From: Thermodesulfobacteriales bacterium
GTDB taxonomy: Bacteria; Desulfobacterota; Thermodesulfobacteria; Thermodesulfobacteriales; Thermodesulfatatoraceae
Assembly (NCBI GenBank): GCA_026988575.1
Contig: JALSKZ010000065.1
Span: 1 to 39,252, forward strand
Reading direction: 5' to 3'
Length of the DNA stretch: 39,252 bases
Numbering within the stretch: the stretch's first letter is position 1; every line of letters begins with the position of its first letter. Under the pieces are notes generated by a model, which was given only the letters and a program-made list of their open reading frames with translations, was not told the DNA's origin and did not search any database. Shown here in pieces: positions 1 to 39,252 of the stretch. The position numbers and the translations under genes are program-made.

Positions 1-437
1 GTCCCCACGGTCCTTACTACCGGGACCCCTAGCAAACGAGACAATAGATCATAGTCGATAAAAATGCCCCGTGCCTTGGCCACGTCTACCATGTTCATGG
101 CAAAAACAAGGGGGCGACCAAGCTCCATAAGCTGAACCGCCAGGTAAAGATTGCGTTCTAAATTGGAGGCATCAATGACATCAACGACTACGTCGGGACG
201 TTCTTCTAAAATAAAGTCACGGGCCACAATCTCTTCTATAGAATAGGCGGTAAGAGAGTAAATTCCTGGGAGATCAACTATCCGGAAGGTATATCCTTGA
301 TAGGTAAGCGCACCTTCTTTTTTTTCTACCGTAACACCAGGCCAGTTACCAACCTTCTGGCGTGCTCCGGTGAGTTGATTAAAAATGGTGGTTTTTCCGG
401 CGTTAGGATTTCCAGCCAGGGCTACAGTTATCTTCAT
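1..437 (-). CDS. feoB: Ferrous iron transport protein B, N-terminal part (cut by window edge)
   Basis: Only the first 145 codons are present, covering the cytoplasmic G domain of the inner-membrane Fe(II) transporter. The nucleotide-binding motifs are visible: G1 GNPNAGKTT at residues 9-17, the G2 region GVTVEKK at 34-40, G3 DLPG at 55-58 and G4 NMVD at 115-118, in the order typical of FeoB. The ATG at 437 shares one base with the stop of feoA (TAATG), so the two are translationally coupled. The transmembrane part lies outside the window. The identification is secure. The gene is truncated by the window, not visibly broken. Confidence 0.95.
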   Translation of the reverse strand, partial: MKITVALAGNPNAGKTTIFNQLTGARQKVGNWPGVTVEKKEGALTYQGYTFRIVDLPGIYSLTAYSIEEIVARDFILEERPDVVVDVIDASNLERNLYLAVQLMELGRPLVFAMNMVDVAKARGIFIDYDLLSRLLGVPVVRTVG

Positions 438-673
438 TAATGGAGCTTCTCAACCAAGATGTTATTGGCTTCTTCGTGCCTTAGACTCACGTGATAACCC
501 TTTATTTCGTATTCCACTGGATCTTTCAGGGGAGCATAACGTACCACCTTGACTTCTGCCCCGGGTATAAAACCCATTTCCATGAGTCGGATACGAAAGG
601 GACCGTTACCTTTGATCTTTATTATCTTTGCCTTTTCGCCCTCCCGCAATTCTTCAAGCTTCATAACCCCCAT
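437..673 (-). CDS. feoA: Ferrous iron transport protein A (FeoA, SH3-like)
   Basis: A 78-residue cytoplasmic FeoA-type protein, which in known systems assists FeoB-mediated Fe(II) uptake. The family pattern is clear: an N-terminal KLEELREGEKAKI stretch, then RLMEMGFIPGAEV, which is the conserved MGFxPG turn, and a C-terminal VSLRHEEANNI. A GGAGG four bases before the ATG at 673 supports this start. A second ATG three codons on is also possible. It sits 12 bases downstream of the Fur-family gene and overlaps feoB by one base, forming a fur-feoA-feoB operon. Confidence 0.95.
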   Translation of the reverse strand: MGVMKLEELREGEKAKIIKIKGNGPFRIRLMEMGFIPGAEVKVVRYAPLKDPVEYEIKGYHVSLRHEEANNILVEKLH

Positions 674-685
674 ACTGCCTCCACT

Positions 686-1144
686 TTAGAGCTTCTTTTG
701 ACACTGGGGACAATAACCAAAGAATTCCAACTTGAACCCGGTAATTTTATAGCCAAACTTCTTGATTACTTCTTGCTCAATGGCGTTGACTCGATCATCG
801 GTAAATTCTTCTACACGACGACAAGCCAGACAGCGGATATGACCATGGGGGCTGTGCCCATATATGTGTTCGTAATGCATATGGCCATCTTCATGATACA
901 CCTCTTGGATTAGCCCGCAGTCTATGAGTAAGGGGATAGTACGATATATAGAGGCCTTGGAAAGCTTTTTACCTTTGTTGCGCAAACGCAGATAGAGTTC
1001 ATCCACGTCAAAATGGTCGTGAATCTTAAATATTTCGCGCACGATAGTCTCGCGTTCCGGGGTAAAACGAAGGCCTTTTCGCCTTACATACTCGCGAAAA
1101 ATTTCTATTTCCGGCGTTTTCTCTCTATTTTCTGGACTGGACAT
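686..1144 (-). CDS. Fur-family metal-responsive transcriptional repressor
   Basis: A protein of 152 residues with an N-terminal winged helix (recognition region SKASIYRTIPLL near residues 62-73) and a C-terminal dimerisation and metal domain. It has two CxxC pairs, C105/C108 and C145/C148, the structural zinc site of Fur/PerR proteins, and the His-rich stretch HMHYEHIYGHSPHGH at 88-102. The ATG at 1144 is chosen because GAGG lies five bases upstream; the longer frame would start with TTG and has no clear site. It is the first gene of the feo operon, so it probably senses iron and controls this operon and itself. PerR or Zur specificity cannot be excluded from sequence alone. I found no convincing Fur box. 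Confidence 0.9.
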   Translation of the reverse strand: MSSPENREKTPEIEIFREYVRRKGLRFTPERETIVREIFKIHDHFDVDELYLRLRNKGKKLSKASIYRTIPLLIDCGLIQEVYHEDGHMHYEHIYGHSPHGHIRCLACRRVEEFTDDRVNAIEQEVIKKFGYKITGFKLEFFGYCPQCQKKL

Positions 1145-1210
1145 ACCAACCTCAAAAAAGAAGCTGATTTTCTTTAACAAGTAAAAAGAAATCTCTATCT
1201 ATGTCAAGAA

Positions 1211-1248
1211 GAAGGGGGCTTTATAGACCCAAACGCCCCCTCTTTTTA
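1211..1248 (-). terminator. GC-rich hairpin between the flavoenzyme gene and fur
   Basis: GGGGGC at 1214-1219 pairs with GCCCCC at 1235-1240, extended by TTT/AAA around a bulge. The better T tract (1241-1248) is on the plus strand, although both flanking genes are on the minus strand. Read on the minus strand the tail is only T-rich (CTTCTTCTT). It probably ends the 1275-2969 transcript. Just beyond it, TTGACA (minus strand, 1207-1202) could be the -35 of the fur-feo promoter, but no good -10 follows. Confidence 0.45.
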
Positions 1249-1274
1249 TATGAATTTATCTGAAAGAATAGAAA

Positions 1275-2969
1275 TTAGAGGCCAAATTCTTTTTCAAACG
1301 GCCACGCCGCAAGGCCTCCTTCCATATATGCTACCTTTGGAAAACCTAAGGAGGCCAAAATACGTGCGGCCTCAAATCCCCGCAAAGAGATCTTACAAAA
1401 ACTGATGATCTCCTTCTGGCGGGGCAGTTTTTCCAGAGCCAAGGCACGCAATTTCCCCAAGGGGATGTAGACCACATTGGGATAGGGTATTTTTACGGCC
1501 TCTACTTCCTTAGGGGTACGGACATCCAAAAGGATTACCTCTTCGCCGCGATCTATCTTGGCCTTGACCTCATAGGGCTTGTAACTCTTTACCAAACGGT
1601 AAATTTTATTTTGGGTAGCCCAAGCAGCCGTGGTCAGCAGATCAATGGCTGGCGCAAACGGTGGGGCATAGGCCATCTCTACTGCCGCTAAGTCTTCAAT
1701 GGTACCGTAAGAACGAAGTACAGCAGCCACTGTATTGACCCGAGGCAGGACATCGCCTGGACCTATCATTTGCGCCCCTAAGACCCGGCCAGAGGCCGCA
1801 TCCGCAATCAATTTAATGAGCAGGGGATTTTGCCCTGGTATGTAATGGGCGCGGTCAGCTCCTGCTACTATGGTAGAAACTACATCATAGCCCATTTCCC
1901 GGGCCCGTTTCTCCGTAAGCCCTGTTCTGGCTATATTCAAATCAAAAAGCCGACACACCGCCGTTGCCACTACTCCCTCAAACACACTTTCCATCCCCGC
2001 AAGATTATCCCCTATAACACGGCCGTGTTTATTGGCCACCGAGCCCATGGGTAAATATACAGGTTTGCCCGAGATAAGACACCGGCTCTCTACACAATCA
2101 CCACCCGCATAGATGTGAGGATCACTGGTACGGAGATGTCGGTCGACCTTTATACCCAAGGGACCAACTTCTAACCCGGCCTCCCGGGCAAGGTCTACGT
2201 TAGGACGGACCCCTATGCTTAAAAGCACCATCTGACAGGGTATCTCCCTTCCCCCTTCGGTAATTACTTTTTCTACTCTATCTCTGCCCTCAAAGGCCTT
2301 TACTCCCTCACCCAAAATTATCTCTATCCCCCTGTCCTCTAGGGCCTCTTTCAGGGGAAAGGCCACGTCTTCGTCAAGGATGGTGGGAAGAGGCCAGTGG
2401 AGTTTCTCCACCACGGTGATACGTTTGTGCGCCTTAAACAGGGCCTCGATGCACTCTAGGGCAATAAGCCCCAGGCCTACTACCACCACGTCGCGGATAT
2501 CGGGATTGGCTAAGGCCTCTTTCAAGGCCCTTCCGTCTTCCAAGGTCTTTAGGGTGTAAATACCGGCAAGATCTATGCCCTCTAAGGGGGGCCGGATAGG
2601 GCTGCTGCCCGTGGCCAACACTAATGAGTCATAAGGTAATTTTAAAATTTCACCGGTCTCTAACTGGCGAGCCACTACTATTTTTTTATCCCGGTCAATG
2701 GCCTCGGCCTTTGTCCGTGTCAGCACTTCAATATCTTTGACGGCTTTGAAAAAGTGCGGATCTCTGGGCACGCCAGCAGGGGTATTGATCAACTCCTGTA
2801 ACTCTTTAACCACCCCGCCCAGGAAAAAAGGCAAACCACAAGCTCCGTAGGAGACAAAGGGACCTTGTTCCAAAATAATTACTTCGGCCGATGGGTCTAA
2901 CCGCTTAAGTCGTGCAGCAGCCTTTGGGCCACAAGCTACTCCTCCAATCACCACAATCTTTTGCCCCAT
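1275..2969 (-). CDS. FAD-dependent CoA-disulfide/polysulfide reductase-like enzyme with C-terminal rhodanese domain
   Basis: A protein of 564 residues. Residues 1 to about 450 form a pyridine nucleotide-disulfide oxidoreductase: an FAD-binding GG-rich turn at the N-terminus, the single redox Cys44 in SYGACGLPF as in CoA-disulfide reductases and NADH oxidases, a second nucleotide fold around VVVVGLGLIALE, and the FAD motif IYAGGDC. The last ~100 residues are a rhodanese domain with active-site loop CKISLRG. Family members reduce CoA disulfides, polysulfide or oxygen with NAD(P)H. The rhodanese tail points to sulfane-sulfur chemistry. The start is the ATG at 2969, with GGAGG five bases upstream; the longer frame starts with GTG and lacks this site. 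The gene stands alone. The exact substrate is uncertain. Confidence 0.88.
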   Translation of the reverse strand: MGQKIVVIGGVACGPKAAARLKRLDPSAEVIILEQGPFVSYGACGLPFFLGGVVKELQELINTPAGVPRDPHFFKAVKDIEVLTRTKAEAIDRDKKIVVARQLETGEILKLPYDSLVLATGSSPIRPPLEGIDLAGIYTLKTLEDGRALKEALANPDIRDVVVVGLGLIALECIEALFKAHKRITVVEKLHWPLPTILDEDVAFPLKEALEDRGIEIILGEGVKAFEGRDRVEKVITEGGREIPCQMVLLSIGVRPNVDLAREAGLEVGPLGIKVDRHLRTSDPHIYAGGDCVESRCLISGKPVYLPMGSVANKHGRVIGDNLAGMESVFEGVVATAVCRLFDLNIARTGLTEKRAREMGYDVVSTIVAGADRAHYIPGQNPLLIKLIADAASGRVLGAQMIGPGDVLPRVNTVAAVLRSYGTIEDLAAVEMAYAPPFAPAIDLLTTAAWATQNKIYRLVKSYKPYEVKAKIDRGEEVILLDVRTPKEVEAVKIPYPNVVYIPLGKLRALALEKLPRQKEIISFCKISLRGFEAARILASLGFPKVAYMEGGLAAWPFEKEFGL

Positions 2970-3154
2970 TATTCCCTCCTTTCCCAGATATTCTTTAATT
3001 TTCACTTATTTTCGAATCTACATATTTTAGTCTATTTGAGACAGGGCCATTTTTATCTGCTTTTTGGGATTCTTTTGCGTATTTTTCTCTTAGAGGCGGT
3101 TTTTAGATCGAGGGCCACCAAATAATAGTTTAAAAAACAAAACCGCCACGATAC

Positions 3155-3182
3155 TTGATCTTAAATTTTATCATTATATTCT
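3155..3182 (+). promoter_or_regulatory. Probable sigma70-type promoter of def
   Basis: TTGATC at 3155-3160 and TATTCT at 3177-3182 are separated by 16 bases in an AT-rich stretch, about 38 bases before the def start. No other promoter-like pair was seen in this divergent gap (2970-3219). Confidence 0.45.
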
Positions 3183-3219
3183 TACAATTTTCTGGACCAA
3201 TATTGCCGGGAGAGGATCT

Positions 3220-3726
3220 ATGGGTGAAAAGACAATACGTATATTGGGGGACCCTGTTTTAAGGGAAGTGGCCAAGCCTATCACCGAAATTAATGGCCAA
3301 TTACAAAGTCTGATAGAGGACATGGCCGAAACCATGTATAAAGCCAAAGGGCTTGGGCTAGCAGCCAACCAAATCGGCGAAACCAAACGCCTTTTTGTCC
3401 TAGACCTGGGACAAAGAGAAAACAAGCCCCAACTTTTGGTATTCATTAATCCGGAGATTATAGAAGCCGAAGGGGATCTATACGAAGAAGAGGGTTGTCT
3501 CAGTATCCCCGGCTATTCCACCAAAATACACCGCAAGGCCAAGATATTGGTACGCGCCCTAGACCGCGAGGGCAAGGAGTTTGAACGTGAACTGGAAGGT
3601 CTTGGGGCCAGGGCCATCCAACACGAAATTGATCACCTAAACGGCATCCTTTATATAGATTACCTTTCTACCTTAAAAAAGGCCCTTTTTAAGAAGTGGT
3701 GGAAGAAACATGGCCCTCGCAAATAA
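3220..3726 (+). CDS. def: Peptide deformylase
   Basis: A 168-residue cytoplasmic metalloenzyme that removes the formyl group from the N-terminal methionine of new proteins. All three family motifs are intact: GLGLAANQ at 44-51, EEGCLS with the metal ligand C93, and HEIDH with ligands H135 and H139 and catalytic E136. The basic C-terminal tail (KKALFKKWWKKHGPRK) is longer than the minimal fold. An AGAGG precedes the ATG. Unlike many genomes it is not followed by fmt; the next gene is unrecognised and lies beyond a 383-base gap. Confidence 0.97.
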   Translation: MGEKTIRILGDPVLREVAKPITEINGQLQSLIEDMAETMYKAKGLGLAANQIGETKRLFVLDLGQRENKPQLLVFINPEIIEAEGDLYEEEGCLSIPGYSTKIHRKAKILVRALDREGKEFERELEGLGARAIQHEIDHLNGILYIDYLSTLKKALFKKWWKKHGPRK

Positions 3727-3731
3727 AAAAG

Positions 3732-3790
3732 CACCAGCGGGTGTCCTGTGCGGGAGGGGCGGGCTCTGCCTAATGGAACACCCGCTGGTG
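3732..3790 (+). other. 13-bp perfect inverted repeat with G-rich loop downstream of def
   Basis: CACCAGCGGGTGT at 3732-3744 pairs exactly with ACACCCGCTGGTG at 3778-3790. The 33-base loop contains GGGAGGGGCGGG. It starts five bases after the def stop, so it may mark the 3' end of the def mRNA. No T run follows on the plus strand, so it is not a standard intrinsic terminator. With the GGG in the left arm, four G runs are present (3739-3763), so a G-quadruplex on the plus strand is possible. Confidence 0.6.
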
Positions 3791-3840
3791 TAAGACCAGA
3801 CACCATCCCCCACCTATAATTTCAAAAAACAGCGCCAAAC

Positions 3841-3875
3841 AAAAAAAGCCCTTGGAGTTTTTACTCCAAGGGCTT
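3841..3875 (-). terminator. Strong intrinsic terminator, minus strand
   Basis: A perfect 13-bp stem (3846-3858 with 3863-3875) has a 4-base loop and is followed on the minus strand by seven T (complement of A at 3841-3847). On the plus strand no T run follows, so it acts on minus-strand transcripts. No convincing minus-strand protein gene lies upstream before 4110, which suggests an RNA gene or the remnant of a lost gene. Confidence 0.8.
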
Positions 3876-3896
3876 CCTGGCCCGAAGGCGCTTAAG

Positions 3897-3925
3897 AGCA
3901 TAAAAATTAAAATTTAGTTTGTCAA
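3897..3925 (-). promoter_or_regulatory. Minus-strand promoter-like sequence close to the terminator
   Basis: On the minus strand, TTGACA (3925-3920), a 17-base spacer and TATGCT (3902-3897) give a near-consensus sigma70-type pair. Transcription would begin near 3890 and reach the terminator after about 50 bases. This is an alternative to the longer candidate RNA, or a second start within it. Confidence 0.45.
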
Positions 3926-4098
3926 TACCTCTATTGGTACAGTAGTTTTGACATAAAGGCTTGACCTTTGCCAAATCTGCATCAAATCGTAACTTGTTAA
4001 GCCCCAAATTCCAAACACGGGAAAAAGGCCCTAGGCAAAGGATTTCGCTAATAAGATAAAGCCTACTACGTTGCCGAAAGGCGTTTAATCTGCTAACC

Positions 4099-4127
4099 CT
4101 TATGGCGTTATGAAGGTAATTTTTCAA
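4099..4127 (-). promoter_or_regulatory. Possible promoter of the candidate minus-strand RNA
   Basis: On the minus strand, TTGAAA (4127-4122) is followed after 17 bases by CATAAG (4104-4099). It overlaps the start codon region of the plus-strand gene at 4110, so if used it could interfere with that gene's expression. The -10 matches only four of six positions. Confidence 0.28.
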
Positions 4128-4949
4128 GGGCCTAGATGGAGTCTCTTTATCGAAACGGCCTTGAGCAAAGACCTAAAGGCCATTACCAGCTTTTTTATAG
4201 ACCAGGGCCTCTCTGCCAATGACGCCCAAAAACTTTGTGGCCTGGTCTTGGAACTGAGTGTAGACAGCGAGACACCATTGATTAAACTCTTTGAAGGACA
4301 GCCTACTCTGCTCAATATAGACAAACTGGCTCGAAAGCGATATCTATTTTCGGGCTCTATCCAAGCCTTTAGGTCTTTTTACCTGGAGTACAAAGAACAA
4401 AAGGTAGCCAAGGCCTTACTACATTTTTTGTGTCACCAATATCCGTCTTTTTTTAAAGACCTCTGGCCCAAACACGGCCTAATTCCTCCTTTGGGGATTT
4501 CCTTCCAGGTTATAGGCCCCGAAGAGATAAAGGGGCTTGATCTGGCCCTGCGCCTACGCCACCATTATGTAGTGACCAACTTCGTCCTGCCCGAACATGA
4601 GGCCTTGAAGTTATTTTTGAAACATCGGCTTGAGCCTGTTTTTATATCCCCTTGCTACCAGGAAGAATTACCTATAATCCAGCCCGTAAACGAGCAAAAG
4701 CCAGAGATTGAAGACGTAATACAACATTACGTGGACTTTCTAAAGGCCCTCCCTTCTGAATGGGCCCAAGGACTAATACCTCGGGCCTTAGCAGTTAAGG
4801 GATTTTTGTTCGCCCCTTTATTGTCTTATATGGATATCTTCACCAAGAATTTAAGTATCGAAAAACACCCTTTGCGACAGACTATTAAGGAATTATTTAT
4901 TCTTTTCCGCCAGGCCTTTCCCGAGCCTTTTGGGCTGTTGCCAGAATAA
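4110..4949 (+). CDS. Hypothetical protein, family not recognised
   Basis: An open frame of 279 codons between the candidate RNA and aconitase. I do not recognise a domain. It has no signal peptide or clear membrane segment, is rich in Leu, Phe and Lys, and looks mostly helical and cytoplasmic. The ATG at 4110 has no evident ribosome binding site. It overlaps a four-codon mini-frame (4102-4113, ATG GCG TTA TGA), so translation may be coupled or the true start may lie further in. It ends 16 bases before the aconitase start, and the aconitase Shine-Dalgarno lies just after its stop, suggesting co-transcription. Plain gene-like codon use, and the absence of an opposing gene, support it being real. 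Confidence 0.65.
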   Translation: MKVIFQGPRWSLFIETALSKDLKAITSFFIDQGLSANDAQKLCGLVLELSVDSETPLIKLFEGQPTLLNIDKLARKRYLFSGSIQAFRSFYLEYKEQKVAKALLHFLCHQYPSFFKDLWPKHGLIPPLGISFQVIGPEEIKGLDLALRLRHHYVVTNFVLPEHEALKLFLKHRLEPVFISPCYQEELPIIQPVNEQKPEIEDVIQHYVDFLKALPSEWAQGLIPRALAVKGFLFAPLLSYMDIFTKNLSIEKHPLRQTIKELFILFRQAFPEPFGLLPE

Positions 4950-4965
4950 AATCAAGGAGGTTCCC

Positions 4966-6906
4966 ATGTCTTTAACCGTGGCCGAAAAACTCATCGAAAG
5001 CCACCTTGTATCTGGATCCCTAAAAAGGGGTACTCCTATAGCCATAAAAATTGACCAAACACTTACCCAAGATGCCACAGGGACTATGGCTTACTTAGAA
5101 TTCGAAGCCATAGGCATCCCCCGGGTAAAAACGGAATTATCTGTCTCTTATGTAGATCACAACCTCCTTCAGACTGATTTTCGCAATGCCGACGACCATC
5201 GTTACTTACAAAGTATTGCCGCTCGCTACGGCATCTGGTTTTCCCGGCCGGGAAACGGGATCTGCCACCAACTACACCTGGAGTGTTTTGCCCGTCCGGG
5301 CAAGACACTGCTTGGTTCCGACAGTCACACCCCCACGGCCGGGGGCTGTGGCATGTTGGCCATTGGAGCGGGAGGGCTTGATGTAGCCATGGCCATGGCC
5401 GGACGCCCCTTTCACTTAATCATGCCTAAAATTGTCGGCATATATCTCACGGGCAAGCTTCCTCCCTGGACTTCTGCCCGTGACATAGCCCTGTGGATGT
5501 TACGCAAGCTCACTGTAAAAGGGGCTCTGGGGAAAATCCTGGAATACTTCGGACCTGGAGTCAAAGAATTGTCCGTTACCGACCGGGCCACCATTGCCAA
5601 CCTGGGTACAGAAATGGGGGCCACCACCAGCGTATTCCCCTCGGATGAAATTACCCGTTTGTGGTTAAAGGCCCAAGGGCGAGAACACGAATGGAAAAAG
5701 ATCCTCCCCGACAAGGAGGCCGAATACGACGAAATCATAGAGCTTGATCTCTCTACCCTTGAGCCCTTGGCGGCCTGTCCTTCCTCTCCAGATAACGTCA
5801 AACCCGTAGCCGAACTAGAAGGGCGACCCGTAGCCCAGGTAATAGTAGGATCTTGCGCCAATTCCTCTTTGAGGGACCTGGTCTTGGTTTCCCAGGCTGT
5901 ACGAGGCCGCAAGATACACAAAGATGTCTCTTTTGAGATAAATCCTGGCTCGCTTCAGGTACTTGAAAACTTAGACGCCCTGGGTTTACTCCAGGGGCTT
6001 ATCCATGCTGGAGCCCGTATACACCAATGCGGTTGTCTCGGGTGCATAGGGATGGGCCAGGCCCCGGCCACAGATACTATTTCTTTGCGCACTTTCACCC
6101 GCAATTTCCCGGGCCGTTCGGGGACCAAAAACGATCAAGTCTATTTGGTAAGCCCTGAAGTAGCCGTGGCTTCGGCCCTGGCTGGCCATATAGCTGATCC
6201 TAGGAAATTGGGGGCCTATCCCGAAATAGAATTACCCAGCCATTTCATCATGAATAATGCCCTCTTTGTCCCCCCCTTACCCGAAGAAGAGGCCCAAAAG
6301 GTCCAAATTATTAGGGGGCCCAATATCGTCCCGTTACCCGAATTTGAGCCCCTACCAGAAGACTTAGAGGCCCAGGTAATCCTAAAGGTGGGGGATAACA
6401 TAACCACAGACCATATTATGCCTGCGGGCGCCAAGATCCTGCCCCTGCGCAGTAATTTGCCGGCCATAAGCCAGTATGTATTTTCTTCCATAGACCCAGA
6501 GTTTGCCCAAAAAGCCCTGGCCCTCAAAGAAAAAGGAGTGGCTGGCGCTGTTATAGGAGGGGAAAATTACGGACAGGGTTCTTCGCGGGAACATGCCGCC
6601 TTGGCCCCAAGGTATCTAGGCATTCGGGTCAAACTGGCCAAAAGCTTCGCCCGAATTCATAAGGCAAATCTAATAAATTTTGGTATCTTGCCAGTCACCT
6701 TTGCCGACCCCAAAGATTACGAAAAACTAAGCCCTGGAGACACCCTTGTCTTTAGAGACATAAAACAGGCCCTTAATAACGGGGCCCAAGAAATCGAAAT
6801 AGAAATAAAAGGCAAAAGGACCATTAAAGCCCACGTAGACCTTACCCCAAGGGACCGAAAAATTATCGTTTTGGGCTCTCTTTTAAACCTAGCTCGCGAA
6901 GAATAG
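4966..6906 (+). CDS. Aconitate hydratase (monomeric, short type)
   Basis: A 646-residue enzyme interconverting citrate and isocitrate through cis-aconitate in the oxidative or reductive citric acid cycle. The Fe-S domain shows GSDSHTPTAGG, then cluster ligand C297 in GSCANSS and the pair C357/C360 in CGCLGCIG; the usual spacing is CxxC. The C-terminal swivel domain shows DHIMPAG and GGENYGQGSSREHAALAPR, which bind substrate. The length fits the ~640-660 residue single-chain aconitases of bacteria and mitochondria-like types rather than 3-isopropylmalate dehydratase subunits, which are split. The start at 4966 has AAGGAGG five bases upstream; an upstream TTG in frame is not supported. I leave acnA/acnB open. 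Confidence 0.92.
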   Translation: MSLTVAEKLIESHLVSGSLKRGTPIAIKIDQTLTQDATGTMAYLEFEAIGIPRVKTELSVSYVDHNLLQTDFRNADDHRYLQSIAARYGIWFSRPGNGICHQLHLECFARPGKTLLGSDSHTPTAGGCGMLAIGAGGLDVAMAMAGRPFHLIMPKIVGIYLTGKLPPWTSARDIALWMLRKLTVKGALGKILEYFGPGVKELSVTDRATIANLGTEMGATTSVFPSDEITRLWLKAQGREHEWKKILPDKEAEYDEIIELDLSTLEPLAACPSSPDNVKPVAELEGRPVAQVIVGSCANSSLRDLVLVSQAVRGRKIHKDVSFEINPGSLQVLENLDALGLLQGLIHAGARIHQCGCLGCIGMGQAPATDTISLRTFTRNFPGRSGTKNDQVYLVSPEVAVASALAGHIADPRKLGAYPEIELPSHFIMNNALFVPPLPEEEAQKVQIIRGPNIVPLPEFEPLPEDLEAQVILKVGDNITTDHIMPAGAKILPLRSNLPAISQYVFSSIDPEFAQKALALKEKGVAGAVIGGENYGQGSSREHAALAPRYLGIRVKLAKSFARIHKANLINFGILPVTFADPKDYEKLSPGDTLVFRDIKQALNNGAQEIEIEIKGKRTIKAHVDLTPRDRKIIVLGSLLNLAREE

Positions 6907-6907
6907 G

Positions 6908-6938
6908 CCAAAGGTAAGGGGTTTCCCCTTACCTTTGG
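6908..6938 (+). terminator. 14-bp hairpin after aconitase
   Basis: CCAAAGGTAAGGGG at 6908-6921 pairs perfectly with 6925-6938 around a TTT loop, one base after the aconitase stop. There is no T run on either side, so termination may be weak or the stem may protect the 3' end of the mRNA. Confidence 0.5.
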
Positions 6939-6982
6939 GGACTACCTTTCTAAAATCGATTCAATTCTAGGATTAATCTCAT

Positions 6983-7011
6983 TTGAGAGAAGAGTATTTA
7001 TAAGATACAAT
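6983..7011 (+). promoter_or_regulatory. Promoter of the modE-modABC region
   Basis: TTGAGA at 6983-6988, a 17-base spacer and TACAAT at 7006-7011 form a near-consensus pair 35 bases before the ModE-type gene. Confidence 0.6.
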
Positions 7012-7045
7012 TTAAAAGCCTTTAAAGCCAAGAAGGAGGGACTAT

Positions 7046-7408
7046 ATGCCCGCGTATCGTGTAAGAGGCCATATATGGATAGACAGACAGGGCGGCGGCC
7101 CGTTTTTAGGACCAGGACGAATTGCCTTGTTACAAAAGATTGACGAGCTGGGTTCCATCAGGGCTGCGGCCAAGGCCTTAAATATGTCTTACCGAAGGGC
7201 CTGGCGACACGTGGAGGCGCTAAACCGTGAGGCCCCTTCCCCCCTTATTATTACCTCTATCGGGGGCAAAGGTGGCGGAGGCGCTACCCTTACCCCTGCT
7301 GGTTATGCTGTCCTGGAGATATTCGCCAGGCTAGAAAAAAGTTTCCAAAGATTCCTGGAGGAAAAGACAAAGGACATACAAGAAGAGCTCTCCCACATAC
7401 ACCCCTAA
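7046..7408 (+). CDS. ModE-type winged-helix regulator without molybdate-binding domain
   Basis: A DNA-binding protein of 120 residues with the ModE/LysR-like N-terminal helix-turn-helix. The diagnostic stretch is GSIRAAAKALNMSYRRAW (residues 37-54), followed by the wing with GGKGGGGATLTPAGY. Full-length ModE of E. coli has two C-terminal molybdate-binding (TOBE/mop) domains; this protein ends after the dimerisation helix, so it lacks them. AAGGAGG precedes the ATG. It is followed by modABC in the same direction after 200 bases, so it probably controls molybdate or tungstate uptake. How it senses the ligand is not visible. Confidence 0.88.
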   Translation: MPAYRVRGHIWIDRQGGGPFLGPGRIALLQKIDELGSIRAAAKALNMSYRRAWRHVEALNREAPSPLIITSIGGKGGGGATLTPAGYAVLEIFARLEKSFQRFLEEKTKDIQEELSHIHP

Positions 7409-7610
7409 TCATTCCTTCCCAATCAAAAAAAACTTCCTTATTTTTAAAAACGTGATATCTATAGCGGAATAACTAATGGCTTATTATTTGCATTTTATCA
7501 GGGTAAATCCTCAGGAAGGATCTAGGACAATGATAAAGCCAGGGTCGAAAAACAAATAATGCTTTGGAATAGGACCTTTTCCCAAATACTTTTTCAGGCA
7601 GGAGGAGAGA

Positions 7611-8357
7611 ATGAACATATCCAAGGGTTTGAAAGTTTTTTTAGGGTCTGTTTTGTTAGTTTTGGGAGTTTTTATACAAGGGGCCCTAGCGCAAGAAAAA
7701 CTGCGCGTGGCTGCCGCGGCCAATCTACTCTACCCCATGAAGGAAATAGCCCAGACCTTTGAACAGCTCCACCATGTAGACGTAGAAGTAGTGTTTAATT
7801 CTTCAGGAAAGCTCTTTGCCCTTTTGGAACAAGGGGCCCCTTTTGACCTCTTTTTTTCCGCCGATGCCAAACGGCCTGACAGACTCTTCAAAGAAGGGGT
7901 GTGTGCACAACCGGTAGTCTATACCCACGGGGTCTTGGTTTTTTGGAGTCTAGAAAAGACACTCTGCCAGGAGGGATGGCCCAAAGCCCTAACCAATATA
8001 AGACGTTTGGCCATTGCTGATCCAAAACTTGCCCCTTATGGAGAAAAGGCCGTATTTGTACTCAAATCTTGGGGGCTATGGCCCCGGGTAAAAGACCGCC
8101 TGGTTAAGGCATTTACGGTATCGCAGGCCTTTCAGTGGGCCGAAAGCGGAAACGCCGACGCCGCGCTAATTAGCTTTTCTTTGGCGCTCTCTGGAGCAGG
8201 GGCTAAGGGCTGTTACCTCCTTATACCCAAAGCCCCTCTCATAGAGCAAAAGGCCTGCCTCATCAAAAATGGCCATACCTCATGGGCCCAGAAATTCTTG
8301 GATTATGTACTTTCTCCAGCCGGACAAAAAATATTAGCTAAATACGGTTACCAATAA
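7611..8357 (+). CDS. modA: Molybdate/tungstate ABC transporter, periplasmic binding protein
   Basis: A 248-residue solute-binding protein. A signal peptide occupies about residues 1-27 (hydrophobic core VFLGSVLLVLGVFI, cleavage likely after ALA before QEK). The mature part begins with RVAAAANLLYPMKEIAQTF and has NSSGKLFALLEQGAPFDLFFSAD, the family pattern for oxyanion binding through Ser and backbone amides. GGAGGAG lies before the ATG. It is the first gene of modABC; modB follows one base after its stop. Mo versus W preference cannot be read from the sequence, and in sulfate reducers and thermophiles tungstate is a real alternative. Confidence 0.95.
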   Translation: MNISKGLKVFLGSVLLVLGVFIQGALAQEKLRVAAAANLLYPMKEIAQTFEQLHHVDVEVVFNSSGKLFALLEQGAPFDLFFSADAKRPDRLFKEGVCAQPVVYTHGVLVFWSLEKTLCQEGWPKALTNIRRLAIADPKLAPYGEKAVFVLKSWGLWPRVKDRLVKAFTVSQAFQWAESGNADAALISFSLALSGAGAKGCYLLIPKAPLIEQKACLIKNGHTSWAQKFLDYVLSPAGQKILAKYGYQ

Positions 8358-8358
8358 A

Positions 8359-9033
8359 ATGATTACGCCCCTTTGGCTATCGTTTAAATTGGCCATAATA
8401 GTCACCGCGATCCTTGTGGTATTAGCCAGCCCCCTGGCCTATGTTTTGAGTTTTCGCCAGTTCCGGGGTAAACCCTGGCTGGAAAGCCTTATTATGCTGC
8501 CCCTGGTATTACCGCCTACGGTGTTGGGTTTTGGTCTACTCTTGTTCCTCGGGCCCCATGGGCCCCTGGGCAAACTTTTTTGGCGTTTTTTTGGCTATAC
8601 CCCGGCCTTTCACTTCTCCGGACTCGTACTGGCCTGTCTCATCCATGGGTTACCCTTTGCTGTACAACCCCTAAAGGCCGCTATGAGTAAACTTGACCGC
8701 AAGATCCTGGAATTGGCCGAAGTAAGCGGCCTATCACCTCTGCATACTTTTATCCAGATTGTCCTCCCCAATGTCTGGCCCGGTATTATGGCCGCGGCCA
8801 TTATTACTTTTGCCCACACCTTGGGCGAATTTGGCGTAGTACTCATGGTGGGCGGAGGGATCCCAGGCAAGACTCTAGTGGCTTCCATCGCCATCTATAG
8901 CTACGTAGAAGCCCTAGAATACACTAAAGCCGCCTGGCTTTCTCTAATCTTACTGGTCTTAAGCTATGTAGTATTGTGCACAGCCATGTTTCTGGAAAGG
9001 AGGCAAAATACATGTATCTTCGGGTCAACATAA
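8359..9033 (+). CDS. modB: Molybdate/tungstate ABC transporter, permease
   Basis: A protein of 224 residues with about five hydrophobic membrane segments, typical of ModB. The cytoplasmic EAA loop that contacts the ATPase is present as EVSGLSPLHTFIQIVLPNVWPG near residues 120-140, and HTLGEFGVVLMVGG follows. The ATG comes one base after the modA stop. The 3' end overlaps modC by 22 bases, so the three genes are translated together. Confidence 0.95.
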   Translation: MITPLWLSFKLAIIVTAILVVLASPLAYVLSFRQFRGKPWLESLIMLPLVLPPTVLGFGLLLFLGPHGPLGKLFWRFFGYTPAFHFSGLVLACLIHGLPFAVQPLKAAMSKLDRKILELAEVSGLSPLHTFIQIVLPNVWPGIMAAAIITFAHTLGEFGVVLMVGGGIPGKTLVASIAIYSYVEALEYTKAAWLSLILLVLSYVVLCTAMFLERRQNTCIFGST

Positions 9034-9701
9034 AAAAGCTATTGCCCGCCTTTACCTTAAAGGTCGACTTTTCTCTACCCGTAGGGGAAAGTATGGTCCT
9101 CTTCGGGCCCTCGGGCTCGGGCAAAACCACTTTGTTACGCATATTGGCTGGCCTGGAACAAATAGACCAAGGCTATGTCTATTTTGGAAGGGATTGCTTT
9201 GTGAATACGCACGAAAAAATCTTTCTCCCCCCTCGGAAACGTAACTTGGCCCTGGTCTTTCAGGAAGGAATCTTATTCCCCCATCTATCGCTAGAAAAAA
9301 ATATAAACCTCCAGGCCAAAGACAAAGAGCAGACCAAGGACCTACTCCAGATCTTAGGCCTTTGGTCTTTACGAAAACGTAAACCCGCTGAAGTATCCGG
9401 AGGGGAACGCCAGAGGGCAGCCCTGGCCCAGGCCCTTGCCCGCAAACCAAGACTTTTGCTTTTAGACGAACCCTTTAGCGCCTTAGACCAAAAAACCAAG
9501 GAAACAGTAATAAATTTTTTAAAAACATGGCAAGAAGAAAACAAAACCACCATGGTGGTCATTACCCACCAGTGGGATGAAGCCCAAGAGCTGTCCAGCT
9601 ATTGGCTTGAAATCTGGCGCGGGGAGACCAAATTTTGTACCCGCCCTTTCCCCGGGCATAAATTTTTTGTACCGCCTGCGCAACTTAGAGCTAATGTTTA
9701 G
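9012..9701 (+). CDS. modC: Molybdate/tungstate ABC transporter, ATPase without C-terminal TOBE domain
   Basis: A 229-residue ABC ATPase powering the ModAB importer. Visible motifs are Walker A GPSGSGKTT, Q-loop VFQEG, signature VSGGERQR, Walker B LLLLDEP and switch ITHQ. Classical ModC has about 350 residues with a regulatory mop/TOBE domain at the end; here only about 30 residues follow the H-loop region, so that domain is missing. The ATG at 9012 is chosen for the AGGAGG eight bases upstream, inside modB; a longer frame from 8976 lacks such a site. Its end overlaps the convergent NfeD gene by 11 bases. Confidence 0.93.
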   Translation: MYLRVNIKKLLPAFTLKVDFSLPVGESMVLFGPSGSGKTTLLRILAGLEQIDQGYVYFGRDCFVNTHEKIFLPPRKRNLALVFQEGILFPHLSLEKNINLQAKDKEQTKDLLQILGLWSLRKRKPAEVSGGERQRAALAQALARKPRLLLLDEPFSALDQKTKETVINFLKTWQEENKTTMVVITHQWDEAQELSSYWLEIWRGETKFCTRPFPGHKFFVPPAQLRANV

Positions 9702-10980
9702 ATGAAATTTTGCGCACCTTGAGTCTTAAACCCTCTAGGGCCTCTACCGTTACGACGGCCCCTTGAGGGATTTTCTCTTCGCTAAAGGCCTGCCAAATTT
9801 CACCGTGTACAAAAACTTGTCCCCCCTGGGGCGTAATTTCGGTGAGGGCCTGGCCTTGTTCCCCTATAAGACCTTCGCTCCCCGTGGTGGGTCTTTTGAG
9901 CACCGCTCGCGCTGCCAGATAAGTCATACTACAAAAAAACAACCCCACCACAGAAACCACCGGCAATATAACATGGTAAGAAACTCTCAACCCCTCTGGA
10001 GTCTTGTTGAAAAGGAGTAAGGAACCCAGGATCAGACACCCTAACCCGGCCAAAGAAAGGAGTCCGTAACTGCTGATCTTTATTTCCAAGAAAAATAACA
10101 CCCCGGAAAACAAAATAAGGGCCAGGCCAGCGTAGTCTATGGGTAAGAGATGTAGGGCATAGAGGGCCAGCACCAAACAAATGGCCCCTACCACCCCTGG
10201 GAAAATCGCCCCAGGGTGTGAAAGCTCTAAATAAAGGCCCGCCAAACCCAACATCAAAAGGATATAGGCTATGTTAGGATCAGTGATAAAGCGTAATACG
10301 GCATTTCGAAGGCCCGCTTTTATGATCTTTGGCTCCACACCTTTAGTGTGCAACACCACCTGACCGGCCTTAGTCTCTATATGGCGACCATTTATCTGGT
10401 TTAAGAGGTCTTTCAGGTCGAGGGCTATCAGGTCGATAACTTTTAGCTTCAGGGCCTCTTGAGCGGTAATAGAGACGCTTTCGCGTACAGCCTTCTCTGC
10501 CCACCGGGCATTCCGCCCCCTTAAGACCGCCAGAGACCGCGCCAAAGCAGCCAAATCATTTTCTATCTTTTTCGACATGGTCTTATCGAGTTTTTGCCCC
10601 ATGGTCACGGGATGGGCAGCACCAATATTTGTACCAGGGGCCATAGCCGCTATATGGGCCGCAAGCACTATAAAAGTGCCTGCAGAGGCCGCCTGGGCCC
10701 CTGAGGGGGCCACATAGACAACCACCGGCACAGAGGCATTTAAAATAAGTTTGACGATCCCGCGCATACTGGTCACTAATCCACCTGGAGTATCTAGCTC
10801 TAAGACCAGACACTGGGCTTGCTCTCTTTGGGCCTGGTAAAGGGCTTCTTGAACTTTAGTAACCGTAAGAGGAGTAATAGCCTCGGCCAGGGGTAAAACT
10901 AATACCTCTTTGGCTGTTGCCGCCATAGACGATAACAAAATAATACCCAAGGCCCAGAGAGTAATTCTTATTTTGTACAT
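9691..10980 (-). CDS. NfeD-family membrane serine protease (long form)
   Basis: A 429-residue membrane protein with three parts. A signal peptide or anchor spans about 1-23. A ClpP/SppA-like protease domain follows, with LDTPGG and the nucleophile region AASAGTFIVLA. Then come several transmembrane segments (about 230-360) and a C-terminal soluble OB-fold NfeD domain (IGEQGQALTEITPQG onward). Archaeal and bacterial relatives cleave stomatin and usually neighbour a stomatin gene; none is adjacent here. Its start lies inside the 3' end of the uracil-DNA glycosylase gene. The 3' end overlaps modC on the other strand, leaving no space for a separate terminator. Confidence 0.9.
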   Translation of the reverse strand: MYKIRITLWALGIILLSSMAATAKEVLVLPLAEAITPLTVTKVQEALYQAQREQAQCLVLELDTPGGLVTSMRGIVKLILNASVPVVVYVAPSGAQAASAGTFIVLAAHIAAMAPGTNIGAAHPVTMGQKLDKTMSKKIENDLAALARSLAVLRGRNARWAEKAVRESVSITAQEALKLKVIDLIALDLKDLLNQINGRHIETKAGQVVLHTKGVEPKIIKAGLRNAVLRFITDPNIAYILLMLGLAGLYLELSHPGAIFPGVVGAICLVLALYALHLLPIDYAGLALILFSGVLFFLEIKISSYGLLSLAGLGCLILGSLLLFNKTPEGLRVSYHVILPVVSVVGLFFCSMTYLAARAVLKRPTTGSEGLIGEQGQALTEITPQGGQVFVHGEIWQAFSEEKIPQGAVVTVEALEGLRLKVRKISSKH

Positions 10981-11684
10981 AGATCGCCATAAAGAGATTT
11001 AAGCAGTTTTAAGTCTTCCCAGGCCTCCCGTTTATACTGGGGAAAGCGCAACAAATAGGCGGGATGAAAGGTCACTAGCAACTTAATATCGTTGTCTATT
11101 CGGTGTACCTGCCCCCGAAGGGAAGTAAGGGAAGCCTTAGTCCCCAGAAGGGCCTGCGCCGAGGTGAGCCCTAAAGTACAGATAAGCCTCGGCCTTATGA
11201 CCTGAATCTGTTTATGTAAAAAGGGCAGACAGCTCTCTATCTCGTCGGGTTCAGGAGTACGGTTTCGGGGGGGCCGACACTTTACCACATTGGTAATGTA
11301 GATCTCGGCCCGCGTAATGTGGATAGCCGCCAACATTTGGTCAAGGAGCTTGCCTGCACGGCCCACAAAGGGCCGACCTACTAAATCTTCCTCTCGACCA
11401 GGGGCCTCGCCCACTAACATGAGACAAGCCCGGTCATGGCCCTCCCCAAAGACCAAATGTGTCCTCTCGGCAGCTAGTTTACACCGGGTACAGCCCCTTA
11501 ACTCGTGCTCTATTTCTTTGAGCGAAGAGGGGGCAGGAGAAAGGTCTGCTTCCATAAACTTTTTTATCTTTTCACTGGTAGGCACGGTATTTAGCCCCAA
11601 ATTTTTAAGATAATAGAGATAATTTCTTAAATCTTCGCATATCTCGGCAAGGGAACCCAAATGGTCTTTACCCCTTAAAGTCAC
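10968..11684 (-). CDS. Family 4 uracil-DNA glycosylase (Fe-S type)
   Basis: An enzyme removing uracil from DNA, common in thermophiles. Family 4 hallmarks are present: GEAPGREED (water-activating motif A) and HPAYLLR (motif B). Four cysteines fit the 4Fe-4S cluster: the CTRC pair, VKCRPPRNR and the Cys in EIESCLPFL. An N-terminal extension of about 60 residues precedes the catalytic core. I favour the GTG at 11684, with AGG-rich sequence upstream; the frame can also begin with TTG at 11705, which lacks a Shine-Dalgarno. Either start puts it just after cobA-hemD. The 3' end overlaps the NfeD gene by 13 bases. Confidence 0.92.
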
Positions 11685-11710
11685 TATCCCCTGCCCCCTA
11701 AACAAGATTA

Positions 11711-13219
11711 TTAATTACTCTTTGCCAAAAAATCTCTTATGGCTTCCACCAGGCCAGGAATGGTATATGTTTTGGCCTCTATCTGGGGTGTAAAACCATA
11801 TTTTCTAAGAGTTTCACTGGTAATAGGCCCTATAGAGGCCAAAGCCACCCGGCTTAAAAGCTCTTCTGCTTTGGGCCCCAGCATAGACAAGAGATTCCTG
11901 GCCGTTGAAGAACTCGTAAAGGTGACTACGTCTACGCCCTGGTCAAGCACCTCTAAGGCACGTTTGGCCTCTTCTTGGGGGATAACCGTCTGGTAGGCAG
12001 GGGCCACCAGGACCCTGGCGCCCATCTCTTCTAGCTTTTGGGGCAAAATTTCTCTGGCTTCTAGGGCCCTGGGAATAAGGATCTTTTGCCCTGCTATATT
12101 TAGCTTCTCAAAGGCGGCTAGGAGACCTTCGGCCCGAAACTCCGCAGGCAAAAGATCCACCACCAGGCCGTAGTCAGCAAGGGCTTTGGCTGTAGCCTGC
12201 CCAATAGCCGCCAGCTTGGCCTGACCTAAGGAACGGACGTCTCTACCCTTGGCTAGGAGTCTCTTAAAGAAAAAAGAAACCCCGTTTACCGAGGTAAAGA
12301 CCACCCAGTGGAATTCCGCAAGCCTCTCCAAGGCCTCATCCAAGACCCTGTAGTCGGTCAGGGGCTGTATTTTGATGGTGGGGATCTCTATACACTCTGC
12401 CCCTAAATCTTCTAGTAACTCTACCAGTTGACTAGATTGTTCTCTGGTGCGCGTCACTAGGATACGCCTCCCAAACAGGGGGCGAGTCTCAAACCACTTT
12501 AGCTTTTCACGCAGGGTGACCACCTCACCCACCAAGATAATAGACGGTGGCCCCAGGCGGGCCTCTTCTACCCTCTGTACGATATCGGCAAGCGTTCCGG
12601 TAACTACCTCTTGACGCGGCGTGCTCCCCCAACGAATCACCGCCACCGGCGTTGCGGGTGACTTGCCGTAACGGATAAGGTTGTCTCTAATCCGGGGTAA
12701 ATTTTTCATTCCCATAAGGAAGGCAAGGGTGCCGATACGGGCCAAGGCAGCCCAATCTATGGCCGAATCTTCTTTGGTAGGATCTTCGTGCCCGGTGACC
12801 ATAGAAAAGGTAGAGGTGTGTTCCCGGTGGGTTACTGGAATACCTGCGTATGCGGGGGCGGCAATGGCCGAAGTCACCCCTGGTATCACCTCAAAGGAAA
12901 TTCCTGCTTCTACTAGCACTTCGGCTTCTTCGCCCCCTCGGCCAAATAGAAAAGGGTCTCCACCCTTTAAGCGGGCCACCACCTTACCTTCTCGAGCCTT
13001 TTCTACCAAGAGCTGGTTTATTTCTTCCTGAGATAGGGTATGGTGCCCACCTTTTTTGCCTACGTAGATCTTTTCTGCCTCCGGTCGAGCATGGTTTAAC
13101 AGCCTCGGGTTGGCCAAGTAATCATAGACTACCACATCGGCCTTGCCTATGGCCTTTATGGCCTTGAGTGTGATAAGACCGGGATCTCCCGGGCCGGCAC
13201 CAATAAGAAATACCTTCAC
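11711..13219 (-). CDS. Fused uroporphyrinogen-III C-methyltransferase / uroporphyrinogen-III synthase
   Basis: A 502-residue bifunctional cytoplasmic enzyme (CobA-HemD type). Residues 1 to about 245 are the SAM-dependent methyltransferase (SUMT), with GAGPGDPGLIT at the start, RLKGGDPFLFGRGGEE and GVTSAIAAPAYAGIP. Residues from about 250 on are the synthase that closes and inverts the tetrapyrrole ring (RRILVTRTREQSSQL, FTSVNGV, FTSSSTARNL). The product is precorrin-2, the branch to sirohaem, cobalamin and the alternative haem route. The start is GTG, overlapping the hemC stop as GTGA, so the preceding step (HemC) and these two are coupled. Confidence 0.95.
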   Translation of the reverse strand: MKVFLIGAGPGDPGLITLKAIKAIGKADVVVYDYLANPRLLNHARPEAEKIYVGKKGGHHTLSQEEINQLLVEKAREGKVVARLKGGDPFLFGRGGEEAEVLVEAGISFEVIPGVTSAIAAPAYAGIPVTHREHTSTFSMVTGHEDPTKEDSAIDWAALARIGTLAFLMGMKNLPRIRDNLIRYGKSPATPVAVIRWGSTPRQEVVTGTLADIVQRVEEARLGPPSIILVGEVVTLREKLKWFETRPLFGRRILVTRTREQSSQLVELLEDLGAECIEIPTIKIQPLTDYRVLDEALERLAEFHWVVFTSVNGVSFFFKRLLAKGRDVRSLGQAKLAAIGQATAKALADYGLVVDLLPAEFRAEGLLAAFEKLNIAGQKILIPRALEAREILPQKLEEMGARVLVAPAYQTVIPQEEAKRALEVLDQGVDVVTFTSSSTARNLLSMLGPKAEELLSRVALASIGPITSETLRKYGFTPQIEAKTYTIPGLVEAIRDFLAKSN

Positions 13220-14151
13220 TGTTGTCCCCCATAGACTTTTTCGAGTATCTGGTCTCCCCCGCGCAAAAGTAGTTCTTCGGCCAAATCTTTACCCATGGCG
13301 TGGGCTTCTGCCGGAAGCCCTTGACGCTTACCTCTAAGTAGAGGCCTACCCGAAGGGTCAGCAATCAGGGCCTCCAAGACAAGTTGGTCCTTCTCTAGGT
13401 AAGCAAAGGCCGCCAAGGGTACCTGACAACCACCTCCTAGCCTTTCTAAAAAGGCCCTCTCGGCGGCTACACAAACCGCCGTTTCGCGATGGTGCAAAAA
13501 AGACAAACCTTCCTCCAGATCGAGATCATCTCTTCTGATCTCTATAGCCAAGGCCCCCTGACCAATGGCCGGGAGCATCACCTCGGGGCCAAAACGCCAA
13601 CGAGGGGTATCTTCCCCGAGGCCCAAACGCAAAAGACCGGCCTCGGCTACAATAATAGCGTCGTAAAGCCCTTCGGAGAGTTTGCGTAAACGCGTATCCA
13701 GATTGCCGCGTAGATTTTCTATACGGAGATCGGGTCGACATGCCCTCAGCTGTGCTGTACGCCTCAGGCTACTGGTACCTACTTTGGCCCCGGCAGATAG
13801 GCCCCTTAGGTCTTGCCCGTCTTTGGTAATAAGTACATCAAAAGGGCTCTCCCGCTGGGGGATAATGGCTATTTCTAATCCCTCCGGCAACTCGGTGGGT
13901 ACATCTTTCATGCTGTGTACCGCAAGGTCGATCGTTTTATGGAGCAGGGCTTCTTCGATCTCTTTTACAAAAAGCCCCTTACCCCCTACCTTGGCCAGGG
14001 GGACATCAAGGATTTTGTCCCCCTTGGTATGTATTATCTGAACTTCAATCTCTAGACCAGGATGATATGCCTTTATCTGCTCAACAACCCAGTTGGTCTG
14101 GGCCAGGGCCAATTTACTACCCCGCGTACCAACACAAATTCGTCCACGCAA
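13216..14151 (-). CDS. hemC: Porphobilinogen deaminase (hydroxymethylbilane synthase)
   Basis: A 311-residue enzyme joining four porphobilinogens into hydroxymethylbilane. The dipyrromethane cofactor attachment Cys242 lies in GGGCQVPLAAFA. Other family signatures are RIENLRGNLDTRL, VHSMKDVPTELP and the N-terminal GTRGSKLALAQT. The start codon is TTG at 14151, supported by AGGAGG about six bases upstream and by the alignment of the N-terminus with the family. It lies nine bases after the zinc-ribbon gene and overlaps the SUMT-HemD fusion. No hemA, hemB or hemL is present in the window. Confidence 0.97.
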   Translation of the reverse strand: MRGRICVGTRGSKLALAQTNWVVEQIKAYHPGLEIEVQIIHTKGDKILDVPLAKVGGKGLFVKEIEEALLHKTIDLAVHSMKDVPTELPEGLEIAIIPQRESPFDVLITKDGQDLRGLSAGAKVGTSSLRRTAQLRACRPDLRIENLRGNLDTRLRKLSEGLYDAIIVAEAGLLRLGLGEDTPRWRFGPEVMLPAIGQGALAIEIRRDDLDLEEGLSFLHHRETAVCVAAERAFLERLGGGCQVPLAAFAYLEKDQLVLEALIADPSGRPLLRGKRQGLPAEAHAMGKDLAEELLLRGGDQILEKVYGGQQ

Positions 14152-14160
14152 GGTCCCCTC

Positions 14161-14379
14161 CTAGTTTCCACAAGAACTGCAGTTACCACCACTGCAACCT
14201 GAACAGGCCGAAGAGCCACTGCCTACAAACTTGGCCCCTGATTTAAAGGCACAAGCAGACATGAGCTTCTTTACCCTCTTGCTCTTACACCGGGGACACT
14301 CAACATCATTCAGGGAACCTAGCACTAGCTCTTCGAAACTCTCCCCACAGTCTTCACAAACGAATTCGTAAATGGGCAT
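14161..14379 (-). CDS. FmdB-type small zinc-ribbon protein
   Basis: A protein of 72 residues. It begins MPIYEFVCEDCGESFEEL, the hallmark of FmdB/CxxC zinc-ribbon regulatory-type proteins, with a second CxxC (CPRC) completing the zinc site. It ends in a Cys/Gly/Ser-rich tail with several more cysteines. The ATG at 14379 has GGGAGG upstream; the longer frame from 14430 has no support. The function of this family is unknown. It sits between the deoxyhypusine-synthase-like gene and hemC, in the same operon. Confidence 0.88.
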   Translation of the reverse strand: MPIYEFVCEDCGESFEELVLGSLNDVECPRCKSKRVKKLMSACAFKSGAKFVGSGSSACSGCSGGNCSSCGN

Positions 14380-14433
14380 CCTGACCTCCCTAAAAGTAGT
14401 TTCTACTACAGCATAAAAATATTGCCCCAAACT

Positions 14434-15387
14434 TCAACGCTCAATCCCCCTATCTAAACACTCTAACCAGGCAGCCACAAGTAAGGGGATCAACAGTTCG
14501 TGGTGACCTGTTATGTGGTAGCCTTTTCCCCCGCTCAAAGTGGGCCTCTGCACTACGTTGACTAAAGGCCGATATTGACGCATAAAATCGAAATTCACGG
14601 TGGTAAAGTGTTCTACTCTATGTCCTACATTTCGTACGGCAGTAAGGGCCTTGAGGAAGACCTCTGGCAATACTACGGCAGAGCCGGCCAGAAAGAAGAC
14701 CCCCCCTTCCAGGCGTGAAACTAACGAAGTAAATACCCTAAAATCATAATAACTCGCGGCCCCAATGGCTGCCCCATCAGCCCCTGGGTGGATATGGACG
14801 ATATCGGTACCTAAGGCCACGTGAACGGTAACCGGCACGCCCAACTCATAGGCCCGCCCAAATATACTCAGGTGTTTGTAGGGATATTCTGACTCCGCAA
14901 TAAGTTTACCCAACGCCCAGCCAAGCCCTTGATTTTTACCCAGGATAGCGGCCTCCGAGAGCACCTCCCCTGTCTCTTTGGCCGCTCCAAAAGAACCGTC
15001 CTTCAGGGCCTGTGAGACGTCCTCGGAGGTGATACCCGCCATGGCCAACTCGGTATCATGGACCATACAGGCTCCGTTTACCATTAAGGCCGACACCAGC
15101 CCCTTTTCTAGAAGGTTTATAATGATGGGCGACAGCCCTACCTTTATCACATGGGCCCCAAAAGCCCATATTATGACCTTTTTTTCTCGTACAGCCTGGG
15201 CCAAGGCTTGAGCAATATCTAATAAATCTCTGCCGGCTAGTTGCCGCGGCAGAGAGGCCAAGAAAGACCGGAGACTCATTTGGGCCTTAAGGGGGCGGGC
15301 CAAATCCGCCACCGACACCTTGCTCGGCCTGGAAAAGAGAGAATATGTCTTGAGCTTAGAAAAATCAAAGGCCTCGGGCCTATCCAA
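14434..15387 (-). CDS. Deoxyhypusine synthase-like protein of unknown function
   Basis: A 317-residue cytoplasmic protein. The middle resembles the deoxyhypusine synthase fold: IIWAFGAHVIKVGLSPIIIN followed by a segment with VNGACMVHDTELA. I place it there from sequence feel, not from a search. The canonical catalytic lysine region of true deoxyhypusine synthases is not evident, and bacteria normally lack the eIF5A substrate, so the reaction is unknown. The TTG start at 15387 lies inside the end of gmhA (8-base overlap), with GAGGAG just upstream. The overlap suggests a linked role with, or at least co-expression with, gmhA. Confidence 0.7.
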   Translation of the reverse strand: MDRPEAFDFSKLKTYSLFSRPSKVSVADLARPLKAQMSLRSFLASLPRQLAGRDLLDIAQALAQAVREKKVIIWAFGAHVIKVGLSPIIINLLEKGLVSALMVNGACMVHDTELAMAGITSEDVSQALKDGSFGAAKETGEVLSEAAILGKNQGLGWALGKLIAESEYPYKHLSIFGRAYELGVPVTVHVALGTDIVHIHPGADGAAIGAASYYDFRVFTSLVSRLEGGVFFLAGSAVVLPEVFLKALTAVRNVGHRVEHFTTVNFDFMRQYRPLVNVVQRPTLSGGKGYHITGHHELLIPLLVAAWLECLDRGIER

Positions 15388-15958
15388 AGAGCTCCTCCTC
15401 TACCAAGGCACATACCAGGTGAATAAACAGCAGATGTCCTTCTTGAATGCGGGGGGTCTGCGAAGAGGGGACACATAACAAGAGATCACAATAGTCTTTC
15501 ATGGCACCACCATTACCCCCCGAAAGTCCAATGGTATAAAGCCCCCTTTCGCGTGCTACCTCCAGGGCCTTAAGGACATTGGGGGATCTACCACTCGTAC
15601 TTATACCCAAAGCTATATCCCCGGGCTGGCCAAGGGCCTTTATTTGCTTGGCAAAGATGTCTTCAAAGGAATAATCGTTCCCTACAGCAGTAAGGATAGA
15701 AGTGTCTGTGGTCAAGGCCAGGGCCGGAAGCGGGCTCCGGTCTATAGTAAAACGGTTGACTAATTCGGCGGCAAAATGTTGCGCATCAGCTGCACTACCG
15801 CCATTGCCAAAGATCAAAAGCTTGTGCCCCTCCCTAAACGCCTTTACCAAAACCTGGACGACTTCAAGGATACGGGGGCCCTCCTGGGCCCAAAAAAGGC
15901 GTTTGGCCTCTATCGAGGCGGTAATGATTTCTTCCGCCTTTTGCGTCCACTCTTGCAT
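15380..15958 (-). CDS. gmhA: Sedoheptulose-7-phosphate isomerase (SIS domain)
   Basis: A 192-residue phosphosugar isomerase producing D-glycero-D-manno-heptose 7-phosphate for lipopolysaccharide inner-core heptose. Visible are the SIS fold with IFGNGGSAADAQHFAAELVNRF, TTDTSILTAVGND, GISTSGRSPNV and the C-terminal QEGHLLFIHLVCALVEEELFG, which carries the zinc and catalytic residues. Length and all motifs match GmhA; DiaA is a paralogue but fits less well. GGGAG precedes the ATG. Other heptose genes (hldE, gmhB) are not in the window. Confidence 0.92.
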   Translation of the reverse strand: MQEWTQKAEEIITASIEAKRLFWAQEGPRILEVVQVLVKAFREGHKLLIFGNGGSAADAQHFAAELVNRFTIDRSPLPALALTTDTSILTAVGNDYSFEDIFAKQIKALGQPGDIALGISTSGRSPNVLKALEVARERGLYTIGLSGGNGGAMKDYCDLLLCVPSSQTPRIQEGHLLFIHLVCALVEEELFG

Positions 15959-15966
15959 ATCTCCCC

Positions 15967-16731
15967 CTAAAACAGAAATTTAAGCCGATAATAAAGTAGC
16001 CCACAATATTCATTAACCACCCGGTTAAGATAAAGAAAATTATAGGGGCGGGGCCAAAAATCGGAAAGAGAGATATTTAAACGCGGTCGGGTAAGGAAAA
16101 GAGCAGGATAAGGGGTAGCGGTAAGCCCTTGTTTTTTCAGTAAAAAAAGGGTGCGGGGGAGGTGATAGGCGCTGGTCACTATTATAAAGCTCTTCCCCCT
16201 TAAATAGGGTACCAAGGCCTTTACACTGGAAAAGGTATCTTTGGGGCCATCAATAGCCTTCACTGGAGAAACACCCAATTGCCGAGCCAAAAGGGCAAGA
16301 TAAGTGGCCCCCCTCCCCGGGGGATTACCATTGCCCACAATAAATAGGGGGGCTGACGGATAGCGGTGTTTTAGTTCTACGGCGGCCCAGAAACGAGCCC
16401 AGGTCTCGCGGTCAAAGCGTTCCTGTAAAGCCAGGCCCTTTCGGTTAGAAATATAGGCCGGCAAAACCACTATGGCCTCCAAAGGTGCGTTTGAATCCAA
16501 GAGCTTGGACTTGCTATAAGAACGTTCTAAAGGTCGGGCCAATAAATAATAGGCAAAAGGAGTGCTAGAAATATAAAACAAAAATAGAGAGAAAACCAAG
16601 AGGGCCCGGGCACGATGCCGTTTATAACGAGAAAAGGAAAAAATAGTGGCCAGGGAAAACAATATAAAAAACAGCCCCGAAGGATATATAAGGGCTTCCA
16701 CGGTCTTTTTTAAGAGATAAGGAAGGTCCAT
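15967..16731 (-). CDS. ElyC/SanA/YdcF-family (DUF218) membrane protein
   Basis: A 254-residue protein with two N-terminal membrane helices (about 15-33 and 42-62) and a DUF218 domain. The N-terminal pattern LKKTVEALIYPSGLFFILF resembles ElyC, which affects peptidoglycan precursor use in E. coli. DUF218 features are EAIVVLPAY, FIVGNGNPPG and IIVTSAYHLPR. It precedes gmhA by eight bases, so the pair may serve envelope synthesis. It lies 15 bases downstream of tRNA-Asp and may be transcribed by readthrough from the tRNA promoter. Its enzymatic role is unknown. Confidence 0.85.
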   Translation of the reverse strand: MDLPYLLKKTVEALIYPSGLFFILFSLATIFSFSRYKRHRARALLVFSLFLFYISSTPFAYYLLARPLERSYSKSKLLDSNAPLEAIVVLPAYISNRKGLALQERFDRETWARFWAAVELKHRYPSAPLFIVGNGNPPGRGATYLALLARQLGVSPVKAIDGPKDTFSSVKALVPYLRGKSFIIVTSAYHLPRTLFLLKKQGLTATPYPALFLTRPRLNISLSDFWPRPYNFLYLNRVVNEYCGLLYYRLKFLF

Positions 16732-16745
16732 GAAAAGAATTTATA

Positions 16746-16823
16746 TGGCGGGGCCGACGAGATTTGAACTCGCGACCTCCGGCGTGACAGGCCGGCGTTC
16801 TAACCGGGCTGAACTACGGCCCC
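16746..16823 (-). tRNA. tRNA-Asp (GTC)
   Basis: The minus strand folds into a full cloverleaf. The acceptor GGGGCCG pairs with CGGCCCC, the discriminator is G and CCA is encoded (16748-16746). The anticodon loop CTGTCAC gives GTC. The T arm contains GTTCAAATC. Confidence 0.97.
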
Positions 16824-16842
16824 GCATATTATTTTCAGCCTT

Positions 16843-16917
16843 TGGTGGGCGGAACAGGATTTGAACCTGTGACCCCCGGCTTGTAAGGCCGATGCTCTCC
16901 CGCTGAGCTATCCGCCC
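16843..16917 (-). tRNA. tRNA-Val (TAC)
   Basis: On the minus strand the acceptor GGGCGGA pairs with TCCGCCC, the discriminator is A and CCA is encoded (16845-16843). The anticodon loop CTTACAA gives TAC. It lies 19 bases upstream of tRNA-Asp in the transcript. Confidence 0.97.
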
Positions 16918-16929
16918 ATGGCGGCAGTT

Positions 16930-16958
16930 AAGTTAACCTTTCTCACAAATAATGTCAA
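16930..16958 (-). promoter_or_regulatory. Probable promoter of the tRNA-Val/tRNA-Asp pair
   Basis: On the minus strand, a perfect TTGACA (16958-16953) is followed after 17 bases by TAACTT (16935-16930), with a predicted start about six bases before tRNA-Val. It lies directly after the lon stop. The -10 is weak. Confidence 0.5.
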
Positions 16959-16960
16959 GA

Positions 16961-19372
16961 TTAATGCGCTCTTATTTCGTCACCACCTTCTACCTTGCCA
17001 AAAAGGCTAAAAGGCGGCACATCTCTAAAAATTTCCTCTGGCGATTTGACGTCTAAGGCCAACTTCAGGACCTCGTCCATGTGGTCCACCAAGACCACCT
17101 CAATGTCTTTCAATACTTTTTGAGGAATTTCTTTGAGATCTTTCTCGTTTTCTCGGGGGATAAGTACCACTTCAATATTGCCCCTTCGAGCCGCTAAAAG
17201 CTTCTCCTTAAGCCCCCCAATGGGCAACACCCGTCCGCGTAAGGTAATCTCGCCGGTCATGGCCACCGTGCTCTTCACCGGCACCTTGATCAGTGCGGAA
17301 ACAATGGCGGTGGCTATGGTAATACCGGCACTAGGCCCGTCTTTAGGTATGGCTCCTTCCGGGACATGTACATGGATGTCTACCCGCTGGTAAAAATCAG
17401 GAGGTAGCCCCAGCTGATGGGCACGAGAACGCACATAGCTCATGGCCGCTTGTACAGACTCTTGCATTACATCACCAAGCTTACCTGTAATCAGGAGCTT
17501 GCCCTTACCTGGCATAATAACCGCCTCTATCTGCAAAAGGGCCCCGCCGGTTTCTGTCCAGGCCAGCCCCGTGGCCATACCTATTTCGTTGGTCTGCTCC
17601 GCAACACCATAACGGTAACGGGGTACACCTAAATAACGCGGTATCCTAGAGACCATTACCTTGGTAGGCTTAAAGGCCTTGGGATCACGCGCTACTTCTT
17701 TGGCTATCTTCCGACATATAGTAGCTATCTCACGCTCCAGATTTCGTACCCCAGCCTCCCGGGTATAGCGCCTGACTATTTCTAGTATGGCCTTGTCGGA
17801 AAATTTCACCTGCTCAGGACGTAACCCATGGGCCTCGAGTTGACGCGGTATCAAATACCCCCGGGCTATCTCTAACTTTTCTTCTTCGGTATAACCCGGA
17901 ATCTCTATGATCTCCATACGATCCATCAAAGGAATAGGAATAGTGTGCAGGGCGTTGGCGGTAGTAATGAAAAGCACGTTGGAAAGGTCATAAGTCAATT
18001 CTAGATAATGATCTTGAAAGGCACAATTCTGTTCTGGATCTAACACCTCTAACAGGGCCGCGGCTGGATCTCCCCGAAAATCTGTACCTATTTTGTCTAC
18101 TTCATCCAAGCAAAATACCGGATTTATCGTCCCCGCCTTGCGCATACCCTGGATAATCTTGCCTGGCAAGGCTCCTATATAAGTGCGCCTGTGGCCCCTA
18201 ATTTCTGCTTCATCACGCACACCACCCAGAGATATGCGTACAAAATTACGCCCCATGGCCCGGGCCACAGAACGGGCCAAAGATGTCTTACCTACCCCTG
18301 GAGGCCCCACCAAACACAAGATAGGGCCTTTTATCTTCTTGACCAATTTCTGAACCGCCAGGTGCTCCAGGATACGCTGTTTTGGTTTTTCTAAACCATA
18401 ATGATCCGCCTCTAAGATGGCCTCCGCTTCTTCCAGGTCAATGTTGTCTCGTGTGCGTTCGTACCAAGGCAGTGATAAGATCCAATCTATATAGTTGCGT
18501 ACTACCGTGGCCTCCGCCGACATGGGCGACATCATCTGGAGCTTTTTGAACTCCTGACGCACCTTGGCCGCGGCTTCTTTGGGTAACCTCTTCCGCTTAA
18601 TCCTCTTTTCTAGCTCGGCTAGATCTCCACGGCCATCTTCACGCTCGCCCATCTCCTTCTGGATGGCCCGCATTTGCTCGTTCAGGTAATAATCGCGTTG
18701 GGTCTTTTCCATCTGTTTTTTGACCCGCTCTTTGATACGCTGTTCAAGACGCATTACTTCCATCTCACCACGTAAATAACCGTATACCAGCTCGAGTCGC
18801 TTGTTCACATTGGTCATTTCTAACAGGCGCTGCTTCTGGGAGAGCTTCAAGTTCAAAACCGCGGCAATATGGTCTGAAAGACGAGAAGGATCCCTTAAAC
18901 TCAAAATAGAAGATACTACCTCTGGGGGGATCTTCTTGTTGACCTTGGTATACTCTTCAAAGGCCTGATGACACAGACGTACCAAGGCCTCAATTTCTGG
19001 CCCTGCTTCTACTATTTCGCTCTTAGGTTCCACCTGCACCATGAAAAAGTTGTAACCAGGTACAAATTGGAGGACCCGCGCACGCTGTTTCCCCTCGATT
19101 AGGGCCTTAACCGTACCGTCGGGTAAACGTAAAATCTGGATGACCGTACCTATAGTACCAATGCGGTATATGTCTTTTTCGGTAGGATCATCTATTTGGG
19201 CGTCCTTTTGGGCAGCAAGAAAGATTTCCTTGCCACTGGCCATGGCGTGTTCTATGGCCATGATACTCCTTTCCCGCCCTATAAAAAGCGGCACTAAACG
19301 ATGCGGGAAAAGGACAATGTCCCGTAACGGCAGTAACGGTAAGATTTGTTTGTCTAAATTCTCTCTATCCAT
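16961..19372 (-). CDS. lon: ATP-dependent protease Lon (LonA type)
   Basis: A soluble homo-oligomeric protease of 803 residues that degrades misfolded and regulatory proteins. It has an N-terminal substrate-binding domain ([20 protein letters not shown]), a coiled central part, an AAA+ module with Walker [10 protein letters not shown] and Walker B FCLDEVDK, and a C-terminal protease domain. The catalytic dyad is the Ser in PKDGPSAG (near residue 680) and the Lys in [10 protein letters not shown]. Length matches LonA; there is no membrane insertion as in LonB. It starts nine bases after clpX, with AAGGGG upstream, as the last gene of the tig-clpP-clpX-lon run. Confidence 0.98.
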
Positions 19373-19380
19373 AACACCCC

Positions 19381-20631
19381 TTAGGCTTCTTGAGCCTGTG
19401 ATTCATATATAATTATTGGTTTTTCGCGTTTTAAAATTACCTCTTCAGTAACTACACACTCTTTTACTCCCTCAAGAGAGGGTAGATCATACATAATCTC
19501 TAACATGGCCTCTTCCATAATGGCCCTGAGACCACGGGCACCACACTTACGCCTAATAGCCTCCTTGGCAATAGCCGTAAGCGCACCTTCGGTAAAACGA
19601 AGCGTAATACCATCCATCTCAAAAAGCTTCTCGTATTGTTTTACCAAAGCGTTTTTGGGCTCTTTTAAGATGCGTACCAATTCCTTTTCCGTCAACTCGT
19701 CTAGAGTGGCTACTATAGGAATGCGGCCAACAAATTCGGGGATCATACCGAATTTTATAAGGTCTTCAGGTTCCACATAGGCCAAAATCTCCCCTATGGT
19801 CATATCCTCGGCCCCTTTAATATTGGCCCCAAAACCAATGGATCGCTGCCCTAGACGTTCTTTTATTATACGCTCTAAGCCCACAAAAGCACCACCACAA
19901 ATAAATAGGATATTAGTGGTATCTACCTTGATAAACTCCTGTTGGGGGTGTTTGCGCCCTCCTTTAGGAGGCACATTGGCAATAGTGCCCTCCAGGATCT
20001 TCAAGAGGGCCTGTTGAACCCCTTCACCTGATACATCCCGCGTAATAGAAGGACTATCACTCTTGCGGGCAATCTTGTCTATTTCGTCGATATACACAAT
20101 GCCCCTTTGGGCAAGTTCTACGTCGTAATCGGCTGCTTGCAGGAGGTTTAATATTATGTTTTCTACGTCTTCTCCTACATAGCCAGCCTCGGTAAGGGTA
20201 GTGGCATCGGCTATGGTAAAAGGCACGTTTAAAAACTTGGCCAAGGTCTGGGCCAGCAAAGTCTTTCCGCACCCGGTGGGCCCCACTAACAGGATATTAC
20301 TTTTCTGGAGCTCCACCCCGTTTAAGTTTATACGGTTCTCTATGCGCTTGTAGTGGTTATGCACTGCTACCGCCAAAATCTTTTTGGCCCGCTCTTGCCC
20401 CACTACATATTGATCTAAAAAGGCCTTTATTTCCGAAGGTTTGGGGATATTTTGTAGGCCTTGAGAGCCCCCTTCTTTCTCGTATTCTTCGGCAATGATA
20501 TCGTTACACAGCTCTATACACTCATCACATATGTAAACCGCCGGGCCAGCTATTAGCTTGCGCACTTCGTGTTGGCTTTTCCCACAAAAAGAACAATGAA
20601 GATCTCCGTTCTTAGAGCTTTTCCTGGGCAT
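19381..20631 (-). CDS. clpX: ATP-dependent Clp protease, unfoldase subunit ClpX
   Basis: A 416-residue AAA+ unfoldase feeding ClpP. It has an N-terminal C4 zinc-binding domain ([11 protein letters not shown] and CDECIELC), Walker [13 protein letters not shown], Walker [10 protein letters not shown] and a C-terminal small domain. It also carries the [12 protein letters not shown] stretch, which includes the IGF-type loop that docks on ClpP. The start overlaps the clpP stop as TAATG. Confidence 0.98.
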
Positions 20632-21230
20632 TATTCTTCCTCCTTTTTGCCAGGACGTTCATATAATATTTTATCAATAATACCGTATTTTTGCGCCTCC
20701 TCACTGGACATATAAAAATCCCTCTCGGTGTCCTGCTGGATCCTCTCGATAGGCTGACCCGTATGGTGCACCAAAATATGATTGATAATATCGCGCAGGC
20801 GCAGGATCTCTCGGGCCTGAATATCCACATCGGTTGCTTGCCCCTGGAAGCTACCCATGGGCTGGTGAAGCATTATTCTGGAGTGGGGTAAAGCAAAGCG
20901 CTTTCCTGGGGCCCCACCAGCTAATAATACCGCGGCCATACTGGCCGCTTGGCCTAAGCATAACGTACAGACCTGAGGCTTAATATATTGCATGGTGTCG
21001 TAAATGGCCAAACCCGAAGTCACAATGCCCCCGGGAGAATTGATATAAAGAGTAATGTCGCGGTCAGGATCTTCTGCTTCCAGAAAAAGTAACTGGGCAA
21101 TTACTAAATTGGCCACGTTGTCGTCTATAGGCATACCTATAAATATAATTCGTTCCCTAAGCAGTCTAGAGTAAATATCGTAGGCTCGTTCTCCCCGAGC
21201 CGTCTGTTCAATAACAATAGGTACGTACAT
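20631..21230 (-). CDS. clpP: ATP-dependent Clp protease, proteolytic subunit
   Basis: A 199-residue serine protease forming the barrel partner of ClpX. Catalytic residues are visible: Ser97 in GQAASMAA, His122 in LHQPMG and an Asp in DTERD. INSPGG and the N-terminal pore loop region are typical. It follows tig by two bases and overlaps clpX by one base. The usual short propeptide is minimal or absent. Confidence 0.98.
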
Positions 21231-21232
21231 CT

Positions 21233-22591
21233 TTACTCCTCAGTAGTTTCTTTTTGAGACTCTGGTGTCTCCTCTTGGGCCTTGGCTTCCTCTTCTGTAG
21301 ATGAAGGGACCTCTGGCTCTTTTATTTTGGCCTTGGACAGCAAAAACTGCAAAGTCTTTTCCGCCAGCAAACGCGGAACCATGGAGGTCATTATGATACC
21401 TTTAGCCTCCTCCAGACTGGCCCTACTGGCCTCGGCCAAGGCCTGGGCCTTTTCCTCTAGCTCCTTGGCATCGATGCTAATGTTTTCGATCTCCGCTATG
21501 CGTTCCAAGATAAGATCTTCTCGGGCCTGCTGCTCGGCCAACGGACGCAGCTTTTCGCGTAGTTTGGCCTCGGTAATCCCTGCTGATTCAAAGGTATGTC
21601 CCTTTTCCTCAAGATTCAACCGCATTTGTTCGATCATCCGGGCAATCTTATATTCGACATATCTCTCCGGTACCTCAAACTGAATTCTTTCGCGCAACTG
21701 GGCAAGAACCTGCTCTTTGGCAAATTCTTCGGCCTTTTTTTGTTTTTCCTCTTCTAGTCGTTTCCGAATGCGCTCTTTTAATTGCTCTAGGGACTCAAAG
21801 CCCAAATTCATCTTTTTAATGAACTCATCATCAAGGGGCTTGAGCTCACGGACATAGACTTCTCGGATAAACACCTTGTAAAAGACCTTCTGCCCCGCCA
21901 ACTGGGCGTTGAGAGAATCTTCGGGATAGTCAATCTCTATCTCCAGGGTGTCTCCGGCCTTTTTCCCTATAAGCTCCTTTTCAATAATGAGATTAAACTC
22001 TCCGGTACCCACGTCTACGTATAGGGCCTCGGCCTCATGCCCGGGGACCGGTTCATTGTTGATAAATGATTTAAACGAAATGATAGCAATATCGTTTTCT
22101 TGAATGACGTGATCCTTTTCCGCCGGTTTTAAATCGGCAAAAGTCATCTGTAGGGCCTTAAGGTGCTGCTCAATTTCTTCTTCGGTCACCTCCGTAGGCA
22201 GACTCTCTATCTCCAGACCTTCATAATCTTTAGGCTCAATCTTTATCTCGGGTCGAATATCTACTAATGCGGTATAAGAAAAAGATTCTTTTTCCCTTAA
22301 ATTATCAAACTTCTCTATAATAGGCCGGACAATCGGTGTTAGTTTGCTTTCCTCTATGGCCTTAGGTAAAGATTCCTGAATTAGATTCTCTACTACACGC
22401 TCTTCAATATGTTCTTTAAATAAACGCTTCAAGACGGCCTTGGGCACTTTGCCCTTCCTAAAGCCCTTTACCGAAACTTCCCGCCCCAATTTCTGGCAGG
22501 CCCGGTCAATCTCCTTGGCCACTACCTCAGGGGGCAGCTCTACGTTTAACCTTTTTTGTACTGCACTAACATCTTCCACACATACTTTCAT
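21233..22591 (-). CDS. tig: Trigger factor (ribosome-associated chaperone, peptidyl-prolyl isomerase)
   Basis: A 452-residue chaperone binding the ribosomal exit tunnel. The N-terminal ribosome-binding signature is seen in [20 protein letters not shown] (close to the GFRxGKxP motif). A FKBP-type domain lies in the middle ([14 protein letters not shown] onward) and a long helical substrate-binding domain at the end. The very acidic C-terminal tail ([19 protein letters not shown]) is extra. The ATG at 22591 is preferred over 22612, because it matches the family start [15 protein letters not shown] and has GGGAG upstream. Confidence 0.96.
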
Positions 22592-22668
22592 TCTATCGCT
22601 CCCTTTAACCATTTCTTTTCAATTTAAGGCTACAAAGATTTAGAAATCTGGGCAAGGCCCTCTATTTC

Positions 22669-22950
22669 CTAAAAATCCATGAGCTCTTCTTCTATTATTT
22701 CGGGTAGATTTCGAGGCTTATCTTGCTGTTCTAATTCTTGGTGTTTATACCACTTACGCTTCTCCCGGTATAACTGCCAACAGATGACGGCCCCTGTACC
22801 CAACAAACCACTAAGCAATAAAATAATTAGGCCCCAAGGGGAAGGTTTGGTCGTGGTCTTGGGGGGCAAGGTATAACCACAGGCCGCACAAATCCTTACC
22901 TTAGGATCTACCCGCAAACCACATTTTGGACAACGCTCTTTAGTAAGCAT
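22669..22950 (-). CDS. Small zinc-ribbon membrane protein
   Basis: A protein of 93 residues with an N-terminal zinc ribbon (C7/C10 in CPKC and C21/C24 in CAAC). One transmembrane helix follows (about 39-59), then a charged tail rich in Lys and Glu. Such zinc-ribbon/TM proteins are common and of unknown function. It starts 10 bases after the trmFO stop, with only a weak ribosome site, and lies 78 bases before tig in the same direction. Confidence 0.75.
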   Translation of the reverse strand: MLTKERCPKCGLRVDPKVRICAACGYTLPPKTTTKPSPWGLIILLLSGLLGTGAVICWQLYREKRKWYKHQELEQQDKPRNLPEIIEEELMDF

Positions 22951-22960
22951 AATGCATACT

Positions 22961-24307
22961 TTAACAGCGAAATTTGCCTTCCAAAAGGCCGTTTTCCTTG
23001 ATCCAAGAGTCTAAATCGTTCAAGGCCCTCTGGGCCATAAGGCGATAACGTTCCTTTTTAGGTAAACGTTTAGTTTTTCGAGCCCTCTTCTCCAGGGGAG
23101 GGAAAAGCCCCCAATTGACATTCATGGGTTGGAAATGGCGGGGATCGGCCTCGGTAATATAGTGTACCAAAGCCCCGTGGGCGGTGGTGCGTGGAGGAAC
23201 CACTAAAGAAGTTCCTTCTTTTAAGCGCCCGGCGTTTAGCCCGGCCAAGAGTCCCATGGCCGTTGATTCCACATAGCCCTCTACGCCGGTAATCTGCCCG
23301 GCTAAAAAGATACGCGGTTCACGCTTGAGTTGAAGAGTCTTTTCCAAGACCCGGGGGGCGCACACAAAGGAATTACGATGCACCGAGCCGAAGCGAGCAA
23401 ATTCGGCCCTTTCAAGCCCGGGTATGAGCCGAAATACCCTTTCTTGCTCTTTGTATTTGAGCTTAGTTTGAAAACCAACCAGATTATAAAGGGTGGCTTG
23501 TTGATTCTCCATACGAAGTTGGACCACGGCAAAGGGTTGTTTACCAGTGCGGGGATCTATCAGGCCCACGGGCTTCAAAGGCCCGTAACGTAGGGTGTCT
23601 CGCCCCCTTTCCGCCATCACTTCAATGGGTAAACAACCCTCAAAATAACGTGGCTTCTCAAATTCTTTAAAGGGCACCTTTTCCGCGGCCAACAAGGCCT
23701 CTACAAAGCGGTAATATTCTTCTTCTGTAAGAGGGCAGTTAACGTAGGCCCCCTCTTTATCCCCGTAACGGTCGGCCTTAAACACTTTGTCCCAGTTTAT
23801 AGAATCGGCAAAGACGATAGGGGCTATGGCGTCGTAAAAATGGAAATAGTCTTCTCCGGTATAACGTCTGAGGTCTTCGGCCAAGGCCTCTGAGGTAAGC
23901 GGACCTGTAGCCACTATGACAATCCCCTCCTCCGGGATTTTGGTAACTTCTTCGTGGCGTATTTCTACCTCCGGACGGGATAAAAGACTATCGGTCACGT
24001 AGGAAGCAAAGGCCTCTCGGTCGACCGCCAGGGCCTTTCCTGCAGGGACCTCACTGGCCAGGGCCGCCTCCATGATAAGGGATCTAAGGCGCCTTAACTC
24101 TTCTTTTAAAAGCCCTACAGCGTTGGTTATTTCTTTAGAACGTAAGGAATTAGAACACACCAGTTCGGCCAGGTAACCTGTTTTGTGGGCCGGGGTCAAC
24201 TTCTGGGGCCGCATCTCAAACAGACGCACCTGGAAACCTCGGCAGGCCAACTGCCAGGCCGCTTCACTACCCGCTAGGCCGCCTCCTATAATCGTAACTT
24301 CCGCCAT
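22961..24307 (-). CDS. trmFO: Methylenetetrahydrofolate--tRNA-(uracil-5-)-methyltransferase
   Basis: A 448-residue folate- and FAD-dependent enzyme making the T54 methyl group of tRNA. It has an N-terminal FAD motif ([16 protein letters not shown]) and the family signatures LVCSNSLRS and [16 protein letters not shown], which carry the functional cysteines, plus NLVGFQTKL and [16 protein letters not shown]. It overlaps ribF by one base (TAATG). FAD is supplied by that neighbour, which fits the pairing. Confidence 0.96.
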
Positions 24308-25242
24308 TATTGCTCCCGGGCCAGTATTTCCCTGGCCTTCTCACAGTCTTTGGCTATCTGGGCCGCTAAGTCTTCTGGAGAGGCAAACTTGGCCTCGTCT
24401 CGCAGCCGGGCCACCAAGTCTATGCATATATGCAGATCATATAGTTCGCCTCGAAAGTCAAATAAATGCACCTCTGCCGAAAGATAGCCATCGCCAAAGG
24501 TGGGATTAAACCCGATGTTCATCACCCCGGGGAAGACCTTTTTGGGGGGTAGGTGCACTAACACGGCATAGACCCCTACTTTAGGGGTTAGTTTATCGGT
24601 GGACAGCTTTAAGTTGGCCGTGGGAAACCCCAACAAACGCCGACCTCGCCCATGTCCTGGCACCACCTTACCACATATTCGGTAAGGGCGGCCCAAAAGT
24701 TTTCGCACCGTAGCTACGTCTCCTTCGGCCACCAATTCCCTAACCAACGTACTACTTACGGTGAAACCATTTACCTTTAAAGGCGGAATAACAATCACTT
24801 TAAAACCAAATCTGTGCCCCAAAATTTTAAGGAGTTCGGTATCTCCTCTGCGCTGGCGACCAAAACGATAATCATAGCCCACAATTAATTCCTTGACCCC
24901 TAGACCACGCACCAAAATTTCTTCTACAAACTCTTCTGGCTCAAGGGAAGCAAGCTCAGGCCCAAAATCTAAAATGAGCAAATAATCAAGACCAGCTTCT
25001 TGAATAAGCTTAATTTTTTGTTCCAGGCTACATATTAGCTTGAGAGACTTTTCAGGGCGGAGCACCTGTAAGGGATGGGGGTCAAAGGTAACGGCTACGG
25101 CCTCGCCCTTGGCCTGACGAGCCCTAGAAACCGTTTCTTTAAACAGGGCCTGATGACCCAGATGAATGCCATCGAAATTTCCTATGGTGACCACGGCATA
25201 TCGAAAATTACAGGGCAGATCCTGCCTCTTTAAGATCTCCAT
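24307..25242 (-). CDS. ribF: Bifunctional riboflavin kinase / FAD synthetase
   Basis: A 311-residue enzyme converting riboflavin to FMN and FAD. The N-terminal adenylyltransferase half shows [14 protein letters not shown] and [11 protein letters not shown]. The C-terminal kinase half shows [16 protein letters not shown] and NIGFNPTF. It has standard length and intact motifs. The stop overlaps the trmFO start, and it lies 33 bases after the DUF2760 gene. Confidence 0.96.
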
Positions 25243-25275
25243 AATTGTATCACCTCTACCAGCTTCATAAATAAT

Positions 25276-25920
25276 TTAAGGGATCTCCACTTCCGCAGGG
25301 GCCAATATATGGTCTTTTTTGGGACGGGGCATCTTGAGGCGCACTAAACGCCAGCCACGGTGACGCAATATTCCTTTAAAAGGAGGACGCCCCTTGACGT
25401 TACCCACTAATCTAATCTCCTTGGGGTCAAAACCTTCTTCCACCACTATTTCTACACCTTCTTTGGCCTCTACTACCGGAGCCAGATCTATTAGATCAAA
25501 CAAGGCCCTTCGTAATCCACGGTGAATAGTACGTACAGCTGCCCCGATCTGGGCGTCATCATAGGCATCTAGGTTTTCGTTCAAAAAATCTAGTAACCGT
25601 CCCTCCCTCTGGAGGATACCAATTAACGTGGCCACATAGGCCTGTGGTTCTAGTGAAATATCCTCTGTAGGCGGCCTCTCTGGGGGAGGAGCCTCTGGTT
25701 CCTCTTTCACCGAAGTTTCTTCTTTTATCTCTTCGGGAGGGCTTTCGGGACCCTCTTTACCCACCAAGAGGAACAAAACCACTGCCCCAAAAAGGGGTAA
25801 GCCCACTATAAGCCCCCAGCTCCAGGGCGGTAGTACCTGACGAAAATAGTATACCAAGCCCCCCTCTGCGCCCAACAATATAAGGAACACCACTATTACG
25901 GCCCATCGTGCCCTGTTCAT
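25276..25920 (-). CDS. DUF2760 domain membrane protein
   Basis: A 214-residue protein with two N-terminal membrane helices (about 5-25 and 34-54), an acidic and proline-rich linker (56-90), then a DUF2760-type domain (about 95-214; LIGILQREGRLLDFLNENLD, then GAAVRTIHRGLRRAL). Its function is unknown. In other deltaproteobacterial genomes this domain can occur near Hsp70-like proteins; none is seen here. It is located between carA and ribF. Confidence 0.82.
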   Translation of the reverse strand: MNRARWAVIVVFLILLGAEGGLVYYFRQVLPPWSWGLIVGLPLFGAVVLFLLVGKEGPESPPEEIKEETSVKEEPEAPPPERPPTEDISLEPQAYVATLIGILQREGRLLDFLNENLDAYDDAQIGAAVRTIHRGLRRALFDLIDLAPVVEAKEGVEIVVEEGFDPKEIRLVGNVKGRPPFKGILRHRGWRLVRLKMPRPKKDHILAPAEVEIP

Positions 25921-25933
25921 AGCCCCTCCTTTG

Positions 25934-27043
25934 CTAACGCCTCTCTATCATCATTTGGATAAAACGATCAAAGAGATACTCGGCATCATGAGGCCCTGGG
26001 GCGTTTTCTGGATGATACTGTACCGAAAAGGCCGGTATTTCTTTGTGACGAATGCCCTCTAGTGTCCCATCGTTCAGATTAATGTGGGTAATCTCTACCT
26101 CCTTGGGTAACTCTTCCTGGCGGACACAAAAACCATGGTTCTGCGAAGTTATCTCTATACGGCCGGTGTCTAAATCCTTTACCGGCTGATTGGCTCCCCG
26201 GTGACCAAACTTTAGTTTGTAAGTAGAGGCCCCCAAAGCCTGGCCTAACATTTGGTGCCCCAAACAAATACCAAAAACCGGGCGCTTGCCAAGTATGGCT
26301 CTGGCTGTATCCACCACATAGGGAACCGCAGCAGGGTCTCCCGGCCCATTGGAAAAAAAGACCCCGTCTGGATCGTAAGAAAGGATCTCTTCGGCAGAGG
26401 TATCCGCCGGGACCACCAAAATTTGGCACCCCTTGGCTTCCATAATGCGCAATTGGTTAAATTTTAAACCGCAGTCCAAGACAACCACCCTGGGGCCCCC
26501 TTCCCTATCAAAGGGGATAACTTCGTGGATAGAACCGTTAAGCCAGCGATAGGGACGTTTACAAGTGACTTCTTGGACCAAATCACGTCCTATAAGACCC
26601 GAAGAAGCCCGTACCCGTTCCAAGAGAGAAGAAGGATCCAGATCTTCCGTAGAGATACCGGCCTTCATGGCCCCCTGAAGCCTTATGTGACGCGTAATAG
26701 CCCGGGTATCTACCTGGTCTACACCCAAGATCCCCTCTTGCTTTAACCATTGACCCAAGGAACGCTTGGCTCGCCAATTACTATAAAATGATTGATATTC
26801 CCTCACGACAAAGGCAGAAAGATGGATGTTTAAACTCTCGTTATCTTCGTCGTTTACGCCATAATTGCCTATAAGGGGATAAGTCATGGTGACAATTTGT
26901 CCCTTATAAGAAGGATCAGTAAGAATCTCCTGATAACCAGTCATAGCCGTGTTAAAGACCATTTCTCCAAAGGCCTCTCCACGGCCGGTGAAAGATCGAC
27001 CCCAAAAATGGGTCCCATCTTCCAGCATAATTAGGGCCTTCAT
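25934..27043 (-). CDS. carA: Carbamoyl-phosphate synthase, small (glutaminase) subunit
   Basis: A 369-residue subunit that provides ammonia from glutamine for carbamoyl phosphate, used in arginine and pyrimidine synthesis. The N-terminal CarA domain begins ALIMLEDGTHFWGRSF. The class I amidotransferase domain has the nucleophile Cys in GICLGHQMLG and the His in VQYHPENAPGP. AGGAGG precedes the ATG. The large subunit gene carB is not adjacent, although the two are often paired. It is the first gene of the long minus-strand run ending with lon. Confidence 0.97.
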   Translation of the reverse strand: MKALIMLEDGTHFWGRSFTGRGEAFGEMVFNTAMTGYQEILTDPSYKGQIVTMTYPLIGNYGVNDEDNESLNIHLSAFVVREYQSFYSNWRAKRSLGQWLKQEGILGVDQVDTRAITRHIRLQGAMKAGISTEDLDPSSLLERVRASSGLIGRDLVQEVTCKRPYRWLNGSIHEVIPFDREGGPRVVVLDCGLKFNQLRIMEAKGCQILVVPADTSAEEILSYDPDGVFFSNGPGDPAAVPYVVDTARAILGKRPVFGICLGHQMLGQALGASTYKLKFGHRGANQPVKDLDTGRIEITSQNHGFCVRQEELPKEVEITHINLNDGTLEGIRHKEIPAFSVQYHPENAPGPHDAEYLFDRFIQMMIERR

Positions 27044-27151
27044 GCCTTCCTCCTACAGACGTTTTCGAGGCCTTTTTACCATGCCCGCCCCAATAATACC
27101 ATCCCAAGACACAAAAAGCTGTTGGACTAGTCAGCCACCAGCACAAATTTC

Positions 27152-27182
27152 TTGACAAATGGACCTAATTTAGTTTTATAAT
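27152..27182 (+). promoter_or_regulatory. Promoter of the rubredoxin-cytochrome operon
   Basis: TTGACA at 27152-27157 and TATAAT at 27177-27182 are perfect hexamers with a 19-base spacer; TTATAA one base earlier gives 18. The predicted start lies about 30 bases before the rubredoxin ATG. Confidence 0.6.
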
Positions 27183-27218
27183 TGATTTAAAATAATTTTA
27201 GTTTTGAAAGGAGCAAAT

Positions 27219-27383
27219 ATGCAAAAATTCAAGTGTTCGGTCTGTGGTTATGTTTACGAACCAGAAGTAGGAGACCCTGTAGGAGGCATACCAGCGGGGA
27301 CAAAGTTCGAAGATCTACCTCCTGATTGGGTATGTCCAGTATGTGGGGCCACCAAAGAGGCCTTTTCACCGGTAGAAGAATAA
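27219..27383 (+). CDS. Rubredoxin
   Basis: A 54-residue iron protein for one-electron transfer in the cytoplasm. The four iron ligands are C6 and C9 (CSVCGY) and C39 and C42 (CPVCGA), with the usual [15 protein letters not shown] segment. AAAGGAG lies before the ATG. It is separated by only 18 bases from the cytochrome gene and shares its promoter. Rubredoxin commonly serves oxygen or peroxide reductases in anaerobes; the direct partner is not visible, because the cytochrome is exported. Confidence 0.97.
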
Positions 27384-27401
27384 ATGCAAAGGGGGTTTTT
27401 C

Positions 27402-28745
27402 ATGAACAGATATATCTATTTGGGCTTTTTATTATTTATAGGCCTTTTGTTTTTGGGGTCTGAAGGCTTTGGCGCAGAAATGGGCCAGTTTCGCTACAAA
27501 GACTTTAAGAAGCCTACCAAGTGTGGCACCTGCCACCGCGGAATATACCAAGAATGGAAAGCAAGCATGATGGCCCATTCCTTTAGTCACCGTTGGGATG
27601 AAGTAGAGTATTTCCAGCTTGCCTTAAGACACGCCCAAAAAGAACCCAAAGTGGCGGGAGTCAAAGCGGGCTGTGTTGCCTGCCACAGCCCTTTGGCCTT
27701 TTTGGCCGGTGATATCCCTCCCAAACCAGTAGCCGCAGAGACCCGGGCCAATGAAGGTGTATCCTGTGAAGTGTGTCATAATATCCGCGGCACCACCGAA
27801 GCGGAACCTTACAACTTCAGTTTTATTATCAAACCGGGCAAGACCAAAGTCGGCCCCCGGAGCGATGCCAAACCCATGGGGCACAAAGTGGAGGCCTCTT
27901 CGTTCATAAAGTCCGCCAAGTTTTGTGCCACCTGTCACGACGAGGCCAGTCCGTACGGGGCCTGGGTAAAAGAAACTTATCGGGAATGGAAGGCAGGACC
28001 TTACGCCAAAGAGGGCGTCACTTGTCAGGACTGTCACATGTATCGCGCTCCAGGTAAGGCCGCCCTTATGGGACCTAAACGTCCTGATCTGGCCCATCAC
28101 GTATTTCACGGCTCCCACAGCCCCACAAAGTTAGCCGGAGCCGTAGACCTTGCTCTCTATAGCAACAAACACGTAGTCTCCCCGGGAGACACCGTTAAGA
28201 TAAGGGCCCAACTCTTTAACGGCAAAGTGGGGCACATGATCCCCTCGGGATCCACCGAAGAGCGTATGCTCTGGCTAGAAGTATGGGCCGTAGACGCCAC
28301 CGGCCAAAAATGGGCCCTCCCCGTAGATCGTAAAGGGTTTCCGGGAGAAGAATACACCATCGCTGACCCCAAGGCCCTGGCTTACCAGGCCATCGGCGAA
28401 ATAATGGAGATCCCCGGCTTCAAAGGGCTCAAACGCGACGGAGACCTGCCCGCTGGGGCCCGTATCTTTCGTAAACCCTTTTTTGATCCCAAAGGGCGCA
28501 TGACTATTTGCCAGTGGTACACAGCCAAAAATGATCTGGTGGATTATCGCATCGGTCCGCGACAGACCCGCATTGAAACCTATACCTGGCAAATACCCCA
28601 AAATGTCCGCGGCCCCATCACCATTAAGGCCTATATTTATTATGCACAAGTCCCCAGTTCGGTAGGAAAATTCCTCAAACTCCCTGCCGACGAGTACAAA
28701 CCTATTCTGGTAAACGAGGCTACGCTTAGCTTGACCACAGAATAA
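27402..28745 (+). CDS. Exported five-haem c-type cytochrome
   Basis: A 447-residue periplasmic protein with a signal peptide (about 1-25, ending near GFGA). Five CxxCH haem sites are seen, at C41, C91, C122, C175 and C208. The pattern resembles the cytochrome c-554/multihaem family. The C-terminal 200 residues carry no haem and look like a beta-rich domain. The ATG at 27402 is preferred over the one at 27384, because GGGGG lies before it and a cleaner signal peptide follows. It likely carries electrons in periplasmic respiration. The substrate is unknown. Confidence 0.9.
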   Translation: MNRYIYLGFLLFIGLLFLGSEGFGAEMGQFRYKDFKKPTKCGTCHRGIYQEWKASMMAHSFSHRWDEVEYFQLALRHAQKEPKVAGVKAGCVACHSPLAFLAGDIPPKPVAAETRANEGVSCEVCHNIRGTTEAEPYNFSFIIKPGKTKVGPRSDAKPMGHKVEASSFIKSAKFCATCHDEASPYGAWVKETYREWKAGPYAKEGVTCQDCHMYRAPGKAALMGPKRPDLAHHVFHGSHSPTKLAGAVDLALYSNKHVVSPGDTVKIRAQLFNGKVGHMIPSGSTEERMLWLEVWAVDATGQKWALPVDRKGFPGEEYTIADPKALAYQAIGEIMEIPGFKGLKRDGDLPAGARIFRKPFFDPKGRMTICQWYTAKNDLVDYRIGPRQTRIETYTWQIPQNVRGPITIKAYIYYAQVPSSVGKFLKLPADEYKPILVNEATLSLTTE

Positions 28746-28754
28746 GTTAAATAA

Positions 28755-28777
28755 AAGGGGGCCCCTCTGGCCCCCCT
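28755..28777. terminator. Shared bidirectional terminator between the cytochrome gene and prfB
   Basis: GGGGGCC (28757-28763) and GGCCCCC (28769-28775) form a 7-bp GC stem with a 5-base loop. On the minus strand TTTTATTT follows directly, and the prfB stop is next to it, so it is a good prfB terminator. On the plus strand the tail is TTATCCTTT, so it may also stop the cytochrome transcript. Confidence 0.7.
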
Positions 28778-29929
28778 TATCCTTTCGCGCCTGAAGAATC
28801 TTGGAGTTTCCCTTGCGCGCGGGCCAAGTGGTAGGCGTGAATAAACTCGTCAAGGGCCCCATCCAGTACGGCCTCTATGTTACCAACTTCTATCCCCGTG
28901 CGATGGTCTTTTATAAGGCGATAAGGATGAAGTACGTAGGAACGTATCTGACTACCCCAGGCTATTTCTTTTTTCTCGCCGTAAAGTTTTTGCCGCTCTT
29001 CTTCACGTTTGTGTCGTTCAAGCTCGTAGAGACGGGCCCGCAATATTTTTAAGGCTATGGCCTTATTGCGGTGTTGCGAACGTTCATTCTGACACTGTAC
29101 CACCAACCCGGTAGGTATATGGGTAATGCGTACGGCACTTTCGGTCTTATTAACGTGCTGGCCACCATGGCCGCTGGCCCGCATGGTCTCAATGCGTAGA
29201 TCCTCCGGGCGAATTTCGATTTGGATATCGTCTTCTACCTCGGGAATCACCGAAACCGAGGCAAAAGAGGTATGTCGCCGGGCACTGGCATCAAAGGGTG
29301 AAATACGCACCAGGCGATGGATACCAGCCTCGGCCTTCAGGTGCCCATAAGCATAGGGGCCTTCCACCATGAAGGTTACTGATTTTATTCCCGCTTCCTC
29401 CCCAGGGAGGAGATCAATAAGGCGGGTCCGATAACCGTGTTTTTCCGCCCAGCGAAGATACATACGCAGGAGCATCTCGACCCAATCTTGGGCCTCGGTG
29501 CCCCCGGCACCAGCATGGATGGTAACAATGGCGTTGGATAGGTCGTGTCTTTCAGACAAAAAGAGCTTTATCTCTTCGTTTTCTACTTTTGTCGAAAGGT
29601 CTTTGAGACGCGCCACCACTTCGCTCAAGACTTTTTCGTCATCTTCTTCCACCGCGAGTTCAAAGAGCACTTTTACGTCTTCGAATTCCCTTTCCAACTC
29701 CTCCCATGAGGCCAAAAGTTCCGTCAACCGGGCCCGTTCGCGCATTACATCGCGCGCTTCAGGACTTTCCCAAAAACCTTGCTGGAGCATCTTTTTGTCT
29801 AACTCAGCTAGGCGTATACGTTGGGCCTCTGGATCAAAGACACCTCCTTAACGTAGCCAAACGAGAGGCTATCTTTTCTATTTCGTTCCTCACCTCTGCT
29901 GGGTGCAAGGTTGTCTTATTGTCCACCAT
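28777..29929 (-). CDS. prfB: Peptide chain release factor 2, expressed through a +1 programmed frameshift
   Basis: Class I release factor recognising UGA and UAA. RF2 signatures are present: the SPF recognition tripeptide in ISPFDASARRHTSF and the GGQ motif GGQHVNKTESAVR. The complete reading starts at ATG 29929, with AGGAGG upstream. It runs 31 codons to Leu (CTT) before an in-frame TGA at 29836-29834, then shifts +1 to GAT and continues to 28777. This gives about 383 residues. The start lies inside the lnt 3' end (14-base overlap). An annotation from 29790 would miss the first 46 residues. Confidence 0.95.
29834..29848 (-). promoter_or_regulatory. Autoregulatory +1 frameshift site of prfB
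   Basis: Read on the minus strand: AGGAGG (29848-29843), three bases (TGT), then CTTTGA (29839-29834). This is the known prfB arrangement of an internal Shine-Dalgarno, a slippery CUU and an in-frame UGA. Low RF2 lets the ribosome shift and make more RF2. Confidence 0.95.
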
Positions 29930-31412
29930 AACGACCTCCTACTACAGATTTCCAAAGCGCTGGTAGTATCAAAACGAGATAAAAAAACGGAAGATACGAT
30001 CCGTAGCGCGTATACCAGGTCAAATATGATAGAAATTTTGCTTCTGCACAAGGGGTGGAGGTCTTTTCCAGGGCCGTGGCGCATACAATTTGGCCGGTAG
30101 GGGCGATGACGCCGGAGATCCCTGTATTGGCACATCTTATTAGGTAGCGTCTATTCTCCACGGCTCGAAAGACCGCGGCCTCAAAGTGTTGATAAGGGCC
30201 TGCGCTACGGCCAAACCAGGCATCATTGGTGACCACCACCAACATGGTAGCCCCTTGCAAGACCCTCTTCCGGGCCAGGTGAGGGAAAACGCTCTCAAAA
30301 CAGATAAGAGGGCCAAAGACTTTCCCCGGGGCCAGGACCAAAGGACTACCCTTCGGCCCAGGGCTGTAATCCCCTGAAGCCACGGCAAAAGTACGCATAA
30401 AGGGTAACTCTTTTTCCAAAGGGATATACTCCCCAAAGGGTACCAGGTGCTGTTTATCGTAAACCCCTAAAATCTTGCCTTTATCAACCAAAAACAGGCT
30501 ATTGTATATGGAAAGTTTACCGTGGGTCAAAACAGCCCGCGGGGCCCCAAACATTAAAGGTACCCCAAGGCTTTTACTCCACCTTAAAAAATCTCTTCCA
30601 ACCCTGGTACTTGGAGAAAAATAAAAGGGAAGTGCTGTCTCAGGCCACACAATAAGCCCGGGCCTTTTAGTTAAAGTCTTTAATGTCAATTTTTGATAGA
30701 GGCGTAGGGTCTTTTGCTGAAAAGAAGCGTCCCATTTTATGTCCTGTGGGATATTGCCCTGAATCAGCCCCACCCTCAGGCCGTTACCACCCCAAGAGGT
30801 ATGGAGGCGATGCTGGCCATAACAAAACACTAAAACGACCAAAAACACGGTAAAGACGACCAAACGCAGGGCCTCTCTGCCGTAATTGAGCAGGGCAAAC
30901 AGGGCGTAATTTATCCAGAACACCAGGAAAGACACCAAATAGACACCACCAATATCGGCCACTTGAATAAAGCCCAAACAGGGGGCCAGGGCCTGACCTG
31001 CAAAGCCCCAGGGGAAACCAGTGAAGGCATAAGTACGTAAATATTCAGCAAGGGTCATAAAGGCAGCCCAACACAGCGCAGCCGAAAACGAAGGGGACAA
31101 AGTGGAAAGCCTTGCGTTCAGCCAGAAAGCACCCCCCCAGAATGTGGCTAAGTAGAACGCCAAAAGGGCCAATACTCCGCAAGAAGCAAGAAAGGCCAGC
31201 CCCCCAAAGTGGGTCATGACCCCGATCAACCAGTAAAGTAGGCCGTAAAAGTAGACCCCTCCCGCCAGGAAAGACAACTTAAAGGGTTGGCCATAGCGTT
31301 TTACAGCCCAAAGTAACGGCACAAAGGCCCCAAAGGCCCCCATATAGAGCCCAAATTTGGGCTGACTAAGGATGAGAACCAACCCCGAGATAAAGGCCAA
31401 AAGATATCTCAT
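29916..31412 (-). CDS. lnt: Apolipoprotein N-acyltransferase
   Basis: A 498-residue inner-membrane enzyme adding the third acyl chain to lipoproteins. The N-terminal half has about six to eight membrane helices. The C-terminal half is a nitrilase-like domain with a catalytic Glu in WPETALPF, a Lys in YDKQHLVPFGEY and a Cys in ICFES. A final hydrophobic helix lies near the C-terminus. The start overlaps the corC stop as ATGA, a common corC-lnt arrangement, and the end overlaps the prfB start. Confidence 0.95.
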   Translation of the reverse strand: MRYLLAFISGLVLILSQPKFGLYMGAFGAFVPLLWAVKRYGQPFKLSFLAGGVYFYGLLYWLIGVMTHFGGLAFLASCGVLALLAFYLATFWGGAFWLNARLSTLSPSFSAALCWAAFMTLAEYLRTYAFTGFPWGFAGQALAPCLGFIQVADIGGVYLVSFLVFWINYALFALLNYGREALRLVVFTVFLVVLVFCYGQHRLHTSWGGNGLRVGLIQGNIPQDIKWDASFQQKTLRLYQKLTLKTLTKRPGLIVWPETALPFYFSPSTRVGRDFLRWSKSLGVPLMFGAPRAVLTHGKLSIYNSLFLVDKGKILGVYDKQHLVPFGEYIPLEKELPFMRTFAVASGDYSPGPKGSPLVLAPGKVFGPLICFESVFPHLARKRVLQGATMLVVVTNDAWFGRSAGPYQHFEAAVFRAVENRRYLIRCANTGISGVIAPTGQIVCATALEKTSTPCAEAKFLSYLTWYTRYGSYLPFFYLVLILPALWKSVVGGRYGGQ

Positions 31413-32224
31413 GACAGGCGGCGGAAACGAATCTTTTCGATAAAACGTTCGTTGGCCGAAAGGATTTCGATCTCTATATCTTTAAAGCTGAATCTTTCTC
31501 CCGGGGCGGGAATCTTCCCAAGCTCAGACAGGATAAAACCACCTATGGTCTCGTAGTTACCCCTAGGAAGGGTAAGGCCTAAAAAGCGCTCCAGCTCATC
31601 TATACGGGTAGTCCCTTCGGCCAAATACCATCCCTCTCGATCACGCTCAAACTCCGTCCCCTCTTCACCTATGATGTCTTGCAGTATATCTTGAAGGGTG
31701 ACTAACCCGGTTACCACCCCCATTTCGTCTATAACCACCGCTATCTGCTCACGCCTTCGACGGAATTCTTTCAGTAGTTCACGCACCTTTTTTGTCTCTG
31801 GTATGACATAGGCCTGGCGCAGGATGGCCCTTAAATTCAAGTTTTTTGGATGATCTCTACAAAAGCACAATAGGTCTTTTACGTGCAAAATACCCAAAAT
31901 ATGGTCCAAATCTCTTTCATAGACAGGATAACGTGTATGAGGGTGCTTACTGACCAGGTCAATAAGCTGCGCAAAGGGCATCTTTATCTCCACAGCCACG
32001 ATATCCTTCCGGGGGATCATCACTTCGCGTACGGCCACATTGCGAAAATGGACGATGTTTACGATCATCTCCCCTTCTTCAGGGGAGATGAGCCCTTTTT
32101 CTTCCCCTTCGTCTACCAATTCGGCAATCTCTTCGGTAAATTCCGCCGCCTCTTCTTCAGGAGACTTTTCAAATAGCCCCTTAAAGATCTTAGAAAGCAG
32201 TCCTTTTCCTTCTTCTCTATCCAT
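31409..32224 (-). CDS. CorC-type CBS-domain protein
   Basis: A protein of 271 residues: an acidic N-terminal segment (EEEAAEFTEEIAELVDE), a CBS pair (VREVMIPRKDIVAVEI and RREQIAVVIDEMGVVTGLVT) and a C-terminal CorC_HlyC domain. It has no membrane helices, unlike the larger DUF21 versions. CorC proteins are linked with Mg/Co efflux or membrane transport. The ATG at 32224 is chosen; the frame can be extended seven codons upstream without a ribosome site. It overlaps lnt by four bases. Confidence 0.92.
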   Translation of the reverse strand: MDREEGKGLLSKIFKGLFEKSPEEEAAEFTEEIAELVDEGEEKGLISPEEGEMIVNIVHFRNVAVREVMIPRKDIVAVEIKMPFAQLIDLVSKHPHTRYPVYERDLDHILGILHVKDLLCFCRDHPKNLNLRAILRQAYVIPETKKVRELLKEFRRRREQIAVVIDEMGVVTGLVTLQDILQDIIGEEGTEFERDREGWYLAEGTTRIDELERFLGLTLPRGNYETIGGFILSELGKIPAPGERFSFKDIEIEILSANERFIEKIRFRRLS

Positions 32225-32268
32225 AAGCCCCACTATAACAAGCAATCTTTTAGTAATTCAAACTCGGC

Positions 32269-33408
32269 TCATACCAGTCGGGCCTGGATCTGGTTAGCCA
32301 CCAACAGGCCCGGAAAGGTAAAGCGCAAACAATCACCTTTCCATTCTAGAAAACCCGCTCTTATTAAGAAATCCAAATCCTCCCCGTAATAGAGGCGCAA
32401 ATCATAACCAAAACGTTGCTTCAATTCCGGTGCAGAAACCCCCTCCAACAAACGCAAACCCAATACCACTGCCTCTCGAAAACGGGCCTCTAAAGAGAGC
32501 CTTTCCTCTTCTCGCGGGGGAAAGACCCCTTGGTGCAAGGCCTTTAAGTAGCTTTTAAGGTCTGAAATATTTTTGTAGCGTGTACCCAAGACATCAGAGG
32601 CCGCCGCCGGGCCTAATCCCAAAAACGGCCGTGCCTGCCAGTAGAACAAATTATGTTTTGCTTGATACCCTGGACGGGCGTAATTTGATATCTCGTAATG
32701 GCTAAAGCCCTTTTTCTCCAGCTCCTGGTGAATCAAATAGTACATATCCACTATTTCCTCTTCGGGTAAAGGGGAAATACGGCCGGCCAGCATCTCGTGG
32801 TGTAAACGGGTCCCAGGCTCAAAGGTAAGTTCGTAAAAAGAAAGGTGTGGGATACCCAGAGACAATAGGCTCTTAAGCTCTTTTCTTAGAGTCTTTAAAG
32901 TTTGACCAGGCCAGGCAAAGATCAAGTCCAGGGATATGTTTTCAAAACCGGCCTGGCAAGCCAGGTCTATGGCCTGCAAGATATCCCTTATTTGATGCCT
33001 ACGGCCTAGGATTTTTAACCCCCTCGGGTCAAGACTCTGGGCCCCTAAACTCAACCGATTAAAACCCAGCTCACGATAAGCCTTAAGCTTAGAAAGGGTT
33101 AATCCTTCGGGGTTGGCTTCTATGGTGCACTCCTGGGGAAAAAAATCTAACTCCCGAGACAAGACCCGCAAGACTTCTTGGTAAAAAGAAGGCTCCAAGA
33201 GCGATGGAGTGCCTCCGCCCACATAAAAGGTCACAAAGCGATATTGGGAGACCCTTTGCGTCCAAAGTCTGATTTCTTCTCTTAAGGCCTTTAAATAAAG
33301 CGGGACTAAATCCAGGGCGTTGGGCACCGAATAGAAAGAACAATAAAGGCATTTGGCCTGACAAAAGGGCACATGTAGATATAAAGCCGCCTCTATTTTT
33401 TGCCCCAT
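32269..33408 (-). CDS. hemW: HemW, radical SAM haem chaperone (formerly HemN-like)
   Basis: A 379-residue radical SAM protein. The cluster motif CQAKCLYC (CxxxCxxC) is near the N-terminus, GGGTPSLL follows, and the haem-binding motif HNxxYW is present as HNLFYW. These favour HemW, which delivers haem to apo-proteins, over true coproporphyrinogen oxidase HemN. The start at 33408 overlaps the hyuB end by 16 bases, with GGAGG just before it. Useful for a cell making multihaem cytochromes, though not linked to the cytochrome gene here. Confidence 0.92.
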   Translation of the reverse strand: MGQKIEAALYLHVPFCQAKCLYCSFYSVPNALDLVPLYLKALREEIRLWTQRVSQYRFVTFYVGGGTPSLLEPSFYQEVLRVLSRELDFFPQECTIEANPEGLTLSKLKAYRELGFNRLSLGAQSLDPRGLKILGRRHQIRDILQAIDLACQAGFENISLDLIFAWPGQTLKTLRKELKSLLSLGIPHLSFYELTFEPGTRLHHEMLAGRISPLPEEEIVDMYYLIHQELEKKGFSHYEISNYARPGYQAKHNLFYWQARPFLGLGPAAASDVLGTRYKNISDLKSYLKALHQGVFPPREEERLSLEARFREAVVLGLRLLEGVSAPELKQRFGYDLRLYYGEDLDFLIRAGFLEWKGDCLRFTFPGLLVANQIQARLV

Positions 33409-34949
33409 CCACCTCCACCAGGGGTGCGAATTTCTATCACGTCTCCAGGGCCGACTTCCAGGGTAACTTTACCAGGCAAAATCCGCTTTTTCCTTTGGGT
33501 GTAAAGGATATTTTGACCTCGGCGGCCGGCCTTTCCTCCCATGAGCCCGTAAGGGGCAAAACGGCGCCGCTCCGAAAGGATGGTCACCGTGGCCGGGGCC
33601 AAAAAACGCACCCTGCGTACTAAGCCATCTCCGCCTCTAAATAGCCCACTGCCCCCTGAACGGGCCCGTAACCCATACTTTTCTACCAAAACGGGGAAAT
33701 CCCTCTCCAAGGCCTCCACTGGTGTATTAAGGGTGTTGGTCATGTGGGTGTGCACCCCAGAGAGTCCAGGTAGACCCGGACGTGCTCCCATACCCCCACC
33801 AATGGTCTCGTAATAGGTAAACACCTTACTTTGGTGCACGCCTCCAAAAGCCAGGTTATTCATGGACCCACAGGAGGCCGCGGGTATCTCTTCGGGCAGG
33901 GCCTGGGCCAGGGCTCCCAAAACGACATCCACCACGCGTTGAGAAGTCTCTACGTTGCCTGCAGCCACCGGGGCAGGATACAAGGCGTCTAAAACGCTAC
34001 CCGGTTGAGTAAGGATCTTTAAGGGATAAAAGGCTCCCTGGTTTTGAGGTATCTCTCCCCGGGCTAGAGAAAAAAATACATAATATACCGCCGCACAGGT
34101 AACGGCCCTTACCGCATTTAAACCGGTCTCTACCTGGGGCGCAGAATTTCTAAAGTCTAGGACGACGTGATCATCCTTTATGTGCAATTTTAAGTGAATA
34201 GGAATCGGAAGCTTGTTTAGACCGTCATCGTCCAGATAATCTTCAAAAAGATAGGTTCCCTTGGGTATGTCCCGAATTAGCTGTTCCATAAGACGAGAAG
34301 CGTAAGAAAAAAGCAGGGAAAAACGGCTCTGGAGATAGGCCAAGCCGTAACGATCTGTTAGTTCTCTAAGGCGCACTTCTCCCCTCTTGAGCGCGGCAAT
34401 TTGGGCCCTAAGATCCCCCTCTCTCTCTTCAGGGTTGCGCACCTGGGACATAAACCATTTCCAAAATTTGTGGTCTAATAAGCCGGCCTTATATAATTTA
34501 CGCGGCTTAATAAGCACCCCTTCCTCTTCAATGTGGGTCGCCAAGGGCATAGAGCCCGGGGTCTGGCCCCCCACGTCGGCGTGGTGGGCCCGCACAGTAA
34601 GGAAAAAAGCCAGTTCTTGCCCCAAAAAAACGGGCTTAATAAGGGTAATGTCTGGTAGATGTGTTCCCCCAGCATAAGGGTCATTGGTAATGATGATATC
34701 GTCTGGCTCAAACTCCACGGCCTTTCGTACCGCAGCCAGGGTATGAGGCATAGCCCCCAGGTGCACCGGAATATGGGCCGCCTGGGCCAAAAGTCTGCCC
34801 TCCCCATCAAAAATAGCACAAGAAAAATCTCTTCTTTCTTTAATATTGGGAGAAAAAGCAGATTTTTGGAGCACAATACCCATCTCTTCGGCAACTGCGG
34901 AAAATAATGCCTCAAATATAGTTATTTCTACCTCTTCACGCCTCAACAT
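33393..34949 (-). CDS. Hydantoinase B/oxoprolinase-like subunit
   Basis: A 518-residue HyuB-family protein, the ATP-dependent hydantoin or oxoproline hydrolase B subunit. Signatures are KERRDFSCAIFDGEGRLLAQ, HIPVHLGAMP, NDPYAGGTHLPDI and the C-terminal GGGGWGK. In characterised enzymes it acts with the HyuA subunit, normally encoded next to it; here the adjacent genes are an HD hydrolase and HemW, and no hyuA is in the window. The start overlaps the HD gene by seven bases. The substrate is unknown (hydantoin, oxoproline or acetone/acetophenone-type compounds). Confidence 0.9.
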   Translation of the reverse strand: MLRREEVEITIFEALFSAVAEEMGIVLQKSAFSPNIKERRDFSCAIFDGEGRLLAQAAHIPVHLGAMPHTLAAVRKAVEFEPDDIIITNDPYAGGTHLPDITLIKPVFLGQELAFFLTVRAHHADVGGQTPGSMPLATHIEEEGVLIKPRKLYKAGLLDHKFWKWFMSQVRNPEEREGDLRAQIAALKRGEVRLRELTDRYGLAYLQSRFSLLFSYASRLMEQLIRDIPKGTYLFEDYLDDDGLNKLPIPIHLKLHIKDDHVVLDFRNSAPQVETGLNAVRAVTCAAVYYVFFSLARGEIPQNQGAFYPLKILTQPGSVLDALYPAPVAAGNVETSQRVVDVVLGALAQALPEEIPAASCGSMNNLAFGGVHQSKVFTYYETIGGGMGARPGLPGLSGVHTHMTNTLNTPVEALERDFPVLVEKYGLRARSGGSGLFRGGDGLVRRVRFLAPATVTILSERRRFAPYGLMGGKAGRRGQNILYTQRKKRILPGKVTLEVGPGDVIEIRTPGGGGWGKK

Positions 34950-35596
34950 AACCCAGCTACCTCTTTATTTAGGCGTCTGAAAAATTCCTCCATAAACCGA
35001 AAGCGCTCCTCGGCCAACCGGCGTCCCTCTTCCGTGAGCATACAATCTTTTATTTTACAGAGCTTGGTCTTAAATTCCCGCCAAGCAGTGTCTTCTGGTC
35101 CGTAAGGTTGGGTTTTGGTCAAGTCTACCTCGGGATTATGTAACCTAGCCCCCACCTCACCGGCGAAGAGAAAGGCCCGCCCGATACCCACGGCACCCAG
35201 GGCATCAAGTTTGTCGGCATCAAACAACACCTTTGCCTCCAGGCTTTCGGGCCTCCTGGAGCTACGAAAACGATGCGTCTCAATGGCGTGCACCACAGCC
35301 TTAATAAAGTCAGGAGGCAGATTATAGCGACTAAGGATCTGGTGGGCCAACTTGGCCCCAAAAGCCGCATGACACACCGCACCCTGGCTACGTTGTTCTT
35401 CTCCCCGTCCAATATCATGGAGCAGGGCAGCCACCCTTACTACCTCTAGATTGGCCCCCTCGCTTCGGGCCAATCGTTCCGCCAGGGCCAAGACCCTTTG
35501 CACATGGTCCCAACGGTGACTGGAACCGTTTGCCTCATAAATGCCCCGGGCCTCTTCCACCAAGGCCTGCCATATTTTGGGGGTAATTACCTTCAT
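34943..35596 (-). CDS. HD-domain phosphohydrolase
   Basis: A 217-residue cytoplasmic protein with an HD fold. Metal ligands are visible: His in SSHRWDHVQRV, HD in ALLHDIGRG, His in VVHAIETHRF and Asp in LFDADKLDALG. The substrate is unknown; the family includes nucleotide hydrolases and RNA-related enzymes. It is the first gene of the run HD-hyuB-hemW-corC-lnt-prfB. Confidence 0.88.
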   Translation of the reverse strand: MKVITPKIWQALVEEARGIYEANGSSHRWDHVQRVLALAERLARSEGANLEVVRVAALLHDIGRGEEQRSQGAVCHAAFGAKLAHQILSRYNLPPDFIKAVVHAIETHRFRSSRRPESLEAKVLFDADKLDALGAVGIGRAFLFAGEVGARLHNPEVDLTKTQPYGPEDTAWREFKTKLCKIKDCMLTEEGRRLAEERFRFMEEFFRRLNKEVAGLC

Positions 35597-35646
35597 AGGA
35601 CTTTACCTAGACTCAAAAATCGCTGAGCTTAAAGCTTTAACCAGGA

Positions 35647-35674
35647 ATCATACCGAATTATTCTCTTAGCCCAA
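35647..35674 (-). promoter_or_regulatory. Possible promoter of the HD-hyuB-hemW run
   Basis: On the minus strand, TTGGGC (35674-35669), 16 bases and TATGAT (35652-35647), the latter preceded by GG. The -35 is weak. Confidence 0.28.
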
Positions 35675-35833
35675 AAGGGCTTAAGGTACGCAAAATTTTA
35701 GCACGAAAAGACGCGGGGCCAAAATGTGCGTTAATGGGTGTCAAAAAACGAAACTAAACCAATCTTTTAAAGGGGCGCGCGGGCGTACAAGTCACCTGCA
35801 ATGACATGGTGTAAATGGGCGAGGGGCTATGGG

Positions 35834-35896
35834 TGATCAGTGAGCAGTGAGCAGTGATCAGTGATCAGTGATCACTGAGCTGGGAGCTGGGAGCGG
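35834..35896. repeat. Heptamer tandem repeat
   Basis: Nine consecutive 7-base units: TGATCAG, TGAGCAG twice, TGATCAG twice, TGATCAC, TGAGCTG, GGAGCTG, GGAGCGG. The units drift toward the right end. A simple-sequence repeat between genes, not a CRISPR. Confidence 0.85.
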
Positions 35897-35977
35897 TCCG
35901 GGTTTTAGACTGTGGGTGTCACAAAAAGCAGGCCTTCTTACGGGTGACGCTTTGACGAACAAAAAGGCTTCCTTTAA

Positions 35978-37666
35978 TTAATAGGCAGAGAGGCCCCATA
36001 AATTTAATAAAAACTCAGGCCAAAGGGAATCGTTAGCAAAAGAAAGGTCTTTATAGTGGTCCCAATAAAATTGCCATTCTTCTGGAACATATATAAAAGG
36101 ATTGGGAAACCATATACTTAGCCCGTGGGCTTGAGAAACACTGGGCGAGGAATACCAATTGGCCAATACGGCGTTAGAGATCGCCGAAGCCACGGCCGAA
36201 GCTTCTGTTTGCACATCTGGTATATTTTGTCCAATTAGTTGCATCAGATGATAAAGATCTACATAGGAATCATCATCGGGGCTCATACCCCAGCCCTCTC
36301 CGTCATCAAAACGCTGTACTTGGTCAAATATAGTACCGGTAAGGAGGTCTATCCGATCAGGGTTATTATTTAAGTCAAGGGAAGAAACGAGATTGTCTAA
36401 GGCCTCTCTTATGGCGGCAATCTTGGTAAGCTCTATAGCGGCCAAGGTAGCATCTTCTTCCCCTTGATATTCTTGAGCAAAAGCCTCGACCACTTTTTGC
36501 GCAAACACGTAGGGGCTCATATCTGGGTCGCACACAATAGGAGACAAAACATGAAAATAGTTCCAACCAGGGCCCCATTCATAATTTTCCGAAGCGATCA
36601 TCAAAAAGGCTGCGGAACGGAGCTGATAGGCCACCTCAAGCATATCCATTAAACACGCATCAAAACCCACCATGTCCAAGGGACGCCCTAGTATATCGCG
36701 TACGGACTGAAGGGCCCTACCCAAAGTAGGGATATCCATCCAGGAGAGTTCGGGATTATCATCCTCGAGGAGATCTCTCCTGGCCGGCTTAAAACCCCAA
36801 CCATGATCCCAAAGGATCAAAAAGTAATGCTCTGCCGGATAGGTATCAAAAACAAACCGGGCAAAATCTACTAGATTTCGAGGATCCGACATATCAATTT
36901 CGCCTAAATTTTGTAATTCGATAAAGTCGTCTGGCAAAACGTAATAAAGTCGGGCCGAAGACCATTTCCAGTCACACAAAACAACTATATTTACCTGATC
37001 TGAAGAACCTATTTGCTCTATTTCGCCAAGATCATAGGTTGTTTCGCTACTTAATGAATTATCACCATCCATATAAATCATTATGGTCCATTTCTTTTTA
37101 GGGGAAACAACCGTTAAAGGTAAATAATATTCATCATATATTAAACGATGATTTTCGTCGTAAAGTTCTTCTCCAGAAGGAGATAAAGCAATAGCCTTTA
37201 GTATAAGGAAATAACGATTGGGATAAACCGACAGCAGACGATCTATTAAATAATCTCCAGAATAAAAAGTCAAGACACCTTGAGAATCACTAAAAACAGA
37301 TTCATATAAGACTTCATCGTCTTTATCAAGAACATCATCTTTAGATAAATAAATCTTTAATTCATATTTATATACATGATTTATCAATAAAGACCAAGAA
37401 ATTTCTAATGTAGATAATGATCTAGTTACAAGATTATTAGAAATTGATGCTGTGGAAAAATATATACTTGTTGCATTACTCTTTGTATAATCACAAGAAT
37501 AAAGAAAAAAAGTGAATAACAAAAGAAAACACATATAGAAAAAAATCTTTATAGAATATAAGTTTAATAGATACTGGTAGAGAGCAAAGGATATGTTTCT
37601 GACTTTTCGGAACGGAAAACCAGAAATGATACCCAATATAAGATTATAAAAAATAGAATTTTTCAT
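35978..37666 (-). CDS. Clostripain-family (C11) cysteine peptidase, probable lipoprotein
   Basis: A 562-residue exported protein. Hydrophobic residues about 41-57 end in a lipobox-like LYSC with Cys58, so membrane anchoring as a lipoprotein is likely, although the N-terminal extension before it is unusually long and the start may be later. Residues 60-185 look like an adhesive, beta-rich domain. The C11 peptidase domain starts near WTIMIYMDGDNSL and has the catalytic pair H288 (WDHGWG) and C338 (FDACLM), with GLSIWFP near the end. AAAGG lies before the ATG. The 5' third is AT-richer than its surroundings. It follows the small anchored protein by 12 bases. Confidence 0.87.
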   Translation of the reverse strand: MKNSIFYNLILGIISGFPFRKVRNISFALYQYLLNLYSIKIFFYMCFLLLFTFFLYSCDYTKSNATSIYFSTASISNNLVTRSLSTLEISWSLLINHVYKYELKIYLSKDDVLDKDDEVLYESVFSDSQGVLTFYSGDYLIDRLLSVYPNRYFLILKAIALSPSGEELYDENHRLIYDEYYLPLTVVSPKKKWTIMIYMDGDNSLSSETTYDLGEIEQIGSSDQVNIVVLCDWKWSSARLYYVLPDDFIELQNLGEIDMSDPRNLVDFARFVFDTYPAEHYFLILWDHGWGFKPARRDLLEDDNPELSWMDIPTLGRALQSVRDILGRPLDMVGFDACLMDMLEVAYQLRSAAFLMIASENYEWGPGWNYFHVLSPIVCDPDMSPYVFAQKVVEAFAQEYQGEEDATLAAIELTKIAAIREALDNLVSSLDLNNNPDRIDLLTGTIFDQVQRFDDGEGWGMSPDDDSYVDLYHLMQLIGQNIPDVQTEASAVASAISNAVLANWYSSPSVSQAHGLSIWFPNPFIYVPEEWQFYWDHYKDLSFANDSLWPEFLLNLWGLSAY

Positions 37667-37678
37667 TAGAGACCTTTA

Positions 37679-38173
37679 TTAAAGAGAAACTGTTTTTATC
37701 CCCTTCTTGAGTAAGACCAATCCCTTACGGGGGTCTATAATAATTTGTGAAGGGATAAAGTCACTCTTTATAAATAAAATCTGTGGATTTCTAATAACCA
37801 TTTTCTTTAAATCTGGATTTAATTCCAATCTATCTTTTCGGATCTCCAGCAACTTTTCTTTATGACGAAAAACGGCAAGGGTTACCTGAGTAAAGACCAA
37901 CCGGCGGAACAATCTCGTGCGAAAGACCCAAAGCTTACCTTTGATAAAATAGAGTTCTTTGGCCGTAAGGAGCAGGGAAAATTGGGGCGTATAAAAGCGC
38001 AGGGACACCTGGTAGGCATAAGGACCAAGGCTTTCCGGAGGAGGCTGGACCAGTTTTACGCTGGGTGACGGATTAGAAACTCCTTTTTGAGAAGGGCCAA
38101 AGAAGAAGACCAGCCCCATTAAAACGAGCCCCCCCACGGCCAATATCAAAAAATAGCGCCTATGAAACCACAT
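37679..38173 (-). CDS. Small membrane-anchored protein, function unknown
   Basis: A protein of 164 residues with one N-terminal membrane helix (about 7-25, after HRRY), a proline-rich linker and a basic, beta-rich domain outside. A faint similarity to LptC-type LPS export proteins (SLLLTAKELYFIKGKLWVF) is only an impression. The ATG at 38173 has GGAG four bases upstream; an in-frame TTG at 38185 has none. It is the first gene of a two-gene unit with the clostripain protease, so a role in handling or anchoring the protease is conceivable. Confidence 0.65.
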   Translation of the reverse strand: MWFHRRYFLILAVGGLVLMGLVFFFGPSQKGVSNPSPSVKLVQPPPESLGPYAYQVSLRFYTPQFSLLLTAKELYFIKGKLWVFRTRLFRRLVFTQVTLAVFRHKEKLLEIRKDRLELNPDLKKMVIRNPQILFIKSDFIPSQIIIDPRKGLVLLKKGIKTVSL

Positions 38174-38185
38174 TTCTCTCCACAA

Positions 38186-38540
38186 GGTCTCTATAAATAG
38201 TAGTATAAAATAGCTGACATTTGTACTTCATGGCGAATGGATGCTACCTCTTATCCTCATGAGGGTTCATGATGCCTCCTCTTACTCCTTATGGCAAGCG
38301 CTTATTTGGTCATGGCGAGCGCTCGCCCTTGTTGGTCATGGTAAGACCCAAAGTGCCGAAGCAATCCCTGTCCTGAGTGAAGCGAATCTAGATCACTTCG
38401 GCGTACCATCGCACGCCTCGTAATGACAGTTGTGGGGCACAGCAAGAGGAGCGGAGCGACCTTTGCATCCATGTAGCTACAAAGGGAAATTGCCAAAAAA
38501 TTAGAAACTAAGATTGAGAAACTAGTCTATACTACCCCCG
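38186..38540. repeat. Gene-poor stretch with interspersed-repeat-like sequence
   Basis: The text around 38280-38470 is full of near repeats: GCAAGCGCTTATTTGGTCATG, then GCGAGCGCTCGCCCTTGTTGG, with TTGGTCATGG twice. There are inverted GCCGAAG (38354-38360) and CTTCGGC (38396-38402), and GAGCGGAGCGACC. It resembles the widespread intergenic repeats of the GCGAGxGAAGCGAAGCAATC type. Small open frames on both strands here are by-products. Confidence 0.6.
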
Positions 38541-38552
38541 AAAAAATGGGAT

Positions 38553-38805
38553 AATGGGATCCGTTCCTATTTTTTTGGCCTGGGCGCCTGCGAATCATAG
38601 CTTCTTGCCTCAAAACACGGGGTCAGATCCTGAAAATGGGACCTCGCAAAATGGGATCCGTTCCTATTTTTAGGGGGAAGTTGCTTAGGGTCTAAAGAAT
38701 AAGCTAAAAAGTGGTTAGTTTTATATTGATGGAAGCGTTTTTAGTCGACATGTTTTAAGGGGATCCGTTTCCATTTTTCGGAACGAAAAATAGGAACGGA
38801 TCCCC
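38553..38805. repeat. REP-like cluster: repeated GGGATCCGTTCC palindrome
   Basis: Two near-identical copies of AATGGGATCCGTTCCTATTTTT start at about 38553 and 38650. A third, divergent copy at 38759-38780 pairs with its inverted copy at 38784-38805, giving a 22-bp stem with two mismatches and a GAA loop. Between them lies GGGGTCAGATCC (38619-38630), which resembles motifs seen with REP-associated transposases (RAYT). No transposase gene is in the window. Confidence 0.7.
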
Positions 38806-38837
38806 AACGCTGTAGGACTTTTTTCGGGAGCAAAAAC

Positions 38838-39252
38838 ATGAAAAAGTTACCTGTCGGAATCCAAAGTTTTGAAAAGATTCGCACCGATAATTTTTACTAC
38901 ATTGATAAGACTACTTTTGTGAAAAAGCTCGTTGACGAAGGGGGAGGTTACTTTTTCCTCTCCCGCCCAAGGCGATTTGGGAAGAGCCTTTTTCTCGACA
39001 CCTTGCGCCAGGCCTTCCTGGGAAAACGTGAGCTATTTCAGGGCCTTTTTCTGGAAAATAACTGGGACTGGTCTAAGAAGTATCCGGTAGTCTATATCTC
39101 CTTTGGCTCCGGGGTACATCGAAGCGTTGACGAACTCCAAAATACTTTCCAGGAAATATTTCTCGAACACGAAAAATTCTACCAGGTAAAATTGACCTAC
39201 CCCTCTATCAAAGGTCGCTTCAAGGAACTTATAGAAGTCTTAGTGGAAAAAC
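38838..39252 (+). CDS. AAA-ATPase-like / PD-(D/E)XK nuclease family protein, N-terminal part (cut by window end)
   Basis: 138 codons are visible, continuing beyond the window. It starts MKKLPVGIQSFEKIRTDNFYYIDKT and has the P-loop-like SRPRRFGKSLFL at about residues 43-54. This opening is typical of the AAA-ATPase-like domain (PF09820) joined to a C-terminal PD-(D/E)XK nuclease-like domain (DUF1703), which would lie outside. GGGAG precedes the ATG, and the 22-bp REP-like hairpin lies 32 bases upstream. The family often occurs in many copies per genome. Its function is unknown; mobility or defence has been proposed only loosely. Confidence 0.85.
   Translation, partial: MKKLPVGIQSFEKIRTDNFYYIDKTTFVKKLVDEGGGYFFLSRPRRFGKSLFLDTLRQAFLGKRELFQGLFLENNWDWSKKYPVVYISFGSGVHRSVDELQNTFQEIFLEHEKFYQVKLTYPSIKGRFKELIEVLVEK

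Follow-up and report, generated by a model that had tools for sequence, protein, structure and literature searches.

Stand-alone, trans-acting small RNAs with C-rich loops, such as those of the RsaE type, are transcribed from sigma-70-type promoters, end at intrinsic terminators and expose a C-rich loop that can pair with purine-rich ribosome-binding sites. Terminator/antiterminator riboswitches and attenuators, for their part, alternate between two exclusive folds that make use of one terminator strand. Analysis of a 39,252-nucleotide stretch of DNA (contig JALSKZ010000065.1, hereafter the window) from a relative of Thermodesulfatator makes a strong case for a conserved minus-strand small-RNA gene convergent with def, the peptide deformylase gene. 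As predicted here, the RNA resembles the RsaE-type sRNAs in its own sigma-70-type promoter, its intrinsic-terminator end and its exposed C-rich loop; it differs from them in having no sequence or Rfam match and in carrying an unusual internal terminator-like hairpin, as well as an invariant G-rich motif that complements the C-rich loop. With the riboswitches it would share two exclusive folds built upon one terminator strand but, unlike them, it has no same-strand gene directly downstream and runs convergently into def. We are confident that a real RNA gene lies on the minus strand at the 3' end of def, and explain the locus as a whole, at a probability of roughly 0.6, as a small RNA gene that is peculiar to this lineage, transcribed independently and convergent with def.

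In the window, def occupies positions 3220-3726 of the plus strand (Pfam PF01327, E = 1.2e-53). When 41 genomes were searched at the DNA level, positions 3781-3890, 3' of def, were found to be conserved beside def within the same family. R1, a covariance model built from the 3' portion of the element, detected one copy in eight of ten family genomes, with E values of 1e-18 to 1e-25 and always at the 3' end of def; the other two, in which def was likewise not found, have a completeness of 81% and 83%. Thirty other genomes of the same class that hold def yielded no convincing R1 match, and the def 3' flanks of 19 genomes from two other families contained no such element. All five matches in a phylum sample of 395 genomes fell within the same family, as did the five contigs returned when GTDB species were scanned with an exact pattern (Thermodesulfatator autotrophicus S606, a T. 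atlanticus MAG and three related MAGs), and there were zero matches in the viral contigs scanned. In other genera, the weak R1 matches L025-L027 (E = 0.02-0.08) were rejected upon inspection of the sequences, that in L025 being a 16-base coincidence, GGTGGGGGATGGTGTC (~1530-1600), in what looks by eye like the gene of a hydrogenase maturation protease, and the two others looking like chance. On present data, the element is thus restricted to one bacterial family.

Across the eight family genomes holding def, a promoter and a hairpin followed by a U-tract (P2) are kept without exception, and the conserved unit runs beyond P2 to position 3725, i.e. to the stop codon of def. Degenerate codon sites of def are 36-46% identical between the source genome and its relatives, placing unselected DNA near saturation; blocks of 18 and 15 consecutive nucleotides have remained unchanged in all eight genomes despite this, and must therefore be under strong selection. 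An earlier note on this DNA had proposed a structured small RNA on the minus strand between def and the next gene, reaching from 4127 or 4092 to 3841. The nature of the element and its start near 3890 are upheld, but its extent has to be redrawn to ~3890-3725, the conserved stretch from 3840 to 3725 lying 3' of that interval and having been overlooked. From the promoter, the U-tracts and the conservation, we infer a full-length RNA of ~165 nucleotides (3890-3725) and a shorter form of ~50 nucleotides with its 3' end at P2.

The predicted minus-strand promoter (3925-3897) combines the -35 element TTGACA (3920-3925) with a -10-like TATGCT (3897-3902) at a spacing of 17, and would place the start at ~3890, where the earlier note had also expected it. 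Promoter-like sites were unremarkable by count (3 found versus 3.8 expected in the 2.4 kb scanned); the position of TTGACA, in turn, is constant at 51-53 nucleotides upstream of P2 in 8/8 genomes, and TAxxxT-like hexamers follow it at a spacing of 16-18 in most relatives, such that the RNA probably has a promoter of its own on its own strand. A second promoter suggested near 4092 was absent among the sites of the scan. Nor did the nested inverted repeats reported at 3942-3972 and 4034-4069 hold up, as they are at chance level, not conserved, upstream of the promoter and outside the conserved unit: two perfect 8-mer inverted repeats occur in 3900-4127 against 1.0 expected, a count reached by 25% of shuffles, and the minus strand of that segment folds with a z-score of -1.3. 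The corresponding value for 3841-4092 is -3.1, P2 hairpin included.

Directly after the predicted start, a small 5' hairpin, P1 (3880-3889), reads GCC-UUCG-GGC in the source genome and UGGC..GCCA or UAGC..GCUA in relatives, a hand alignment revealing G-C/A-U and C-G/G-C exchanges. P2 (3846-3875), a hairpin of 11-13 base pairs, displays two-sided changes among genomes at pairs 10 and 11 in the same type of alignment. The perfect 13-bp stem with seven T residues described previously is indeed present on the minus strand (repeat 3846-3858/3863-3875, T at 3847-3841), although it is better called 11 bp plus U7 because two of the seven T were counted within the 13 bp. The tract itself (3841-3847) has T at nine of ten bases in each of the eight genomes.

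P2 is separated by an A/T-rich linker of variable length and sequence (3815-3840) from the G-rich 18-mer TGGGGGATGGTGTCTGGT (3795-3812), which is invariant in 8/8 genomes and occurs once in the source genome. A second hairpin, P3, comes next, with a 5' arm, CACCAGCGGGTGT (3778-3790), beyond which a bulge and CC (3777-3775) extend the helix; an invariant C-rich loop of 15 nucleotides, GCCCGCCCCTCCCGC (3750-3764), whose sole perfect match in the source genome is the element itself; and a 3' arm, ACACCCGCTGGTG (3732-3744), preceded by GG (3746-3745). Part of the G-rich 18-mer is complementary to this loop. A U-tract after P3 (3725-3730) overlaps the stop codon of def (3724-3726), and the hairpin together with this tract is a putative Rho-independent terminator of the full-length RNA. 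Four pairs of P3 changed on both sides, a number matched in 0-1 of 500 shuffles and compared with 0-1 two-sided pairs in slid controls. The structure is thus backed by covariation, in P3 statistically and in P1 and P2 by hand alignment. The full RNA folds with z-scores of about -1.7 to -3.8, and -3.9, relative to shuffles; the 3' module on its own did not fold clearly better than shuffles.

The strand follows from three observations that all agree. TTGACA stands at a fixed distance; T-rich tails are found on the minus strand only, after P2 in 8/8 and after P3 in 7/8 genomes (the U-tract after P3 being weak in G006), with no plus-strand T-run after P3 in any of the eight; and P1, P2 and P3, read on the minus strand, contain single G-U pairs that become mismatches on the plus strand. 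The structure, the strand, the covariation of P3 and the boundaries drawn from sequence are established. Transcription from the promoter and the two 3' ends, with the lengths they entail, are predictions from the same sequences.

None of the Rfam families accounts for the element. Scanning the element and its relatives against Rfam 15 (cmscan, gathering and permissive thresholds), a search called for by the earlier note, gave nothing at or above the gathering score, the sub-threshold matches being weak and generically terminator-like. The best of these, the PyrR binding site (RF00515), scored 29.5 bits here and 33.2 bits in L063, against a gathering threshold of 54 bits; its likeness lies in stems that end in a terminator hairpin, but the match uses generic terminator features and the element neighbors def rather than standing upstream of pyr genes, on which grounds it was rejected. 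6S RNA (RF00013) and the bacterial small SRP RNA (RF00169), likewise conserved and free-standing, and similar in size or smaller, were excluded as the source genome encodes its 6S RNA on another contig (C72) and its SRP RNA at C1:351-449. The sole Rfam matches in the window are two tRNA genes on the minus strand (16749-16823 and 16846-16917).

Protein-coding explanations were also dismissed. In agreement with the earlier statement that no protein gene is convincing there, the 88-residue minus-strand ORF at 3861-4127 has no Pfam match and lies in a region most of which is not conserved. A 46-residue ORF over P3 also lacks a Pfam match, and no frame is kept across the block offsets; since the spacing between conserved blocks varies modulo 3 among genomes, the element is not coding. 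A riboswitch or cis-leader was rejected because the RNA is convergent with def in 8/8 genomes and not upstream of it on the same strand. Hfq (PF17209) was found in none of the eight family genomes, and the RNA does not, therefore, qualify as an Hfq-dependent sRNA. The main text of a pipeline study covering the phylum Thermodesulfobacteria names no deformylase-linked motif (PMC8632094). As far as Rfam and the literature consulted extend, the element is thus undescribed, which is not to claim a proven first.

As to how such an RNA might work, we tentatively favor a regulatory RNA that acts by base pairing independently of Hfq, the G-rich motif either covering its C-rich loop or leaving it free. 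RNA polymerase would start at ~3890 from the sigma-70-type promoter and transcribe P1 and the terminator-like P2, where a share of the transcripts would end (~50 nucleotides), the rest reading through to P3 at the def stop codon (~165 nucleotides). Since P2 alone should end most transcripts, the conserved 3' part would rely on read-through. Once the long form is made, base pairs could arise between the G-rich motif and the C-rich loop at the tip of P3. The 5' arm of P3 would have two possible partners: its 3' arm, giving the terminator, or the upstream CUGG together with GCCCGC of the loop. The C-rich loop (CCGCCCCUCCCGC) may then serve as a seed for the purine-rich ribosome-binding sites of target mRNAs, without Hfq, with the G-rich motif masking or releasing it. 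Between motif and loop, UGgGGGAuGG and CCUCCCgCA could form eight pairs; because seven are invariant, covariation lends them no support. Searching the genome for complements of the C-rich loop revealed no obvious target beyond chance, with six matches at up to two mismatches, the gene itself included, versus four for the control. Both the pairing with targets and the masking by the G-rich motif are conjectural. The sequence GTGGGAGGGGCGGCC, two mismatches away from the complement of the loop, occurs twice (G000:C4:2-16, L074; G000:C57:45339-45353, L078), and may represent a repeat or a target. A long-range helix between the 5' GGGCC and the 3' arm of P3 was rejected, being broken in the source genome.

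The main rival to this reading, which we regard as unlikely though the best placed of the alternatives, is a cis-acting conditional terminator in which the G-rich motif, CUGG and loop GCCCGC act as an antiterminator against P3; were the antiterminator to win, transcription would continue antisense through def and less deformylase would be made. RNAalifold, run on a seven-genome alignment, proposes exactly that alternative fold, and two copies of a sequence complementary to the 5' arm of P3 are present, one of them split over the upstream CUGG and the loop GCCCGC. In 8/8 genomes, moreover, 4-27 nucleotides separate the end of P3 from the stop codon of def, and the RNA has stayed beside def in the source genome even though the upstream operon differs there. 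Adjacency by itself could account for this linkage, however, and P3 has no same-strand gene immediately beyond it. In every genome, the terminator form of P3 is favored over the alternative by ~3-15 kcal/mol at 37 °C, so that the alternative fold would be transient or in need of help, and the U-tract following P3 is weak in G006.

Rather doubtful is a scaffold or protein-binding RNA, in which the invariance of the G-rich and C-rich segments would reflect recognition by a protein and not mRNA pairing. Both segments are invariant without covariation and the complement search gave no clear target, as this reading would have it, but there is no candidate protein: CsrA is found in 8/8 genomes, yet the RNA contains one invariant GGA only, unlike CsrB-type sponges, and a CsrB/RsmY-type CsrA sponge was rejected for that reason. 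We are just as doubtful of a new class of switching RNA with two tandem terminators, in which exclusive folds of the invariant G-rich strand and the invariant C-rich loop would set the length of the transcript and the choice between a free regulatory RNA and antisense read-through into def. Improbable is a pair of two unrelated neighboring elements, P1-P2 being a short terminated RNA and the G-rich motif with P3 the plus-strand 3' UTR or terminator of def. The variable linker and the strength of P2 as a terminator speak for such a division; the two modules nevertheless occur together in 8/8 genomes, and the tails and the G-U pair of P3 point to the minus strand for the 3' module as well. Finally, a mere pair of terminators devoid of RNA function is very improbable since, for all that both hairpins resemble intrinsic terminators, a conserved promoter faces them and loops and upstream sequence are rarely invariant over 18 and 15 nucleotides at such divergence.

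In the seven relatives, two permease genes and the gene of a substrate-binding protein, by eye parts of a transporter of the branched-chain amino-acid type, stand ahead of def, whereas in the source genome a divergent disulfide-reductase/rhodanese gene precedes it (window 1275-3726), with the RNA still present. The def-RNA pair has thus been relocated, or the operon broken, in the source genome. The flank on the promoter side of the RNA differs widely among genomes. In the window, it includes a plus-strand ORF of 279 residues (4110-4949) that has no Pfam match and shows DNA-level conservation in relatives, where it lies on unrelated contigs; it represents a conserved family of unknown function. 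In genera g7 and g8 of a sister family, a hairpin, TCGTCYCTACCCTCARACGA, is found directly 3' of def (L083, L085, L086 and L088), and a second copy (L084 and L087, ~1500) lies between two genes that by eye are dnaJ and a cytochrome-biogenesis-like gene, inside a long GGCTCTCCGAGGG...CCCTCGGAGAGCC stem. This hairpin has no Rfam match and is possibly another undescribed RNA or an operator.

The element described here is, in our view, a sound and modest discovery: an undescribed, lineage-restricted structured RNA whose general importance is limited inasmuch as it is known from one family only. Because Hfq was not found in this family of thermophiles, the mode of action of the RNA would reveal how sRNA regulation operates there and, as the RNA abuts def, it makes it possible to test whether an important protein-maturation gene is under antisense control.
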